Positions 1-64,000 of a DNA stretch of 64,000 bases are shown here, in pieces (the stretch's first letter is position 1; every line of letters starts with the position of its first letter). This DNA comes from Hyphomicrobiales bacterium (lineage in GTDB: Bacteria; Pseudomonadota; Alphaproteobacteria; Rhizobiales; Aestuariivirgaceae), in contig JANYHN010000043.1 of NCBI GenBank assembly GCA_025359045.1, positions 1 to 64,000 on the forward strand, written 5' to 3'. A model generated the notes under the pieces. It was not told the DNA's origin and ran no database searches. It saw only the letters and a program-made list of their open reading frames with translations. A program made the translations under genes and the position numbers.

Positions 1-410
1 CCTATGCGCTGGCAAAGGACAGTCTCAGGAAACAGCTAACCACTTTAAAGGTGCAAACTGGTTTTACGTTTCAGTGGGCGAGATTATTTTATATGTATGG
101 AAAAGGGCAGAACCCCAAATCAATCCTTGCGCAGCTTGATACAGCAATACAAAATGGCGATGCGATATTTAATATGAGTGGTGGTGAACAGCTCAGGGAT
201 TATCTGCCAATTGAAGAGGTTGCACTTCAGCTGCTGGCAATATTTGAGAAGAATGATGGCGGAGTGTTTAATGTCTGTAGTGGCGCACCGATTTCAATAA
301 GGCGGTTGGTCGAAAATAGAATTCAAGAAAAAGGCGCAACAATTAAAATGAATTTGGGATACTACCCTTATCCAGAATTCGAGCCGATGGCATTTTGGGG
401 TGAGAAATAA
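1..410 (+). CDS. NAD-dependent epimerase/dehydratase, C-terminal part (5' truncated by window)
   Basis: The reading frame is open from the first base of the window to a TAA at 408-410, so only the last 135 or so residues are present. The visible part starts with YALAK, which fits the catalytic YxxxK of extended short-chain dehydrogenases, then continues with ARLFYMYGKGQNP and a substrate-binding-region pattern (GGEQLRDYLPIEEVA, VFNVCSGAPISIRRLV) typical of nucleotide-sugar epimerases/dehydratases. Such enzymes modify the sugar of an NDP-sugar in the cytoplasm. It is followed after 9 bp by a sugar C-methyltransferase-like gene, which suggests synthesis of a deoxysugar for surface polysaccharide. 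The exact sugar substrate cannot be told from this fragment. A GTG at 51 is internal and should not be read as the start. Confidence 0.8.
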   Translation, partial: YALAKDSLRKQLTTLKVQTGFTFQWARLFYMYGKGQNPKSILAQLDTAIQNGDAIFNMSGGEQLRDYLPIEEVALQLLAIFEKNDGGVFNVCSGAPISIRRLVENRIQEKGATIKMNLGYYPYPEFEPMAFWGEK

Positions 411-419
411 GAGATAACG

Positions 420-1613
420 ATGACTGACGACCGTAATTTCGACTTTAAATGTACAGCTGAGTTTCAACAATACCTAAAAAACAACAACACAAAAATTACA
501 GTTTCTCCCAATTGTTTGAATGAGATCATCAGAATGAATAGTTTTCGGATACCAACAATACCAAACAGTCCACTGAACTCCACTGATGATCCACAAGATT
601 TTGGATTTATGCGCCTACGGCTCAACTCACATCTTAACTTCGTTGAAAATGCAGAATTTGAATCATCGCGCGCTACTTACGATAAAAATTATCAGAACAA
701 TCAATCTTATTCCAATTTTTTTATTCTGCACATGCAGAATGTAATTGAGCTTTTAAAAAAAGAATTTCCGCGAGGGAGCCGTATCGTCGAAGTTGGTTGT
801 GGCAAAGGCAGCTTTGTAGAGCTCATCGAGGCAGATGGATATTTTGAAATTACTGGTTATGACGCAACATATGAGGGAACCAGTATTTCTATCCAGAAGA
901 GATATCTAAATCCCAGCGACAGACTAGATGCTGACATCATAGTCCTTCGTCATGTTTTAGAACACATTCCATCTCCTCATAGTTTTGTTGCAATGCTGAA
1001 GGGTATTTTTGGTAAAGGTAAAATCTATATTGAAGTTCCGAACTACGATTGGATTGCCGATAATCAAGCATTTTTTGATGTAACGTATGAACATGTAAAC
1101 TACTTTTCCCAACAGTCATTGAGGATGCTATTTAAAGATAGTGAGTCAAAGTCTGGGATCTTTTTTGGAGACCAATACCAATATTTGATTGCCGATATTG
1201 GCTCATTATCCACCAACTTTTCCGACTTGTATAATGGCAAGGAGTGGAAGGAATTAGATTTTGAACTTCTTTTTCCTAACATCGCAGAAAGAATCTCGTC
1301 TATCGAGAAACTGCTGAACCGGAATAGCAAGCTCTATATATGGGGGGCAGCTACAAAGGGGTGCATGTTCTTAACTCATTGTGCAAATCGCGGAAAACTA
1401 TTGGATAAAATCGGTTTTGCGGTAGATTTGAACCCACATAAAATTGGGAAATTTTTACCTGGCTCTCTTGTTGCCATAAAGTCGATGGAAGATTTCTTTA
1501 GGGTTGCAAAAGACGACGATGTTCTGCTGATCTCAAATTCCAATTACCATGAAGAGATATTGAAAGAGCTTCAGCGTCATCGACTTGACGGTATAATAGT
1601 TGTTACTCTTTGA
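420..1613 (+). CDS. class I SAM-dependent methyltransferase, sugar C-methyltransferase-like
   Basis: A protein of 397 residues. SAM-binding motif I is VEVGCGKG at about residues 123-130, followed by a post-motif region with LRHVLEHIPSPHSF and YIEVPNYDWI. The C-terminal 100 residues (LYIWGAATKG onward, then VDLNPHKIGKFLPG) resemble the C-terminal domain of deoxysugar C-methyltransferases of the NovU/TylCIII type, which act on NDP-4-keto-6-deoxysugars. I do not see the paired CxxC zinc site usual at the N-terminus of that family, so the first 90 residues are divergent. It lies 9 bp after the epimerase and probably acts on the same sugar. Its A/T-rich codon use, shared with the next gene, differs from the core genes further on. 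Confidence 0.75.
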   Translation: MTDDRNFDFKCTAEFQQYLKNNNTKITVSPNCLNEIIRMNSFRIPTIPNSPLNSTDDPQDFGFMRLRLNSHLNFVENAEFESSRATYDKNYQNNQSYSNFFILHMQNVIELLKKEFPRGSRIVEVGCGKGSFVELIEADGYFEITGYDATYEGTSISIQKRYLNPSDRLDADIIVLRHVLEHIPSPHSFVAMLKGIFGKGKIYIEVPNYDWIADNQAFFDVTYEHVNYFSQQSLRMLFKDSESKSGIFFGDQYQYLIADIGSLSTNFSDLYNGKEWKELDFELLFPNIAERISSIEKLLNRNSKLYIWGAATKGCMFLTHCANRGKLLDKIGFAVDLNPHKIGKFLPGSLVAIKSMEDFFRVAKDDDVLLISNSNYHEEILKELQRHRLDGIIVVTL

Positions 1614-1803
1614 CGGTATTGGCTTAATCCACATCACTTTAACGAGCTCTCCAATAGTTTGATATTCTCTATCGACCAAATATTACCTAAGGTTTTTCTT
1701 CATTGCACCCTATGGCGAGTTCAAACGGGATTAGATAAACAGGGGTATTGTGGCAGAATAAAATTAGGCAATGGCTCAGTCAAAATATTTGAAAGTTAAT
1801 TAA

Positions 1804-2679
1804 TTGAATAATGCCCATCCAAAACCGGACTCTGCTAGATCAAACAATTCGTCGTTTGTCTCGATAGGGCTGCCAGTATTTAACGGCGGAAAGTCAATAA
1901 TTTCTGCCATTGAATCCATATTGTCTCAAACCTATTTCAATTTCGAACTTATTATTTCTGATAACGGCTCAACAGATGATACCTCGCACATCTGTGAAAG
2001 CTTTGCTGCAAGGGATTCTCGAATAAGATATATTCGCCAAACGACTAACATTGGTGCTTATCTGAATTTCAGGTTCGTTCTTGAACAAGCTACGGGAGAT
2101 TATTTTTTTTGGGCCGCCGCCGATGATACGCGATCTTCTGATTTCATCGAAGCGAATGTTACATTTCTTGAATCCAATCTTGATTATTGTGCATCAATTT
2201 CTAAGTCACGAAATGAAGGTGGGAAGTTTAGTCCTTACTGGGTTGGTGACAGGCCCCTCAACCAAGATTGTTACGAAAAGAAAATCTTGGTCTTCTTTAA
2301 AGGTTGGCATCGGGCAGCAATTTTTTACTCAATCTATAGGCGCGAAGTATTGATTGGACACCCACAACTATATAAGCCGAATTTTTTGGCTCAAGATTGG
2401 GCGATAATCTTGCACACTGCTAAATTGGGTCATATGCAAAGGGTTGAGCAAGGCGAGTTGTTATTGGGCACCGGTGGCATCAGCAAAGGCATTCGCCATT
2501 TGCGCAATATGCGAAAACGGCGCATCGAATATTTTTTTCCGCATTGGGAACTTTGCATGGTCTTGAAGGAAATTTCTAAGGATTTTTCCTTGCGCACGCG
2601 CATTATTCTTTTCTTACGGGCCCTCATTCTCAACATCCGGGCCAATCTTATGCGATTAATTCATGTGTTTGAGACTTGA
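1804..2679 (+). CDS. family 2 glycosyltransferase
   Basis: A protein of 291 residues with a GT-A fold N-terminus: VSIGLPVFNGGKSI at about residues 19-32, then a nucleotide-binding stretch ending IISDNGSTDDT, and a metal-binding acidic motif in WAAADDTRSSD near residue 100. Family 2 enzymes transfer sugar from an NDP-sugar to a growing glycan at the cytoplasmic face of the inner membrane. The start is a TTG at 1804; no in-frame ATG fits the conserved N-terminus better. A 190-bp gap without a recognisable gene separates it from the methyltransferase. The last ~50 residues are basic and hydrophobic. Donor and acceptor are unknown. Confidence 0.82.
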   Translation: MNNAHPKPDSARSNNSSFVSIGLPVFNGGKSIISAIESILSQTYFNFELIISDNGSTDDTSHICESFAARDSRIRYIRQTTNIGAYLNFRFVLEQATGDYFFWAAADDTRSSDFIEANVTFLESNLDYCASISKSRNEGGKFSPYWVGDRPLNQDCYEKKILVFFKGWHRAAIFYSIYRREVLIGHPQLYKPNFLAQDWAIILHTAKLGHMQRVEQGELLLGTGGISKGIRHLRNMRKRRIEYFFPHWELCMVLKEISKDFSLRTRIILFLRALILNIRANLMRLIHVFET

Positions 2680-3575
2680 TGTTAAACGGGGGTGCGAAGG
2701 CGACGATGATTGACTGGGCCGTCATAACTCCAAGCTATAATCTTGATCTTGAACGCTGCAAACTTCTGTGTCGCAGTATGGATGCTTTTTTGAGCGGCCC
2801 TTGGCATCACTATATCGTGGTCGATCCGGTGGATAGTTCCCTTTTTACTTCATTGAAAGGGCCGCGTCGCACCGTCGTCAATAAAACCGATATTTTACCG
2901 AAGGGCATGCGTTATGTTGGCAAAGTGCCCTTCATGCGGCTTGGTCGGCTTTGGTGGTCGGGGAGGCATGGCCCTGTTTTCGGATGGCAAATGCAGCAGT
3001 ATGTAAAAATTATGATGGCGTCTTATGTGAAGCAAGAGGCCATGTTGTTTTTAGACTCGGACATTTTTTTTCTCAAGCCATTCAATATTAGTAAGTTTGC
3101 GCGCGAGGGTAAAGTGCGGTTCAGCTCGGAGGAATCTCCGGTGGAATCAGAAATAAGTATGAAGAGCACCAGCCTTAAATTGTTGGGCTTATCTCGTGAT
3201 GCAACGAAGTGCGTCTATAAAGATCCAATTGTAACTTGGCATCGCCCCACCGCAGTCGCCATGCAAGACTACCTTTCCAAATTGCACAACAAGCCATGGC
3301 ACGAGGCCATTGGCTCAAAGATCATGTTCTCAGAATATATGCTCTATATTATGTTTGTGAATTACATTCAGAAATCCAATCCGCATCTTTATGAAGATAA
3401 CACCATCTATTGCAAAACGTTGTGGACAAAAGAAGCTGCAAAGACCACTGACATTGCTGAATTTTGTTCAAGCTTAGGGCCTGATCAGGTGGCGGTTTGC
3501 ATTCAATCCTTAATTGGCATTCCGATCAAAGTTTATGCAGATGAGCTCCAACTTGCCATACGCCAAACGCAATAG
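2679..3575 (+). CDS. DUF6492-like protein, glycosyltransferase-like fold suspected
   Basis: A protein of 298 residues if the ATG at 2679 is used; this ATG overlaps the TGA of the previous gene by one base. A later ATG at 2706 (MIDWAVITPSYN) is equally possible. The pattern AVITPSYNLDLERC near the N-terminus and LFLDSDIFFLKPF near residue 125, with a DxD motif, resembles a nucleotide-sugar transferase, and the whole matches my recollection of DUF6492 proteins found in polysaccharide clusters. Its position directly after a glycosyltransferase supports a role in glycan synthesis. No activity can be assigned from sequence alone. Confidence 0.55.
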   Translation: MLNGGAKATMIDWAVITPSYNLDLERCKLLCRSMDAFLSGPWHHYIVVDPVDSSLFTSLKGPRRTVVNKTDILPKGMRYVGKVPFMRLGRLWWSGRHGPVFGWQMQQYVKIMMASYVKQEAMLFLDSDIFFLKPFNISKFAREGKVRFSSEESPVESEISMKSTSLKLLGLSRDATKCVYKDPIVTWHRPTAVAMQDYLSKLHNKPWHEAIGSKIMFSEYMLYIMFVNYIQKSNPHLYEDNTIYCKTLWTKEAAKTTDIAEFCSSLGPDQVAVCIQSLIGIPIKVYADELQLAIRQTQ

Positions 3576-4061
3576 TTGAATCCATCTTAAGACGGAGTCA
3601 TGTTGATCGAAAAAGCAGAGGAAATACTTATAGCATAATTGTAAAAGGTGGGTTTATTAAAATTCGACCCGAAAGAAGCCAAACTGAAGCTATCAAAATG
3701 ACAGGCGCAAATTTAAATTTGTTGGTAGATATGTTGGTATCTTTCTAAATCATATTTAAAACGATCAATAGAATCAATATTTTATCACGCTTATTCGAGT
3801 CCTCTTCAGGCACCAAAATTCAGATTTACATTTTATGTTTTGAGCCAATGCGAACTCCGCAGTAATTTTGGTTTGGGCAACTGATTTCACCCTCCAGCAT
3901 GAATTTTGATTTGGATCACGCATGTGCAATGCAGCAAATGTTGCGATGCAAAACTATTTGTATGACAATTTAATTGTTGACTGAATGTCGCATTCGCTCT
4001 TTAATTCATTTTGGACACGCCACCCCCCAACAAGTGCGTGAACATTAAAGGGAGAATATTT
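3576..4061 (+). other. intergenic region between glycan cluster and sugar ABC operon
   Basis: About 490 bp without a supportable gene. It is A/T-rich, especially 3640-3800, and has no transposase remnant or tRNA that I can recognise. Near its right end lie a short palindrome (ACAATT-T-AATTGT, 3965-3977) and a possible sigma-70 promoter for the next gene. The base composition suggests a boundary between the glycan genes and the conserved chromosome. Confidence 0.5.
3977..4006 (+). promoter_or_regulatory. possible promoter of the sugar ABC operon
   Basis: TTGACT at 3977-3982 and TTAATT at 4001-4006 are separated by 18 bp, about 55 bp before the ATG at 4062. This is a plausible housekeeping promoter by pattern only. 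The 13-bp palindrome at 3965-3977 abuts the -35 and could be an operator. Confidence 0.3.
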
Positions 4062-5042
4062 ATGACATTGTTGACACGCCGCACGGCGCTGATTTCGACG
4101 CTGGCATTTGCTGGTGCATTTGCTACAGGCGCACTGGCTGATGGCTTGCCAAAACTCGCTGTCAAGAAAACCTACAAGGTTGGCTTTGCCCAAACCGAAA
4201 GCAACAATCCTTGGCGCTTGGCACAAACTGCAAGCATGAAAGCCGAAGCTGAAAAACTGGGCTGGCAACTGGTTTATACTGATGCTGCCGGTTCAGCAGC
4301 AAAGCAAGTGGCCGACGTTAACAGCATGATTGCCCAAGGCGTCGATGCTATCTTCTTGTCACCCCGTGAAGAGAAGCCTTTGATTCCTGCTGTTATGGCC
4401 GCCAAAAAAGCTGGCATTCCATTGTTCCTGATTGACCGCGGTGTTGATGCCACGCTTGCCAAGGGCGGCGTTGACTATGTCACCTTCATCGGTTCTGACT
4501 TCCTGAAGGAAGGCACAACAGCTGGCGAAAACCTGGTCAAGATTATGGGCGGCAAAGGCATTATCCTAGAGCTCGAAGGTTCAACGGGTTCATCACCTGC
4601 CAATGACCGCAAAAAAGGATTTGATGCAGTCATTGCCCAAAATCCGGGTATGAAAATCGTTGCCTCGCAAACTGGTGACTTTAACCGTGACAAAGGACGT
4701 CAAGTTGCAGAAGCCCTTTTGCAAGCTCACCCTGAAGCGAATGTAATCTATGCACACAATGACGAAATGGCCATTGGTGCAATCTCTGCTCTTGAAGCTG
4801 CAGGCAAGGTTCCGGGCAAAGACGTCATCGTCGTATCAATCGATGGTGAAAAGGATGCGTTGCAAGCAATTATTGACGGCAAGATGGCATTTTCAGTCGA
4901 ATGCAATCCTAAATTTGGCCCTGCAGCTTTTGCTGCCGCAATGTCCTATGCCAAAGGCGATACGCTTCCCGCAACAATGACAAACACCGATCGCTTCTTT
5001 GATATCAGCAATGCCAAAGACAGCATGGCGGACTCATATTGA
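4062..5042 (+). CDS. sugar ABC transporter, periplasmic binding protein (YtfQ-like)
   Basis: A protein of 326 residues with a signal peptide (TRRTALISTLAFAGAFATGALA) ending near residue 27. The mature part is a type I periplasmic binding protein: YKVGFAQTESNNPWR, a central VDAIFLSPREE, IDRGVDA, GDFNRDKGR and VIYAHNDEMAIGA. These match the pattern of E. coli YtfQ, which binds galactofuranose, better than those of RbsB or XylF. I chose ATG 4062, preceded by GGGAGA, instead of a longer reading from 4011 because the longer form would put 17 unlikely residues before the signal peptide. It is the first gene of a four-gene importer operon and is separated from the ATPase by a terminator-like hairpin. 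Substrate is inferred, not proven. Confidence 0.8.
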   Translation: MTLLTRRTALISTLAFAGAFATGALADGLPKLAVKKTYKVGFAQTESNNPWRLAQTASMKAEAEKLGWQLVYTDAAGSAAKQVADVNSMIAQGVDAIFLSPREEKPLIPAVMAAKKAGIPLFLIDRGVDATLAKGGVDYVTFIGSDFLKEGTTAGENLVKIMGGKGIILELEGSTGSSPANDRKKGFDAVIAQNPGMKIVASQTGDFNRDKGRQVAEALLQAHPEANVIYAHNDEMAIGAISALEAAGKVPGKDVIVVSIDGEKDALQAIIDGKMAFSVECNPKFGPAAFAAAMSYAKGDTLPATMTNTDRFFDISNAKDSMADSY

Positions 5043-5072
5043 TCTGAGTTAAGTAACCGCGTTCCTCCCCAA

Positions 5073-5114
5073 GGGCCCGGCTTTGTGTGAACCAAAGTTG
5101 GGCTCTGCTTTTTT
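5073..5114 (+). terminator. intrinsic terminator/attenuator after the binding-protein gene
   Basis: GGGCCCGGCTTT (5073-5084) pairs with AAAGTTGGGCTC (5094-5105) over 12 positions including three G-U pairs, with a 9-nt loop, followed shortly by six T. It lies inside the operon, so it probably gives partial termination and higher expression of the binding protein than of the membrane parts. Confidence 0.7.
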
Positions 5115-5213
5115 GAGCGCGCTTCATTTTTTCTTAAATGTTTTTGACCTGTTCGCCACTTGACAAACGGGCTGGACGAGGCATCAATAAAACTCTGAAA
5201 AGTAGCAGGCAAA

Positions 5214-6770
5214 ATGGTCTCAGAGGCTTCTCCATATAATACACCACTGCTTTCAATGCAGAACATCAACAAGGCATTTGCGGGTATTGCAGCCCTCAGT
5301 TCTGCTTCGCTCGAAGTTGCTGCAGGTGAAGTGCATGCGTTGATTGGCCAGAACGGTGCTGGCAAATCGACAATGATCAAAATTCTAACGGGTTATGTCA
5401 GCCGTGATTCAGGTGAGATCAATTTTGATGGTGCAGCCTTTGAAGCGCGCTCTCCTCAAGATGCACAAGCCAAAGGCATCAGCACAATTTACCAGGAAAT
5501 CAACCTGGTTCCATTTAGATCGATTACCGAAAACATCTGCCTTGGACGCGAGTCTCGCCGCTACGGGTTTTTGAATTGGAATGCGATGCACGACGAAGCG
5601 CGCAGTTTGATGGGACGGTTCAACATCAATATTGATGTGCGAAAACCGCTTTATGAATTCAACACAGCAACCCAACAGATGGTTGCCATTGCTCGAGCCA
5701 TAGGGTTCAAAGCCAAATTGGTTATCATGGACGAACCCACCTCGTCGCTTGATGAGCGTGAAGTCAATGTGTTGTTCGATGTCATTCGTCAGCTCAAGCA
5801 ATCCGGCATCTCGGTCATCTTTGTCAGTCATAAATTGGACGAACTTTACCAAGTATGCGACCGCGTCACGATTATGCGAGACGGTCGCACTGTCAAAATT
5901 GCTGACTTGAAATCAATCAGCAAAATTGAGCTGGTGGCCAGCATGCTGGGCCGCGATGTGGCACAGGTTGCAAAAAGCGCAACAGCATTTGGCAATCGCA
6001 AGGGCAAGATTGGCGAAACTGTCCTTGAAGCAAAAAACCTGAGCGCTGGCCATATGGTTCAAGATGTTTCATTTAGCGTCAAGAGCGGCGAAATTGTCGG
6101 CTTTGCAGGTTTGCTGGGTGCAGGCCGCACAGAGACGGCGCGGCTGGTTTTTGGCGCCGATGCCATGCGCAGTGGAACGATGGAGCTGGACGGTCAATCC
6201 CTTGCCCCGCGCCATCCGATCGATGCGATTGATCGAGGAATTGGTTTTTCATCGGAAGATAGAAAGCTCGAAGGCATTATTCCGGATATGTCGGTGGCTG
6301 AAAATTTGACCCTGGCACTTATGCCACAGATCACCAAGGCTGGCATTGTTGATGAAGAAAAACAACGCGTCATCGTGGAAAAATTTATCGCGCGATTGGG
6401 TGTGAAGTGCAGCGGCCCTGAACAAAGAATTCGTGAGCTTTCAGGCGGCAACCAACAAAAAGTTTTGTTGGCCCGCTGGCTTGCGATGAACCCCAAGTTA
6501 GTCATACTTGATGAGCCAACGCGCGGCATTGATGTGGGCGCCAAAGCTGAAATCCAATCATTGATCAAGGAATTGGCCGAACAAGGATTGGGCGTGTTGA
6601 TGATTTCATCAGAATTAGAAGAAGTCATTGAAGGATCAGACCGGGTTTTTGTTTTGCGTGAAGGCAAAAACGTTGCTGAATTTGTTGGCAAGGACATTAA
6701 CGAAGCTGCTGTTATGGCAGCTATGGCACATGGCAGTGAATCTGAGACCAAATTGGGGAATGCATCATGA
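5214..6770 (+). CDS. sugar ABC transporter, duplicated ATP-binding protein (YtfR-like)
   Basis: A protein of 518 residues made of two fused ABC domains, as in RbsA, XylG and YtfR. The first domain has Walker A GQNGAGKST at about 45-53 and Walker B VIMDEPTSSLD. The second has the degenerate nucleotide loop GLLGAGRTE usual for this family, the signature LSGGNQQKVLLARWL and VILDEPTRGIDVG. It energises uptake through the two permeases that follow. The permease start overlaps its stop by 4 bp (ATGA), so they are probably translationally coupled. Start ATG 5214 has only a weak upstream AGCAGG. Confidence 0.88.
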   Translation: MVSEASPYNTPLLSMQNINKAFAGIAALSSASLEVAAGEVHALIGQNGAGKSTMIKILTGYVSRDSGEINFDGAAFEARSPQDAQAKGISTIYQEINLVPFRSITENICLGRESRRYGFLNWNAMHDEARSLMGRFNINIDVRKPLYEFNTATQQMVAIARAIGFKAKLVIMDEPTSSLDEREVNVLFDVIRQLKQSGISVIFVSHKLDELYQVCDRVTIMRDGRTVKIADLKSISKIELVASMLGRDVAQVAKSATAFGNRKGKIGETVLEAKNLSAGHMVQDVSFSVKSGEIVGFAGLLGAGRTETARLVFGADAMRSGTMELDGQSLAPRHPIDAIDRGIGFSSEDRKLEGIIPDMSVAENLTLALMPQITKAGIVDEEKQRVIVEKFIARLGVKCSGPEQRIRELSGGNQQKVLLARWLAMNPKLVILDEPTRGIDVGAKAEIQSLIKELAEQGLGVLMISSELEEVIEGSDRVFVLREGKNVAEFVGKDINEAAVMAAMAHGSESETKLGNAS

Positions 6771-7762
6771 GCGATGTTGCGCCTCCTCATGCCAGTACAT
6801 CTATACAATTTGATGTGATGAAGTTCGTTACAAGATATTCAACATTACTCGCTTTGTTGGCACTGGTTTTGTTCAATGTGATTTTCACTAATCATTTCGT
6901 CTCCATTCAAACGCTTAACGTCAATCTTACGCAGGTTGCTACCATTGTGATTGTCGGAGTTGGCATGACTTTGGTGATTGCCACAGGCGGTATTGATCTA
7001 TCAGTTGGCTCGTTAATGGCCATATCTGGTGCGATTGCGCCGCTCATTTTTCTTGGCACTGCCGTTCACATCGGTGAAATTCATGTTGCCGTTGCCGTAG
7101 GTATGATCGTTGCCGTTTTAGCTGCTGGCGCATTTGGCTGGTTTAATGGATGGTTGATTACGCGCTTTCATATTCAACCGATCATTGCCACTCTCGTTTT
7201 ATTTATCGCCGGGCGCGGTATCGCGCAGGTCTCAACCAACGGAAATTTGCAGCCTTTTAAATTAGGTGAGTTTCAATGGATTGGACTTGGGCGCTGGTTT
7301 GGAGTTCCGGTTCAAGTGGTCATCATGATTGCCTTGGTGGCACTGGCCGCGTGGATTTTGAAGCGATCATTATTCGGAAGACAGATTTTAGCGATTGGTG
7401 GCAATGAACGCGCGGCACGGCTTGCTGGTGTTCCTGTGGCCAAGGTGAAGCGATGGGTTTATTGTATCAGTGGCTTGTGCTCGGGCATTGCAGGTCTTGT
7501 AGTGATTGCGATCAACTCATCGAGTGACGCCAATCTTGTTGGCCTTGGCATGGAGCTTGATGCTATTGCCGCGGTGGCGGTGGGTGGCACCCTGCTGAGT
7601 GGCGGACGCGCGACCGTGACGGGCACGCTGATTGGTGCTCTGATCATTCAACTTGTGCGTTACACATTGCTGGCTAACGGCGTTCCTGATGATGTGGCCA
7701 AGCTTGTAAAAGCTGCACTCATTATCATCGCCGTTTGGTTACAACGACATGGGAAGGCTTAA
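6767..7762 (+). CDS. sugar ABC transporter permease (YtfT-like)
   Basis: A protein of 331 residues, a BPD_transp_2 type permease with about nine hydrophobic segments. The family marker TGGIDLSVGSLMAISGAI is near residue 75, and the C-terminal conserved loop GNERAARLAGVPVAKVK is followed by AAVAVGGTLLSGG. It starts 4 bp inside the ATPase gene and is followed after 3 bp by a second permease. The pair would form a heterodimeric channel in the inner membrane, as in YtfT/YjfF. Confidence 0.85.
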   Translation: MSDVAPPHASTSIQFDVMKFVTRYSTLLALLALVLFNVIFTNHFVSIQTLNVNLTQVATIVIVGVGMTLVIATGGIDLSVGSLMAISGAIAPLIFLGTAVHIGEIHVAVAVGMIVAVLAAGAFGWFNGWLITRFHIQPIIATLVLFIAGRGIAQVSTNGNLQPFKLGEFQWIGLGRWFGVPVQVVIMIALVALAAWILKRSLFGRQILAIGGNERAARLAGVPVAKVKRWVYCISGLCSGIAGLVVIAINSSSDANLVGLGMELDAIAAVAVGGTLLSGGRATVTGTLIGALIIQLVRYTLLANGVPDDVAKLVKAALIIIAVWLQRHGKA

Positions 7763-7765
7763 ACC

Positions 7766-8731
7766 ATGAAAAAAACTTCACTTATCGCGACGATTTCAAG
7801 CCAGGGTGTTTTGATTGCGCTTGCCCTGCTCATTCTATTTGGCTGGCTGCGCTATGAAAATTTTTTAGGCTTGTTCAATATATCAACTGTGCTGCGCTAT
7901 AACTCCATGTTCGCACTCGTAGCGCTTGGCATGTGCTTTGTTATTATGGCAGGTGGTATTGATCTGTCGGTCGGTTCAACAGCAGCATTGGGCAGTGTGG
8001 TATCCGCCTTGGTCAGCGATCAAGGTATGTTGGTTGGATCACTTGTGGGTATTGCCGCGGGCCTCTGCGTTGGCATTCTCAACGGGTTTGTAATCGTGAA
8101 GTTGCGCATCTTACCATTTATTGCAACACTAGCGACGATGTTGGCCGCCAACGGAACGGCGTTGCTTTTGGCCCATGACCAAACTGTTTCGGTTTCCTAT
8201 GACGGAACATTTGTCAATTTGGGCCAAGGTGATATTTTCAATATTCCTATTCCCGCCATCATCGCTGTAGCGGCTTATGTGATTGGTTCAATCGTTCTCA
8301 ACTTCACCAGCACGGGCCGTTCGGTTCTGGCTATAGGCGGTAATGAAGACGCAAGCCGGATGATGGGACTTCCCGTCGACCGCGTCAAATTCATGGTTTA
8401 TGTTTTGAGCGGCGGGCTATCAGGTCTGGCTGGCGTTATTCTGGCCTCGCAATTTGGCGCGGGCCAACCCATCGAAGGCGTTGGCTGGGAGTTGTTTGCA
8501 ATTGCATCTGTCGTGGTTGGTGGAACATTGCTGACCGGCGGCGTTGGCTCTGTCGGAGCTACTTTGGCTGGCGTGTTATTGCTTGGATTGATTTTCAATG
8601 TGCTGAATTTTGAAAACGGTCTGGGCTGGATTTCGCTGTCAGCATATTGGCAATCGGTCATCCGCGGATTGTTTCTGCTTTTTGTTGTGATCTTACAATC
8701 TCGTCTGGCAATTCGAAAAAACCCCGCTTGA
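7766..8731 (+). CDS. sugar ABC transporter permease (YjfF-like)
   Basis: A protein of 321 residues, homologous in pattern to the preceding permease: AGGIDLSVGSTAALGS near residue 70, GNEDASRMMGLPVDRVK, and SVVVGGTLLTGGVGSVGAT near the C-terminus. It has eight to nine hydrophobic segments. As last gene of the operon it supplies the second channel subunit. The 111 bp after it contain only weak inverted repeats before the RNase D-like gene. Confidence 0.85.
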   Translation: MKKTSLIATISSQGVLIALALLILFGWLRYENFLGLFNISTVLRYNSMFALVALGMCFVIMAGGIDLSVGSTAALGSVVSALVSDQGMLVGSLVGIAAGLCVGILNGFVIVKLRILPFIATLATMLAANGTALLLAHDQTVSVSYDGTFVNLGQGDIFNIPIPAIIAVAAYVIGSIVLNFTSTGRSVLAIGGNEDASRMMGLPVDRVKFMVYVLSGGLSGLAGVILASQFGAGQPIEGVGWELFAIASVVVGGTLLTGGVGSVGATLAGVLLLGLIFNVLNFENGLGWISLSAYWQSVIRGLFLLFVVILQSRLAIRKNPA

Positions 8732-8842
8732 TTGTGGCTGCCATTCATAGCTTGAATGATTCCAGTTTGGCCATTAAGTAGCCCACTGGAACTGACGTCT
8801 ATCGATGGCGTCAACGTTTAAAGCAAAAGGTGGCCCACTTTT

Positions 8843-9454
8843 ATGACTGTCAAACTTTATCGCGGGGACTTGCCTGCTGATTTTAATCCAGGTACGTCTG
8901 TAGCCATTGACACTGAAACACTGGGCCTCAAGCCTGCGCGCGATAAATTATGTCTGGTGCAAATTTCGACGGGCGATGGCAATGCGGTTTTGGTGCAGAT
9001 GGACCGCAGCAAATATGATGCGCCGAATTTGAAGGCACTGCTGGCAAACCCGAAGGTTTTGAAGATATTCCATTTTGCAAGGTTTGATGTCGCCGTGCTC
9101 AAGCAATATCTCGATGTTGATACAGCGCCTTTGTTCTGCACCAAAATTGCTTCAAAGCTGGTGCGCACTTATACAGATCGCCATGGGCTAAAAGAGTTGG
9201 TGCGTGAATTGTTGGGGATTGATCTGAATAAGTTGCAGCAGAGTTCGGATTGGGGCGCCCATTCGCTGACCGATGCGCAGAAGGCTTACGCGGCCGAAGA
9301 TGTGGTTTATCTGCATGAGTTAAAGCAACGTCTGGAGCAAATGCTGGAACGTGAGGGGCGAACGGCTCTTGCAAAATCGTGTTTTGAATTTTTACCAACA
9401 CGTACCGCACTTGACCTTCTAGGTTGGTCTGAAGAAGATGTCTTCGCCCATTGA
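8843..9454 (+). CDS. short RNase D-like 3'-5' exonuclease
   Basis: A protein of 203 residues consisting of a DEDD exonuclease domain only: Exo I in VAIDTETLGLKP (residues 20-31), Exo II in IFHFARFDVAVLK and Exo III in YAAEDVVYLHEL. Full-length RNase D carries HRDC domains after this; they are absent here, as is usual for the short alphaproteobacterial type. The likely role is trimming of structured RNA 3' ends in the cytoplasm. A sequence AAAGGTGG precedes the ATG. Its 3' end overlaps lptC by 17 bp, a frequent arrangement in this group. Confidence 0.85.
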   Translation: MTVKLYRGDLPADFNPGTSVAIDTETLGLKPARDKLCLVQISTGDGNAVLVQMDRSKYDAPNLKALLANPKVLKIFHFARFDVAVLKQYLDVDTAPLFCTKIASKLVRTYTDRHGLKELVRELLGIDLNKLQQSSDWGAHSLTDAQKAYAAEDVVYLHELKQRLEQMLEREGRTALAKSCFEFLPTRTALDLLGWSEEDVFAH

Positions 9455-10094
9455 CCAAAGCAAAGATGGTTCGGCTGATGGGCGTGCACGGCGCGCTATC
9501 ACACGTGCCCGCTTTGCGCCACTGCTCGGCCTCGCTGCAGGCATTATCGGGCTTGGTGTGGTGGGTGCGTTTTTAACCCAATCACTGTTCATCAATCCTG
9601 ATCCACCTAAAGTAAATGTTGTTGCAACGCCGCCGAAGGTCGAAAAAGTGGTAAGCGGTCAAGCTTCCAAGATCACGGGTTTTGATAAAAACAAACAACC
9701 GTTTGAACTCTCTGCGGTCAATGGTACGCAAGACACCGCCAATCTCGACTTGGTGCACCTGCAAACCGTGACCGGAACTTTTCACCGCGAAGATGGCGGG
9801 GCCATTGCCCTTGCCTCAAACACTGCGCAATATGATTCCAAGTCAAAATCCTTAAACATGCAAGGTAAAGTGATACTCAAGGAAGAGGGCCGTTATGAAG
9901 CCCGGATGGAATCCGCAAATGTGAATGTGGATGATCATAGTTTGGTTTCACAAACCCCCGTCAAGGTTGACACGTCCACTGGGACAGTGGAGGCTGACGG
10001 CATGACGGTTGGCCCTTACGGCGGGCGCATTGTGTTTAAAGGCCATGTGAAAGCCACTTTTGAGACCAACAGCAATTATGGAGTGAAGCAATGA
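9438..10094 (+). CDS. lptC: LPS export protein LptC
   Basis: A protein of 218 residues with a short basic cytoplasmic N-terminus, one membrane segment at about residues 28-49, and a periplasmic beta-rich domain (AVNGTQDTANLDLVHLQTVTG, GKVILKEEGRYEARMESANV). LptC docks LptB2FG to the LptA bridge carrying LPS across the periplasm. It is directly followed by lptA (4-bp overlap) and lptB, which makes the assignment secure despite low sequence conservation in the family. Confidence 0.88.
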   Translation: MSSPIDQSKDGSADGRARRAITRARFAPLLGLAAGIIGLGVVGAFLTQSLFINPDPPKVNVVATPPKVEKVVSGQASKITGFDKNKQPFELSAVNGTQDTANLDLVHLQTVTGTFHREDGGAIALASNTAQYDSKSKSLNMQGKVILKEEGRYEARMESANVNVDDHSLVSQTPVKVDTSTGTVEADGMTVGPYGGRIVFKGHVKATFETNSNYGVKQ

Positions 10095-10573
10095 CACTGA
10101 AACACATCGGCACAATTTTAGCGACCATCGTTTTTATCATAATGCCACTTCGCGCAGCCACTGCGAAAGAGGCTGTGAATGTGGAGGTTGAGGCCGATCA
10201 GATGGAAATCATCGATGCCGAACACAAAACAATTTTCAGCGGCAATGTGGTTTCAACAAGACCTTCTGAAACCATTAAATCGGACCAGATGGTTGTGACA
10301 ACTGCTGATGTAAAACAAACCGATGGCACCATCAAAACTGTCACAGATAAAGTGAACGCCACGGGCCATGTGACAATTAAAACGAGAAGCCAAGTGATTA
10401 CCGGGAGCGCTGCTATTTTTGATGTGCAGGCCAATACTCTGGAAGTGATGGGCAATGTACGCGTGACCCAAGGGGATAGCAAATTGACTGGTGAGAAGCT
10501 GGTGGTTGACCTTGATACCAATCATTTGCAGATGTCAGGCGGGCGGGTGAAGGGTTCTTTTATCCCAAAGTAA
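10091..10573 (+). CDS. lptA: LPS transport periplasmic protein LptA
   Basis: A protein of 160 residues with a signal peptide (hydrophobic TILATIVFIIMPLRAATA). The mature part is an OstA-type beta-jellyroll: VEVEADQMEIIDAEHKTIFSGNV followed by repeated strand pairs (VNATGHVTIKTRSQVITG, LEVMGNVRVTQGDSKLTG). LptA polymerises into the bridge from inner to outer membrane. It overlaps lptC by ATGA and precedes lptB by 40 bp. Confidence 0.9.
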   Translation: MTLKHIGTILATIVFIIMPLRAATAKEAVNVEVEADQMEIIDAEHKTIFSGNVVSTRPSETIKSDQMVVTTADVKQTDGTIKTVTDKVNATGHVTIKTRSQVITGSAAIFDVQANTLEVMGNVRVTQGDSKLTGEKLVVDLDTNHLQMSGGRVKGSFIPK

Positions 10574-10613
10574 ATAATTTCACTCAAAATTAAGACAAAT
10601 GAGGCCTTAATAG

Positions 10614-11429
10614 GTGACGCAGAACGAAAGTAAATTTACTCGCCCTGCCCCGATGGCACCCCGCGGCATTAACCGCGGAGCAACAAGGGCGAGCGAAAAG
10701 CAGGTTTCTGACGGACTTGTTGCGACCATGTTGGCTAAAACCTATGGTAAGCGGCCAGTTGTCAAGGATGTGTCGCTTTCGGTTCGGCGTGGTGAGGCTG
10801 TTGGCCTGCTTGGCCCCAATGGTGCTGGCAAAACGACCGTGTTCTATATGATCACCGGTTTGATTGCCGCAGATCAGGGATCAATCAGACTGGACGGCGA
10901 AGACATTACCCAATTGCCTATGTATCAACGGGCGCGTCTGGGGATTGGCTATCTGCCGCAGGAAAGTTCGATTTTCCGCGGCCTCACAGTGGAAGAAAAT
11001 CTACGTTCGGTTCTCGAGCTACATGAGCTCGAGAAGGCCCAACGTGAACGTTTGTTGCGTGAGTTGTATGATGAGTTCTCAATCGCCCACCTCCGGCATT
11101 CTCCGGCTGTTGCGCTCTCTGGTGGAGAGCGTCGGCGCGTGGAAATCGCCCGCGCCCTTGCAGCCTCCCCCCAATATATGCTCCTCGACGAGCCCTTCGC
11201 TGGAGTTGACCCGATTGCGATCAATGATATTCGCAAGCTGGTGCGACAGCTCACCGCTCGGGGCATCGGGGTGCTTATTACGGATCACAATGTACGAGAA
11301 ACCCTCGACCTTATCGATCGTGCGCTCATCATCCATGAAGGCCATGTCCTAACTGAGGGAACGCCGCAAGACATTGTTAAGGATGCAAATGTGCGGCAGT
11401 ATTATCTTGGGGATAATTTTACGCTTTAG
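10614..11429 (+). CDS. lptB: LPS export ABC transporter ATPase LptB
   Basis: A protein of 271 residues. Walker A is GPNGAGKTT near residue 68, the Q-loop region is IGYLPQESSIFRGLTVEENL, the signature is LSGGERRRVEIARAL and Walker B is MLLDEPFAGVDPIA; this is the characteristic LptB pattern. It extends about 30 residues further at the N-terminus than E. coli LptB. The start is GTG 10614, preceded by GAGG; a later start within the extension cannot be excluded. It powers LPS extraction from the inner membrane together with LptFG, which are not in this window. rpoN follows after 15 bp. Confidence 0.92.
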   Translation: MTQNESKFTRPAPMAPRGINRGATRASEKQVSDGLVATMLAKTYGKRPVVKDVSLSVRRGEAVGLLGPNGAGKTTVFYMITGLIAADQGSIRLDGEDITQLPMYQRARLGIGYLPQESSIFRGLTVEENLRSVLELHELEKAQRERLLRELYDEFSIAHLRHSPAVALSGGERRRVEIARALAASPQYMLLDEPFAGVDPIAINDIRKLVRQLTARGIGVLITDHNVRETLDLIDRALIIHEGHVLTEGTPQDIVKDANVRQYYLGDNFTL

Positions 11430-11444
11430 GGCTATGGGACGACC

Positions 11445-12926
11445 ATGGCATTAATGCAAAGACTTGTTATGAAGCAGGGGCAATCCCTGGTCATGACCCC
11501 GCAGCTGCAACAAGCGATTAAGCTTTTGCAAATGTCTAATATTGAAGTTCAGAGTTTTATTGAAGCTGAACTTGAGCGCAATCCGCTGCTCGAGCGCGGT
11601 GAGCTTCGTGAAGTCACCACTCCTGAAATAAAATCTGAAATTCCCGATGCGCCATTTTCAGCCGCTGATGCGCGTGGCTCTGATGGCGATGGGGCAACGT
11701 CAGGCTCTGATGGTGTGGCCACTCCTTCGCCCAGCATGTCGGGGCCTGGCCCTGATTCTGGCTGGGCAAGCTCAAGAGGCGGCGGCCAAGTCTCCCTTGA
11801 TGGTGAAGCATATGATTTTGCGGCCAATGTCACCCGTGAGGAAACACTGGCTGATCATTTGACCGCACAGTTATTTATGCATTTTCGTGACCCCGCCGAT
11901 ATTCTGATTGGTCAGCACTTAATCGGCACGGTCAATGAGGCGGGCTATCTGACTTCCCTTCCGGCCAGTATCGCCGAAACAATGGGCACGGATGTTTCGC
12001 ACATTGAACGGGTGCTTGCTGTTCTCAAAACATTTGATCCTGTTGGAGTGTTTGCTGCCGATCTTAAAGATTGTTTGCGGCTTCAACTTTTAGATCTCAA
12101 TCGGTTTGATCCGGCCATGGATGCGTTGCTTGATAATTTGCCTCTGGTTGCCAAACGCGATTATCCCGCGCTCAAAAATATCTGCCATGTGGGGCTCGAT
12201 GATATTCATGATATGATCGCTGAGTTGCGCGCACTGAACCCCAAGCCAGGCCATGCTTTTGGCTCTGAGCCGGTAATGCCGGTGGTGCCTGATGTTTCAG
12301 TACGTGCTTCCAATGATGGATCGTGGATGGTGGAGCTGAATTCCGAAACCTTGCCGCGCGTGTTGGTCAATAATCAATATGCCGCACAAGTTTCGCGCGA
12401 AGCGCAGAAGACAGAAGACAAATTATTTTTGAGTGAATGCCAAGCGCAGGCCAGCTGGCTCGTGAAAAGTTTGGATCAACGCGCCAAAACAATTTTGAAA
12501 GTGGCGCGCGAAATCGTAAAGCAACAAGATGCATTTTTGGTTTTGGGCGTGCAACATTTGCGCCCGATCACATTAAAAACCGTTGCTGATGCCATTGAGA
12601 TGCATGAGTCGACGGTGAGCAGAGTCACCTCCAACAAATATATGGCCACACCGCGCGGCACTTTTGAACTGAAATATTTTTTTTCCAATGCCATTCAGTC
12701 TGGAACTCTTCACGGAGAAGCGCATTCAGCAGAGTCGGTGCGCCAACGCATACGTGAACTGATCGAAAAAGAAACTGCCGAAAAAGTACTTTCAGATGAC
12801 GACATTGTTGATTTGTTGAAAGCTGAAAATGTTGATATTGCCCGGCGAACCGTTGCTAAATATCGGGAATCACTGAATATATTATCCTCTGTTCAACGCA
12901 GGCGTGAAGCCCGCTCAAAACGGTGA
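11445..12926 (+). CDS. rpoN: RNA polymerase sigma-54 factor
   Basis: A protein of 493 residues. The N-terminal activator-interacting region is glutamine- and leucine-rich (TPQLQQAIKLLQMSNIEVQSFIEAELERNPLLE, in parts). A low-complexity acidic, Gly/Ser-rich linker lies at about residues 60-125. The core-binding and helix-turn-helix regions follow (ESTVSRVTSNKYMATPRGTFELKYFF), ending with the RpoN box ARRTVAKYRE. It directs transcription from -24/-12 promoters with bacterial enhancer-binding proteins. The lptB-rpoN-hpf-ptsN order is conserved in many proteobacteria and links sigma-54 to the nitrogen PTS. Confidence 0.95.
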   Translation: MALMQRLVMKQGQSLVMTPQLQQAIKLLQMSNIEVQSFIEAELERNPLLERGELREVTTPEIKSEIPDAPFSAADARGSDGDGATSGSDGVATPSPSMSGPGPDSGWASSRGGGQVSLDGEAYDFAANVTREETLADHLTAQLFMHFRDPADILIGQHLIGTVNEAGYLTSLPASIAETMGTDVSHIERVLAVLKTFDPVGVFAADLKDCLRLQLLDLNRFDPAMDALLDNLPLVAKRDYPALKNICHVGLDDIHDMIAELRALNPKPGHAFGSEPVMPVVPDVSVRASNDGSWMVELNSETLPRVLVNNQYAAQVSREAQKTEDKLFLSECQAQASWLVKSLDQRAKTILKVAREIVKQQDAFLVLGVQHLRPITLKTVADAIEMHESTVSRVTSNKYMATPRGTFELKYFFSNAIQSGTLHGEAHSAESVRQRIRELIEKETAEKVLSDDDIVDLLKAENVDIARRTVAKYRESLNILSSVQRRREARSKR

Positions 12927-13108
12927 CCACACATTGACTTTTGGTTAGGTCGGCCATATGTGTGCGCCCGCTTCCCAATGAAGCTGATTTAATTTAATCA
13001 CAAAACTCGCGTCTCGGTTTTCAAATCTTTTGGTGTTCTGGTTGACGAATGGGTGTTTAAGGCCCATGTCTAGAGGACACCGGATGGTAAGCAAGGAAGT
13101 ATTAGACC

Positions 13109-13696
13109 ATGCAAATTCAGATCACCGGAAAGCATATCGACGTTGGCGATGCTTTACGATCTCATATTGAAACAAAGCTCCAATCATTTCGCGATCGGTT
13201 TTTTGAAGGCTCGGTTCATGGCCATGTGACGCTGGAAAAACGCCGTTCATTTTTCTTGACTGATTGCACATTGCATTTGGCTACTGGCCTCGTTTTGCAA
13301 TCTCATGCTGAAGAAGCAACGGCAATGGCCAGTGCTGATGCTGCGATGGCCCATTTGGAAAAGCAGCTTAAAAAATATAAGCAGCGCCTTAAAGATCATC
13401 ACCGTACTCCACGCCTAGAGCGTGTTGCGCGTGAGGCATCCGCTTATGTGATTCCTCATGATGATGATCATGTGGGAGATGAACCGTCAGGCATGCATGC
13501 GCCTGTGATTGCTGAATCGTCCGCAAAAATTCCTGAACTCTCGGTTGGAGAAGCCGTGATGCAACTTGATATTTCAACGACAAATTTTGTGCTTTTTCAC
13601 AATAGCAAGGAAGGCCGCTTGAATGTTGTTTACCGCAGGCCAGACGGCAATATTGGTTGGCTTGATCCACACGGCTCTGGCGCAGTAAAAGTATAA
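13109..13696 (+). CDS. hpf: ribosome hibernation promoting factor, long form
   Basis: A protein of 195 residues. Residues 1-105 form the S30AE/YfiA domain (MQIQITGKHIDVGDALRSHIETKL). A linker of about 35 residues is followed by the C-terminal dimerisation domain typical of long HPF (SVGEAVMQLDISTTNFVLFHNSKEGRLNVVYRRPDGNIGWLDP, in parts). Long HPF pairs 70S ribosomes into inactive 100S dimers in resting cells. GCAAGGAAG precedes the ATG. The 182-bp gap from rpoN may hold its own promoter. Confidence 0.92.
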   Translation: MQIQITGKHIDVGDALRSHIETKLQSFRDRFFEGSVHGHVTLEKRRSFFLTDCTLHLATGLVLQSHAEEATAMASADAAMAHLEKQLKKYKQRLKDHHRTPRLERVAREASAYVIPHDDDHVGDEPSGMHAPVIAESSAKIPELSVGEAVMQLDISTTNFVLFHNSKEGRLNVVYRRPDGNIGWLDPHGSGAVKV

Positions 13697-13717
13697 TCAG
13701 CGGAAAGTTTTAAACAC

Positions 13718-14194
13718 ATGAACTTAGCTGAAATCATCGACTCGCGCGCGATATTGCCCGCCGTGAAAGCTCAGAATAAAAAGCAATTGCTGCAGGAATT
13801 ATCGCAATCCATGGGCGGCATTCTGGCTGTTGATCACCGGATTATTTTTGAAACTTTGCTGACGCGTGAAAAACTGGGTTCAACTGGGCTTGGCCAAGGC
13901 ATTGCAATTCCACATGGCCGCTTGCCGAATATAAACCGGGTTTATGGCCTGTTTGCGAAACTAACGACGCCAATTGCCTATGACAGTGTTGATGGCGAGC
14001 CTGTTGATTTAGTTTTTGTTTTGCTTTCACCCAACCATGCTGGCGCTGATCATTTAACGGCATTGGCGCGTATATCGCGCTTGCTCCGCGCAACCGGCAC
14101 CATGGCCAAGTTGCGCGGCACAACAACTGCTGAGGGCCTCTATGCGATTTTGACCGAACCGCCAGCAGCCGTAGCGTCAACCGCAGCCGCGTAG
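13718..14194 (+). CDS. ptsN: PTS nitrogen-regulatory EIIA component
   Basis: A protein of 158 residues of the EIIA-fructose/Ntr fold. The phosphorylated histidine lies in GIAIPHGRL near residue 67, and the C-terminal part has PVDLVFVLLSPNHAGADHLTALARISRLLR. EIIA-Ntr receives phosphate through EI-Ntr and NPr and controls potassium transport and other functions. It follows hpf by 21 bp. The HPr-type partner in this window is encoded at 62620-62892. Confidence 0.93.
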   Translation: MNLAEIIDSRAILPAVKAQNKKQLLQELSQSMGGILAVDHRIIFETLLTREKLGSTGLGQGIAIPHGRLPNINRVYGLFAKLTTPIAYDSVDGEPVDLVFVLLSPNHAGADHLTALARISRLLRATGTMAKLRGTTTAEGLYAILTEPPAAVASTAAA

Positions 14195-14198
14195 GGCG

Positions 14199-14225
14199 TT
14201 TTGACTTTTCACGGAAAAGTCAAAA
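14199..14225. terminator. inverted repeat between convergent ptsN and DUF1150 genes
   Basis: TTTTGACTTTT and AAAAGTCAAAA are perfect 11-bp arms around the loop CACGG. The T-rich arm and position between two convergent stop codons suggest a bidirectional terminator, although the arms themselves supply the T stretches. Confidence 0.55.
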
Positions 14226-14240
14226 GTCAGGTTGATCTAT

Positions 14241-14486
14241 TTATTGCAGCGTTGCTGCAATCAACTCGTGTTCAAAAGCTGAACCCAAGGCTGCTTGATG
14301 GGTTTGTGAAATAGAAATCGGCTGGCCATTTGCGTTGTAAAGGCAAAATAGCTTGGCATCTGGGGCCACATTCAGTTGCCCACCGACCATAGCTGCGGCA
14401 GAGCGGCCTTCAATTTCGCGCACATAGGCCAAAACTCCATTGCCCATTTGGGCCAATTGCTCAGCGCTTATTTTTTGGTCAATCAT
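14241..14486 (-). CDS. DUF1150 family protein
   Basis: A protein of 81 residues, the usual length for the family, with GNGVLAYVREIEGR near the N-terminus and LFCLYNANGQPISIS in the middle. The function is unknown; in relatives it commonly sits beside a small heat-shock protein (Hsp20) gene, which is absent here. It is convergent with ptsN and divergent from the BMP-type binding protein. On its strand about 70 bp upstream lies CTTGAAA (14554-14560), similar to an alphaproteobacterial RpoH -35 element, but I could not find a convincing -10 partner. Confidence 0.8.
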   Translation of the reverse strand: MIDQKISAEQLAQMGNGVLAYVREIEGRSAAAMVGGQLNVAPDAKLFCLYNANGQPISISQTHQAALGSAFEHELIAATLQ

Positions 14487-14647
14487 CTCGTTTCTCCATT
14501 TATGCGCGTCGAGCGCACTGTCTTGTAACTGAGATTGTGACGCATTCCGAAAATTTCAAGATGCGAAACGCTTGCAAAATGACTGATTTTAGCGTTGATT
14601 ACCCTTAAGGCTTGATCAGCCGGTCAAAAACTCAGGGAGTAACATAC

Positions 14648-15640
14648 ATGTTAAAAAAATTGCTCGGCGCTGCGGCGTTGACAGCCATTATGGCGGTTTC
14701 AGCATTTGCTGCTGACAAGCCAGCTATCGTTTTCGATATTGGCGGCAAGTTCGACAAGTCATTCAACGAATCAATGTTTGGCGGTGCTGAAAAATTCAAG
14801 AAAGAATCAGGCGTTGCTTATGGCGAATTTGAAATTGCCAACGAAGCTCAGCGCGAGCAAGCCATCCGCAATTTTGCAGATCAAGGCTATTCACCCATCA
14901 TCGCGGCTGGCTTTGCTCAGGCTGCCGCAGTTGAAAAAGTTGCAAAAGAATATCCAGATTTGAAATTTGCAATCGTCGATATGGTTGTTGATCTGCCAAA
15001 CGTTTCATCTATCGTGTTCAAAGAACATGAAGGTTCTTACCTTGCTGGTATGATGGCTGGTTTGAGCACAAAATCTGGCACGGTTTCATTCGTGGGCGGC
15101 ATGGACATTCCTTTGATCCACAAGTTTGCTTGTGGTTACGCTCAGGGTGTTAAGGCTGCCAAGGCTGATGCCAAGATCATCCAGAATATGACAGGTGATA
15201 CGGGTGCTGCATGGAACGACCCTGTAAAGGGTGGCGAAATCACCAAGGGCCAAATGAGCAAGGGTTCAGACGTGGTTTATGCCGCAGCTGGTGCAACTGG
15301 TCTTGGTGTTTTGAAGGCTGCCACTGAAGGCGGTGGTCTGGCCATCGGCGTTGATGCCAATCAAAACTATCTTTATCCCGGCAAAATGCTGACATCGATG
15401 ATGAAGCGTGTTGACGTTGCTGTTTATAACACAATGAAGAACGGCAATGCAGGCTTCAAGCCTGGCATTCAAGCTTTGGGCCTTGCTGAAGACGGCGTGG
15501 GCGTTGCGATGGATGACAACAACAAGCCATTGGTCACTGCCGATATGGCCGCCAAGGTGGAAGCCGCCAAGGCCGACATCATCTCCGGTAAAATCAAGGT
15601 GCATGACTATATGGAAGATAATAAGTGCCCTGTTGAGTAA
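14648..15640 (+). CDS. BMP family nucleoside ABC transporter, binding protein
   Basis: A protein of 330 residues with a cleavable signal peptide (LLGAAALTAIMAVSAFAA); there is no lipobox cysteine, unlike PnrA/BmpA lipoproteins. The family pattern is clear: VFDIGGKFDKSFNESMFGG, NFADQGYSPIIAAGFAQ, SFVGGMDIPLIHKFACGYAQG and GVDANQNYLYPG. These proteins bind nucleosides in the periplasm. ATG 14648, with CAGGGAGT upstream, is preferred to a TTG 36 bp earlier. The following genes encode the rest of the importer and a set of nucleoside-degrading enzymes, which supports a nucleoside substrate. Confidence 0.9.
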   Translation: MLKKLLGAAALTAIMAVSAFAADKPAIVFDIGGKFDKSFNESMFGGAEKFKKESGVAYGEFEIANEAQREQAIRNFADQGYSPIIAAGFAQAAAVEKVAKEYPDLKFAIVDMVVDLPNVSSIVFKEHEGSYLAGMMAGLSTKSGTVSFVGGMDIPLIHKFACGYAQGVKAAKADAKIIQNMTGDTGAAWNDPVKGGEITKGQMSKGSDVVYAAAGATGLGVLKAATEGGGLAIGVDANQNYLYPGKMLTSMMKRVDVAVYNTMKNGNAGFKPGIQALGLAEDGVGVAMDDNNKPLVTADMAAKVEAAKADIISGKIKVHDYMEDNKCPVE

Positions 15641-15647
15641 GGGAGCA

Positions 15648-15795
15648 GTCCTCGCCCGCTTTAGCGGGAGAGGAAAGGGGCCCATCGAACGTTAGTGAGG
15701 TGGGATAGGTGAGGGGACGAGATTCGATTGACTGCCCCTCACCTCCCCGTTGCAAAAGCAACGGGTCCCTTCCTCTCCCGCAAGCGGCAGAGGAC
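15648..15795. repeat. composite palindromic repeat (REP-like), copy 1
   Basis: About 150 bp. The ends are related inverted units: the left unit begins GTCCTCGCCCGC-TTTA-GCGGGAGAGGA and the right unit ends TCCTCTCCCGC-AA-GCGGCAGAGGAC. Inside lie a perfect 10-bp inverted repeat (AGGTGAGGGG 15707-15716 with CCCCTCACCT 15735-15744) and a perfect 8-bp one (CCCGTTGC-AAAA-GCAACGGG, 15746-15765). A single unit recurs at 27687-27713. It separates the binding-protein gene from the ATPase gene, and its right end supplies AGAGGA, 9 nt before the ATG at 15804. Confidence 0.85.
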
Positions 15796-15803
15796 ATTTT
15801 ATC

Positions 15804-17321
15804 ATGACCCCCGCAATTGAACTCATTCATATCGACAAACGCTTTGGCGCGGTGCATGCCAATAAGGATGTATCGCTGTCTATTGGGCAAGGCTCGATTC
15901 ACGGCATCATTGGCGAAAATGGTGCTGGCAAATCAACATTGATGTCGATCTTGTTTGGGTTTTACGCCGCTGATAGTGGCGAAATCAAAGTGCGTGGCAA
16001 GCCCATTAAAATCAAATCATCATCAGATGCCATCGCCCACGGCATTGGCATGGTGCACCAACATTTCATGTTGGTTGATCCATTTACGGTTCTGGAGAAT
16101 GTTGTGCTTGGCGTTGAAGGTGGCGCATTGATTGGCCCTGCACTCACCAAAGCCCGCAGTGAACTCAAGCGTCTTGCAGAAGAATATGAAATGGATGTCG
16201 AACCTGATGCAATCGTCGGTGAATTGCCCGTTGGCCTGCAACAGCGCGTGGAAATTCTGAAGGCGCTTTATAAGGGTGCCGAAGTGCTTATTCTTGATGA
16301 ACCCACTGGCGTGCTGACTCCTGATGAGGCTGATCATCTGTTCCGGATTTTGGGCACGCTGCGCGACCAAGGCAAAACTGTCATTTTAATCACCCATAAA
16401 CTGCGCGAGATCATGGCGATCACTGATCATGTATCAGTGATGCGGCGCGGTGAAGTGGTGGCCAATCTTGAAACAAAAAATACCTCGGTTGGTGAACTCG
16501 CTGAAGCCATGGTTGGACGAAGCGTTTTGCTGCATGTGGAAAAGAGCAAAGCCAGTCCGGGCGATGTCGTTCTCGAAGTCAAAAACGTCACATGGCGCGA
16601 CCGCAAAAACATTGCGCGGGTGGACGATGTTTCGTTCACGGTGAGACGAGGCGAAATCGTTGGCATTGCTGGGGTCTCTGGCAATGGCCAATCGGAATTA
16701 TTGGATTGTATCGCTGGCATCACAACACCCTCCACCGGCGATATTATTTTTGAAGGAAAGAGCATCGGCCACTTGGGTGATCCACGCCATTTGCGCCAAG
16801 AAGGCTTGGCCCATGTGCCCGAAGACCGTCAGCACCGCGGATTAATTACAGCGTTTGATGCGTCTGAGTCTGCTATCCTCGGTTGGCAATTTGAAGATGA
16901 ATTAGGCAAGGGATTTAGACTGAACCGCGACCTCGTCATCGCAAACTGCAAAAAGGAAATGCAGGATTTTGATGTCAGACCGTCTGATCCGCTTTTACGT
17001 TCGGGAAAATTTTCGGGTGGCAACCAACAAAAAATAATTCTGGCGCGTGAAATGTCGAGTAACCCTGATCTGCTGATTGTGGGGCAACCGACGCGCGGTG
17101 TTGATATTGGTGCAATTGAATTTATCCATAAACGCCTCATCGCACTGCGCGATCAGGGCAAAGCGATCTTATTGGTTTCTGTCGAACTTGATGAAATCCG
17201 TTCCCTGTCAGACCGGATCATTGTGATGTTTGCAGGCCGCATAATGGGTGAGCGCGATGCAAATGCTACCGAGCGCGATATTGGTCTTTTAATGGCTGGT
17301 GTGCAGAAGGATGCTGCTTGA
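15804..17321 (+). CDS. nucleoside ABC transporter, duplicated ATP-binding protein
   Basis: A protein of 505 residues with two fused ABC domains. The first has Walker A GENGAGKST (residues 38-46) and ILDEPTGVLTPDEAD; the second has GVSGNGQSE, FSGGNQQKIILARE and VGQPTRGVDIGA, the last with Gly-Gln in place of the usual Asp-Glu of Walker B, a known feature of this family (NupO/YufO type). I chose ATG 15804 because the longer reading from 15750 translates the palindromic repeat. It works with the BMP binding protein and the two permeases that follow. Confidence 0.9.
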   Translation: MTPAIELIHIDKRFGAVHANKDVSLSIGQGSIHGIIGENGAGKSTLMSILFGFYAADSGEIKVRGKPIKIKSSSDAIAHGIGMVHQHFMLVDPFTVLENVVLGVEGGALIGPALTKARSELKRLAEEYEMDVEPDAIVGELPVGLQQRVEILKALYKGAEVLILDEPTGVLTPDEADHLFRILGTLRDQGKTVILITHKLREIMAITDHVSVMRRGEVVANLETKNTSVGELAEAMVGRSVLLHVEKSKASPGDVVLEVKNVTWRDRKNIARVDDVSFTVRRGEIVGIAGVSGNGQSELLDCIAGITTPSTGDIIFEGKSIGHLGDPRHLRQEGLAHVPEDRQHRGLITAFDASESAILGWQFEDELGKGFRLNRDLVIANCKKEMQDFDVRPSDPLLRSGKFSGGNQQKIILAREMSSNPDLLIVGQPTRGVDIGAIEFIHKRLIALRDQGKAILLVSVELDEIRSLSDRIIVMFAGRIMGERDANATERDIGLLMAGVQKDAA

Positions 17322-18415
17322 TGAGCCAGCGTGGCGACCTTCCAACTTGGGTTGATGTGGGTTTGATCCCGTTGCTCAATCTGCTGCTCGCACTTGCTGC
17401 CGCATCAGTGGTTTTTCTGCTCATTAATGAAAACCCGATTGAATGTTTAGGTATCATGATCAAGGGTGCGGTTGGCTCGCTCAAGGGCTGGAGCTATTTG
17501 CTTTACTACGCGACGAACTTCATCTTCACAGGTCTTTGTGTCGCGGTGGCATTTCATGCAGGGCTATTTAATATCGGCGGAGAGGGCCAGGCTTATTTTG
17601 CAGGATTGGGCGCTGCCATCGTTGGCCTCAATCTTGAATTCCTGCCATGGCCCATTGTCATTCCGCTTTCGATTATCGCATCGGTTTTGTTTGGTGCCTT
17701 CTGGGGCTTGGTGCCTGGCTATTTGCAAGCCAAGCGTGGCAGCCACATCGTCATCACCACAATCATGTTTAATTTCATTGCTTCAAGCTTGATGGTTTAT
17801 CTGATCAATTATTGGTTCCGCCCCATTGGTAAAATGGCGGTGGAAAGCCGCGAAGTGACAGGCGCTTATATTTTGAGTTTCCGCGAAATCGCACGGCAGT
17901 TTTTTGATTATAAATATCCCGCTTCACCCCTCAACCTCACTGTCTTCCTCGCCTTCTTCGTGGCGTGGGCCGTGTGGTATTTCTTATGGCGTACGAAGCT
18001 TGGTTATGAAATTCGTGCCGTGGGACTGAACCAAGATGCAGCAGTTTATGCAGGTATAAAGCCGCAGCGCATCATCATGATTGCCATGGCCGTGTCTGGC
18101 GGCCTTGCTGGATTGGTGGCGGTCAATGAAGTTTTAGGCGCCCAGCACCGCTTGCTTTTGGAATATGTGCAGGGTGCTGGTTTTGTCGGTATCGCCGTTG
18201 CACTCATGGGCCGCAATCATCCGATTGGAATTGTATTAGCGGCCATGTTGTTTGGTCTGCTTTATCAGGGTGGTACTGAGCTTTCATTTGCCAAGCAACA
18301 TATCAACCGCGATATGGTGGTGGTGATCCAAGGCCTTATCATCTTGTTCATGGGCGCTCTTGAAAACGCTTTCCGTCCTTATCTCACGGCACTATTCTTC
18401 AAGGCGGATGATTGA
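17321..18415 (+). CDS. nucleoside ABC transporter permease 1
   Basis: A protein of 364 residues with about nine to ten hydrophobic segments, BPD_transp_2 family (NupP/YufP type). Recognisable parts are FNIGGEGQAYFAGLGAA, GLVPGYLQAKRGSHIVITTIMFNFIA, and EIRAVGLNQDAAVYAGIKPQRI. The ATG shares one base with the TGA of the ATPase gene (TGATG). It forms the membrane channel with the next gene product. Confidence 0.88.
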   Translation: MSQRGDLPTWVDVGLIPLLNLLLALAAASVVFLLINENPIECLGIMIKGAVGSLKGWSYLLYYATNFIFTGLCVAVAFHAGLFNIGGEGQAYFAGLGAAIVGLNLEFLPWPIVIPLSIIASVLFGAFWGLVPGYLQAKRGSHIVITTIMFNFIASSLMVYLINYWFRPIGKMAVESREVTGAYILSFREIARQFFDYKYPASPLNLTVFLAFFVAWAVWYFLWRTKLGYEIRAVGLNQDAAVYAGIKPQRIIMIAMAVSGGLAGLVAVNEVLGAQHRLLLEYVQGAGFVGIAVALMGRNHPIGIVLAAMLFGLLYQGGTELSFAKQHINRDMVVVIQGLIILFMGALENAFRPYLTALFFKADD

Positions 18416-19380
18416 TGCTCGATATTTTCCTCAGCGCCGAAACTTTATCATCAACAATTCGCATGTCGGTGCCGCTGATCTTTGCGTGTCTTGCAGGCCT
18501 GTGGTCGGAGCGTTCCGGCATCGTTGATATTGGCTTAGAGGGTAAAATGCTGGCGGCAGCTTTCACAGCGGCGGCGGCTGGTGCCTATTTCCAATCACCT
18601 TGGATCGCGCTGCTGCTGGCCATTGGTGTGAGCATTTTGTTTTCGCTGGTGCATGGTTATGCCTCAATCAATCAACGTGGCAATCAGGTCGTCTCAGGTG
18701 TGGCGATTAATATGCTCGCTGCTGGTCTTGCGGTTGTGCTTGGCAATGAATGGTTCAAGGAAGGTGGCCGCACGCCGCCTTTGCCGCCCGAAGCACAATT
18801 TCCAATTTTTCACATGCCGGGCTTTGACGCAGTACAATCCATTCCTCTGGTGGGGCCTTACATCAATATCCTTTCTGGCCATTCGGTATTGGTCTATCTC
18901 GCCTTTTTGTTGGTTCCGCTGACCGCATGGGCTTTGGCAAAAACCCGTTTTGGCTTAAGGTTGCGGGCAGTAGGTGAAAACCCGCACGCAGTCGATACAG
19001 CGGGCATCTCAGTTGCCAAGTTGCGCTATCAAGCCGTGATTATCGCAGGCATTCTATGTGGTTTTGCCGGCACATATTTATCGGTCGCCCTGCAGGGCTC
19101 ATTTGTGCGTGACATGTCGGCGGGGCGGGGCTTTATGGCGCTGGCTGCTTTAATATTTGCCAATTGGCGGGCATGGCCTTCGATGTGGGCGTGTCTGCTG
19201 TTTGGTTATTTGCAGGCCGTCGGTTTGCGCATGCAGGGCTTTAAGATTGGTGATGTCGAAATTCCCGTGCAGTTCATCAACATGCTGCCTTACGTGATGA
19301 CTGTGGTGTTGCTTGCGGGCTTTATCGGCAAATCGATTCCGCCGCGCGCTTCAGGCATTCCCTATACAAAGGATCGCTGA
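18415..19380 (+). CDS. nucleoside ABC transporter permease 2
   Basis: A protein of 321 residues, hydrophobic throughout, with the NupQ/YufQ pattern: VPLIFACLAGLWSERSGIVDIGLEGKMLAAAF near the N-terminus (in parts), NQVVSGVAINMLAAG, LRLRAVGENPHAVDTAGISVAKLRY, and SAGRGFMALAALIFANW. The ATG overlaps the preceding stop by one base. Its last base is shared with the ATG of the cytidine deaminase gene, so transport and breakdown genes appear to be one transcript. Confidence 0.88.
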   Translation: MLDIFLSAETLSSTIRMSVPLIFACLAGLWSERSGIVDIGLEGKMLAAAFTAAAAGAYFQSPWIALLLAIGVSILFSLVHGYASINQRGNQVVSGVAINMLAAGLAVVLGNEWFKEGGRTPPLPPEAQFPIFHMPGFDAVQSIPLVGPYINILSGHSVLVYLAFLLVPLTAWALAKTRFGLRLRAVGENPHAVDTAGISVAKLRYQAVIIAGILCGFAGTYLSVALQGSFVRDMSAGRGFMALAALIFANWRAWPSMWACLLFGYLQAVGLRMQGFKIGDVEIPVQFINMLPYVMTVVLLAGFIGKSIPPRASGIPYTKDR

Positions 19381-19772
19381 TGGATGATTTGATCAAAGCC
19401 GCCAAAGCTGCTCGTCTAACAGCGCATGCGCCATACTCCAAGTTCTATGTCGGCGCTGCAATGCGAGATGAACATGGCCGCGTGTTTGGTGGTTGTAACA
19501 TCGAAAACGCCGCCTATCCGCAGGGCTGGTGCGCTGAGTCATCGGCAATTGCAACGCTGATTGCCTCTGGTGGCAAGCGTGTGACCGAAGTTGCTGTTAT
19601 GGGGAATGGTGATACGCTGTGCACACCGTGCGGCGGATGTCGACAGAAGATCCGTGAATTTGCAAATGGCGATGTAAAAATTCATTGCTGCACTGAAGAT
19701 GGCAAGCTCATCCGCACGTTTACATTAGAGGAATTATTGCCGTATTCATTCGGCCCGGAGAATTTAGCATGA
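19380..19772 (+). CDS. cdd: cytidine deaminase
   Basis: A protein of 130 residues, the size of the small homotetrameric type. The zinc site is visible: C51-A-E53 in WCAESSAI, and P83-C84-G-G-C87 in TPCGGCRQK. FGGCNIENAAYPQG precedes it. It deaminates cytidine and deoxycytidine to uridine and deoxyuridine in the cytoplasm. It starts within the stop of the permease gene and ends inside the phosphorylase gene, so it belongs to the nucleoside operon. Confidence 0.95.
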   Translation: MDDLIKAAKAARLTAHAPYSKFYVGAAMRDEHGRVFGGCNIENAAYPQGWCAESSAIATLIASGGKRVTEVAVMGNGDTLCTPCGGCRQKIREFANGDVKIHCCTEDGKLIRTFTLEELLPYSFGPENLA

Positions 19773-20551
19773 GTGATCTCGTTTCTAAATTTGCGGGTCG
19801 CAAACCTAAGTCGGCCATCATTCTCGGCTCAAGCCTTGGCGCATTTGCTGACTCAGTTCAAAACGCCATCCGCATTCCTTACCGCGATCTTGAAGGTTTT
19901 CCTGTTCCAAAAATTTCCGGCCACGCAGGTGAGTTGGTGCTCGGCACTGTCGGTGGCAAAGAGATTGCTGTGCTTGCCGGGCGGGCGCATGCTTATGAAA
20001 GCGGCAATGCGGCTGTGATGCGGCCAGCTATTGAAGCGCTGAAAAATGCTGGCATCGAAAATCTGATCCTGACTAATGCGGCAGGCTCGCTTGATCCTGC
20101 GATGCGTCCCGGTTCCATTATGTTGATTGAAGATCACATCAACCAATCGGGCATGAACCCGCTTATCGGCCAGCATGGCGATGAAAATTTCGTGCCGATG
20201 ACCAATGCCTATGATCCGGAGTTACGTGCCAAGATCATCGTTGCCGCGGAAGTCGAAAAACTGGCGCTGCACCGCGGCGTTTATGTTTGGTATTCTGGCC
20301 CATCGTTTGAAACACCAGCTGAGATTAAAATGTTCCGCATGATTGGTGGCACGGCGGTTGGCATGTCGACTGCGCCTGAAACAATTTTGGCGCGGCGTTA
20401 CGGATTGAAGGTGGCGGGCTTGTCAGTGATCACCAATCTCGCAGCAGGCATTGAAGGTGCATCTCCCAGCCATGCCGAAACCAAATCTGAAGGGGCCAAG
20501 GCTTCAGCACGCATGGGTCAATTGCTCACGCGCTTTTTCATGGATTTATAA
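19769..20551 (+). CDS. punA: purine-nucleoside phosphorylase, trimeric type
   Basis: A protein of 260 residues of the class II (PNP/MTAP) family: IILGSSLGAFAD at residues 17-28 is the phosphate-binding loop, GRAHAYE and LTNAAGSLDP follow, and SGPSFETPAEIKMFR and VGMSTAPETILARR mark the base-binding region. It splits purine (deoxy)nucleosides to base and (deoxy)ribose 1-phosphate. The product feeds phosphopentomutase, encoded two genes on. It overlaps cdd by 4 bp. Confidence 0.92.
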   Translation: MSDLVSKFAGRKPKSAIILGSSLGAFADSVQNAIRIPYRDLEGFPVPKISGHAGELVLGTVGGKEIAVLAGRAHAYESGNAAVMRPAIEALKNAGIENLILTNAAGSLDPAMRPGSIMLIEDHINQSGMNPLIGQHGDENFVPMTNAYDPELRAKIIVAAEVEKLALHRGVYVWYSGPSFETPAEIKMFRMIGGTAVGMSTAPETILARRYGLKVAGLSVITNLAAGIEGASPSHAETKSEGAKASARMGQLLTRFFMDL

Positions 20552-21859
20552 ATGCTGCCGCAAGAAATCATCCGCAAGAAGCGTGATGGCGCACCACTCA
20601 CCAGAGATGAAGTGCGTGAATTCATCAGTGGGCTGACCAAGGGTACTATCTCCGAAGGTCAGGTAGCGGCTTTTGCGATGGCGGTATTTTTTAAAGGCAT
20701 GAGTGCTGAAGAAGCTGTGGGCCTCACAATTGCGATGCGCGACTCCGGCACGGTGCTGACGTGGGATATGCCGGGGCCGGTGGTTGATAAGCATTCGACT
20801 GGTGGGATTGGCGATAATATCTCCTTGATGCTCGCACCAATGCTTGCAGCATGCGGTTGTTTTGTGCCGATGATTTCGGGGCGCGGGCTTGGCCACACAG
20901 GGGGCACGCTGGATAAGCTGGATTCGATTCCAGGTTACACCACACAGCCTGATCTTGTGCTCTTTCGCAAAGTGGTGCGCGAGGCTGGCTGTGCCATCAT
21001 CGGGCAAACGGCGGATTTAGCGCCAGCAGATAAACGGCTTTATGGCATCAGGGATGTAACGGCCACGGTTGAATCTGTGCCGCTAATCACGGCTTCGATC
21101 TTGTCGAAAAAACTCGCTGCTGGATTGCAACACTTGGTGATGGATGTGAAAACAGGTTCAGGTGCCTTTATGGCCAAGCATGAAGACGCGGTGATGCTGG
21201 CCAGAAGTTTGGTTAGTGTAGCAAATGGGGCTGGCCTTAAAACTACAGCATTGATCACCGACATGGATGAACCGTTGGCATCAGCGGCGGGCAATGCGCT
21301 TGAAGTTCTTCACGCGATAGAATTTCTGAAAGGTCGATTAATCAACAAGCGTGTTGAAGCGATTACATTGGCGTTAGGTGCGGAGCTTTTGTTCAGTGCA
21401 GGAATCGCCCCAACACTTGAAGATGGAACACAGAAGCTTGCCGCTACGATAACGTTCGGCCTTGCTGCGGAGCATTTTGCCAAAATGACGGCGTTGCTCG
21501 GTGGGCCTAAAGATTTTATGGAACGACCCGATCATTATATGAAGTCAGCCAAAATCATCCGACCCGTTTATGCTGATGATGAAGGTGCGGTTTCAAAGAT
21601 CGAAACGCGTCAGCTCGGACTTGCGGTGATTGAGCTTGGCGGAGGACGCTTGCGTGCAGATGATAAAATTGATCACGCGGTGGGCTTATCCAATCTGCTT
21701 GGTAAAAACTTCCGCGCTGATATGAATACGCCGCTGTGCATGATCCATGCGCAAGACGAAACCAGTTTTAATCGCGCCGCCCAGATTGTCAAAACGGCTT
21801 ACGCCATCGGCGATGTTGTGAAAGAAACGCCGCCAGTGATTGAGCGCATCACAGCATGA
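20552..21859 (+). CDS. deoA: thymidine phosphorylase
   Basis: A protein of 435 residues, normal for the family. The glycosyl-transferase family helical domain is followed by the phosphate loop [11 protein letters not shown] at residues 79-89, then [19 protein letters not shown] and [11 protein letters not shown]. It converts thymidine and deoxyuridine to base and deoxyribose 1-phosphate. It follows the purine phosphorylase directly and overlaps deoB by ATGA. Confidence 0.94.
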
Positions 21860-23022
21860 GCAGGGCGTTCCTATTCGTGATGGATTCCGTCGGCATTGGT
21901 GGTGCGCCTGATGCCGCGAAGTTTGGTGACGCGGGTTCCAACACGCTCGGCCACATCTCTGATCACATGAAACTCAATATTCCAAATCTCGTTTCGTTGG
22001 GAGTGGCCAAAGCGGTGCATGCGGCGAGTGGCTCGGCGCATGGGCTTGACGTGACTGCAGCTGTGAAAGGTGGCTGGGGATATGCCGTGGAAGTTTCTCA
22101 AGGCAAGGATACCATCACGGGGCATTGGGAAATGGGCGGTGTGCCTTTGCAATTTTCATGGGGCTATTTCCCAGAAACAATCCCTGCTTTCCCGCAAAAT
22201 ATAATGGATGAAATTATTGCCCGCGCCAAATTGCCGGGCTTGCTCTGCATGGCCCATGCCTCAGGCACTCAGGTGATTGAAGACTTTGGCGAGGAGCATA
22301 TTCGGACTGGAAAACCCATCATCTACACCAGTGCTGATAGTGTGATCCAGATTGCCGCTCATGAAACGCATTTTGGTTTGCAACAGCTTTATGATGTCTG
22401 CAAAATTGCCCGTGAGCTCACTTACCCAATGAATATTGGCCGGGTGATTGCGCGGCCGTTTTTAGGTGAAACCGCAAAGACTTTTGGGCGTACCGGCAAC
22501 CGCAAAGACTATGCGATCACACCGCCCACGCCGAGCCTGCTTAAAGTGTTGACCGATGCGGGCCGTGACGTGGTTTCGGTCGGCAAGATCGGCGACATCT
22601 ATGCCCATGTGGGCACGGGGCGAGAGATGAAGGTATCCGGCAACCCCACCTTGATGCAGACAACATTGGATGCCATGGACACCGTCAAAGACGGTGGATT
22701 CCTGATGACAAACTTTGTCGACTTTGACACCAATTATGGCCACCGCCGCGATCCTCTTGGCTATGGCAAGGAACTTGAATGGTTTGACGCCGAACTGCCA
22801 AAGATATTTGCCAAATTGCGCAAAAATGACCTGCTCATCATCACCGCCGATCACGGCAATGATCCCACATGGGCTGGCACCGATCACACACGCGAGTGCA
22901 TTCCGATCTTGTGCAATCGAAAGATTGAAATAGGCAGACGCGAAAGCTTCTCAGATATTGGGCAGAGCGTTGCTAAATGGTTAGGAGCACCCAAGCTGGT
23001 GGCGGGGACATCATTTCTTTAG
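21856..23022 (+). CDS. deoB: phosphopentomutase
   Basis: A protein of 388 residues of the alkaline phosphatase superfamily. Metal-binding residues are in [11 protein letters not shown] at the N-terminus and in [18 protein letters not shown] near residue 332; [11 protein letters not shown] matches the phosphopentomutase pattern. It interconverts (deoxy)ribose 1- and 5-phosphates, letting pentoses released by the two phosphorylases enter central metabolism. It is the last gene of the nucleoside operon. Deoxyribose-phosphate aldolase is not in the window. Confidence 0.95.
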
Positions 23023-23087
23023 TTGAACTTCTTAACAGGTTTTAGATTATATTAGCCGTCGCTGAGGGGCTAACCGGAGAAATTAAA

Positions 23088-23447
23088 ATGAAAAAAATTT
23101 TGGGCGCACTGTTATTCAGCGCAATATTTTCCTTGCCAGCCAGCGCTATTGATTTTGGCGGCAAATATAAGGTTGAAGGCTCCAACATTAACGGCACTAA
23201 ATATGAGGGTGAAGCAACTATCACCATCACATCAGAAACCACTTGTGAAATCCATTGGGACACGGGTGGCACAACATCAGACGGCATCTGTATGCGCAAT
23301 GATGATAGCTTTGCCGCCGCCTATAAAATTCAGGATGCCGTGGGCTTGATCATCTACAAAGTTTCGCCCGAAGGTGCGCTAGACGGCGTGTGGACCATTG
23401 CTGGCAATGGGGGTGCAGGCACCGAAGTCTTGACACCGATCAAGTAA
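23088..23447 (+). CDS. small secreted protein of unknown function
   Basis: A protein of 119 residues with a clear signal peptide (MKKILGALLFSAIFSLPASA, cut near residue 20). The mature part is acidic and rich in Thr, Gly and Asp, with beta-strand patterns (FGGKYKVEGSNINGTKYEGEATITI) and two cysteines that could form a disulfide (TTCEIHW, DGICMRN). AACCGGAGAAA precedes the ATG. It is convergent with choV, meeting it without a gap, and 65 bp after deoB. I do not recognise the family. Confidence 0.7.
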   Translation: MKKILGALLFSAIFSLPASAIDFGGKYKVEGSNINGTKYEGEATITITSETTCEIHWDTGGTTSDGICMRNDDSFAAAYKIQDAVGLIIYKVSPEGALDGVWTIAGNGGAGTEVLTPIK

Positions 23448-24638
23448 TCATTCGGCACGCTTCAACACCGCCTGCAACACGTCCTTCACGCCAATGGCAC
23501 CTGCAAAGGTGCTGTCGTCATTAAACAAGGCCACGGGTGCTGTTTCAGATCTATGCATGGCGAGCATTACGGTTTTGAGCGATGTGCCGGGGGTGGCCCA
23601 GAAGACGGGTTTTGACTTTGCATCCACCGCTTTTTCAGCCTCGACGCATGACACCCATGTGGCCATCACACCGTCACGCTCGACCACTGTCACCTTATTA
23701 TCCTTGCCCAGCTTAAAGCGCGTGGTCATGCGCCGATCAAGCCACACCCATCCACCTTTATCCTTGGCCAGTTCATGCACACCGCGCATCACATTCCACG
23801 CGGTGAGAACCGAGAGTGGGTTTACGTTGGCGATGAATTCACTCACATAGGCATTGGCAGGGCGCAGAACGATATCTTCAGGGCGGCCTGATTGCACAAT
23901 GCGACCCCCCTCCATGATGGTGATGGTGTTGCCAATCTTCAAAGCTTCTTCCAGATCGTGGCTAACGAAAATGATGGTCTTCTTCAATTTCTTTTGCAGC
24001 TGCAAAAGCTCATCTTGCAGTTTGGTGCGGATCAAAGGATCAAGCGCCGAGAACGGTTCATCCATCAGCAAAATCGGCGCTTCCGTTGCAAAAGCACGGG
24101 CCAGGCCAACACGCTGTTGCATGCCGCCTGATAGTTCATGGGCATATTTGCCAGCCCATTGATCAAGACCGACGAGCTTTAATTGCGCATCCACTTTACT
24201 TTTGCGCGTGGCTTCATCCATGCCCGCAAGCTCTAACCCAAAGCCCACATTTTGCGCCACGGTACGCCACGGCAGCAGGGCAAATTGCTGGAACACCATA
24301 GCCACTTGACCTTGGCGGATGTGGCGCAAAGTGGCCTCATCACATGTGACCACATCAACCATTTTATCGCCATCACGCACCAAGACATTTCCGCGTGTGA
24401 CTTTATTGAGGCCGTTGACGGCGCGGAGCAAAGTCGATTTGCCAGAACCTGAGAGGCCCATCAGAACACTGATCTCGCCTTCTTTCACGGTGAGATTTGC
24501 ACCAGCACAACCCAGCACCACGCCCGTCTTATCAAGAATGGCAGAACGGCTCTCACCTTTGTCCAACATGGCCTGAGCAGTGCTTGTGTCCCTGCCAAAA
24601 AGAATGTCGACGTTTTTAAATTCAACAACAGCGGTCAT
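23448..24638 (-). CDS. choV: choline ABC transporter ATP-binding protein
   Basis: A protein of 396 residues of the ProV/OpuA type. Walker A is GLSGSGKST at residues 61-69, the Q-loop region is MVFQQFALLPWRTVAQN, the signature is ELSGGMQQRVGLARAFA and Walker B is LLMDEPFSALDPLIR. A C-terminal extension of about 115 residues replaces the usual CBS pair and is partly divergent. I chose the start at 24638, with AGGAG 7 nt upstream, over a start 27 bp earlier. Its ATG overlaps the permease stop (ATGA). The choline assignment rests on the binding protein encoded upstream. Confidence 0.85.
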   Translation of the reverse strand: MTAVVEFKNVDILFGRDTSTAQAMLDKGESRSAILDKTGVVLGCAGANLTVKEGEISVLMGLSGSGKSTLLRAVNGLNKVTRGNVLVRDGDKMVDVVTCDEATLRHIRQGQVAMVFQQFALLPWRTVAQNVGFGLELAGMDEATRKSKVDAQLKLVGLDQWAGKYAHELSGGMQQRVGLARAFATEAPILLMDEPFSALDPLIRTKLQDELLQLQKKLKKTIIFVSHDLEEALKIGNTITIMEGGRIVQSGRPEDIVLRPANAYVSEFIANVNPLSVLTAWNVMRGVHELAKDKGGWVWLDRRMTTRFKLGKDNKVTVVERDGVMATWVSCVEAEKAVDAKSKPVFWATPGTSLKTVMLAMHRSETAPVALFNDDSTFAGAIGVKDVLQAVLKRAE

Positions 24639-25489
24639 GATTTGGCTCCTGTTGTAACCTTGCACATGCGGTCCAAAATAATCGCCAACACCACAATGGC
24701 GAGGCCCGCTTCAATACCAAGCGGAATGTTGAGTGAATTAAGAGCGCGCACCACGGGCGAGCCCAAACCATTTGCGCCGATCAATGCCGAAATCACCACC
24801 ATGGAAAGTGAAAGCATAATGCATTGTGTGAGGCCCGCCATAATAGTGGGCAGTGCTGACGGTAACTCCACTTTCCACAGAAGTTGCTGTTTGGTGGCAC
24901 CAAACGCTTCTCCAGCTTCAATCAGTGGCCGCGGGACTGATGTTATGCCCAAATGCGTGAGGCGGATGGGGGCCGGGGCTGCAAATATCACAGTCACGAT
25001 CAGGCCGGGAGCAACGCCCAAACCAAACATGATAATGATGGGAATTAAATAAACGAAAGTTGGCAGGGTTTGCATCAAATCAAGAATGGGCAATAAGAAA
25101 CGGTAAACTCTGGGGTTATGGGCTGCCCAAATGCCGATTGGCACACCAATGGCCATCGATGCACCTGCGGCTGAAACAACTAAAACAATTGTTTCAATCA
25201 TGCCCTTCCATAGGCCCTGATTGAGAATGAACAGCAAGCCTAACCCTACACCCAAAGCCAGCTTCCATGATTTTTGCAGATACCACGCAAGCGCTACCAC
25301 TGCGATAATAATCATCAGCGGCGGAAACCATAAAAGTATATTTGTGAGGGTTTCTAAAAACCACGTGAGGCCATCAGAAATGCCATTGAAAAAAGCTTTA
25401 AAATTCGTTGTGAGAAACGCGAAAAATGCTTTGCCCCACGGGCCGATTGGAATTTTATTTGCTGTGATGAAATCAACAAGTGCGCCCAT
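24635..25489 (-). CDS. choW: choline ABC transporter permease
   Basis: A protein of 284 residues with a ProW-like arrangement: two or three hydrophobic segments (LLWFPPLMIIIAVVALAWYLQ) and a permease core of five to six more, containing LMQTLPTFVYLIPIIIMFG and the EAA-like loop EAGEAFGATKQQLLWKVELPSALPTI (in parts). I chose the start at 25489, preceded by GGGAGAAGG, because the longer reading adds residues translated from the upstream terminator region. It forms the inner-membrane channel of the importer. Confidence 0.87.
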   Translation of the reverse strand: MGALVDFITANKIPIGPWGKAFFAFLTTNFKAFFNGISDGLTWFLETLTNILLWFPPLMIIIAVVALAWYLQKSWKLALGVGLGLLFILNQGLWKGMIETIVLVVSAAGASMAIGVPIGIWAAHNPRVYRFLLPILDLMQTLPTFVYLIPIIIMFGLGVAPGLIVTVIFAAPAPIRLTHLGITSVPRPLIEAGEAFGATKQQLLWKVELPSALPTIMAGLTQCIMLSLSMVVISALIGANGLGSPVVRALNSLNIPLGIEAGLAIVVLAIILDRMCKVTTGAKS

Positions 25490-25510
25490 ATGCCTTCTCC
25501 CCTGCCCACT

Positions 25511-25548
25511 TATAAAAACGGGCTGGCTAAGAGTATCAGCCAGCCCGT
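25511..25548 (-). terminator. intrinsic terminator/attenuator between choX and choW
   Basis: On the minus strand ACGGGCTGGCT and AGCCAGCCCGT form a perfect 11-bp stem with a 9-nt loop, followed by TTTTTATA. It lies between the binding-protein and permease genes and would reduce read-through into choWV, keeping the binding protein in excess. Confidence 0.8.
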
Positions 25549-25573
25549 GCCTATTTGTCAAAGGCCTGTATTG

Positions 25574-26533
25574 TTATAAGCCAAGACCCTTCTTTACGGC
25601 ATCAAGCGCTGGGCCTGAGCCATCAAAAGTGGTCACATCTTTCAGCCAAGCATCCAAAGCGGTTGGATTGGCCTTGATCCAAGCAAGTGCAGCCGTTTTT
25701 GGATCAGCGCCCTTGTTCAAGATGTCGCCCATGACGTTGTTTTCCATATCCATCGTAAATTTCAGGTTGGAAACAAGTTTGCCAATATTGGGGCATTCAG
25801 CCACATAGCCTTTGCGCACTGTTGTGAAGACTGACGCGCCGCCGAAGTTTGGTCCGAACAAGGCGTCACCACCCGTGAGATATTGAATTTTGAAGTTGGC
25901 GTTCATCGGATGAGGTGCCCAACCCAAAAACAAGATGTCTTTCTTATCGCCTGTCAGTTTGGCAACTTGAGCTAACATGCCAGCTTCAGAGCTTTCAACC
26001 AGTTCAAAACCATCAAGGCCAAACGCTGGATCTTTGATCATATCCAGAATATGGCGGTTGCCATCGTTGCCGGGTTCAATGCCGTAAAGCTTGCCGCCAA
26101 GCTTATCTTTGAATTTCGCAATGTCTTTAAAATCATGCAGACCCGCGTCAAACAATTCTTGATTTACGGCAAGAGTATATTTTGCACCTTCAAGATTAGC
26201 GCCAATTGTTTCGACCGAACCGTCCTTGGAATAGGCTTCAATATCCGCGACCATGGAAGGCATCCAATTGCCGAGAAACACATCAATATCTTTGCTCTTC
26301 ATTGATGCGAAAGTCACCGGAACAGCAAGTTGCTTGATGTCGCCTTTATAGCCCATCTGCTCAACGATTGCTCCAGTCATTGCAGTAATGGCGGTAATAT
26401 CAGTCCAGCCCACATCCGACATGCGCACATCTTTGCACGATTCAGCATCGCCAGCAGACGCGCTGATTGACATGGAAAGCAAGCTTGCGCCAAAGGCTAG
26501 GCCTGCAATAAGTTTCTTCATCGTATTGGTCAT
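25574..26533 (-). CDS. choX: choline-binding periplasmic protein
   Basis: A protein of 319 residues with a signal peptide cut near residue 28. Aromatic residues W43 (DVGWTDI), W90 (LGNWMPS), Y119 (AKYTLAV) and W205 (FLGWAPHPMN) occupy the positions that I recall for the aromatic cage of the choline-specific ChoX of Sinorhizobium. Two Cys, in ESCKDV and AECPNI, could be a disulfide. It captures choline for conversion to glycine betaine or use as carbon. GGGAGAA precedes the ATG. It heads the choXWV operon, divergent from a Gfo/Idh gene. Confidence 0.88.
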   Translation of the reverse strand: MTNTMKKLIAGLAFGASLLSMSISASAGDAESCKDVRMSDVGWTDITAITAMTGAIVEQMGYKGDIKQLAVPVTFASMKSKDIDVFLGNWMPSMVADIEAYSKDGSVETIGANLEGAKYTLAVNQELFDAGLHDFKDIAKFKDKLGGKLYGIEPGNDGNRHILDMIKDPAFGLDGFELVESSEAGMLAQVAKLTGDKKDILFLGWAPHPMNANFKIQYLTGGDALFGPNFGGASVFTTVRKGYVAECPNIGKLVSNLKFTMDMENNVMGDILNKGADPKTAALAWIKANPTALDAWLKDVTTFDGSGPALDAVKKGLGL

Positions 26534-26695
26534 CGAGTTTCTCCCTAACGTGACTGGTGAACAGTAAACTGGTTTGTAATGATTGCGTCAACTTAATGAA
26601 TGACAATAAACCACCCGAATCCGGCGATTTAAAGCTGGCAAACGACAGCTTTGTTCCTGTATTGATGTCTTAAATCAAAAACCGAGGCAAAAACC

Positions 26696-27685
26696 ATGAA
26701 ACCTGTAAAATGGGGCATTATCTCCACCGCCAATATCGGCATGGAAAAAGTAACGCCGGGCATGATGAAATCATCAGAGCTCGAGGTGGTGGCCATTGCC
26801 TCGCGCAGTTTGAAACATGCCAAAGCCGCTGCCGCCAAACTCGGCATCGCGAAAGCTTATGGCTCTTATGAAGAGATGCTGGCTGATCCTGAAATCGAAG
26901 CGGTTTACAACCCGCTGCCAAATCATTTGCATGTGGCTTTAACATTGCTTGCGGCAAAACACGGCAAGCACGTACTGTGCGAGAAGCCAATTGCAATTAC
27001 CGCCAAGGAAGCAACCCAGCTTCGCAAAACGGAAACCAAAGTACTGATCGCTGAAGCTTTCATGGTGCGCCATAATCCACAATGGATCGATGCGCGCGCC
27101 CGTGTGAAGGCTGGGGAGATTGGCGAAGTTAAAGTCATCCAATGTTTGTTCAGCTATATGAACCGCGATCCGAAGAACGTGCGCAACATGGCCGATATTG
27201 GTGGCGGTGGGATGTTGGATATTGGCTGTTATCCTATCACGATCTCACGCTTTATTTTTGGTGCGGAACCTTTGCGGGTGACTTCGACAATTGACCGCGA
27301 TCCAAAATTCAAGACTGACCGCGTTGCGGGAGGGCTTGCTGATTTTGGCAAAGGGCGACATTTATCATTCTCGATTTCTACGCAACTTGCACCTTATCAG
27401 CGCGTACATATTCTGGGCACCAAGGGTCGTATTGAAATTGAAATTCCGTTCAACGCACCGCCTGATGTGCCCAACAAAGTGTTTATTCAAGGCATGGACA
27501 TGAATGAGGGCCAATGGCTGGCCTATCCGATTGCCGATCAATACCAGTTGCAAGCCGAAGCCTTTAGCCGTTCCATCCGCGCGAAGAAGAAATCGGCGTG
27601 GGGTGTTGAAGATGCGATATGCAATATGAAAATTATTGATGCGATGTTTAAGGCTGAAAAGAGCAATAAGTGGGAGAAGGTTTGA
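26696..27685 (+). CDS. Gfo/Idh/MocA family oxidoreductase
   Basis: A protein of 329 residues. An N-terminal Rossmann fold starts WGIISTANIGMEKV, and the conserved CEKPIA at residues 95-100 is followed by a C-terminal alpha/beta domain with GGGMLDIGCYPI, which holds the catalytic Lys/Asp/His pattern of the family. These enzymes oxidise or reduce sugars, inositols or related compounds with NAD(P). The substrate cannot be deduced. It stands alone, divergent from choX, and is followed within 2 bp by a palindromic repeat unit. Confidence 0.82.
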   Translation: MKPVKWGIISTANIGMEKVTPGMMKSSELEVVAIASRSLKHAKAAAAKLGIAKAYGSYEEMLADPEIEAVYNPLPNHLHVALTLLAAKHGKHVLCEKPIAITAKEATQLRKTETKVLIAEAFMVRHNPQWIDARARVKAGEIGEVKVIQCLFSYMNRDPKNVRNMADIGGGGMLDIGCYPITISRFIFGAEPLRVTSTIDRDPKFKTDRVAGGLADFGKGRHLSFSISTQLAPYQRVHILGTKGRIEIEIPFNAPPDVPNKVFIQGMDMNEGQWLAYPIADQYQLQAEAFSRSIRAKKKSAWGVEDAICNMKIIDAMFKAEKSNKWEKV

Positions 27686-27686
27686 A

Positions 27687-27713
27687 GTCCTCTGCCGCAT
27701 AGCGGGAGAGGAC
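27687..27713. repeat. palindromic repeat unit (REP-like), copy 2
   Basis: GTCCTCTGCCGC-ATA-GCGGGAGAGGAC forms a 12-bp stem with one mismatch and a 3-nt loop. It fills the whole 30-bp space between two convergent genes. Apart from its loop it matches the right-hand unit of the element at 15648-15795 in reverse orientation. Confidence 0.8.
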
Positions 27714-27715
27714 AT

Positions 27716-28072
27716 TTAAGTCCGGTTATAAACATCTTGATATCGAACAATATCATCCTCACCCAAATAATCACCAAACTGCACTTCGATAATCTCCACG
27801 TCACCCTGATGCAGATTCTCTAAGCGGTGCTTGGCTCCCAGTGGAATGTCAATCGATTGTCCACGGGTCATGGTCGTAACCTTCTCGCCCACGGTCACGG
27901 TTGCTGTGCCTGAAACCACGGTCCAATGCTCGCTGCGGTGCTTGTGACTTTGCAGTGAAAGCCTGCCACCTTCGATGGCAACCAGCCGCTTCACCTTAAA
28001 GCCCGGCTTTTCTTCAAGCACATGAAATGAGCCCCAAGGGCGACTTTCGCTATACATCTGGTTTACTCTCAT
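27716..28072 (-). CDS. stand-alone cupin, mannose-6-phosphate isomerase type
   Basis: A protein of 118 residues corresponding to the C-terminal cupin domain of bifunctional mannose-1-phosphate guanylyltransferase/mannose-6-phosphate isomerase. PWGSFHVLEE, then SLQSHKHRSEHWTVVSGTATVTVG (metal-binding H-x-H...E pattern) and GAKHRLEN with a later His, are visible. It probably isomerises mannose 6-phosphate and fructose 6-phosphate, or binds a related sugar phosphate. An alternative ATG at 28057 (MYSESRPWGSF) has GAGAG 8 nt upstream and may be the true start. No guanylyltransferase gene is near. Confidence 0.75.
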   Translation of the reverse strand: MRVNQMYSESRPWGSFHVLEEKPGFKVKRLVAIEGGRLSLQSHKHRSEHWTVVSGTATVTVGEKVTTMTRGQSIDIPLGAKHRLENLHQGDVEIIEVQFGDYLGEDDIVRYQDVYNRT

Positions 28073-28233
28073 TCTCAGAAGCCCAAAAATGGCTTATAAT
28101 GGGCAATTGACGTTTTAGTTTTGTCACCCTATAAGCCCGCCATCACAAAAGGTGTAGGGCCTTCTTAACATGCCGTTCAGGCAGTTGGGACTAAAGGTTT
28201 TCGCCATAGACGTTTATTTTATCAGGAATTATT

Positions 28234-28500
28234 ATGGCCAATACATCATCTGCAAAAAAAGCCACACGCGCTTCGGCCCGTCGTGCAGAAGTTAACCAAG
28301 CCCGCACTAGCCGCATTCGCTCAATTGTGCGTAAAGTTGAAGAAGCTATAACCGGCGGCAAGAAACAAGATGCTGAGGCAGCTCTCGCTGTTGCGACACC
28401 AGAAGTGATGCGCGGCGCTCAGAAGGGCATTATGCATAAGAACGCTGCTTCGCGCAAAGTTTCGCGTCTTACACTGCGCGTTCGCGCCATGAAGGCTTAA
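28234..28500 (+). CDS. rpsT: 30S ribosomal protein S20
   Basis: A protein of 88 residues, very basic, with the S20 pattern: [17 protein letters not shown] at the N-terminus and [19 protein letters not shown] at the C-terminus. It binds 16S rRNA early in 30S assembly. The order rpsT then dnaA is usual in Hyphomicrobiales. CAGGAA precedes the ATG and a strong terminator follows. Confidence 0.97.
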
Positions 28501-28538
28501 GACCTAACTGAGAAATTCTCGGTTGAATTGAATTTGAA

Positions 28539-28567
28539 GCCGCTTGAGTCTCTCAAGTGGCTTTTTT
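28539..28567 (+). terminator. intrinsic terminator of rpsT
   Basis: GCCGCTTGAG and CTCAAGTGGC pair over 10 bp (one G-U) around the loop TCT and are followed by six T. Confidence 0.88.
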
Positions 28568-29163
28568 CTTGTCCGAATACGGATGATGTTGAGCAGTAAA
28601 AATCTTTTGAAATCATTGAGTTGCCAATTTTAGGACTTTTTTGAATGGAAATGTCGTAGGACAGTCATAATTATATCGCACCGATTTTAGTTTTTTTGAT
28701 TTGCCTAGAGCATTTGTAGTTTTTCAACGTGTATAAATTTATATTTTTAAATCAACAGGTTAGCTCTATTTCTTAGTTTCTCTAAATTCTGTCAAGACCG
28801 AAAACCGCTACTCCGTGTACGGATGGATTGATGAATCCGTTTGCCTTAATCGTGAACAAGCCGTTACCGTCTTTTTAAGTTGACGGTTTGGCTGGATCAA
28901 TCTGGACAAGATCAACATGGGGCGGCTGTTGTGCGCGATCAAAGATCAACACTAACAGCTTGAGGCTAGAACATTTTAAGTCTGTGCTTTTGAGGCGCAC
29001 AGCAAATGGGGAGTTGTGTTGTGAGCAAAAAGGTATGCGTGTGTATTTGACGCGTTAGTAAATTAAGTCACGAACAACAAATTCAATCAATCAAGACCAG
29101 CACCTTCAGCACGAGGCCCGTGTTGAATGGAGTTTTGCTGTGTCTTGAGGCGAACAAAACAGG
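28568..29163 (+). other. long leader/intergenic region upstream of dnaA
   Basis: About 600 bp with no supportable gene. The part at 28600-28800 is strongly A/T-rich. At 28860-28900 an imperfect stem joins AGCCGTTACCGTC with GACGGTTTGGCT, and at 28981-29002 CTGTGC pairs with GCACAG. I looked for DnaA boxes (TTWTNCACA on either strand) and found no clear cluster, so I do not call an origin. It probably carries the dnaA promoter and a long 5' leader. Confidence 0.5.
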
Positions 29164-30633
29164 ATGCGACGAATAATGAATTCTTTTTCAGCAGGCACGG
29201 CTGCAGCACACGGTAAGAACAGCTCACTCAAAGAGCAGTGGCAACGTGTGGCCATGCGCATTCGCGCAGAACTTGGGGATGATCTCTATACCAGCTGGTT
29301 TGCCCGCATGGATGCAGAAGAGCTGACAGAAAAACAACTTACTGTTTCAGTGCCAACACGCTTTTTGCGCAGCTGGATTGAAAGCCATTATGTTTCTAAG
29401 CTCACCAAGATTGCTGCTGCCGAATTTGCAGGTTTAGAAACTGTGCAAGTGCGAGTGCGTATTCAAGGCGAAGCCTCCCGCGCCGCTAATGCGGCACTTG
29501 CCGAAACCGCGCGCGCATCAGCGCCTCAACCAGAGCGCAACAGTGCTGTTGCCCAACAAATCCAGAGCTTCCTGCAAGCCGAGCGTGGTTCAACGCTGGA
29601 CGAAAGCCAAACCTTTGATAGTTTTATCGTTGGGCCTTCAAACCAATTGGCTCATGCCGCGGCGATGCGGGTGGCCAATGCCATTACGGGTTCTGCACTC
29701 ACCTTTAATCCGCTTTTCATTCATTCTTCTGCTGGCCTTGGCAAAACCCATTTGCTCAATGCCATTGCAGCGCGTGTGCGCCAAAGCCAACCCACGCGTA
29801 AGGTTTTGATGCTCACAGCCGAGCGCTTCATGTATGGCTTTATTCATGCCATTCGCCAGCGCGATACTTTGGCGTTTAAAGATCAATTCCAATCGGTTGA
29901 TGTGTTGCTGATTGATGATTTCCAGTTTTTGCAAGGCAAAGCGATCCAACAAGAATTTTGTCACGCTTTTAACTCACTGGTTGATTCAAAGCGCCAGGTT
30001 GTCGTGGCGGCCGATGTGCCGCCAGCCCAACTTGATACGATTGATCAGCGCATGCGTTCACGCCTCATGGGCGGTTTGGTAATTGATATTGAATCGCCAG
30101 ACCTCGACCAACGCCGCAAGATTGTTGACGTGCGCCATGCCGCGATGGTGAAGGGTGATCATGCTTCGGCCATTAGTGGCGAAGTGCTGGAACTCATTGC
30201 CAACCGCATCACTGGCGGTGGTCGTGAACTCGAAGGCGCTCTTAACCGTGTGATTGCTTATCAGCAATTTAACAAATCTCCAATCACGCTTGACCTTGCT
30301 TCCATGGTGCTTCGTGATGCTGCGGGAACCGCTGATCTTGGACGCATCAAAATTGATGACATTCTGAAAGTGGTCGGCCGTCATTACAATGTGGGCCGCA
30401 CCGATTTGCTGTCACCACGCCGGGCTCGTGCTGTGGTGGTGCCACGCCAAATCGGCATGTATCTAGCCAAGAAATTGACCGCACGTTCGCTGCCCGAAAT
30501 TGGCCGTCGTTTTGGTGGCCGGGACCACTCGACAGTGCTTCACGCTGTGCGCAAAATTGATGAGCAAATGAAGGCTGATGATAAATTGGCCCGGGAAGTC
30601 GCAATGCTCATTAGACTTGTGGAACAAGCGTAA
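29164..30633 (+). CDS. dnaA: chromosomal replication initiator DnaA
   Basis: A protein of 489 residues. Domain I is at about 23-105 ([14 protein letters not shown]), a short linker follows, then the AAA+ domain with Walker [13 protein letters not shown] (Gly191-Thr195) and Walker [14 protein letters not shown], and the C-terminal DNA-binding domain with the signature [15 protein letters not shown]. It opens the replication origin and regulates transcription. The start may be ATG 29164 or ATG 29176; both have weak AGG upstream. Compared with many homologues the Walker B arginine-finger region and sensor II are intact. Confidence 0.96.
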
Positions 30634-30705
30634 GAAACCTTGAAATTGGCGGGATAAACAGCCAATGTCCTTATCCCGATGGGGATTGAGGAATAGAGTT
30701 TTGCC

Positions 30706-31818
30706 ATGCGCGTGACCATTGAAAGATCGAGTTTTTTGAAAGCCCTAAACCACGTGCAAAGCGTGGTGGAGCGGCGCAATACCATTCCAATTCTTTCAAA
30801 CGTTTTGATCCACGCTGCTAAGGGTGCGGTGAAGCTCACTGCCACTGACCTTGATATTGAGATTGTGGAATCTGTTGCGGCTGATGTCTCACGCGAAGGC
30901 TCAGTCACTGTGCCAGCGCACATGCTTTATGATATTGTTCGTAAGCTTCCTGATGGTGCGCAGCTTGAACTTGAACAAGGACCTGACTCAGGCCGTATCT
31001 CCATCGTTGCTGGCCGTTCGCGGTTTGCGCTGCAAGCCTTGCCGCCTGAAGATTTCCCTGACCTTTCCAGCGGTGAATTCGGCAATACCTTCTCTCTGCC
31101 TACGAAAGATTTGAAATTCCTGATTGAGCGCACCCGCTTTGCAATCTCCACCGAAGAGACGCGCTATTATTTGAACGGCATTTATCTGCATGAAGTTTCA
31201 GCGGGTGGACACCTTCGCGCTGTTGCCACCGATGGTCACCGTTTGGCACAAGCCCAACTTGATTTGCCAGAAGGGGCCAAAGGCATGCCCGGCATTATCG
31301 TGCCGCGCAAAACTGTTTTAGAAATCGTCAAGCTGATGGAAGGCGAAGATGGCGATGTGGAAATTTCGCTCTCGTCTGCCAAAATTCGTTTCAATGTCGG
31401 TAAATTGGTTCTGACCTCAAAACTCATCGACGGCACATTCCCGGATTATGAGCGGGTGATCCCGCGCAATAATGATAAATTTCTGGATGCTGATACCAAG
31501 ACATTTGCCGAAGCCGTTGACCGCGTGTCGACCATCTCATTCGAGAAAAGCCGTGCGGTGAAGCTCAACATCTCCGCGGGCAAGCTCACACTCACTGTCA
31601 ACAACCCAGATTCTGGCTCAGCTGAAGAAGAAATCCCCGTCACCTATGACCGTGATCCCATCGAGATTGGTTTTAATTCGCGCTATTTGATGGATGTGGC
31701 AGCCCAGGTTTCGGCCTCCACCATGCGCTTTGAACTGAATGATTCAGGCTCGCCCACTGTGATCAAAGATCCTGATGATGCCAAGTCGCTTTATGTGCTT
31801 ATGCCGATGCGAGTGTGA
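30706..31818 (+). CDS. dnaN: DNA polymerase III beta sliding clamp
   Basis: A protein of 370 residues with three repeated clamp folds: MRVTIERSSFLKALNHVQSVVERRNTIPILSNVLI (in parts), YYLNGIYLH and ATDGHRLA in the second, and the conserved C-terminus YVLMPMRV. The dimer encircles DNA and tethers polymerases. It follows dnaA by 72 bp and is followed by recF, the standard bacterial order. Confidence 0.97.
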   Translation: MRVTIERSSFLKALNHVQSVVERRNTIPILSNVLIHAAKGAVKLTATDLDIEIVESVAADVSREGSVTVPAHMLYDIVRKLPDGAQLELEQGPDSGRISIVAGRSRFALQALPPEDFPDLSSGEFGNTFSLPTKDLKFLIERTRFAISTEETRYYLNGIYLHEVSAGGHLRAVATDGHRLAQAQLDLPEGAKGMPGIIVPRKTVLEIVKLMEGEDGDVEISLSSAKIRFNVGKLVLTSKLIDGTFPDYERVIPRNNDKFLDADTKTFAEAVDRVSTISFEKSRAVKLNISAGKLTLTVNNPDSGSAEEEIPVTYDRDPIEIGFNSRYLMDVAAQVSASTMRFELNDSGSPTVIKDPDDAKSLYVLMPMRV

Positions 31819-31830
31819 TAAAGTTCTTGT

Positions 31831-35453
<3,623 letters not shown>

Positions 35454-35463
35454 TTAAAACCAA

Positions 35464-36105
35464 TCAACTGCCTGATGTATTGTTATCGGGCGCTTCTTCG
35501 GTTTTTATATCGGCAAGTTGGATATCTAAAAGTTTGGATATGAGCGTGTGTAAAGCTGATAGGTCCAGTCTGCCAACTCTGGCAGATTCGTCTGCTTGCT
35601 TTAACGCAATCACATATTCATGTCTATTCTCTTTTAGAAGTTCAGGTAGTATTGTTTGTCCATGAAGCCAACCACCGGCCTTTATGCAGAGAATCAAATA
35701 GCAGGCTGCACGAGCGGTTCTTCCGTTTCCGTTTATAAATGGATGAATGTAGTTTAATCTCCAAAGTACATAAGCGGCCAAGGCTACGGGATCAGCGCCC
35801 TCCCAATTTCTATTCACCATATTTGTGAAATCGTCCATTTGCGCTTGGACGCGATAGTGCGCTGGTGGTTCATAGTCCCCTACAGTAACGGGACATGGCC
35901 TGAACTCTCCAGCATTTGTATGCAGGCATGCGATGGCATGAAAGTTGAGCGCTTTCAACAGCTGTTGAGAAAGAAATGGCCGTCCCAAACTGATTGAGGC
36001 GGCCACGATTGATCTTAGAAAGTCGTATTGTCTAATACCATTAGCGATTTCCATCTCTTGATAAGCGGGATGGGCTTCAGATTCCGTTAATTCGAATATT
36101 ATCAC
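35464..36105 (-). CDS. Fic family protein
   Basis: A protein of 213 residues. The Fic motif is HPFINGNGRTAR at residues 121-132; the catalytic His121 and the anion-hole and phosphate-binding Gly/Asn/Arg are present, but the usual metal-coordinating Asp/Glu of HPFx(D/E)GNGR is Asn. Fic proteins mostly transfer AMP from ATP to target hydroxyls. There is no (S/T)xxxE(G/N) inhibitory motif at the N-terminus that I can see. It starts with GTG 36105 immediately after the stop of a 64-codon gene, a toxin-antitoxin-like arrangement. It lies beside gyrB; gyrase is the target of some FicT toxins, but here the link is only positional. The Asn and the missing inhibitory motif leave activity uncertain. 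Confidence 0.85.
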   Translation of the reverse strand: MIIFELTESEAHPAYQEMEIANGIRQYDFLRSIVAASISLGRPFLSQQLLKALNFHAIACLHTNAGEFRPCPVTVGDYEPPAHYRVQAQMDDFTNMVNRNWEGADPVALAAYVLWRLNYIHPFINGNGRTARAACYLILCIKAGGWLHGQTILPELLKENRHEYVIALKQADESARVGRLDLSALHTLISKLLDIQLADIKTEEAPDNNTSGS

Positions 36106-36300
36106 TTATGCAGCTGTTTTCTTACCATCATGAACTGAAAGCACTTCCTTTACTTTTGCCAAAGTAACTGAGCTGCTGTCTTTCAAACTTCCCATTACAT
36201 AAGAAATTTTTTGTTTTCGAATTTCATCATATGTCATTGGTTTCGAAGCTGAATTTTTCAACTTGTCCAACAAGCTCTGACGGGTACGAAGGTCTGTCAT
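36106..36300 (-). CDS. small protein preceding the Fic gene, possible antitoxin or partner
   Basis: A protein of 64 residues, basic and mostly helical (RTRQSLLDKLKNSASKP, TYDEIRKQKISYVMGS, TLAKVKEVLSVHDGKK). GAGGGAG precedes its ATG at good spacing. The stop is immediately followed by the GTG of the Fic gene, so the two are surely co-transcribed. Known FicA-type antitoxins of this size carry SxxxE(G/N) in a helix; I cannot find it here. It may be a new type of partner, a DNA-binding autoregulator, or unrelated. Confidence 0.6.
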   Translation of the reverse strand: MTDLRTRQSLLDKLKNSASKPMTYDEIRKQKISYVMGSLKDSSSVTLAKVKEVLSVHDGKKTAA

Positions 36301-36590
36301 CGTGGCACTCCCTCATTGTTTGACTGACTTGGTAGCTTTATTTATTATTTGTTAATACTTCCTTACATGGGCCATTTTGAGGCGTCAACTTGACGATTTA
36401 GCGCATGACAGTACTAAAAGTTTTTAATTACTATGTTCGCAACATGCTCACTGAGTCGCCACCCCCACAAAAACGTCGTCTTCAGTCACCTTGCAAGACT
36501 TGTTGATTGGGGAGGCCCATTTGTGGAGACCAGCCAGATATAGGCACCTCACCGTACGGTGTCAAGGTTTATTTTAAATAAATAGGATTT
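36301..36590. other. intergenic region between fic and regA operons
   Basis: About 290 bp, A/T-rich at both ends, holding the promoter region of the fic pair and lying downstream of regA. Short palindromes are CGTCAACTTGACG near 36391 and CACCGTACGGTG near 36550. I see no gene and no clear terminator with a T tract. Confidence 0.45.
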
Positions 36591-37127
36591 TTATTTTGGT
36601 GCGCGTTTGGCCAAGATGCGTTGCAGGGTTCGCCTGTGCATGTTCAAGCGCCTTGCGGTTTCTGAAACATTGCGGCTGCACAGTTCGAATACGCGCTGGA
36701 TATGTTCCCAGCGCACCCTGTCAGCCGACATCGGATTATCCGGCAAAGCGTTGCGATTTTCTGTGTCGCCTGTCAGCGCGCCATAAACGGCATCGGCATC
36801 AGCAGGTTTGGCCAAATAATCTATGGCACCCAGTTTTACAGCGGTTACAGCAGTGGCGATATTGCCGTATCCCGTAAGCACCACCACGCGAGCTTCAGGT
36901 CGTTTGGCGTGGAGCGCTTCAATCACGTCCAAACCATTGCCGTCAGTCAATCGTAAATCAACCACGGCATAATTGGGCGCGTCTTTTTTAACTTCGGCAA
37001 TGCCGTCAGCTACTGTTCCAGCAAGGCGCACGGTAAACCCACGGGTTTCCATAGCGCGGCCAAGCCTGGTCAGGAACGGATTGTCGTCATCAACGAGAAG
37101 GAGGTTTTTTTCAATAATGTCTGTCAT
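36591..37127 (-). CDS. regA: redox response regulator RegA/PrrA/ActR
   Basis: A protein of 178 residues. The receiver domain has the acidic pocket DDD at residues 13-15, phosphoacceptor Asp57 (VVDLRLTDG), and LTGYGNIATAV. The short C-terminal domain is the Fis-type helix-turn-helix of this family: ELCSRNVSETARRLNMHRRTLQRILAKRAPK (in parts), which is nearly invariant among RegA homologues. It activates and represses genes for respiration, nitrogen and carbon fixation and, where present, photosynthesis. It lies 36 bp after regB on the same strand. Confidence 0.95.
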   Translation of the reverse strand: MTDIIEKNLLLVDDDNPFLTRLGRAMETRGFTVRLAGTVADGIAEVKKDAPNYAVVDLRLTDGNGLDVIEALHAKRPEARVVVLTGYGNIATAVTAVKLGAIDYLAKPADADAVYGALTGDTENRNALPDNPMSADRVRWEHIQRVFELCSRNVSETARRLNMHRRTLQRILAKRAPK

Positions 37128-37163
37128 GGTGATGTTACGTTGTGCGGCGGCTGCCAGTTCACG

Positions 37164-38501
37164 TCAAGCATTTTTGCCAACATCCACAACACTGCGCGGC
37201 CAGGTGATTTGGATCATGGCCCCTTTGGCTGGATGCTTACGGTTCGCCAAGGCCACAATAGCGCCTGATCTTTCGAGCAGCGTTTTGGCTATAAATAGAC
37301 CTAGTCCCATGCCTTCATGCTGGCCCTCTTCCTTTGCCGCCTTTTCGCCATAGCCTGGACGGGTGGTCACAAACGGATCACCCAATTGATCAAAAATCGC
37401 TTGGTCAAAACCCGGGCCATCATCGGCCACCGTCAAAATGATCTGGTTCGCATTCCATCGCGCTTTCACCTCAACAGAAGAAACAGCAAAGTCAAAAGCA
37501 TTCTCCAGCAAATTGCCGAGACCGTAAGTGATTGCCGGATTACGGCGAAATACAGGCTCTGGCGTTGATGATTTTGAATCGGGCGCGGCATCAATGGTGA
37601 TTTTTATTTCGGAGCCCCGAAGTGGGGCCACCATATCTTCGATCATCGCTTCGAGTGTGACCTGCTGATAAACATCATCAGAAATTTGATCCGGCACAGC
37701 CAAACGCTTTAGAATATCACGGCACCTAGCAGCTTGCGAAATCAGCAAGTCAATATCCTCCGTATGCGGAGAATTTTTGGGGACTTCACGTTTTAGTTCC
37801 TTGGCTACCAACGCAATCGTCGCCAGCGGTGTTCCCAGTTCATGCGCCGCAGCTGCCGCCAAACCATCAAGCGCCGATAGACGCTGTTCACGCGCCAAAA
37901 CAATTTCGGTGGCAGATAAGGCCGAAGACATAAGCCGCGCTTCCTCTGCAATGCGCCTTGCATAAATTGCAGAGAACACAGTGCCGCAGACCAGTGCTGC
38001 CCACATTCCTGCAATGTAAGTCGGTGGTATCACAAGGGCCGCATCACCGGCCCAAGGCAAAGGTTTGTGAATGAAAGCCAGGATTGTTGAACACACGAAG
38101 GCTAAGGAAGCTAAGCTCAACGTCCAGGTCAGTGGCAGTGACGTTGCAGAGATTGTCACTGGCACTAAAAACAAGAATGCAAATGGGTTTTCCAATCCGC
38201 CCGTCAGATACAATAAAACCGCCAATTGGATTATGTCGTAACCCAGAAGCAATCCCGCTGGCCTAGCCGCCAAGCGTTGCCCACTGCGCCAGCGCAAGGT
38301 GAGAAATACATTTAACCATGCGCTCATCGCGATCATTGCCAAACATAAAGCCAACGGCAGCTTGAAGCCTAAAATATACTCCACACCCAGCACGGCCGCC
38401 GATTGGCCAATGACAGCTAGCCACCGAAGCCGCACTAAAGTGCGCAGACGCAAAAGGCCTTGATGTTCAGTTGGATTTGAAAAAGCGAAAGTCTGAGTCA
38501 T
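37164..38501 (-). CDS. regB: redox sensor histidine kinase RegB/PrrB/ActS
   Basis: A protein of 445 residues with six hydrophobic segments. The quinone-binding heptapeptide GGLENPF is at residues 101-107, the H-box AAAHELGTPLATI has His220, and the redox-active cysteine of ARCRDILKRL is Cys260. The catalytic domain has LGNLLENAFDFA and DDGPGF. It senses quinone pool redox state and phosphorylates RegA. I chose the start at 38501; a longer reading would run through the divergent senC gene. A perfect 20-bp palindrome sits just upstream, between it and senC. Confidence 0.95.
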   Translation of the reverse strand: MTQTFAFSNPTEHQGLLRLRTLVRLRWLAVIGQSAAVLGVEYILGFKLPLALCLAMIAMSAWLNVFLTLRWRSGQRLAARPAGLLLGYDIIQLAVLLYLTGGLENPFAFLFLVPVTISATSLPLTWTLSLASLAFVCSTILAFIHKPLPWAGDAALVIPPTYIAGMWAALVCGTVFSAIYARRIAEEARLMSSALSATEIVLAREQRLSALDGLAAAAAHELGTPLATIALVAKELKREVPKNSPHTEDIDLLISQAARCRDILKRLAVPDQISDDVYQQVTLEAMIEDMVAPLRGSEIKITIDAAPDSKSSTPEPVFRRNPAITYGLGNLLENAFDFAVSSVEVKARWNANQIILTVADDGPGFDQAIFDQLGDPFVTTRPGYGEKAAKEEGQHEGMGLGLFIAKTLLERSGAIVALANRKHPAKGAMIQITWPRSVVDVGKNA

Positions 38502-38507
38502 GATGTA

Positions 38508-38527
38508 ATTTCCATATATATGGAAAT
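38508..38527. promoter_or_regulatory. 20-bp perfect palindrome in regB-senC divergent region
   Basis: ATTTCCATATATATGGAAAT is self-complementary over all 20 bases. It starts 7 bp from the regB start codon and ends 5 bp from the senC start codon. It could be an operator for either gene or a hairpin in both leaders; it covers the usual RBS position of both genes. Confidence 0.55.
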
Positions 38528-38532
38528 CATCT

Positions 38533-39177
38533 ATGCTCCAAATCCTGATGTCTGATTCAAAACTCTTGCCCTCACGCCCAAAACTCATTGCCGCTGCAAT
38601 TATGATCATTGCGGCCATTGCAATCGCCGCTTTGGCGCTCACCCAATGGCCCACCAAGGGCCCCATTGGCTCGGGCACGGCGTTGATCGGTGGGCCTTTC
38701 ACCATGATCAACCAAAAGGGCGAGGCGGTTACAAACAAAAATTTCGAGGGCCAATATACGATTTATTTCTTCGGCTACACTTTTTGCCCTGACGTCTGCC
38801 CAACGGAACTTCAAGTTCTATCTGCAGCGTTGAAAGAGCTGGGACCTGATGCCACAAAGATTACACCGGTTTTCGTCTCCATCGATCCTGAGCGCGACAC
38901 GCCAAAAATTATTGGCGAATATGTGGCCAATTTCGATTCGCGGTTGGTCGGATTAACAGGAAAGCCAGAACAGTTGGCCGCCATGGCGCGGGCCTTTCAT
39001 GTTTTTTACCAGAAAGTGCCAAATGCGAAAGATCCGCAAAATTATGACATGGATCACTCCTCCATCCTCTTTCTCATGGGGCCGGATGGAAAATTTGCCA
39101 AACACTTCTCATATACAACAGATGCAAAAGCCTTGGCATTGGAACTGAAAAGCGTGTTACAAGGTTACAGTGGCTAA
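38533..39177 (+). CDS. senC: SCO1/SenC/PrrC family copper protein
   Basis: A protein of 214 residues with one N-terminal membrane segment (about residues 18-38) and a periplasmic thioredoxin-like domain. Copper ligands are Cys85 and Cys89 in FCPDVCPTEL and His175 in YDMDHSS. These proteins deliver copper to the CuA centre of cytochrome oxidase and, in this gene neighbourhood, influence RegB signalling. A second ATG at 38548 is an alternative start. It is divergent from regB, as in Rhodobacter and rhizobia. Confidence 0.92.
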   Translation: MLQILMSDSKLLPSRPKLIAAAIMIIAAIAIAALALTQWPTKGPIGSGTALIGGPFTMINQKGEAVTNKNFEGQYTIYFFGYTFCPDVCPTELQVLSAALKELGPDATKITPVFVSIDPERDTPKIIGEYVANFDSRLVGLTGKPEQLAAMARAFHVFYQKVPNAKDPQNYDMDHSSILFLMGPDGKFAKHFSYTTDAKALALELKSVLQGYSG

Positions 39178-39232
39178 CGGGGGTTATCCCATTCTTGTTG
39201 GTTTATTAACGAGCATGTTTGATGCTTGAAGG

Positions 39233-40477
39233 ATGTTTGGAACAAAGATGTTGTATCCACTTTATGAAATGAACCACGCCGCCATGGCGCCCATGCGCTT
39301 TTTGGCAGACGCCGGTTTGGCCTTTTGGGGCAATCAATTTAATCCACTGGCTCACACTTCGCTGGGCCGCAGCGCCACTGCATCGCTCCATATGTTTGAG
39401 CGTGCCACGCGTCGCTATGACAAACCTAGGTTTTATATCAACTCAATCCAAATAAATGGCAAAGAAATTGCCGTGCGCGAAGAAATTGTATGGCAGATGC
39501 CATTTTGCAATCTTGTAAATTTTAAAAAAGATTTAGCCGCAAAATCAAAACCCCAGACAAAGCTTCTTATGGTCGCCCCCATGTCGGGTCACTATGCAAC
39601 ATTGCTCAAAGGCACTGTTGAAGAAATGTTGCCAGACTATGATGTCTATGTGACAGACTGGAACGACGCGCGCGAAGTTCCGCTTTCCGCTGGCGCGTTT
39701 GATCTTGATGATTACGCAGATTCGTTGATTGCCATGATGCATCATTTAAAATCGCGCGTTCATATCATGGCGGTATGCCAGCCTTCGGTTCCTGTGATGG
39801 CTGCGGTATCTCTGATGAGTGCCTCCAATGATCCTCTCGTGCCGTTGTCGATGGTGTTGATGGGTGGACCCATTGATACGCAACGCAACCCAACCGCAGT
39901 CAATAAGTTGGCGCAAGAAAAAGGCTCGAAATGGCTGCAAGATAATATGATCATGAGCGTCACTGGTGGTCATGCCGGCCAAGGCCGCGAAGTTTATCCG
40001 GGCTTTATGCAGCTTGGCAGTTTTCTGGCGATGAATGCTGACCGTCATGTGAAAGCCCATAAAGAGCTTTATCAAAGTTTGGTTGAAGGCGACGAAACCG
40101 ATTCAGAGCGCCACAGAATTTTTTATGATGAATATATGGCGGTGATGGATTTGACCGCTGAATTTTATCTTCAAACTGTCGACCGTGTATTTGTGCATTT
40201 TGATTTACCGCACGGCACTTATCGGCATCGCGGGCAATTGGTAGATCCAGCGAAAATTACAAAGACAGCATTGATGACGGTTGAAGGCGAACGTGATGAT
40301 ATTTCAGGCGTGGGCCAAACCGAGGCTGCACATGATCTTTGCCCTAACATTCCCGCAGCCAAAAAACTTCATCACCTGCAAATGAGAGTTGGGCATTACG
40401 GCGTTTTCTCCGGTTCAAAATTTCGCGCTGAAGTAGCACCTAAGATCAAGGGCTTCTTCCAGAACAACGAAAAATGA
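39233..40477 (+). CDS. phaZ: intracellular polyhydroxyalkanoate depolymerase
   Basis: A protein of 414 residues of the intracellular PhaZ family, an alpha/beta hydrolase. The nucleophile is Cys182 in the lipase-box-like AVCQPSVP, a hallmark of Cupriavidus-type PhaZ1. The N-terminus MLYPLYEMNHAAMAPMR and C-terminal GHYGVFSGSKFR match the family. It mobilises PHA storage granules. The start may be ATG 39233 or ATG 39248; the latter aligns with homologues. It overlaps the following peptidase gene by ATGA. No pha synthase is in the window. Confidence 0.9.
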   Translation: MFGTKMLYPLYEMNHAAMAPMRFLADAGLAFWGNQFNPLAHTSLGRSATASLHMFERATRRYDKPRFYINSIQINGKEIAVREEIVWQMPFCNLVNFKKDLAAKSKPQTKLLMVAPMSGHYATLLKGTVEEMLPDYDVYVTDWNDAREVPLSAGAFDLDDYADSLIAMMHHLKSRVHIMAVCQPSVPVMAAVSLMSASNDPLVPLSMVLMGGPIDTQRNPTAVNKLAQEKGSKWLQDNMIMSVTGGHAGQGREVYPGFMQLGSFLAMNADRHVKAHKELYQSLVEGDETDSERHRIFYDEYMAVMDLTAEFYLQTVDRVFVHFDLPHGTYRHRGQLVDPAKITKTALMTVEGERDDISGVGQTEAAHDLCPNIPAAKKLHHLQMRVGHYGVFSGSKFRAEVAPKIKGFFQNNEK

Positions 40478-41232
40478 TCAATCTTCTCGGCCGCATTGCG
40501 GTTCTGCGCAGTCACCCTGCTCCAGATCCTTGTGTGATGCAGATTGAGGGGCAAGAGATCAAGCTGAATTTCAAACGCAATGCGCGCTGCAAACGTATGA
40601 TTATGCGCGTGGCAAAAGATGGAACTGGGCTTACGATGACTTTGCCCAAGCGTACGACGCAAGCCGAGGCGCTGAGGTTTGCTCACGCCTCCAAAGCCTG
40701 GGTTCTTAAAAATATTTCAAACCGCTTGCCAGCTTTAGCCTTTGAAGATGGTGTTGCAGTTCCGTTTCGCGGCGAAACCTATAGCATCGTTTGTTCAGGT
40801 GGAAGACGCGGCTTGGTGCAACTGGACCAGATTGCAAAATCGATCATCGTCCCGGGTGATTTGGCCCATGTAAACCGCCGACTGACCGATTGGTTCAAAC
40901 AGCAAGCAGCTAAAGACCTAACACTCGCTTCCGAATATTATGCCAATGCGATGAGTGTTGAATATTCTGCTTTAACCGTGCGCGACCAATCGAGCCGCTG
41001 GGGCTCATGCTCTGCGGCGCGTGCGCTTTCCTATTCTTGGCGATTGGTTTTGGCACCGCGTTATGTGCTCGATTATGTGGCAGCCCATGAGGTGGCGCAT
41101 ATTCGTGAAATGAACCATGGTCCTCGATTTTGGCGTTTGGTTTTAACCCACTGCAAAAACGCCAAAGACGCCCGCACCTGGCTCAAGCATGAGGCCCGGG
41201 ATTTGCATCGCTACGGCGTTAAAGTGTCTTAA
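40474..41232 (+). CDS. M48-type metallopeptidase, YgjP/DUF45 family
   Basis: A protein of 252 residues. The zinc site is HEVAHIREMNHG, with the family pattern HExxH plus downstream His, preceded by the conserved SSRWGSCSAARALSYSWRLVLAP (in parts). These cytoplasmic proteins are often annotated as SprT-like or WLM-related peptidases with unknown substrates. It overlaps phaZ by 4 bp. Function is inferred from fold only. Confidence 0.85.
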   Translation: MINLLGRIAVLRSHPAPDPCVMQIEGQEIKLNFKRNARCKRMIMRVAKDGTGLTMTLPKRTTQAEALRFAHASKAWVLKNISNRLPALAFEDGVAVPFRGETYSIVCSGGRRGLVQLDQIAKSIIVPGDLAHVNRRLTDWFKQQAAKDLTLASEYYANAMSVEYSALTVRDQSSRWGSCSAARALSYSWRLVLAPRYVLDYVAAHEVAHIREMNHGPRFWRLVLTHCKNAKDARTWLKHEARDLHRYGVKVS

Positions 41233-41286
41233 TCAGCTATCAACTCTCCATCGCTAAATAGGCCACCTATCCAAGAGGAAGATGGC

Positions 41287-43560
41287 ATGGCCGTTAACAC
41301 TTTATTAACCCACCCAAATACCAGAATGCTGGTTCCGGCTTATGTTGCCACCATGCTGCTCAGCGCTTCCCTGCTGTTTTTGGTGCAGCCGATGTTTGCC
41401 CGCATGGCGCTGCCGCTTCTCGGTGGCACGCCAGCTGTTTGGGCCATTGCCATGTGCTTCTTCCAAGGCGTTTTGCTGGGGGGCTATTGCTATGCGCATC
41501 TTTTGAAGAAATTCGTGCCGCCAGTTTATGCAGTTCCTTTGCATGTTGGATTAATGGCTCTGGCTTGGTTCAGTTTGCCCGTTAATCTTCCCATGGCGGA
41601 TGTGCCAGCAGGTGGTGCCACTGCCGGGCTTTGGCTGATTGGCCTGATGGCAAAGGCCATTGGTTATCCATTCTTTTTTATCTCAGCCACTGCACCACTT
41701 TTACAAAGTTGGTTTGCCCGCACCACCCATAAGGATGCGGCCAATCCGTATTTCTTGTATAGCGCAAGCAACATCGGCAGCCTTGGCGCATTGATTGCTT
41801 ATCCTTTTGTGGTTGAGCCTTTATTGGGCCTACACAACCAAGCCTTGTTGTGGAGTTTTGGCTTCATGGGCCTTGCGATTGCAATAGGTCTATGTGGTTT
41901 GATGATGTTGCAAGGACGGGCTGTTGTTGAAGATTCTGGATCAACTCAATCAGTCAGTTCCATCACATGGAAAGAACGTGGATGGTGGATTTTCTTGTCT
42001 TTTGTCCCTTCTGCTTTGCTGGTGGCTTGGACCAACCATATCACCACTGACATAGCCTCTGCCCCCTTTCTGTGGTTGCCACCATTGGTTTTGTTTTTGC
42101 TCACGTTCGTTTTGGTGTTCCGTGACCGACCCCTAATTTCGCTGAAGCTCATGCGTATTGTACAATTGGTCAGCCTGCCGATTGCCTTTGTGGTGCAATT
42201 TGCATTGCCGCTTTCATTGGCAGTCCCCGTGATGATTATTGGTGCCTTGTCGTTTTTCTCCACCGCCATCATCTGCCACCGCCAGCTCTATGAAGCGCGG
42301 CCTGATGCTTCCCATCTCACAGAATTTTACATGCTCATGTCTCTGGGTGGTGTGCTTGGCGGCTTGTTTGTTTCTTTGATTGCACCTTTGGTTTTCAATT
42401 CAGTTTTCGAATATCCGTTGCTCTTGGTGATTGGTGTCGCGGCGCGCCAAGACATTTTCCGCAACTCAAAAGTCACCGATGTTTTAAAGCAGCCACTGCT
42501 CCCTATCGCCATCTGCGTTGGTTTGATGTTGCTCACGGCTTTAACAGCACCACAAGGTGGGTTTCACTTGCTGGTTTCAACACGCGTGATTGAAGCAGGA
42601 CTATTTGGTGCCTTTGCGTTCATCGCATTCCGCGCTCAACACATGGCCGTTGCTGCCCTCTCCATGGTTATGGTGGTTTTGAGTTCGCTCACGGGCCAAA
42701 CCCCAGAACGCGTGGCCATGCGCAGTTACTTTGGCGTGTTAAGTGTTACTGATAATGGCGGGGCTCAAGGTTACCGCCTGCTCAATCATGGTACCACAGT
42801 TCATGGCGCTCAGCGGCTTGATGAGTTGACCGAAGGTTTTACTGGCAAGCCCCATCCGCTGACCTATTACAGCCCCGAAGGCGGCATGGCGCGGGCGCTG
42901 CTTACGACGCAATCTCGCCTTGCTGGTGAAGGAAGAAATGCCATCATTCGCGTCATTGGTTTGGGAACAGGTTCGCTTGCCTGCTATGCCAAGCCAAATG
43001 AAGATTGGGCTTATTACGAAATTGACCGCGATGTAATCAAGGTTGCTCAGGATAAAAACCAGTTTACCTTTTTATCATCTTGCGCTCCGAATATGAAAAT
43101 GATCGAGGGTGATGCACGCATTACGCTTGGTCAATCAAAAGATGATAAAGCAGATTATCTTTTAGTCGACGCGTTTTCGTCAGATTCAATTCCGGTACAC
43201 TTGATTACCTCAGAAGCAATTCAACTCTATCTTGCCCATGTCAAAGATGACGGCGTGTTGGTAATCCATGTGACCAATCGGTATATGGACTTGGTTCCGG
43301 TGGTTGCAGCCAACATGCATGCCATTGATCCGGCACTTCAAGGCCGCGTCATTGACTATGTACCCGCTAAAGCGGGCGATCTTAACGCGGCGCATTCCAT
43401 CGCTATTGCCATATCAAAGTCGGGCAAAAGTCTGGAAGCGCTTGATCAAAGCAGTGATGTGAAGCCCCTCGTACCAGTGGCAGGAATTGATCAGTGGACT
43501 GATGATTTTTCAAATCTACCGGGTGCTATTTTTCGGCGGCTATCTGTTACGAAATACTGA
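41287..43560 (+). CDS. fused membrane domain/spermidine synthase-like protein
   Basis: A protein of 757 residues. Residues 1-460 carry about a dozen hydrophobic segments (LLSASLLFLVQPMFARMALPLLGGTPAVW, in parts, at the N-terminus). Residues 480-757 resemble spermidine synthase: RVIGLGTGSLACYAKPNEDW, YEIDRDVIKVAQDKN, GDARITLG, and DYLLVDAFSSDSIPVHLIT. The fused form is common and its substrate unknown; it may transfer an aminopropyl or methyl-like group at the membrane. It is convergent with the PBP1A gene, 6 bp apart. Confidence 0.82.
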   Translation: MAVNTLLTHPNTRMLVPAYVATMLLSASLLFLVQPMFARMALPLLGGTPAVWAIAMCFFQGVLLGGYCYAHLLKKFVPPVYAVPLHVGLMALAWFSLPVNLPMADVPAGGATAGLWLIGLMAKAIGYPFFFISATAPLLQSWFARTTHKDAANPYFLYSASNIGSLGALIAYPFVVEPLLGLHNQALLWSFGFMGLAIAIGLCGLMMLQGRAVVEDSGSTQSVSSITWKERGWWIFLSFVPSALLVAWTNHITTDIASAPFLWLPPLVLFLLTFVLVFRDRPLISLKLMRIVQLVSLPIAFVVQFALPLSLAVPVMIIGALSFFSTAIICHRQLYEARPDASHLTEFYMLMSLGGVLGGLFVSLIAPLVFNSVFEYPLLLVIGVAARQDIFRNSKVTDVLKQPLLPIAICVGLMLLTALTAPQGGFHLLVSTRVIEAGLFGAFAFIAFRAQHMAVAALSMVMVVLSSLTGQTPERVAMRSYFGVLSVTDNGGAQGYRLLNHGTTVHGAQRLDELTEGFTGKPHPLTYYSPEGGMARALLTTQSRLAGEGRNAIIRVIGLGTGSLACYAKPNEDWAYYEIDRDVIKVAQDKNQFTFLSSCAPNMKMIEGDARITLGQSKDDKADYLLVDAFSSDSIPVHLITSEAIQLYLAHVKDDGVLVIHVTNRYMDLVPVVAANMHAIDPALQGRVIDYVPAKAGDLNAAHSIAIAISKSGKSLEALDQSSDVKPLVPVAGIDQWTDDFSNLPGAIFRRLSVTKY

Positions 43561-43566
43561 TTACAC

Positions 43567-45675
43567 TTAATATAAATTTCTCTCGTCGTCTTGCCGTTGC
43601 TCCCAAATTGGTTTTTTGCGCTTTGGGGCAGTGGGATCGGGAGCACCGAATAAAACATCGAGGAGCGTCTTGCGTTTGGGGGGTTCAGGCTGCGGCGGTG
43701 GCGCGGTGATAATTTCCGCCGGATCAGCAGTTTGCTCTTGAGCCGCTAGAGTTTGATCGGCTGGTACAACAGGCTCAACATAGCCCGGTAGCACGGCGAC
43801 GGCTAACCCTTGATGTGCTTGTTCCATAACATCGCGCCACACGAGAGTAGGGAGCGAACCGCCTGTGACATTTTGGGTCGGACTATTATCATCATTGCCC
43901 ATCCACACACCGGCGATCATGTAAGGGGTGAAACCCACAAACCAAGCGTCGCGATAATTTTGGCTGGTGCCGGTTTTGCCACCAATATCAAAATTTCCAA
44001 ATTGGGCTTTAACCCCGGTGCCGTTTTGCACAACAGCCCGGAACAGGCGGTTCATCTGACCTAAATTATTTTCAGAAATCACCTGGCCCAGGCCGTCACC
44101 CTTGCGCTCATATAGAACTTTGCCATCACGCGTCACAATACGTTTGACGACATAGGGCTGCACCGCCGTGCCGCCATTGGCAAACGGCACATAGGCGGTC
44201 ACAAGTTCCATGGGCGACACTTCGGATGTGCCCAAAGCTAACGATGCATCATGGGTTAGCGGAGATGTGATGCCGAAGCGCTGCGCCACGGCTGCAACTT
44301 TATCTGTGCCCACATTAACCGCAAGTTTTGCTGCAACCGTGTTGATTGATTGTGCAAAAGCCTGCTCCAAGGAAACTTCACCCACATATTTTTGTTTATA
44401 ATTTTCTGGTGACCAATTTCCGATGCGCACTGGTTCATCAATTTCAACTGAATCTGGCGTGAAACCATTTTCCATCGCGGCTTCATAAACAAAGGGCTTG
44501 AATGCGGAGCCCGGCTGGCGGCTGGCGGAAATAGCACGGTTATATTGGCTCTTCTGATAGGACTTGCCGCCAATCATCGCAATGACAGCGCCTGTAGGAT
44601 CCATGACCACCATGGCTCCTTCAGATACATTCATTTTCTTGCCACTTTCATTCAAACGTTTGCGCATGGCTTTTTCGGCATTGGCCTGAATAGCTGGGTC
44701 GATCGTGGTTTCGATAATAATGGATTGGTCATAGTTTTTAACCAGCAACGGCAACTGTTTTGATATCCAATCAACCGCATATTGTTTGGCAGGCAAGCTT
44801 ACTTCTGGGGTCACACCTCCCGCTGTACCTATGGCTTCAGCAGCATCATCTGCGGTGATGAATTTTTCATCGACCATGGAATTGATCACCAGCTTGGCGC
44901 GGGCCATCGATGCATCTGGATTTTTGGCGGGATTATAATTTGAAGGCGCTTTGAGCACACCAGCCAAGGTGGCTGCCTCCATAATGGTCAGCTCGTTGGC
45001 GGATTTGTTGTAATAGACATGGGCTGCCTGTTCGATGCCGTAAGCGCCGGAACCGAAATAGACGCGGTTTAAATAAAGCTGGAGAATTTCATCTTTGTTA
45101 AATTTGGATTCGAGCCAAACCGCAAGAACGGCTTCCTGAGCTTTGCGGGTTGCGGTTTTTTCCTGTGTCAAAAATAGATTTTTGGCCAATTGCTGGGTTA
45201 GCGTTGATCCCCCCTGAACCATGCGGCCTGACGATAAATTGCGCGTCATGGCGCGCGCCAAGCCAATAGGATCAATGCCAAAATGGCTGCGGAATCTGCG
45301 GTCTTCAATGGCGATCACCGCATTGGGCACATAATCTGGTAGATCAGCAATATGGGCGGCGTCACCAAAAAATGCACCCTGCTCTGAAAGAACAGCGCCG
45401 TTATTTGACAGCATCATGATTCCAGGCTCGCGCTCCGGGATTTTAAGCAATCCGCGCTCATTCAGGGAAAAGAAAATATAACTGGTGGCCAGCACTCCCG
45501 CGACGACACCCCAAAAACCCAATATGAGGAAAAACCCGATGATGCGGCTCAGGAAGCCGCGCTTGCGTTTGTTTCTTCTCGCATCGGATCTTAAATTATT
45601 CCCGCCATCGGAAAAAAGCTGTGGCTCTGTTCGGTTTTGCTTTTTCCGCTTCTTGCCGTTCCCAAAAATTCCCAT
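43567..45675 (-). CDS. penicillin-binding protein 1A
   Basis: A protein of 702 residues. A basic cytoplasmic tail and one membrane segment (about 42-70) precede a GT51 transglycosylase domain with catalytic Glu124 in IAIEDRRFRSHFGIDP and the later GGSTLTQQLAKN. The transpeptidase domain has Ser-x-x-Lys in PGSAFKPF, SxN in SINTVAAK and KTG in GGKTGTSQNYRD. A basic, proline-rich tail ends the protein. It polymerises and cross-links peptidoglycan at the periplasmic face. It stands alone with 220 bp upstream before uxaA. Confidence 0.93.
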   Translation of the reverse strand: MGIFGNGKKRKKQNRTEPQLFSDGGNNLRSDARRNKRKRGFLSRIIGFFLILGFWGVVAGVLATSYIFFSLNERGLLKIPEREPGIMMLSNNGAVLSEQGAFFGDAAHIADLPDYVPNAVIAIEDRRFRSHFGIDPIGLARAMTRNLSSGRMVQGGSTLTQQLAKNLFLTQEKTATRKAQEAVLAVWLESKFNKDEILQLYLNRVYFGSGAYGIEQAAHVYYNKSANELTIMEAATLAGVLKAPSNYNPAKNPDASMARAKLVINSMVDEKFITADDAAEAIGTAGGVTPEVSLPAKQYAVDWISKQLPLLVKNYDQSIIIETTIDPAIQANAEKAMRKRLNESGKKMNVSEGAMVVMDPTGAVIAMIGGKSYQKSQYNRAISASRQPGSAFKPFVYEAAMENGFTPDSVEIDEPVRIGNWSPENYKQKYVGEVSLEQAFAQSINTVAAKLAVNVGTDKVAAVAQRFGITSPLTHDASLALGTSEVSPMELVTAYVPFANGGTAVQPYVVKRIVTRDGKVLYERKGDGLGQVISENNLGQMNRLFRAVVQNGTGVKAQFGNFDIGGKTGTSQNYRDAWFVGFTPYMIAGVWMGNDDNSPTQNVTGGSLPTLVWRDVMEQAHQGLAVAVLPGYVEPVVPADQTLAAQEQTADPAEIITAPPPQPEPPKRKTLLDVLFGAPDPTAPKRKKPIWEQRQDDERNLY

Positions 45676-45864
45676 TACGACTCACCCCCAAAGCGCGTGC
45701 TGCAAACTATAGGCCAGCTCGGCAATGGGTAGGTTAATACTCCCCAATTTCAATTGGATTTTGTTTGGAAGGCAATGATGGCTATTTTTGGAGTTCGATT
45801 AGTTTGCGATTTGTCTCCGTCAAATCGCTTGATGTAACTTGAAATTTACATGCATACTCTTGTC

Positions 45865-45886
45865 GATCAGGTGATTCCACCTGATC
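45865..45886 (-). terminator. hairpin after the uxaA stop codon
   Basis: GATCAGGTG and CACCTGATC form perfect 9-bp arms around a 4-nt loop, starting 10 bp after the uxaA stop on the minus strand. No T tract follows, so it is a weak or factor-dependent terminator, or an RNA-stabilising hairpin. Confidence 0.45.
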
Positions 45887-45895
45887 AGAACATGC

Positions 45896-47416
45896 TTACA
45901 TCACCGCGCCCACATACCAAGGCACATATTCATTATCGCCGTAACCTAATTCTTCAGATTTGGTTTTCTGCCCGGATGCCGATTTGAGAATGAGATCGAA
46001 AATTTCTTGTCCCTTGGCTTCAATCGAAACGCCTTCAACAACATCACCGCAGTTAATATCCATATCGTCAATCATGCGCTCGTAAATGGGCGTGTTGGTG
46101 GCGAGCTTGATCGAAGGGCAGGGTTTATTTCCGTAAGCTGAGCCACGACCGGTGGTAAAGCACATGAGGTTTGCACCGCCCGCCACTTGACCTGTAGCTG
46201 AGACTGGATCGTAACCCGGTGTGTCCATAAATACGAAACCCTTAGCAGTGACGGGTTCGGCGTAATGATAAACTGCGTTGAGTGTGGTCGTACCGCCTTT
46301 GGCTGCCGCTCCCAAGGATTTTTCAAGAATAGTGGTCAGGCCGCCAAGTTTATTGCCAGGTGAGGGATTATTGTTCATTTCCATATTGTTGCGGACTGCA
46401 TAATCTTCCCACCATTTAATAATGCCAATAAGTTTCTCACCCACTTCTTTGGTTGCAGCGCGCCTCGTGAGCAAATGTTCGGCACCATAAATTTCAGGTG
46501 TTTCCGATAAAATTGCGGTGCCGCCATGACGCACAAGAATATCAACAGCTGCACCCAAAGCGGGATTGGCAGTGATGCCGGAATAACCATCTGAGCCGCC
46601 GCATTGCAGGGCTAAGATCAATTCCGAGGCCGAACAGGTTTCGCGCTTTACGTTATTGACCGCAGGCAACATTGCTTTGACGGCTTCAACGCCAGCGGCA
46701 ACGGTTTTCTTTGTGCCGCCAATTTCTTGAATGGTCATAGTGCGGAAGGTTTCACCCTCTTCCACTTTGTAAGCTTCTTTGAAACGCGGAATTTGAAAGC
46801 CTTCACAACCCAAACCCACCATCATCACGCCGCCCATATTTGGGTTTGTGGCATAGCCCCATGCGGTGCGTTTAAATGTATCAAAAATCACGCCGCGATA
46901 ATCAATAACGCAGCCATTATCTTGGGTGAGAGCGACAACACCATCGATGTTTGGATAATCTTTGAGGATGCCTGAACGATTGATTTCTTGAGCGATGAAA
47001 GTGGCAACTGTTGCAGAACAATTTACTGACGTCATTATGCCAATATAATTGCGCGTCCCTACTTTGCCATTTTTACGGCGAAAGCCTTGGAAAGTGGCGC
47101 GCTCGCTTTCAGGCACCATCACTTCTTTTTTGGCAGCTTGCGCAAATGCATAGTCGTGGGCGAGCTCTCCCATTTCTACATTATGCTCGTGCACCCAATC
47201 ACCCACTTGAATATCAGATTTGGCAAAGCCGATGATCTGGCCAAATTTGCGGATGGGTGTTCCTTTTGAAATCGCCGTGGAAGCCATCTTATGACCGCGC
47301 ATGATGCGAGCTGTGGTCACAATCCCTTCAGCACCCAATTCGCCCTTATTAATGATGCGGTTGGAAATGAGCACATTGTCTTGGGCGTTGAGGCGAAGCA
47401 TGGCTGGGGCTTGCAT
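45896..47416 (-). CDS. UxaA/altronate dehydratase family sugar-acid dehydratase
   Basis: A protein of 506 residues, full length: an N-terminal SAF domain (residues 1-95) and the large GD_AH domain with VGTRNYIGIMTSVNCSATVA, GLGCEGFQIP, LQCGGSDGYSGITANPALG and CFTTGRGSAYGNKPCPSIKLATN (in parts). Family members remove water from aldonates such as D-altronate, D-galactarate, and in some bacteria L-fuconate, D-arabinonate or L-galactonate. The adjacent divergent aldose dehydrogenase and lactonase suggest it dehydrates their product, possibly L-fuconate. AAGAGA precedes the ATG. A perfect 18-bp palindrome lies 20 bp upstream. Confidence 0.85.
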   Translation of the reverse strand: MQAPAMLRLNAQDNVLISNRIINKGELGAEGIVTTARIMRGHKMASTAISKGTPIRKFGQIIGFAKSDIQVGDWVHEHNVEMGELAHDYAFAQAAKKEVMVPESERATFQGFRRKNGKVGTRNYIGIMTSVNCSATVATFIAQEINRSGILKDYPNIDGVVALTQDNGCVIDYRGVIFDTFKRTAWGYATNPNMGGVMMVGLGCEGFQIPRFKEAYKVEEGETFRTMTIQEIGGTKKTVAAGVEAVKAMLPAVNNVKRETCSASELILALQCGGSDGYSGITANPALGAAVDILVRHGGTAILSETPEIYGAEHLLTRRAATKEVGEKLIGIIKWWEDYAVRNNMEMNNNPSPGNKLGGLTTILEKSLGAAAKGGTTTLNAVYHYAEPVTAKGFVFMDTPGYDPVSATGQVAGGANLMCFTTGRGSAYGNKPCPSIKLATNTPIYERMIDDMDINCGDVVEGVSIEAKGQEIFDLILKSASGQKTKSEELGYGDNEYVPWYVGAVM

Positions 47417-47435
47417 GGTCTAGAATCTCTTTCTT

Positions 47436-47453
47436 AAACTGTTATAACAGTTT
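47436..47453. promoter_or_regulatory. 18-bp palindromic operator in sugar-acid divergent promoter
   Basis: AAACTGTTATAACAGTTT is perfectly self-complementary, 20 bp from the dehydratase start and 51 bp from the aldo/keto reductase start. Its TGTTATAACA core is compatible with GntR/FadR-type or LacI-type repressor sites. No regulator gene is adjacent. Confidence 0.65.
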
Positions 47454-47503
47454 CATAGTCGCTCAACGCGGCAAAAACAATAAAGCTGAAAAGGGCGGAT
47501 TAC

Positions 47504-48523
47504 ATGAAAAAACGACAATTCAAGGCACCATCGGGCGCTTTAATCTCATTTACAGAGCTGGGCTTTGGCACAGCACCATTGGGTAATCTTTACCGCGCAA
47601 CGACTGATAAGGACGCCCAAGCCACTTTGGATGCGACGTGGAAAGCTGGAGTTCGTTACTATGATACTGCGCCACTTTATGGACTGGGTCTTTCAGAAAC
47701 GCGGCTTAACCAGTTTTTGCGAGGCAAGAAGCGAAGTGACTATGTGTTGTCTTCAAAAGTTGGACGCCTACTCGAAGTGTGTCCGTCAGACAAACGCACC
47801 GGTATCGGCAAGTTTTTCAACACACCAAACCGCCGCGAGGTTTTTGATTACAGCTATGACGGGGTCATGCGTTCGCTTGAATTTTCGCTTGAACGTTTAG
47901 GCGTTGATTCCATTGATATTGTATTTGCGCATGATTGCGATGTGTTTACGCATGGCTCAGCTGAAAAACGTGATGCCTATGTCAAGGTCTTTATGGAAGG
48001 TGGTTACAAAGCGCTGGTAAAACTCCGCGATCAGAAAGTGATCAAGGCGATTGGTGCTGGGGTCAATGAGTGGCATGTGTGTGAAACTCTGACCAGGGGT
48101 GGTGATTTTGATTTGTTCTTGCTCGCTGGTCGTTATACGTTGCTGGAACAAGAAGCGCTCAATTCATTTTTGCCACTATGCGAAGAACGAGGTATCGGCA
48201 TTGTCTTGGGCGGGCCTTACAACTCAGGCATTCTGGCAACAGGCCCAAAAAAGGGTGCGTTCTATAATTATGATCCAGCTCCCAAACATATTCTTGAACG
48301 CGTGGGTCAGATTGAGGCCATTTGCAAAAAGCATAAAGTGAAACTTCCGGAAGCAGCATTACGCTTTCCATTGCTGCATCCTTCTGTCGTATCGATCATC
48401 CCCGGTGCTGTGAGCCCGAAGGAAGTGGCGCTCAATGTCAAAACGTTGAGTGCTAAAATTCCAAAAGCGATGTGGAAGGATTTGAAGTCGGCAGAACTGA
48501 TGGATGTGCGAGCCAAAACATGA
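47504..48523 (+). CDS. aldo/keto reductase, aldose 1-dehydrogenase (L-fucose dehydrogenase-like)
   Basis: A protein of 339 residues. The catalytic tetrad is visible: Asp54 and Tyr59 in YYDTAPLYGLGLSE, Lys in LSSKVGRLL and His in IVFAHDCD. The C-terminal NAD(P) site has PGAVSPKEVALNV. Length and pattern match D-threo-aldose 1-dehydrogenase (also called L-fucose or L-galactose dehydrogenase), which oxidises the sugar to its lactone. It overlaps the lactonase gene by ATGA, so both steps are coupled. It is divergent from the UxaA-type dehydratase. Confidence 0.82.
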   Translation: MKKRQFKAPSGALISFTELGFGTAPLGNLYRATTDKDAQATLDATWKAGVRYYDTAPLYGLGLSETRLNQFLRGKKRSDYVLSSKVGRLLEVCPSDKRTGIGKFFNTPNRREVFDYSYDGVMRSLEFSLERLGVDSIDIVFAHDCDVFTHGSAEKRDAYVKVFMEGGYKALVKLRDQKVIKAIGAGVNEWHVCETLTRGGDFDLFLLAGRYTLLEQEALNSFLPLCEERGIGIVLGGPYNSGILATGPKKGAFYNYDPAPKHILERVGQIEAICKKHKVKLPEAALRFPLLHPSVVSIIPGAVSPKEVALNVKTLSAKIPKAMWKDLKSAELMDVRAKT

Positions 48524-49344
48524 TCATCGATTCACACCAGCATTATTGGAACCCAGCGCGAGGTGATTATGGTTGGATGAATGGGCTTGGGTTAGAGCAT
48601 TTGCGCCGTGCCATTTTGCCAAGTGACCTTGCGGCACATTTGATAAAATTTGGCATTGATAAAACAGTGTTGGTGCAAGCCGCACCCACAGTGAACGAAA
48701 CCGAATATATGTTAGGCCTTGCCGATGCTACGCCAAGCGTTGCGAAAGTGGTGGGGTGGGTGGATTTTGAATCACGTGATGATTTGAAACATTTACAGCG
48801 CTTTGCAAAACATCCCAAATTTTCCGGTGTGCGGCCCATGATTCAAGATTTGTCTGACGTTGAATGGATGCACCGCAAAGATATCCAATGGGCTTTTGAT
48901 GCGATCATTGATCTTGATCTGACTTTTGATGCGCTGGGTTTTCCAATCCATCTCGAACCGTTTTTGCGGCTGTTCAACCGATATCCAAAAATGCGAATTG
49001 TGATTGATCACTGCATGAAACCGCGCATCAAGGATGGTGGATTTCTGGAATGGGCACCGGGAATTGCCAAGATTGCCCAAGAGACCTCGGTGTTTTGCAA
49101 GCTTTCGGGACTGGCCACCGAAGCCAATTACGGATGGGAAACGCAGACGCTTTTGCCCTATGCCCGTCATATCATTGAGGTGTTTAGCGCAGAACGTACC
49201 ATGTTTGGCTCGGACTGGCCTGTCCTAGAACTTAATGGCAGTTATGATTCATGGATTCATGCCGCTAAAGAAATTGTCCAACCATCTGATTTTAATGCAA
49301 TATTTGGAGAAACGGCGGCAAATTTCTATCGCATTCATAAATGA
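48520..49344 (+). CDS. amidohydrolase family lactonase (L-fuconolactonase-like)
   Basis: A protein of 274 residues of the COG3618 metal-dependent hydrolases. It begins IIDSHQHYWNP (metal-binding His6 and His8), has IDHCMKP in the middle, and FGSDWPVLEL near the C-terminus with the metal-binding Asp. I chose ATG 48520, which overlaps the dehydrogenase stop; the longer reading merely extends into that gene. These proteins open fuconolactone or related lactones. In the predicted route the product goes to the UxaA-type dehydratase. Confidence 0.82.
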   Translation: MIIDSHQHYWNPARGDYGWMNGLGLEHLRRAILPSDLAAHLIKFGIDKTVLVQAAPTVNETEYMLGLADATPSVAKVVGWVDFESRDDLKHLQRFAKHPKFSGVRPMIQDLSDVEWMHRKDIQWAFDAIIDLDLTFDALGFPIHLEPFLRLFNRYPKMRIVIDHCMKPRIKDGGFLEWAPGIAKIAQETSVFCKLSGLATEANYGWETQTLLPYARHIIEVFSAERTMFGSDWPVLELNGSYDSWIHAAKEIVQPSDFNAIFGETAANFYRIHK

Positions 49345-49385
49345 TTACAATACATCAAAAAATAAGGTTCGATCACATAATTTTT

Positions 49386-49409
49386 TGATGTAAAAATATC
49401 TTTACATCA
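49386..49409. promoter_or_regulatory. inverted repeat upstream of pckA
   Basis: TGATGTAAA and TTTACATCA are perfect 9-bp arms separated by AATATC, 48-71 bp before the pckA ATG. It looks like a dimeric regulator site. A related but poorer sequence, TGATGTAA then TTTACATGCA, lies at about 45834-45855 upstream of the PBP1A gene. Confidence 0.5.
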
Positions 49410-49428
49410 TTTTAAAATTTGCGCATGG

Positions 49429-49451
49429 TGGTCTCACTTCAGAGGAGACCA
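49429..49451 (+). promoter_or_regulatory. hairpin covering the pckA ribosome binding site
   Basis: TGGTCTC (49429-49435) pairs with GAGACCA (49445-49451). The Shine-Dalgarno AGAGGAG at 49441-49447 lies partly in the loop and partly in the 3' arm. Such a short stem could moderate translation of pckA. Confidence 0.35.
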
Positions 49452-49456
49452 AAATC

Positions 49457-51052
49457 ATGACTGACCCCACTTCTGCTCCACTCGATCATCCAAAAATTCG
49501 CGCAGAGCTCGTTGCCTTTGGTTTTTCATGGTTGAAGAATATTTCCTGGAATGAAGATGAGGTTGCTTTGGCAGCGAAGGCTCTTGCTGAGGGTGAAGTT
49601 CAACAGACGTCTACAGGAGCGCTTGCTGCCACGACTGGCTCTCACACCGGACGGAGCCCCAAAGATAAATATATCGTTATGGACGACAGCACGGCACGCA
49701 GCGTGTGGTGGGATCAAAACCGCCCAATGAGCACCAAACATTTCGAGAACCTTAAGGCAGATTTTCTGAACCACGCACGGTTGAGAAATGTATTCGTCCA
49801 AGATTTGGAAGCCTGCGCAGATCAGGCTCATCTTCTCAACACACGGGTCATAACGGAGTTTGCCTGGCACAGCCTGTTCATGCGTCATTTGCTGAAACCA
49901 TCGACGCAAAGCAATTTCATCAGTGGACTGACGATTATTGATCTTCCCAGTTTCAAGGCCGACCCAGCCAGACATGGCACTTCAAGTGAAACAGTCATCG
50001 CCATTGATTTTGCGAGCAAGACTGTATTGATCGGCGGCACGGCTTATGCGGGCGAAATGAAGAAGGCGGTCTTCACTTATCTCAACTATGTGTTGCCTGA
50101 AGCTGGCGTTTTGCCGATGCATTGTTCGGCAAATGTTAGTCCTGGTGGCGACACGGCAATCTTCTTTGGCTTGTCAGGCACAGGCAAGACTACGCTTTCA
50201 GCTAATCCATCACGTACACTGATTGGTGATGATGAACATGGTTGGGCTGAGGCTGGGGTGTTCAATATGGAAAATGGTTGTTATGCCAAAGCAATCAAGC
50301 TCAGTGCTGAAGCTGAGCCCGATATTTTTGCAGCGACAAAAAAATCCCATACCATTCTTGAAAACGTTGTTGTTGATCATTTGACAGGCGAACCAGATTT
50401 TAACGATGGGTCACTTACCGAAAACACGCGCGCGGCCTATCCCTTGAGCGCCATTACAAACGCATCAACAACGCGCAAGGGGCCAGCACCAAAGACAATC
50501 ATTATGCTGTGTGCCGATGCATTTGGCGTTCTGCCGCCATTGGCAAAGCTAAATGCCGAGCAAGCGATGGATATGTATCTAGCAGGTTACACCGCAAAAC
50601 TGGCGGGCACTGAACGTGGTGTTAAACAACCCGAAGCCACGTTTTCCGCGTGCTTTGGCGCACCGTTCCTTCCACGTCATCCTAAAGTTTATGCTGCACT
50701 GTTGGGTAAGTTGATGGCTAAACATAATGCACGGTGCTTTCTGTTGAATACAGGTTGGATCGGAGGGGCGTATGGTACTGGGTCGCGGATTAAGCTTTCC
50801 CAAACGCGCGCTATGTTAGCTGCCATTTTATCTGGTCAACTCGATAATGCCTCTTACCGCATTGATGAAAATTTTGGCTTCTCAGTTCCGTTAGAAATAT
50901 CGGGGGTAGATTTAGCGTTGATGAACCCACGCGACTGCTGGTCTGATGCCGTTGCCTATGATGAGGCAGCATATAAATTGAGCTCGATGTTCGAGGTGTC
51001 GCTCAAAAACCTCAAGTCTATGGCTATAAAAGAATTACATGCAGCTGAATGA
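49457..51052 (+). CDS. pckA: ATP-dependent phosphoenolpyruvate carboxykinase
   Basis: A protein of 531 residues, normal for the ATP type. The kinase-1a loop is [17 protein letters not shown] near residue 235, followed by the metal-binding LIGDDEHGW and later [23 protein letters not shown] (in parts). It converts oxaloacetate to PEP, the first step of gluconeogenesis from organic acids. In many rhizobia pckA is adjacent to chvI/chvG; here ChvG is encoded 13 kb away. An inverted repeat upstream and an RBS hairpin suggest regulation. Confidence 0.95.
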
Positions 51053-51094
51053 TCGGCTTATTGTGCGCAAGGGAGAATGTGATGTCGGCGGGAT

Positions 51095-51116
51095 CCAAAT
51101 CATAGATTTGGTTTTT
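51095..51116 (+). terminator. intrinsic terminator after pckA
   Basis: CCAAATC and GATTTGG form a 7-bp stem around ATA, followed by five T. Confidence 0.7.
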
Positions 51117-51151
51117 CCCAATGTGTCATCAACTTCTGTACCGCCAAGTCA

Positions 51152-51553
51152 TTAGTTGAATTTAGAAACCAGTAGATAAGCGACTGCGCTGGTCATTGCA
51201 GAAAGGCATGTGCCCCAGAGCAGGTCGATGATTGCTATTTTTATTCCAAAACCGTTCATGACTGAAAGATTTGTCAAATCATAAGTGCCGTAAGCGACGA
51301 AACCCAGCGCCGCGGCGAGTGCCATGGTTTGAAACAGCGAACCAGATTTGAGGCCCGGGCTAACCGCGAAGAAAACAAGACCCGCAGCAAAAACTAGATA
51401 AAATGCAAACGCCGCCGCAAAATTGGGTTGTTTGCGCAGCAGATCACCAATCTCCGCCACGTAAGTTGCGCGGGCCAGCCAGACCAGCCAGACCATATCA
51501 ATGGCGACAAAAGCTATCAGCGTAATCAAATAAGTAACAATGATCTTGGTCAT
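51152..51553 (-). CDS. DUF2177 family membrane protein
   Basis: A protein of 133 residues with four membrane segments: ITLIAFVAIDMVWLVWLA at the N-terminus, FAFYLVFAAGLVFFAV, LGFVAYGTYDLTNLSVM and a C-terminal one. The D-x-x-W and YGTYDLTN patterns match DUF2177. No function is known. It overlaps the DUF1365 gene (ATGA) and is the third gene of a three-gene operon with it and the COG2907 flavoprotein. Confidence 0.85.
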   Translation of the reverse strand: MTKIIVTYLITLIAFVAIDMVWLVWLARATYVAEIGDLLRKQPNFAAAFAFYLVFAAGLVFFAVSPGLKSGSLFQTMALAAALGFVAYGTYDLTNLSVMNGFGIKIAIIDLLWGTCLSAMTSAVAYLLVSKFN

Positions 51554-52338
51554 TTGTTTTTCCTTTCGAGTTTAGGCGTTTTTGAAAAGCTGATAGGTGG
51601 CACTAAAGGCTTTGGGCGCTGTTGCAAGCGCATGCCCTTGATCCAAAGTTTCAGCGCTTCCCAATGAATGCCGCCGATAATTTTTAGAGGCAGCAGAGGT
51701 AGGCTTAGGAACGAGCGCAATAAGGCCTTATCTGTTAACTCTTGTTTGGTTCCGGAAAACCAAGCGCTAAGGCACGGGCCGTTTGAATCGGTCAGTCTTA
51801 TGCCCAATTTCAATTCATCTGCCGGAGAATGGATGGTAAAATCATAATGGCCTTCAACCTTATTGAAGGGCGAAACATAAAACTTCTTCTCACAAGATTG
51901 CCGGTTAGTGTCATCAACGGGCACCACATAAGAATGGCGTTCGCCAAAAGTGTTGCTGACCTCATAGATCATCAAACGAAGCTGTTCTTGGGCGTCGAAG
52001 CAATAGTAAGTGGTGAGCGGATTGAATACGCGTCCCAATACGCTTGGATAACAAAACATAAAAATGCGCTTGATTTTATCGCCATCTGAACTGCGCTTGA
52101 CCAGTGACCACGCGTAATCTCTGATGCTGGTGCCATCGCCCGGACCAAAATTGCGGTCATTCAATGAAAAGACATTAAAGCGATTATAACTCAGCAATTT
52201 TAACCGTTTTGCGAGTTTGGCGATTTCATCGACATCCACAAAGAGATTGTAAACTTTGTAGCGCAGTTCGTGCCGCACAGGTAACAATCGGCGATGCATC
52301 ACCTCGCCAACATAAAGACATGAGCTGAGTGTGCTCAT
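51550..52338 (-). CDS. DUF1365 family protein
   Basis: A protein of 262 residues with the family pattern LYVGEVMHRRLLPVRHELRYKVY (in parts) at the N-terminus, FCYPSVLGRVFNPLTTYYCFD in the middle and FYVSPFNKVEGHYDF. It usually occurs with a COG2907 flavoprotein and a cyclopropane-fatty-acid-synthase-like methyltransferase, and a role in modified fatty acids is suspected. The methyltransferase is missing here. It overlaps both neighbours by 4 bp. Confidence 0.88.
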   Translation of the reverse strand: MSTLSSCLYVGEVMHRRLLPVRHELRYKVYNLFVDVDEIAKLAKRLKLLSYNRFNVFSLNDRNFGPGDGTSIRDYAWSLVKRSSDGDKIKRIFMFCYPSVLGRVFNPLTTYYCFDAQEQLRLMIYEVSNTFGERHSYVVPVDDTNRQSCEKKFYVSPFNKVEGHYDFTIHSPADELKLGIRLTDSNGPCLSAWFSGTKQELTDKALLRSFLSLPLLPLKIIGGIHWEALKLWIKGMRLQQRPKPLVPPISFSKTPKLERKNK

Positions 52339-53672
52339 TCAGCAGCCTCAAGGAAATTTGGTTTTTCGCGCGGCGCTGCAACTGTCACATGGATGCGATC
52401 ATCAGGCCTTGCCAAATTCCACGGCCGCAATGCGCCGCCTAATTGTTCAGCCACGGCAAGACCTGACTGGAGGCCATCTTCATGAAAGCCTGAACCAAAA
52501 TGCGCGCCACAAAACCACGTGCGGTTTTGACCTTGCAATGACCAAAGATGCTTTTGCATTTTGCTCGTTTCAGAATTAAATACGGGGTGTGTGTATTCAA
52601 ATTCTTTAACCACTGTATTTGGCTGTCTATCGGCATTGAGCGTCACAAAAATATTGGTTTTGCTGTTTAATGGTTGCAGCGCATTCATCCAATATGTGAC
52701 AGACGCTTCATTGGCCTTGGCGGTTTGGCTTACATAGTTCCAGCTCGACCAAAGACGCTTGCGGCGTGGCATGAAGCTTTCATCATGATGCAGTGAGGCG
52801 CGGTTTTTGGAATAGTGAAACGGCGATAAAATATTAGACTCTTCAGAGGTTGGATCAGACAACATTTTTAATGCCTGATCGGCATGGGTTGCAATCACCA
52901 CATGATCAAAGTTTTCAGAAAAATCTTTTGTGCCATTGATCGTGACGTTAAATCCGTTGCGATCAATTTTAGAAATGGGACAATCCGTGATGATTTTCAT
53001 CCGACTATCACCGACCAATCTTTGCACATATTCGACCGAACCGCCTTCCACTGTGCGCCAGGTTGGGCGATCGTAAAAATTTAGCAGGCCATGATTCTCG
53101 CAAAACCGCAAAAAGCATTTCGCAGGATAGTTCAACATTTGACTTGGGGTGCAAGACCAGATGGCACCTGCCATGGGCAAGAGATGCAGATCAACGAATT
53201 CCTGGCTATATCTTTGCGCGCGCATAAATTCAGCCAATGAAATATTTTCGTGCAACTTCCTGCTCTTTGCAGCGGAACTTGAAAAAAACCGTACTAAATC
53301 GCGCATCATGCGAAGGTGGTTGAGGTTCAATAAATTGCTTGTATGTCCTATAAGACTCGTCAAGCCCGCGCCTGAATATTCATAGGCGCCTTTGCCCAAA
53401 GACACTGCAAAGCCCATTTTGGAATCCGCGGTCGGCACGCTCAAATAATTAAAAAGTGCTGCAAGATTGGGGTAGGTTCTATCGTTGTAGACGATAAAGC
53501 CGGTATCGACCGCAACCTCGCCTTCTGGCGTGGGGCAATTAAATGTGTTTGAATGGCCGCCAATACGTTTATCGGCTTCGATCAGCGTCACGTGGTGACG
53601 CTGGGATAAAAGCCACGCTGCGGAAAGCCCTGAAATGCCCGACCCGACCACCGCAATTTTTAACGAACTCAA
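52335..53672 (-). CDS. FAD-dependent amine-oxidase-like flavoprotein (COG2907)
   Basis: A protein of 445 residues. The dinucleotide-binding loop is VVGSGISGLSAAWLLSQ at residues 8-24, then EADKRIGGHSNTF, and the C-terminal FAD region has WFCGAHFGSGFHEDGLQSGLAVAEQLGG (in parts). It belongs to the NAD(P)/FAD oxidoreductases near DUF1365. The substrate is thought to be a membrane lipid acyl chain. The start is TTG 53672, with only AAGG 10 nt upstream. It heads a three-gene operon divergent from an SDR gene. Confidence 0.87.
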   Translation of the reverse strand: MSSLKIAVVGSGISGLSAAWLLSQRHHVTLIEADKRIGGHSNTFNCPTPEGEVAVDTGFIVYNDRTYPNLAALFNYLSVPTADSKMGFAVSLGKGAYEYSGAGLTSLIGHTSNLLNLNHLRMMRDLVRFFSSSAAKSRKLHENISLAEFMRAQRYSQEFVDLHLLPMAGAIWSCTPSQMLNYPAKCFLRFCENHGLLNFYDRPTWRTVEGGSVEYVQRLVGDSRMKIITDCPISKIDRNGFNVTINGTKDFSENFDHVVIATHADQALKMLSDPTSEESNILSPFHYSKNRASLHHDESFMPRRKRLWSSWNYVSQTAKANEASVTYWMNALQPLNSKTNIFVTLNADRQPNTVVKEFEYTHPVFNSETSKMQKHLWSLQGQNRTWFCGAHFGSGFHEDGLQSGLAVAEQLGGALRPWNLARPDDRIHVTVAAPREKPNFLEAAE

Positions 53673-53755
53673 TTGATTTGAACCTTATTTGGTATTGTTA
53701 GTTTTGGTACGTTGTGGGTTGCTTAAAGGTTCAAATAACATTGTGTCAATCAAGG

Positions 53756-53785
53756 TGATCCACCCCTTGAGACTTCTCGTTAGCA
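53756..53785 (+). promoter_or_regulatory. possible ECF (RpoE/ChrR-type) promoter of the SDR gene
   Basis: TGATCC at 53756-53761 and TTAGCA at 53780-53785 are separated by 18 bp, 21 bp before the SDR ATG. TGATCC with an 18-bp spacer is the -35 arrangement that I recall for the singlet-oxygen sigma factor of Rhodobacter, whose regulon includes COG2907/DUF1365-type genes. The -10 match is weak. Confidence 0.35.
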
Positions 53786-53806
53786 GGGCAAAGGACTTGA
53801 AATCAC

Positions 53807-54577
53807 ATGGAAAATACCTCTCACGCCTCACCGCTTCGTGATCTGCCGTGGAAAATAGTGTGGATTACGGGCGCTTCAACTGGGATTGGCCGCGAGGTTG
53901 CGTTGCAGTTGGCAGCGCGTGGTGTGAAAGTTGCGGTTTCAGCGCGTTCAGTGGACAAACTTGAAGGTATGGGCGGGCTTGTCAAGGCCTACCCTTTAGA
54001 TGTAACCGACGTAAAGGCGGTGCGTGATACAATTGCCAAGATTGAAATTGAACTTGGGCCGATTGATATGGCTTTGATGGCCGCTGGTGCTTATGCACCA
54101 ATTGATATCACCGCATTTGAGCCCGAACCTTTTGCGCACATGATGCAAGTCAATTTTCTAGGTGTGGTCAATTGCATTTCCGGACTTTTACCGATCATGG
54201 GCAAGCGACGCGCCGGCCGCATTGCTTGGATTGCGTCGGTCGCAGGATATCGCGGACTGCCAAAGGCCGCAGGCTATGGCCCTACGAAAGCAGCGCTTAT
54301 CAATTTGGCCGAGAGTTTGAAACCAGAACTTGATTCAATCGGCATAAAAATCAGCGTCGTCAATCCTGGCTTTGTTGAAACTCCGATGACGAAGGGAAAT
54401 GATTTTCCCATGCCGTTTCTGATGAAACCGGAAGATGCCGCACGCCGGACGATTGAGGGCTTGGCGCGCGGTAAATTTGAGGTGGCTTACCCAACCCGCT
54501 TTGTGACGATTTTAAAGATTGCGCGAGTGTTACCATACAGTTTGTATTTTTGGCTGATCAAACGCGCGGTTCTCTAA
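53807..54577 (+). CDS. short-chain dehydrogenase/reductase
   Basis: A protein of 256 residues. The cofactor loop is TGASTGIG at residues 21-28, followed by LDVTD, a catalytic Ser in WIASVAGYRG, and YGPTK with catalytic Tyr and Lys. The C-terminus is hydrophobic (FVTILKIARVLPYSLYFWLIKRAVL, in parts), suggesting membrane association. In relatives an SDR of this kind accompanies the COG2907/DUF1365 genes, so it probably acts in the same lipid or stress pathway. It is divergent from them. Confidence 0.88.
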   Translation: MENTSHASPLRDLPWKIVWITGASTGIGREVALQLAARGVKVAVSARSVDKLEGMGGLVKAYPLDVTDVKAVRDTIAKIEIELGPIDMALMAAGAYAPIDITAFEPEPFAHMMQVNFLGVVNCISGLLPIMGKRRAGRIAWIASVAGYRGLPKAAGYGPTKAALINLAESLKPELDSIGIKISVVNPGFVETPMTKGNDFPMPFLMKPEDAARRTIEGLARGKFEVAYPTRFVTILKIARVLPYSLYFWLIKRAVL

Positions 54578-54676
54578 GTACATATACGTTGGGGAATTCT
54601 GTCGCATGTGACCAGAATAATAATGCGCCAGATTACTTGAGCGCTTATGTTAAGGTCGAGATAAAAGGATCTAACC

Positions 54677-56074
54677 ATGATCACGGAATTGACAGCCCTA
54701 ACACTCGCCAGAATGCAATTTGCATTTACAATGGCATTTCACATTGTCTTTCCAGCTTTCTCGATTGGACTCGCGAGCTATTTAGCCGTGCTGGAAGGTT
54801 TATGGCTCTGGAAAAAACAACAGGTTTATAAAGATCTGTTCAATTTCTGGAAAAAGATCTTTGCCGTGGCGTTTGGCATGGGCGTGGTTTCAGGCATTGT
54901 CATGTCTTATCAATTTGGCACAAATTGGAGTGTGTTCTCAGACAAAGCAGGCCCTGTCATTGGACCACTTATGGGCTATGAAGTGTTTACTGCCTTCTTC
55001 CTCGAAGCTGGCTTTTTGGGTGTCATGTTATTTGGTGAAAAGCGCGTAGGTGCTGGCCTCCATTATGTGGCAACATGCATGGTGGCGCTGGGCACTTTGA
55101 TTTCTGCCACATGGATTTTGGCGGTCAATAGCTGGATGCAAACACCGGCTGGATATTCGATCAATACAAAAGGGCAATTTGTGCCCGAGAGTTGGATGGA
55201 GATTATCTTTAATCCATCTTTCCCCTACCGATTTGTCCATATGGTTCTGGCCGCATATTTGACGACTGCGTTTGTCGTCGGTGGCGTTGGGGCTTGGCAT
55301 CTCTTGAAAGACAATAAATCACCCGCTGCTCGCAAAATGTTTTCGATGGCCATGTGGATGGCGGTGATTGTGGCTCCTCTGCAAATTGCAGCAGGTGATA
55401 TTCACGGGCTTAACACGCTCGAATATCAACCTGCGAAGATTGCCGCGATGGAAGGTGATTTTGAAACTGAAAAGGGTTCAGCCTTAATCCTGTTTGGAAT
55501 CCCTGATGATCAGGCTGAAATTACGCGCTATCAAATTGCTATTCCAAACCTCGGTGCGCTGATTTTAACGCATAAACGAGATGGCGAAATCAAGGGCCTC
55601 AAATCTTTTCCCAAGGATCAGCGTCCGCCTGCGGCAATTGTTTTTTGGAGCTTTCGCATTATGGTTGGAATTGGTTTCTTAATGCTGGGCATTGGCTTGT
55701 GGAGTCTCATGCGGCGCTGGCAAGGTGTAGCACTTTATCAAGATCGCTGGCTCCACTGGGCCTCATTGGTGATGCTGCCATCAGGCTTCGTGGCGGTGCT
55801 GGCTGGTTGGACGACCACCGAAGTTGGCCGTCAGCCCTACACGGTTTATGGTCTGCTCACGACAGCGCAATCAATCTCGCCGGTTGCGGCGCCTGCCGTC
55901 GCGGCGTCGTTTTTAGGTTTTATTATTGTTTATTTCTTTGTTTACGCGGCGGGTATTTTTTATCTGATACGGCTGGCCAAAAGGCCACCGGATGACGCGA
56001 AGCCTGATTTGGAACAAAGACCGATGCACGCTGCGGGCATAACCCCTGGCCCCGCAATGGCTGCTGGTGAATAG
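54677..56074 (+). CDS. cydA: cytochrome bd-type (cyanide-insensitive) quinol oxidase subunit I
   Basis: A protein of 465 residues with about nine membrane segments. The N-terminal ARMQFAFTMAFHIVFPAFSIG holds the heme b595 ligand, likely His22. GWTTTEVGRQPYTVYGLLTT near residue 373 is the conserved C-terminal motif, with Tyr where E. coli has Trp. The Q-loop is short, as in the cyanide-insensitive CIO type. It reduces oxygen with electrons from quinol without pumping protons. AAGGATC precedes the ATG. cydB follows after 6 bp. Confidence 0.93.
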   Translation: MITELTALTLARMQFAFTMAFHIVFPAFSIGLASYLAVLEGLWLWKKQQVYKDLFNFWKKIFAVAFGMGVVSGIVMSYQFGTNWSVFSDKAGPVIGPLMGYEVFTAFFLEAGFLGVMLFGEKRVGAGLHYVATCMVALGTLISATWILAVNSWMQTPAGYSINTKGQFVPESWMEIIFNPSFPYRFVHMVLAAYLTTAFVVGGVGAWHLLKDNKSPAARKMFSMAMWMAVIVAPLQIAAGDIHGLNTLEYQPAKIAAMEGDFETEKGSALILFGIPDDQAEITRYQIAIPNLGALILTHKRDGEIKGLKSFPKDQRPPAAIVFWSFRIMVGIGFLMLGIGLWSLMRRWQGVALYQDRWLHWASLVMLPSGFVAVLAGWTTTEVGRQPYTVYGLLTTAQSISPVAAPAVAASFLGFIIVYFFVYAAGIFYLIRLAKRPPDDAKPDLEQRPMHAAGITPGPAMAAGE

Positions 56075-56080
56075 GAGTGC

Positions 56081-57088
56081 ATGATGACATTTGACCTTCC
56101 ATTTATCTGGGCCGGGTTGATAGCCTTTGCCGTGCTTGCCTATGTGGTGCTTGATGGTTTTGACTTAGGTGTGGGAATTTTATTTCCCTTCGCCAAGACG
56201 ACTCGTGACCGCGATATCATGATGAATTCTGTGGCCCCAGTGTGGGACGGTAATGAAACCTGGTTGGTGCTGGGCGGCGGCGGATTGCTTGCGGTATTTC
56301 CACTGGCCTATTCGGTTGTCCTTCCCGCGCTTTATGTGCCCTTAATGGCAATGCTTTTGGGTTTAGTGTTACGCGGCGTGGCCTTTGAATTTCGCTGGCA
56401 TACCAAGCGCGGCCAGTTTCTGTGGGATTGGGCTTTCATTGGTGGATCGATAATTGCTGCACTCTCGCAAGGTTTGGCCGTAGGTGCGTTGGTTCAAGGC
56501 ATACCCATGGAGGCTAGGGCCTATGCAGGTGGATGGTGGGATTGGCTGACACCATTTAGCGTGCTTACCAGTATTGCCGTGGTGATGGGTTATGCTTTGC
56601 TGGGCTCCACCTGGTTGGTTCTTAAAACGGAGGGTGCCCTTCAAGAAAGATCAAGGCAACAAGCCTATGTCACAGGTTTGGCCACGCTTATTCTTATTGG
56701 CGTGGTCAGCCAATGGACGCCATTTTTGAGACCGGAATATTTCGGGCGTTGGTTTGCTTGGCCAACCATGATTTTTAGTTTCATTGTGCCATTGCTCGTA
56801 GCGACTTGTGCTTATGGGCTTTATACGGGCCTTCGTGATAAGCGCGATCTTCGGCCCTTTCTCTCAGCACTGGGTATTTTTGTGTTGTGCTTTGTCGGTC
56901 TCGGCATCAGCTTTTATCCCAACATTGTGCCACCAGCACTTTCGATCTGGGATGCTGCTGCCCCTGATAAGAGCTTGGCATTTCTGCTGGTGGGTACAGT
57001 TATTTTAGTGCCTCTTATCTTGGCTTATACGGCCTATTCCTATTGGGTATTTTGGGGGAAAGTGAACCCAGATGAAGGTTATCATTAA
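56081..57088 (+). CDS. cydB: cytochrome bd-type quinol oxidase subunit II
   Basis: A protein of 335 residues with eight or nine membrane segments. It has the CydB N-terminal pattern FIWAGLIAFAVLAYVVLDGFDLGVGILFPF (in parts), MMNSVAPVWDGNETWLVLGGGGLLAVFP and LRGVAFEFRW. It is the structural partner of CydA. TAGGAGTG precedes the ATG. The last A of its TAA is the first base of the small DUF2474 gene. Confidence 0.93.
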   Translation: MMTFDLPFIWAGLIAFAVLAYVVLDGFDLGVGILFPFAKTTRDRDIMMNSVAPVWDGNETWLVLGGGGLLAVFPLAYSVVLPALYVPLMAMLLGLVLRGVAFEFRWHTKRGQFLWDWAFIGGSIIAALSQGLAVGALVQGIPMEARAYAGGWWDWLTPFSVLTSIAVVMGYALLGSTWLVLKTEGALQERSRQQAYVTGLATLILIGVVSQWTPFLRPEYFGRWFAWPTMIFSFIVPLLVATCAYGLYTGLRDKRDLRPFLSALGIFVLCFVGLGISFYPNIVPPALSIWDAAAPDKSLAFLLVGTVILVPLILAYTAYSYWVFWGKVNPDEGYH

Positions 57089-57198
57089 TGGCCATCAACA
57101 AAACTGCACAGCGACTGGTTTGGTTTGTTGTTTATTGGGCGGGTGGCGTAATGGCCGTGGGCGCTGTGGCTTACGGTATTCGGCTGATGATCAAATGA
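57088..57198 (+). CDS. DUF2474-type small subunit of the CIO oxidase (CydX-like)
   Basis: A 36-residue protein beginning MAINKTAQRLVWFVVYWAGG and ending AYGIRLMIK, with a single membrane segment of about 20 residues. Its ATG overlaps the cydB stop by one base (TAATG). Small single-span proteins of this kind (CydX, CydH, DUF2474) are subunits that stabilise bd oxidases, and DUF2474 is the form usually found with CIO-type cydAB; W-F-x-x-Y-W-x-x-G fits it. Length and position argue for a real gene, which automatic calling could miss. Confidence 0.82.
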   Translation: MAINKTAQRLVWFVVYWAGGVMAVGAVAYGIRLMIK

Positions 57199-57268
57199 GT
57201 TTGCCTTAATTAACACTTTGATGCGTCCCTTCACCGGAATTGGCATGTTCACTTTCGGCCAAGGTGTG

Positions 57269-57286
57269 TTAATTTAAATTGCGAAT
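57269..57286 (+). promoter_or_regulatory. repeated motif upstream of the XRE regulator gene
   Basis: TTAATTTAAATTGCGAAT, 44 bp before the regulator ATG. The same sequence with one substitution and one inserted T occurs at 58646-58664 between the unknown gene and the peptide gene. It is a candidate binding site for the regulator. Confidence 0.5.
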
Positions 57287-57329
57287 TGGGAAGGATGTTC
57301 ATTTTGCGACAATATTGGACGGTTAAGTT

Positions 57330-58232
57330 ATGACGAAGTTTGCGAGCAGATATTTTGGCCTGAATTTGCGCATTCAGTGCGACAAATTTGGTTCGATTGC
57401 CGAGGTTTGCAGAGGCACGTCTCTTAATCGGCAACAATTCAATAAATATTTGCGTGGCGAAAATCTGCCGAACGTCCGCACAAGGCGGCGACTTTGCGAA
57501 TTTTTTAATGTCCCCGAGGAAGAAATGTTTGCGCCACCAGATGGTCATAAGTCGGTGGTAAAAGAGGGGATCTATGCGGCTGATGGAACTTTAAAGCCGT
57601 CGCACGACACTTTGAAAAGCTTGGAAGCGATAGCACGAATATTTTTGCAAAGAAATTCAAATTTACCCAAATGCAATTTGGCTGACGGATATTATTATTG
57701 CTACTTCCCACTTCAAAACCAACGCAATTTTTTAGTTCGCGCAGCCATGAAAATTTCGACTTCTCATGGTTTGACCAGTTTTACGAGGCATACTTACTTC
57801 CGATCCGCTGAATTTCCATCAAAGTTCATTGCTCGGGGTAGACATCGTGGTTTGATTATAATGGCAGATGGCGAGACTTATATGTTTGGCATGAATTCAT
57901 TTGAACCGTATCACTTGAGTCTTATAACAGTTCCCAATGGCGTTGACCCAATTAGAATGGGTCTCGGTTTAACACGTGGAATTTCACAATCTCTCACCTG
58001 CAGGGTATGCTTTGAGTTTCTCGGAAACACGTTTTCGGATGCCAAACAGATGGCGAAGTTTGTAGGCGTTATAGGCCTAAACAGTAAGTCAATTCACCCA
58101 TCGATTCGCGCAGCATTTTCGGAACAGGAAGACAATTATCCTGGCCAGCTTGACTTGCCAGCTTTCGAGAAAATTATTGCGTCAATACAAGCCAATCAAC
58201 TGCATAACAGTCTCGAACCACAAAACGCTTAG
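57330..58232 (+). CDS. XRE-type helix-turn-helix transcriptional regulator
   Basis: A protein of 300 residues. Residues 12-65 form a Cro/C1-type helix-turn-helix (NLRIQCDKFGSIAEVCRGTSLNRQQFNKYLRGENLP, in parts, followed by RTRRRLCEFFNVPEEEMF). The remaining 230 residues show no domain that I recognise; they contain DGYYYCYFPLQNQRNFLVRAAMK and FGMNSFEPYHLSLITVPNG, suggesting a ligand-sensing beta-rich domain. It converges on the unknown 119-residue gene with a 2-bp gap. The repeated motif at 57269 and 58646 suggests that it controls itself, that gene, and the peptide-dehydrogenase pair. Confidence 0.8.
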   Translation: MTKFASRYFGLNLRIQCDKFGSIAEVCRGTSLNRQQFNKYLRGENLPNVRTRRRLCEFFNVPEEEMFAPPDGHKSVVKEGIYAADGTLKPSHDTLKSLEAIARIFLQRNSNLPKCNLADGYYYCYFPLQNQRNFLVRAAMKISTSHGLTSFTRHTYFRSAEFPSKFIARGRHRGLIIMADGETYMFGMNSFEPYHLSLITVPNGVDPIRMGLGLTRGISQSLTCRVCFEFLGNTFSDAKQMAKFVGVIGLNSKSIHPSIRAAFSEQEDNYPGQLDLPAFEKIIASIQANQLHNSLEPQNA

Positions 58233-58234
58233 TT

Positions 58235-58594
58235 TTAACCAACTTCCATTTTCTCGAGATGTTTTTTAAACGTTTCAGGATCAACCTCTCCTTCTGCTGC
58301 TGAACACGCCTCATAAAATGTATCTTCCAAATGTTTGGCTATTTTATAAAGGCCGGCAGATTTTGACGCCAACCACAAGCTTCTAACTTGGGTTGCTGTG
58401 TAGGCTGCAACCTCTGTGCTGTGCAGTTTTTGTTTGGATAATTGGTCTAAACTGCTTTTGCCCACCATCAAACGCCTTAACAAATTCCTCGTTTCGATTC
58501 GGGTGCCTTGTAATTTTCGCGGTTCGAAAAACTTACTGTCCTGCATTTTCTGCACCCCCAATTGGTTTGTTATGTTTGCAGAATCTTTATTCAT
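58235..58594 (-). CDS. unknown protein of the peptide locus
   Basis: A protein of 119 residues, charged and mostly helical (TRIETRNLLRRLMVGKSSLDQLSK, VRSLWLASKSAGLYKIAKHLEDTFYEAC, in parts). No signal peptide, membrane segment or known motif is seen. The start may be 58594 or 58546 (MQDSKFFEPRK). It is divergent from the 26-codon peptide gene, sharing a 167-bp promoter region that holds the repeated motif. Its location makes it a candidate partner or immunity/adaptor protein, but this is speculation. Confidence 0.6.
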   Translation of the reverse strand: MNKDSANITNQLGVQKMQDSKFFEPRKLQGTRIETRNLLRRLMVGKSSLDQLSKQKLHSTEVAAYTATQVRSLWLASKSAGLYKIAKHLEDTFYEACSAAEGEVDPETFKKHLEKMEVG

Positions 58595-58645
58595 CGCATT
58601 CGAGGAAAACTCAATTTCTCAATATTTTGCGCAGCTTTCGCATTT

Positions 58646-58664
58646 TTAATTAAAATTTGCGAAT
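58646..58664. promoter_or_regulatory. repeated motif in the unknown gene/peptide gene divergent region
   Basis: TTAATTAAAATTTGCGAAT, related to 57269-57286. It overlaps a larger near-palindrome at 58638-58663, with outer arms TTCGCA and TGCGAA and an inner TTTTAATTAAAA. It lies 52 bp from the unknown gene start and 97 bp from the peptide start. Confidence 0.5.
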
Positions 58665-58761
58665 AGCAGATTCAATTTTGAATACATTCTTCTGAATGGA
58701 TAAGTCTGCAAATTTGTGTGGGCCAATAAGGCGAAAACCTCAAATGACAAAGGATTTCAAA

Positions 58762-58842
58762 ATGACCGCAACTAGCAACAAACAACCCGTTCTTAAGCCA
58801 GCAGCCCTGTCAAAAAAAGGCCTTCATTACAACAAGGTTTAA
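58762..58842 (+). CDS. putative RiPP precursor peptide, 26 residues
   Basis: A short basic peptide beginning MTATSNKQPV and ending SKKGLHYNKV. AAAGGA lies at 58749-58754, exactly 7 nt before the ATG, a better ribosome site than most genes here have. An ATG 18 bp earlier in the same frame would give 32 residues but has a poor site. It is followed by a strong hairpin and then a SagB/ThcOx-type flavin dehydrogenase gene. It lacks cysteine, and Ser/Thr are at positions 2, 4, 5 and 17 only, so classical azole formation near the C-terminus is unlikely; His22 and Tyr23 are more striking. It could also be a leader peptide for attenuation. Confidence 0.5.
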   Translation: MTATSNKQPVLKPAALSKKGLHYNKV

Positions 58843-58858
58843 TTTGCGTTCAACTTCT

Positions 58859-58889
58859 AGGCACTGGAGCCGATTTGGCTTCAGTGCCT
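58859..58889 (+). terminator. hairpin between peptide gene and dehydrogenase gene
   Basis: AGGCACTGGAGCC pairs with GGCTTCAGTGCCT over 13 bp (one G-U) around the loop GATTT. No T tract follows. It starts 16 bp after the peptide stop and ends 30 bp before the dehydrogenase ATG, so it may limit read-through or protect a short peptide mRNA. Confidence 0.6.
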
Positions 58890-58919
58890 CAATTGATTCG
58901 GAAGATCCGGAGTAAAAAC

Positions 58920-60071
58920 ATGAAGGCCGAGGAATATCGCACGTCGCCAACCCTAATAGTCATGCCTGCCAGCAATGAGGACAAATCGCCTGCCAGCAAT
59001 GAGGACAAATCGCCGGGCAGCATTGGTGTGTATGATTATCTCACCAAGAAATATGCTTATGTTTCCATCTCCAACATATATTGGTTGGAATATTTTGCGG
59101 AAAAGAAGTCTTGGCCCCAAGTTCTGTCAGATCACAAAACGGCCAATCCTGAGACTTTAAGCTATGATATCGCAAAACTTACCAATTTAGGATTTCTCGT
59201 GGCGGGTGACGGAGCAGAAGCCAAGAAATATGATCGTTTTTCAAAAGAGTGGAAATGGGATCTGTCTTCTGCACTTTTCCATTTTACAATTTTGGACAAT
59301 GAGTTTGAAAGCCAAGATGAATCTACCTCAATCCAGCTCGCTAAACTTGAACACGACGATCAACCAGCGCTGACTTGGAGAAATGGTTCACACGCTGTCG
59401 CACTGCCTTCGCCGTTTGGCGGAAAAAATGCCGAGCTCTTGAGTTTGATGGCCAAAAGAAGAACCAATCGTACCAATAGTGGCCATGAATTGACAAATGA
59501 AGAGCTTAGCTCATGCCTTTTTGCAGGCCTTGGAATCACCAGTTACGTTGAAACCCCCACAGGTGATTTGCCTCTTTCGATGACGCCTTCAGGGGGAGCG
59601 CGGAATCCATTTGAGGCATTTGTCATCCTGAACCGTGGCGCGGAATTGGCTGCGGGTGTTTACCACTATAGTGGCGCTGAACATTCGCTTAAGAAGCTGC
59701 AAAGCGCTGTACCCGAACAATTACAGCAGTTTTTGGCCAATCAGGAATGGACCAACGATATGGCCGCTGTGATTGTGCTGGTTGCCGTTCTTGAGCGCAC
59801 AATGTGGAAGTATTCAGATGCCAATGCCTACCGTGTGGTTCTCATAGAGGCCGGGCATATTGCGCAAAACATCATGGTGGCAGCGACCAATATGGGGCTT
59901 TGTGCCTGCCCGACAGCAGCCCTCGCACATGGCACTTTGAGTGAACATTTGGGTCTGGAAGCGCTTACGCACACGCCAATTTATGCTCTCACGCTTGCAA
60001 AGCCTTTGCCAAACACGGACAAGATCTACACTAATCCATTTCTACGAGAGAACATTGGCCTTTTAAGTTAA
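58920..60071 (+). CDS. SagB/ThcOx-type flavin dehydrogenase (putative peptide maturation enzyme)
   Basis: A protein of 383 residues. Residues 170-383 are a nitroreductase-fold FMN domain of the SagB/ThcOx group: MAKRRTNR, MTPSGGARNPFEAFVI, GVYHYSGAEHSL and EAGHIAQNIMVAATNMGLCACPTAAL (in parts). The first 160 residues resemble the N-terminal region of so-called peptide maturation dehydrogenases, with IYWLEYFAEKKSW and a FHFT segment, and might bind a leader peptide. Such enzymes oxidise azolines or side chains in RiPPs. I chose ATG 58920, with CCGGAG 8 nt upstream. A duplicated PASNEDKS stretch lies at residues 16-31. No cyclodehydratase is nearby, so the substrate is unknown. Confidence 0.8.
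   Translation: MKAEEYRTSPTLIVMPASNEDKSPASNEDKSPGSIGVYDYLTKKYAYVSISNIYWLEYFAEKKSWPQVLSDHKTANPETLSYDIAKLTNLGFLVAGDGAEAKKYDRFSKEWKWDLSSALFHFTILDNEFESQDESTSIQLAKLEHDDQPALTWRNGSHAVALPSPFGGKNAELLSLMAKRRTNRTNSGHELTNEELSSCLFAGLGITSYVETPTGDLPLSMTPSGGARNPFEAFVILNRGAELAAGVYHYSGAEHSLKKLQSAVPEQLQQFLANQEWTNDMAAVIVLVAVLERTMWKYSDANAYRVVLIEAGHIAQNIMVAATNMGLCACPTAALAHGTLSEHLGLEALTHTPIYALTLAKPLPNTDKIYTNPFLRENIGLLS
58965..59012 (+). repeat. in-frame 24-bp tandem duplication in the dehydrogenase gene
   Basis: CCTGCCAGCAATGAGGACAA followed by ATCG is repeated exactly twice, head to tail, encoding PASNEDKS twice. Perfect identity suggests a recent event. It lies in a variable N-terminal stretch, outside the catalytic domain. 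Confidence 0.9.
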
Positions 60072-60661
60072 CCGAGCATCAAAACTCGCGTGCCGACCTG
60101 AACGTGATCATAAAGATGCACTACATCCACGTTTAGCATGCCAATGCAGCCTGCTGTATGTTTTTGACCAATATCAATGGGCTTTGCACCGCCATGAATG
60201 CGGTTGATGGTGTCAACCTCGCCTTTATAAAGATAAAGCGCACGGGCACCCAAAGGATTATCGGGGCCACCGGGCATGCCATTTGGCAGATATTTCGCAA
60301 GATCAGGTTTCACAGCAATATGATATGGGGCTGGCGTCCAAACAGGCCACTCAGCCATTTTCTTTATAACAACTTCACCTGTCCAAGCTTTGGTGCTCTT
60401 GCCCACCGAAACACCATAGCGCCGCGCTTGGCCCGCCCCCAAAACAAGATATAAAAACCGATAAACCGGATCGATGATGATTGTGCCTGGGGGCTCATTT
60501 GACTGATAGGCCATTTCGCGGCGCTGATATTTGTATTCAACTTCCTTGGCTTCAGATGCATTGATCTTGAAGGGCTCAGATGCTGCGGCTTGGCCTTGAA
60601 GCTTGAACAATAGACCGCCTGATAGCCCGGAGCTTATAAGATCACGACGCGAGATTCCCAT
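60068..60661 (-). CDS. L,D-transpeptidase, YkuD family
   Basis: A protein of 197 residues with an N-terminal SRRDLISSG and hydrophobic stretch suggesting Tat export. The YkuD domain has IHGGAKPIDIGQKHTAGCIGML, with the catalytic Cys in the GC-I and the preceding His. It forms 3-3 cross-links in peptidoglycan or attaches proteins to it, in the periplasm. Its stop codon overlaps that of the SagB-type gene by 4 bp, so the two are convergent. tRNA-Ser lies just upstream. Confidence 0.9.
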   Translation of the reverse strand: MGISRRDLISSGLSGGLLFKLQGQAAASEPFKINASEAKEVEYKYQRREMAYQSNEPPGTIIIDPVYRFLYLVLGAGQARRYGVSVGKSTKAWTGEVVIKKMAEWPVWTPAPYHIAVKPDLAKYLPNGMPGGPDNPLGARALYLYKGEVDTINRIHGGAKPIDIGQKHTAGCIGMLNVDVVHLYDHVQVGTRVLMLG

Positions 60662-60685
60662 GGCCTAATCCTTTGCTCAAAGAAT

Positions 60686-60776
60686 TGGCGGAAGAAGAGG
60701 GATTCGAACCCTCGGTAGGCTATTAACCTACGCACGCGTTCCAGGCGTGTGCCTTAAACCACTCGGCCATCCTTCC
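60686..60776 (-). tRNA. tRNA-Ser (anticodon GGA)
   Basis: 91 nt including encoded CCA. The acceptor stem GGAAGGA pairs with TCTTCC-region bases (one G-U); the anticodon stem CACGC/GCGTG holds loop CTGGAAC with anticodon GGA; there is a long variable arm GTAGGTTAATAGCCTAC as in class II tRNAs; the T stem is GAGGG/CCCTC with TTCGAAT. It reads UCC and UCU codons. Confidence 0.95.
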
Positions 60777-60937
60777 GCTGTTTATATCACGGTTGGCTTG
60801 GAACTGGTAACGGCCACCACGTGTTTGGTCACGGGGGAGTAGCCTATTGTGACCGTCTGTTCAAGCACTTGTGACTTCAAAAATACTGCTCGAATTCCTA
60901 TCTCAACAGAGTAAAACGAAGAAAGAGGAGATACCCC

Positions 60938-61591
60938 ATGTTGTTTTCCCGCCGTAAACCTGAAGCCGTTTCAGCTGCTGATGCCTTGCCGGGGCGTTCT
61001 GCTGCAATCCCAACAGCCCAAAACCATTTCGTAAGTGGCCATGCTTTGAAAGGGCCTTACCCTGAAGGCAGCCAACAGATTATTTTTGCCCTTGGGTGTT
61101 ACTGGGGTGCTGAGCGTAAATTTTGGGAAGTGCCCGGTGTCTGGGTGACAGCTGTTGGCAACGCCGGTGGTTTTTCGCCCAATCCCACTTACGAGGAAGT
61201 TTGTTCCGGCATGACCGGACATGCCGAATCAGTTGTGGTGGTATTTGATCCTGCTCAGGTCAGTCTTGAGCAGTTGCTGAAAGTTTTTTACGAAGCTCAT
61301 AATCCTACCCAGCGTAACGCTCAGGGCAACGATGTGGGCACTCAATATCGTTCAGCAATTTATTGGACTGATCCGGCGCAGGAGGAAACCGTGCGGATGG
61401 CAACAGACACTTATCAAACTGCTTTGACAAAAGCTGGCATGGGTAAAATCACCACTGAGCTTGCCGCTGCCGGGCCATTCTATTTTGCTGAGGCTTATCA
61501 TCAACAGTATCTGGCGAAGAATCCCAGTGGTTATTGCGGGTTGGGCGGTACTGGCGTTTCCTGCCCGATTGGGATTGGTGTTGCTGCTTGA
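60938..61591 (+). CDS. msrA: peptide methionine sulfoxide reductase A
   Basis: A protein of 217 residues. The catalytic Cys54 is in [12 protein letters not shown]; the family usually has GCFWG, so Tyr replaces Phe. [35 protein letters not shown] and a C-terminal resolving cysteine in [14 protein letters not shown] are present. It reduces Met-S-sulfoxide in proteins with thioredoxin. GAGGAGA precedes the ATG. The following regulator starts inside its stop, so the two are co-transcribed. Confidence 0.95.
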
Positions 61592-62166
61592 GTAGAAAAT
61601 CTGATCGCGCAGATGATGTTGCAGTTGGGCAAACCCTCGCCCAACTGGAACGTCTGGCGCGGCTTATGCGCTCAGCTAGTCACACAAAAGGTCTGAATGC
61701 GGCGCAATGGGAGGCGTTGCGTTATCTTGACAGGGCTAACAGTTTTTCAAATTCGCCGGGCGCGCTCACAAGGTATTTGGGAGCCACAAAAGGCACAACA
61801 TCTCAAACCGTATTGTCACTTATTAAAAAAGGTGCCGTCACAAAAACATTGCGAAATAATGATGGGCGTTCTGTGGTGCTGGTCCTGACAGAGGCGGGGC
61901 AAAAAATTCTTGACGATGATCCACTGCTCAGTCTGGAAAAGGCAATTGCGAAGTTGGGAGATAAAACATCAAAGCGTTTCTCCAAAGGGTTGATTGAATT
62001 GCTTCAGATTGAAGTTGGCAGGCAAGGTGAGCCGAGCTTTGGCAATTGCGCTGGTTGTGCTTACGCTTCAAAAGACCAAGGCGATGTCTGGTGCAAAGTA
62101 TTGAAAGTGAATATCAACACAAATGAGACGCATAAAATTTGCGTTTATCACAAGGCTAAAATCTAA
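61588..62166 (+). CDS. MarR family regulator with C-terminal four-cysteine motif
   Basis: A protein of 192 residues from TTG 61588, overlapping the msrA stop. Residues 10-145 are a MarR winged helix-turn-helix ([51 protein letters not shown]). A C-terminal tail has Cys154-x2-Cys157-x11-Cys169-x15-Cys185, the kind of spacing that binds zinc or an iron-sulfur cluster or forms disulfides. Linkage to msrA suggests a redox-sensing repressor. The longer reading upstream simply runs into msrA. Confidence 0.82.
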
Positions 62167-62618
62167 GGATCCCACAGTCCATGCAACCTTTGTGCTGCGA
62201 CGCGGGCAAAGGCCATATGTACAGCGCGCTTACGCGATGCATGAAGCGGGTGTTGCGACGCTGGTCGCATAATTTCAGCACTCCACTGATCAGCTATAAT
62301 CAAGCCTGCTTCCACTGGTATTAAAGCTGGATCCATTGATTGCGGAATTGCAAATGAAAAATGATCGCAATAGTCGCGGTATTCTGGCCACTTTAAATCG
62401 ACCTTGAAATCGAGCGGTGATGATTTTATTTCGATGATCCAGAGCAGCCCTTTTGGCGAAAGGCCAATGACATCAGCGCGCCTTCCCGAGGCGAGTGTAA
62501 ATTCGGTGAGTAACGCGTAATCATGCGCGCGCAACAATCTGCCCACACCACGCTGGATCGCCGCTGCCGTTTCAGATTGGCGGCCATCGGGTTTCAGCGC
62601 TGAGGCTAAAATGTTCAA
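62163..62618 (-). CDS. mmcB: MmcB family DNA repair protein
   Basis: A protein of 151 residues with a PD-(D/E)XK-like nuclease pattern: LLTEFTLASGRRADVIGLSPKGLLWIIEIKSS (in parts), and WPEYRDYCDHFSFAIP. MmcB is part of the mitomycin C resistance functions in Caulobacter and is confined to alphaproteobacteria. It follows ptsH closely on the same strand and overlaps the MarR gene end by 4 bp. Confidence 0.87.
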   Translation of the reverse strand: MNILASALKPDGRQSETAAAIQRGVGRLLRAHDYALLTEFTLASGRRADVIGLSPKGLLWIIEIKSSPLDFKVDLKWPEYRDYCDHFSFAIPQSMDPALIPVEAGLIIADQWSAEIMRPASQHPLHASRKRAVHMAFARVAAQRLHGLWDP

Positions 62619-62619
62619 A

Positions 62620-62892
62620 TTAATCCTCTTGGAATTTGTCGGCTACTAAAATTTCCAACGCCGCCACGGCTTGTGCGGCTTGCGGGCCTGAGGCTTCAAC
62701 ACTAATGCTGGTGCCAATGCTGGCAGCTAACATCATCAATCCCATGATCGAAGTTGCAGGCACAGTTTGCCCGTCTTTACTGACTGTAATATTTGCGTCA
62801 AATCCTTCGGCGCATTTGACAAATTTTGCGGACGCTCTGGCATGGAGACCGCGTTGATTGACGATCGCCAATTCTCTAGAAATTGTCGCCAA
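62620..62892 (-). CDS. ptsH: phosphocarrier HPr
   Basis: A protein of 90 residues. The phosphoryl-accepting His17 is in RGLHARASAKF, and a regulatory Ser48 in ATSIMGLMML fits phosphorylation by the HPr kinase encoded two genes upstream. It passes phosphate from EI to EIIA domains. No sugar permease is near, so the system is regulatory, as in other alphaproteobacteria. Confidence 0.94.
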   Translation of the reverse strand: MATISRELAIVNQRGLHARASAKFVKCAEGFDANITVSKDGQTVPATSIMGLMMLAASIGTSISVEASGPQAAQAVAALEILVADKFQED

Positions 62893-63294
62893 TCAATCCC
62901 CCTGCAACACTTGGCTGGCGATGTTAATATATTTACGGCCAGCATCTTGTGCCGCGAAGGCCGCTTTGGCAAGTGGGCAATCTTTGCGCACGCGCGCCAG
63001 TTTCACGAGCATAGGCAAGTTTAAGCCGGCAACAACTTCAACACGACCTTCTTCGAGAAGCGAAATCGCAAGGTTAGATGGTGTTCCACCAAACATGTCG
63101 GTCAGCACGATAACGCCCAGCCCCTGATCGACCTTGGCAATGGAGGCCGCGATGTCACGACGGCGTTCGTCCATTTTATCGTCGGGGCCAATACAGATGG
63201 CTTCCATATGGGGCTGCTTTCCCACGACATGTTCGAGCGCACTGATAAACTCAGCCGCCAAACGCCCATGGGTTACAAGAACTAAGCCGATCAT
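62893..63294 (-). CDS. PTS EIIA component, mannose family
   Basis: A protein of 133 residues of the EIIA-Man fold. Phospho-His9 is in LVLVTHGRLAAEF; GVIVLTDMFGGTPSNLA follows. I chose the start at 63294; a longer reading extends 50 residues without homology. It is a stand-alone regulatory EIIA, accepting phosphate from HPr. It abuts ptsH directly (0 bp) and follows hprK. Confidence 0.92.
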   Translation of the reverse strand: MIGLVLVTHGRLAAEFISALEHVVGKQPHMEAICIGPDDKMDERRRDIAASIAKVDQGLGVIVLTDMFGGTPSNLAISLLEEGRVEVVAGLNLPMLVKLARVRKDCPLAKAAFAAQDAGRKYINIASQVLQGD

Positions 63295-63371
63295 TAAAAG
63301 AACGATCCGAATTTCATAAAAATAACATGCGCCCCGTAAGATAAGATTGCACTGTCTAGCGCCTTTTAGCC

Positions 63372-63833
63372 CTAAGTAAAATGCAATTCGCTCAGGAAGC
63401 TGCGAATTCGCGCCGCAGCTGATGGGGCCGTCGGATCGACACAATAGAGTGGAAATTGCAGCCCAAGTATGTCGGTGATCATGTCACCCGGCTCTGGCAT
63501 GCGGGTGATTTCGACGTGTGCTTTCAGGTCTATTACAAGGCATAATTTAGATTTTTTTCGGTAGGACGTGGACACAATCCCTCGACCTCTGATTTCTAGT
63601 TTCCCCCTCAGAATTTGCGGCGGGCTTGCGAAAATAAAATCCTTCTCTCGTTGAAGAATGACTTGATCATCGGCCACCAACTTGGCGCGCAAAAGTTTTC
63701 CTCCGAGTCCGTAACCTGGGCTATCCATCAACTGTAAAACCAAATCTGATTTTCCGGTTCCAGATTTTCCCCTGATCAGAACCGCTCTATTACCAAAGGC
63801 CACGCAACTTGCATGAACAGTTAAACTTGTCAT
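63372..63833 (-). CDS. hprK: short HPr kinase/phosphorylase
   Basis: A protein of 153 residues, only the catalytic C-terminal half of the Gram-positive enzyme. The P-loop is GKSGTGKSDL at residues 22-31; LVADDQVILQRE and GRGIVS follow. It phosphorylates HPr on serine. Short HprK is usual in alphaproteobacteria. Its ATG overlaps the chvG stop by 4 bp, linking two-component and PTS regulation. Confidence 0.92.
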   Translation of the reverse strand: MTSLTVHASCVAFGNRAVLIRGKSGTGKSDLVLQLMDSPGYGLGGKLLRAKLVADDQVILQREKDFIFASPPQILRGKLEIRGRGIVSTSYRKKSKLCLVIDLKAHVEITRMPEPGDMITDILGLQFPLYCVDPTAPSAAARIRSFLSELHFT

Positions 63834-64000
63834 TGGTGATCAGCTGGTGTCCAGCCTTCTGGCATGGCTGGAATGCGCACCACAAACCTTGCACCCAAGA
63901 TCGGCTTTTGGCCCTTATCATCGGCTTTGCCTATGCGGTTTTCGGCATAAATCCGTCCCTTGTGGGCTTCCACCACTTGGCGCGAAATGGCCAATCCTAA
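63830..64000 (-). CDS. chvG: sensor histidine kinase ChvG, C-terminal end (truncated by window)
   Basis: Only the last 56 codons are present. They encode LGLAISRQVVEAHKGRIYAE and then LGARFVVRIPAM, the end of a histidine-kinase ATPase domain (G2 box onward). The order chvG-hprK-EIIA-HPr is conserved in Hyphomicrobiales and makes ChvG the likely identity. It senses cell-envelope and acid stress with ChvI. Confidence 0.8.
   Translation of the reverse strand, partial: LGLAISRQVVEAHKGRIYAENRIGKADDKGQKPILGARFVVRIPAMPEGWTPADHQ

Follow-up and report, generated by a model that had tools for sequence, protein, structure and literature searches.

A short peptide gene paired with a SagB/ThcOx-type dehydrogenase gene in alphaproteobacteria suggests a compact, YcaO-independent peptide-modifying cassette

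Results

Organization of the locus

The window (the whole analysed stretch of 64,000 nucleotides from a Hyphomicrobiales bacterium, contig JANYHN010000043.1) contains, in this order, the gene of an HTH regulator, a short precursor-like gene, a hairpin and the gene of a SagB/ThcOx-type dehydrogenase (Table 1). The 26-codon gene with AAAGGA 7 nt ahead of its ATG, the 13-bp hairpin behind it and the 383-residue enzyme had been predicted from the sequence alone and are all present, and the product of the short gene, MTATSNKQPVLKPAALSKKGLHYNKV, contains no Cys, as had been claimed. The conserved regulator gene was missed in that prediction. The antisense ORF at 58235–58594 was discarded as a part of the cassette, since it clusters only with G020, and tRNA alone reached the gathering score in an Rfam scan of positions 57000–61000.

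Table 1 Positions of the genes and other features of the locus in the window
Feature	Position	Strand	Evidence or remark
HTH (XRE-like) regulator, 300 aa, first gene of the putative cassette	57330..58232	+	C-terminal domain unnamed
Palindrome TTCGCA-N15-TGCGAA, candidate regulator site	58637..58663		Sequence; 5′ of the precursor gene
Shine-Dalgarno-like AAAGGA	58749..58754	+	Sequence; 7 nt ahead of ATG
Precursor-like peptide gene, 26 codons, C-terminal GLHYNKV conserved	58762..58842	+	Family conservation, purifying selection, co-occurrence and co-decay in g70
13-bp hairpin separating the precursor gene from the enzyme gene	58859..58889	+	Hairpin recurs at this place across loci
SagB/ThcOx-type FMN dehydrogenase, 383 aa	58920..60071	+	TIGR03605 above cut-off; PDB relatives ThcOx and McbC
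N-terminal enzyme region, residues 24–96, maybe an RRE/PqqD-like peptide-binding domain	58989..59207	+	hhalign vs PF05402
Lys297-Tyr298 of the enzyme	59808..59813	+	Aligned on McbC Lys201-Tyr202

The short peptide gene and its family

The frame of the short gene stays open upstream as far as another ATG at 58696; the start of the 26-codon frame is supported because the closest relative (G020/L025) retains this ATG alone. Close relatives carry a gene of 26–42 codons at the same position ahead of the enzyme gene. In all 19 loci examined outside the genus g70 the C-terminal tail is in a fixed register, with Gly at −7, Tyr, Phe or Leu at −4, mostly Asn or Asp at −3 and Lys at −2, and the strict form of the tail was found in 17 of them compared to 4 of 7135 random windows. 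The C-terminal stretch pointed to in the original prediction is the conserved part of the family.

Upstream of the enzyme gene, 31 of the 32 loci examined have a short ORF whose tail keeps this register, and chance is discounted as the cause; the loose form of the tail pattern was derived from these very loci. These were 35 loci minus L038 and L104, whose contigs end before the peptide gene, and the remote paralogue L039; the peptide search did not extend to the weak matches L017, L018 and L019 or to the plasmid SagB genes L022–L024, which are outgroups in the enzyme tree. The single exception, L110, has a broken enzyme gene, which displaces the search window so that it misses the peptide gene; this gene is intact and was found separately. 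L039 has no such tail within 500 nt upstream of its start, which counts against the cassette reading proposed below, as does the variability of the tail (variants YRNS, YRAE, LNKA and AMSYDKR).

Residue −4 is Tyr, Phe or Leu in all 20 peptides compared, while Asn or Asp at −3 and Lys at −2 each occur in 18 and Gly at −7 in 16. The last residue varies, and each of the three stop codons ends the gene in some of the loci. Cys is absent from 16 of the 20 peptides; 8 have Cys, Ser or Thr among the last seven residues and 12, the window peptide included, have none. A scan of the 20 peptides with the NCBIfam models gave no match. We found no report of such a peptide in the open-licence literature, outside which most subscription papers lie, and the literature matches to the letters of the tail seem to concern other proteins, judging by titles and abstract starts.

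The peptide gene is under coding (purifying) selection, as tested on 27 nucleotide variants from g70 (pN/pS 0.15); six synonymous and three nonsynonymous differences separate the window gene from that of G020. In g70, the peptide gene is present in all 46 enzyme-bearing genomes. In the g70 genome G1195, from which the enzyme gene is deleted, the peptide frame is still open, but Gly −7 and Tyr −4, both invariant among the 27 variants, are lost. The distances between enzymes correlate with those between tails (Mantel r 0.33, p 0.0012), and the three Leu(−4) peptides fall in one supported enzyme clade. By these sequence comparisons, many alphaproteobacteria retain the short gene and the flavoenzyme gene as a pair. 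Lack of a conserved short gene in relatives and lack of coding selection on the 26 codons had been named beforehand as outcomes speaking against a compact modified-peptide system; the conserved gene, with its tail in exact register, and purifying selection were found instead, and this supports the original prediction.

A strong hairpin begins 0–16 nt past the stop codon of the short gene in 20 of 21 loci. Its sequence differs between loci, a T-rich tail follows it in only five of the 21, and pairing between the peptide ORF and the hairpin arm was not in excess (mean z −0.18). An attenuator, for which a terminator with a T-tract and an alternative pairing that involves the leader ORF would be expected, is not favoured on these two counts.

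The dehydrogenase

The window enzyme scored 109.6 bits with the SagB model TIGR03605 (cut-off 78.4), which was matched by all 15 aligned enzymes at E ≤ 0.01, and its relatives in the PDB are ThcOx (CyaGox) and McbC. Lys297-Tyr298 fall on Lys201-Tyr202 of McbC in a HMMER alignment (McbC numbers counted from it), a pair which has a catalytic role in McbC and is invariant in all 15 enzymes. Residues 24–96 gave a weak match to the PF05402 profile in hhalign (E 0.0003, probability 40, 67 columns), compared to E 0.49 for the C-terminal domain as a control, and Pfam PqqD had no match in any of the 15 enzymes; this N-terminal region may be an RRE/PqqD-like peptide-binding domain. The predicted structure of the enzyme had a mean pLDDT of 29. 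The reading as a phage gene was rejected, as one distant phage record only was found and no confirmed relative among viral contigs.

The regulator and the upstream palindrome

Of 35 loci, 30 have a homologue of the regulator near the enzyme gene; in one of these it is inverted and lies downstream. Its residues 22–67 gave weak Pfam HTH matches under their cut-offs, and the structural model (mean pLDDT 43) is fair only around the HTH, residues 6–69. The regulator is not exclusive to the cassette, since a match at E ≤ 1e-15 was found in 24 of 61 genomes (window genome counted). Several matches of its family lie elsewhere without a recurring SagB neighbour, which counts against the proposed cassette; the genes near those copies are presumably DnaB-like and alanine-racemase-like. 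Palindromes of the type TTCGC-N3-20-GCGAA, a motif picked after inspection of the sequences, were found in 7 of 19 upstream regions compared to 32 of 5595 random windows, and the palindrome is a candidate binding site of the regulator.

YcaO genes and neighbouring genes

The claim that the neighbourhood lacks a YcaO gene was borne out, and no YcaO was found genome-wide in 12 of the 24 enzyme-bearing genomes. Among these are the window genome and complete genomes, e.g. G1180 (one contig) and G1248, and several are rated 100% complete; YcaO genes exist in the other 12. The azole route is unlikely because YcaO is absent from half of the genomes tested, and as the main reading it was rejected. Genes of a protease, an exporter or immunity do not recur over the family as a whole, which counts against the proposed cassette; a dedicated protease or exporter is common in RiPP loci but not universal. 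The claimed lack of an exporter holds for the window locus but fails for one clade of relatives: an EamA-type transporter gene lies directly behind the enzyme gene on the same strand in all three LNKA/Leu(−4) loci and is the only transporter in a fixed place. A cluster of ABC-type ATPases (16 loci) was dismissed as chance neighbours, being of mixed kinds and scattered from −7.2 to +8.5 kb.

Discussion

The sequence data link an encoded short precursor to a tailoring enzyme, as is expected of a RiPP locus, and we consider it likely that regulator, precursor and dehydrogenase form a RiPP-type cassette in which one FMN enzyme oxidizes the peptide tail. That the peptide is the substrate of the enzyme seems highly probable from conservation and co-occurrence. 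The HTH protein would control the short operon, and the 26-codon gene would encode a basic precursor, of which the C-terminal residues Gly-x-x-[Tyr/Phe/Leu]-Asn-Lys-x may be the core, the preceding part presumably serving as leader. The enzyme alone, without a cyclodehydratase, would bind the peptide, perhaps via its RRE-like N-terminal region, and oxidize the tail using FMN. Oxidation at residue −4 or adjoining it is favoured with some caution, and for a dehydro-amino acid at −4 the chances appear to be slightly below even. By analogy with PflD and the cyclodipeptide oxidases, the likeliest step would be Cα/Cβ dehydrogenation of residue −4 to dehydro-Tyr, -Phe or -Leu (−2 Da), in which Lys297-Tyr298 would serve as the base and the flavin would accept the hydride. 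For the hairpin, a role in mRNA protection or processing is probable, by which more precursor than enzyme would be made.

The short ORF could instead be a regulatory leader, in which the ribosome pauses near the C-terminus, the hairpin controls the dehydrogenase gene and the enzyme acts on another molecule. The conserved part indeed lies directly ahead of the stop codon, with the hairpin following within 16 nt, and the last seven codons in g70 are nearly free of synonymous change (only Gly25 varies). However, the last residue and the stop codon vary, there is no run of a single codon, T-tracts are scarce and excess ORF–arm pairing is missing, and the PDB relatives ThcOx and McbC act on peptides; we regard the leader as unlikely. 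Still less likely is a role of the peptide as an accessory subunit for the fold or assembly of the enzyme, as the small AlbB is for AlbA, with the real substrate elsewhere. The strict co-occurrence in g70 and the co-variation with the enzyme would fit such a subunit, and AlbAB forms a filament according to the available text of its description (PMC11055893). Yet a length of 26–42 residues, a variable N-terminal half and a single conserved tail suggest a substrate rather than a folded subunit. No other SagB-type enzyme is known to need such a partner.

A conventional azol(in)e pathway with its cyclodehydratase encoded elsewhere in the genome is very improbable. The kinship of the enzyme with SagB, ThcOx and McbC and the YcaO genes in half of the enzyme-bearing genomes would agree with it, but the other half, with the window genome, G1180 and G1248, yielded no YcaO, and most peptides are free of Cys (16/20), or of Cys, Ser and Thr alike over the final seven residues (12/20). 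Azoline chemistry may still occur in individual peptides because 8 of 20 do have such residues there. If the peptide is the substrate, the enzyme might modify the conserved Asn-Lys or Gly rather than residue −4, e.g. by oxidizing Lys or changing the backbone. The conservation of these positions speaks for it, but none is as strictly kept as residue −4, and the nearest characterized YcaO-free chemistry that we found is Phe dehydrogenation (PMC12636437, in its available text); such a site is rather improbable.

If the reading of a peptide and a single oxidizing enzyme is true, the pair would rank with the smallest pathways by which a peptide is modified. The family occurs in nature, its parts list is very short, and its peptides, 26–42 residues long, have a defined tail. 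One small peptide and one enzyme suffice for a direct test of YcaO-independent peptide dehydrogenation. As no NCBIfam model matched the 20 peptides, unannotated precursors may lie beside other 'SagB family' genes. A further-reaching proposal is a one-enzyme RiPP class, patchy in Hyphomicrobiales, in which a stand-alone SagB-type enzyme desaturates Tyr, Phe or Leu at −4 and the neighbouring HTH regulator binds the modified peptide as its ligand, so that the two make up a minimal peptide signalling circuit. It is speculative and as a whole doubtful, and it carries less weight because an exported product would agree at least equally well with the EamA-type transporter found in a single clade.

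The usual reading of a SagB-type enzyme is that of an azoline dehydrogenase acting after a YcaO enzyme, from which the azolines acted on by ThcOx, McbC and SagB come. The window enzyme shares with these three the nitroreductase family (by sequence), the PSGGA motif and the Lys-Tyr pair. They differ in their substrates, azolines from a YcaO enzyme (PMC12636437, as far as its available text goes), whereas the window cassette, judging by gene content, would need no YcaO. As YcaO was not found in the window genome and the last seven residues of the window peptide contain neither Cys nor Ser nor Thr, the locus falls outside the LAP/TOMM class.

The best-scoring curated family is TIGR04511 (SagB_rel_DH_2, 'putative peptide maturation dehydrogenase'), which was matched by all 15 aligned enzymes. 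The window enzyme, at 132.4 bits, is below its cut-off of 240, and no cyclase-like gene with a long precursor recurs near the window-type enzymes. Upstream of the four loci over the cut-off there is an ORF of 841–893 codons in three, which we take to have a cyclase-like start, and one of 84 codons in the fourth, presumably an NHLP-type precursor; none of the listed short ORFs upstream of these four has a YNK-like tail. The precursors of PQQ and mycofactocin are also very short, with functional residues towards the C-terminus, but those pathways use radical SAM enzymes and several further genes, and no gene cluster of that size recurs around the window-type enzymes.

In graspetide branch 6, too, predicted RiPP loci contain a SagB-like enzyme whose partner is not one of those known from azole pathways; there it stands beside an ATP-grasp ligase, and the precursors come from other families (PMC8939145, available portion). 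The cyclodipeptide oxidase AlbAB catalyses flavin-dependent α,β-dehydrogenation of amino acid residues (PMC11055893, available text); it is likened by chemistry, not by sequence, and acts on cyclic dipeptides with no ribosomal precursor. According to the available text of a 2025 preprint, YcaO-free nitroreductases are rare and functionally uncharacterized, and Z-dehydroPhe is formed in a ribosomal peptide by the PflD nitroreductase domain, believed by the authors to be the first dehydroPhe in a RiPP (PMC12636437). PflD would share with the enzyme proposed here a YcaO-free flavin nitroreductase and the dehydrogenation of an aromatic residue in a ribosomal peptide. It differs, within the same portion of the preprint, in being fused to an MNIO, in the HEXXH enzyme, GNAT and transporters of the pfl/pos clusters and in the tail of the precursor (PMC12636437).

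Results

Re-reading of the sequence at 58700-60071 bore out the original prediction's description of this DNA as a tiny peptide gene followed by a hairpin and the gene of a SagB/ThcOx-type dehydrogenase. The enzyme (383 residues) scored 71.4 bits with the nitroreductase profile PF00881 and 109.6 bits with TIGR03605 (SagB). Its PASNEDKS stretch, doubled by a tandem duplication, is present as a single copy in a 93% identical relative. The antisense ORF clustered only with the nearest relative (genome G020) and had no match in Pfam or NCBIfam.

Features in and around the cassette (window positions)
Feature	Position	Strand	Remarks	Basis
HTH regulator gene	57330-58232	+		
Antisense ORF	58235-58594	-	119 codons, between regulator and peptide genes	
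TTCGC-N-GCGAA-type palindrome	58637-58663			
Shine-Dalgarno-like AAAGGA	58749-58754		7 nt 5' of peptide-gene ATG	sequence
Peptide gene	58762-58842	+	26 codons	
Hairpin	58859-58889		13 bp	sequence
SagB/ThcOx-type dehydrogenase gene	58920-60071	+		
Tandem duplication	58965-59012		24 bp, doubles PASNEDKS	
tRNA-Ser(GGA) gene	60686-60776	-	0.6 kb past enzyme gene	

An upstream ATG ORF of 20-60 codons ending in the loose tail [YFL][NDR][KNA]x, a pattern derived from the same loci on which it was counted, was found in 31 of the 32 loci with usable upstream sequence, and the strict tail [YFL][ND]Kx in 29 of them. Outside g70, a genus with many cassette-bearing genomes, all 19 loci carried the loose tail and 17 the strict one, compared with 26 and 4, respectively, of 7135 random windows of non-g70 loci. 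In the 20 representative peptides (26-42 residues; the window and G020 as two entries, g70 as one), position -4 from the C-terminus is Tyr (12), Phe (5) or Leu (3), position -3 is mostly Asn (15) or Asp (3), Lys occupies -2 in 18 and Gly occupies -7 in 16. Position -1 is not constant, the N-terminal halves vary from clade to clade, and the net charge is positive in 18 peptides.

The 31-codon g70 peptide gene, with 27 distinct nucleotide variants, gave a pooled uncorrected pN/pS of 0.15, and residues 25-31 (GMHYNKR) were invariant. Synonymous change was also scarce in these last seven codons, which is read cautiously because the seven include four two-fold codons and a Met. Between the window and G020, the peptide gene differs by six synonymous and three nonsynonymous changes (pS 0.33, pN 0.05).

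Peptide DNA was present in 50 of 144 g70 genomes, namely all 46 enzyme-bearing ones and four others. Three of these four (G1164, G1186 and G1190; loci L143, L144 and L145) share a deletion that begins near codon 24 of the peptide gene and ends in the final quarter of the enzyme gene, leaving the two ends of a lost cassette fused. In the fourth, G1195, the enzyme is deleted and the peptide gene is open; its tail, now AMHDNKR, has lost the Gly and Tyr invariant in the 27 variants, and the peptide carries three further changes. This decay is the change that a substrate model would predict, and it counts as one event in one genome. The enzyme frames of G1255 and G1258 are broken and the peptide gene is full-length.

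In the enzyme tree, weakly supported on 6 of 21 inner branches, the three loci with Leu at -4 (L036, L102 and L103) form one clade (support 100/99), nested, like all GMxY tails, within one nine-row clade (98/98). Pairwise enzyme and tail distances were correlated (Mantel r 0.33, p 0.0012, N 20), which is partly due to shared descent.

A hairpin stronger than all 15 same-base shuffles within 70 nt after the stop codon was found in 20 of 21 loci, starting 0-16 nt past the stop and differing in sequence between loci. At least five T in the eight bases after it occurred in only 5 of 21 loci, and the peptide ORF showed no excess pairing with the hairpin arm over shuffles (mean z -0.18). A role as stabiliser or processing site would fit better than one as attenuator.

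The regulator is the sole other gene that recurs throughout, with a tblastn match in 30 of 35 loci, usually about 1.1-1.7 kb upstream (downstream and inverted in L034). The remaining five comprise two contig ends, one remote paralogue and two true exceptions (L029 and L032). The regulator family also occurs away from the cassette. In several genomes of the genus, the window's included, a paralogue lies 3' of a gene which we take to be DnaB-like (L126, L118, L119, L122, L123 and L125), and most of these loci have a presumably alanine-racemase-like gene further on. TTCGC-N-GCGAA-type palindromes, a motif of varying spacing picked after inspection, preceded the peptide gene in 7 of 19 loci and occurred in 0.6% of random windows.

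An EamA-type transporter gene lies directly 3' of the enzyme gene on the same strand in all three Leu(-4) loci, whose peptides end in LNKA; PF00892 scans of two of the proteins gave 141 and 135 bits, and the protein is a candidate exporter peculiar to this clade. Apart from it, the non-g70 loci showed no transporter, protease or tailoring-enzyme cluster in a fixed place; clusters were assessed from their position and sequence with incomplete annotation, and genes in GC-rich loci escape greedy ORF calling. At L141 (genome G923), a remoter SagB-like enzyme has a 23-codon ORF of other sequence upstream, followed by one gene of 340 aa and one that is transporter-like; this may be a further peptide system.

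A single-protein search matched 18 of 61 genomes, the window's included, with a fragment only in G007 and weak matches only in G058, G059 and G026. Searches with A1, built from 15 aligned enzymes (E limits between 1e-30 and 1e-60), matched 16 of 69 genomes in the family, 13 of 397 in the order, 1 of 385 in the class sample (the window's own), 5 of 398 in the phylum sample (the window's and four g70 genomes) and 46 of 146 in g70. The subfamily is therefore patchy and restricted to one order in the samples searched and at the E limits used. A plasmid entry under the name Roseateles sp. XES5, marked UNVERIFIED_ORG, encodes a 43% identical enzyme, and remoter SagB genes are frequent on plasmids (86 records).

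Discussion

The regulator-precursor-dehydrogenase cassette is real and conserved. Judged by its sequences, it looks like a minimal RiPP system with a putative peptide modification. YcaO (PF02624), the cyclodehydratase of azol(in)e pathways, was absent from 12 of the 24 enzyme-bearing genomes searched, among them five rated 100% complete (G020, G004, G027, G1180 and G1248) and the window's genome, rated 93%. Membership of the azol(in)e peptides was rejected, their defining features having been looked for and not found, and that of the TIGR04511 system because the enzyme scored below the cut-off. The N-terminal region of the enzyme gave a weak match to the profile of the PqqD/RRE peptide-binding domain. 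We speculate that the regulator senses the modified peptide as a signal or that, where the transporter is present, the product is exported.

Lys297-Tyr298 of the window enzyme, invariant in the A1 enzymes, align with McbC 201-202, a pair which we take to be catalytic. In the related enzyme BmdC, the role of general base probably falls to the conserved Tyr260 (PMC8795117). The dehydrogenase would turn the -4 residue into a dehydro-residue; this reading is favoured tentatively, at slightly below an even chance, because that residue is without exception Tyr, Phe or Leu and because of the chemistry of two known systems. The nitroreductase domain of PflD is reported to convert Phe to Z-dehydroPhe (PMC12636437, preprint) and AlbAB to catalyse alpha,beta-dehydrogenation (PMC11055893), and both may serve as precedents for the cassette enzyme.
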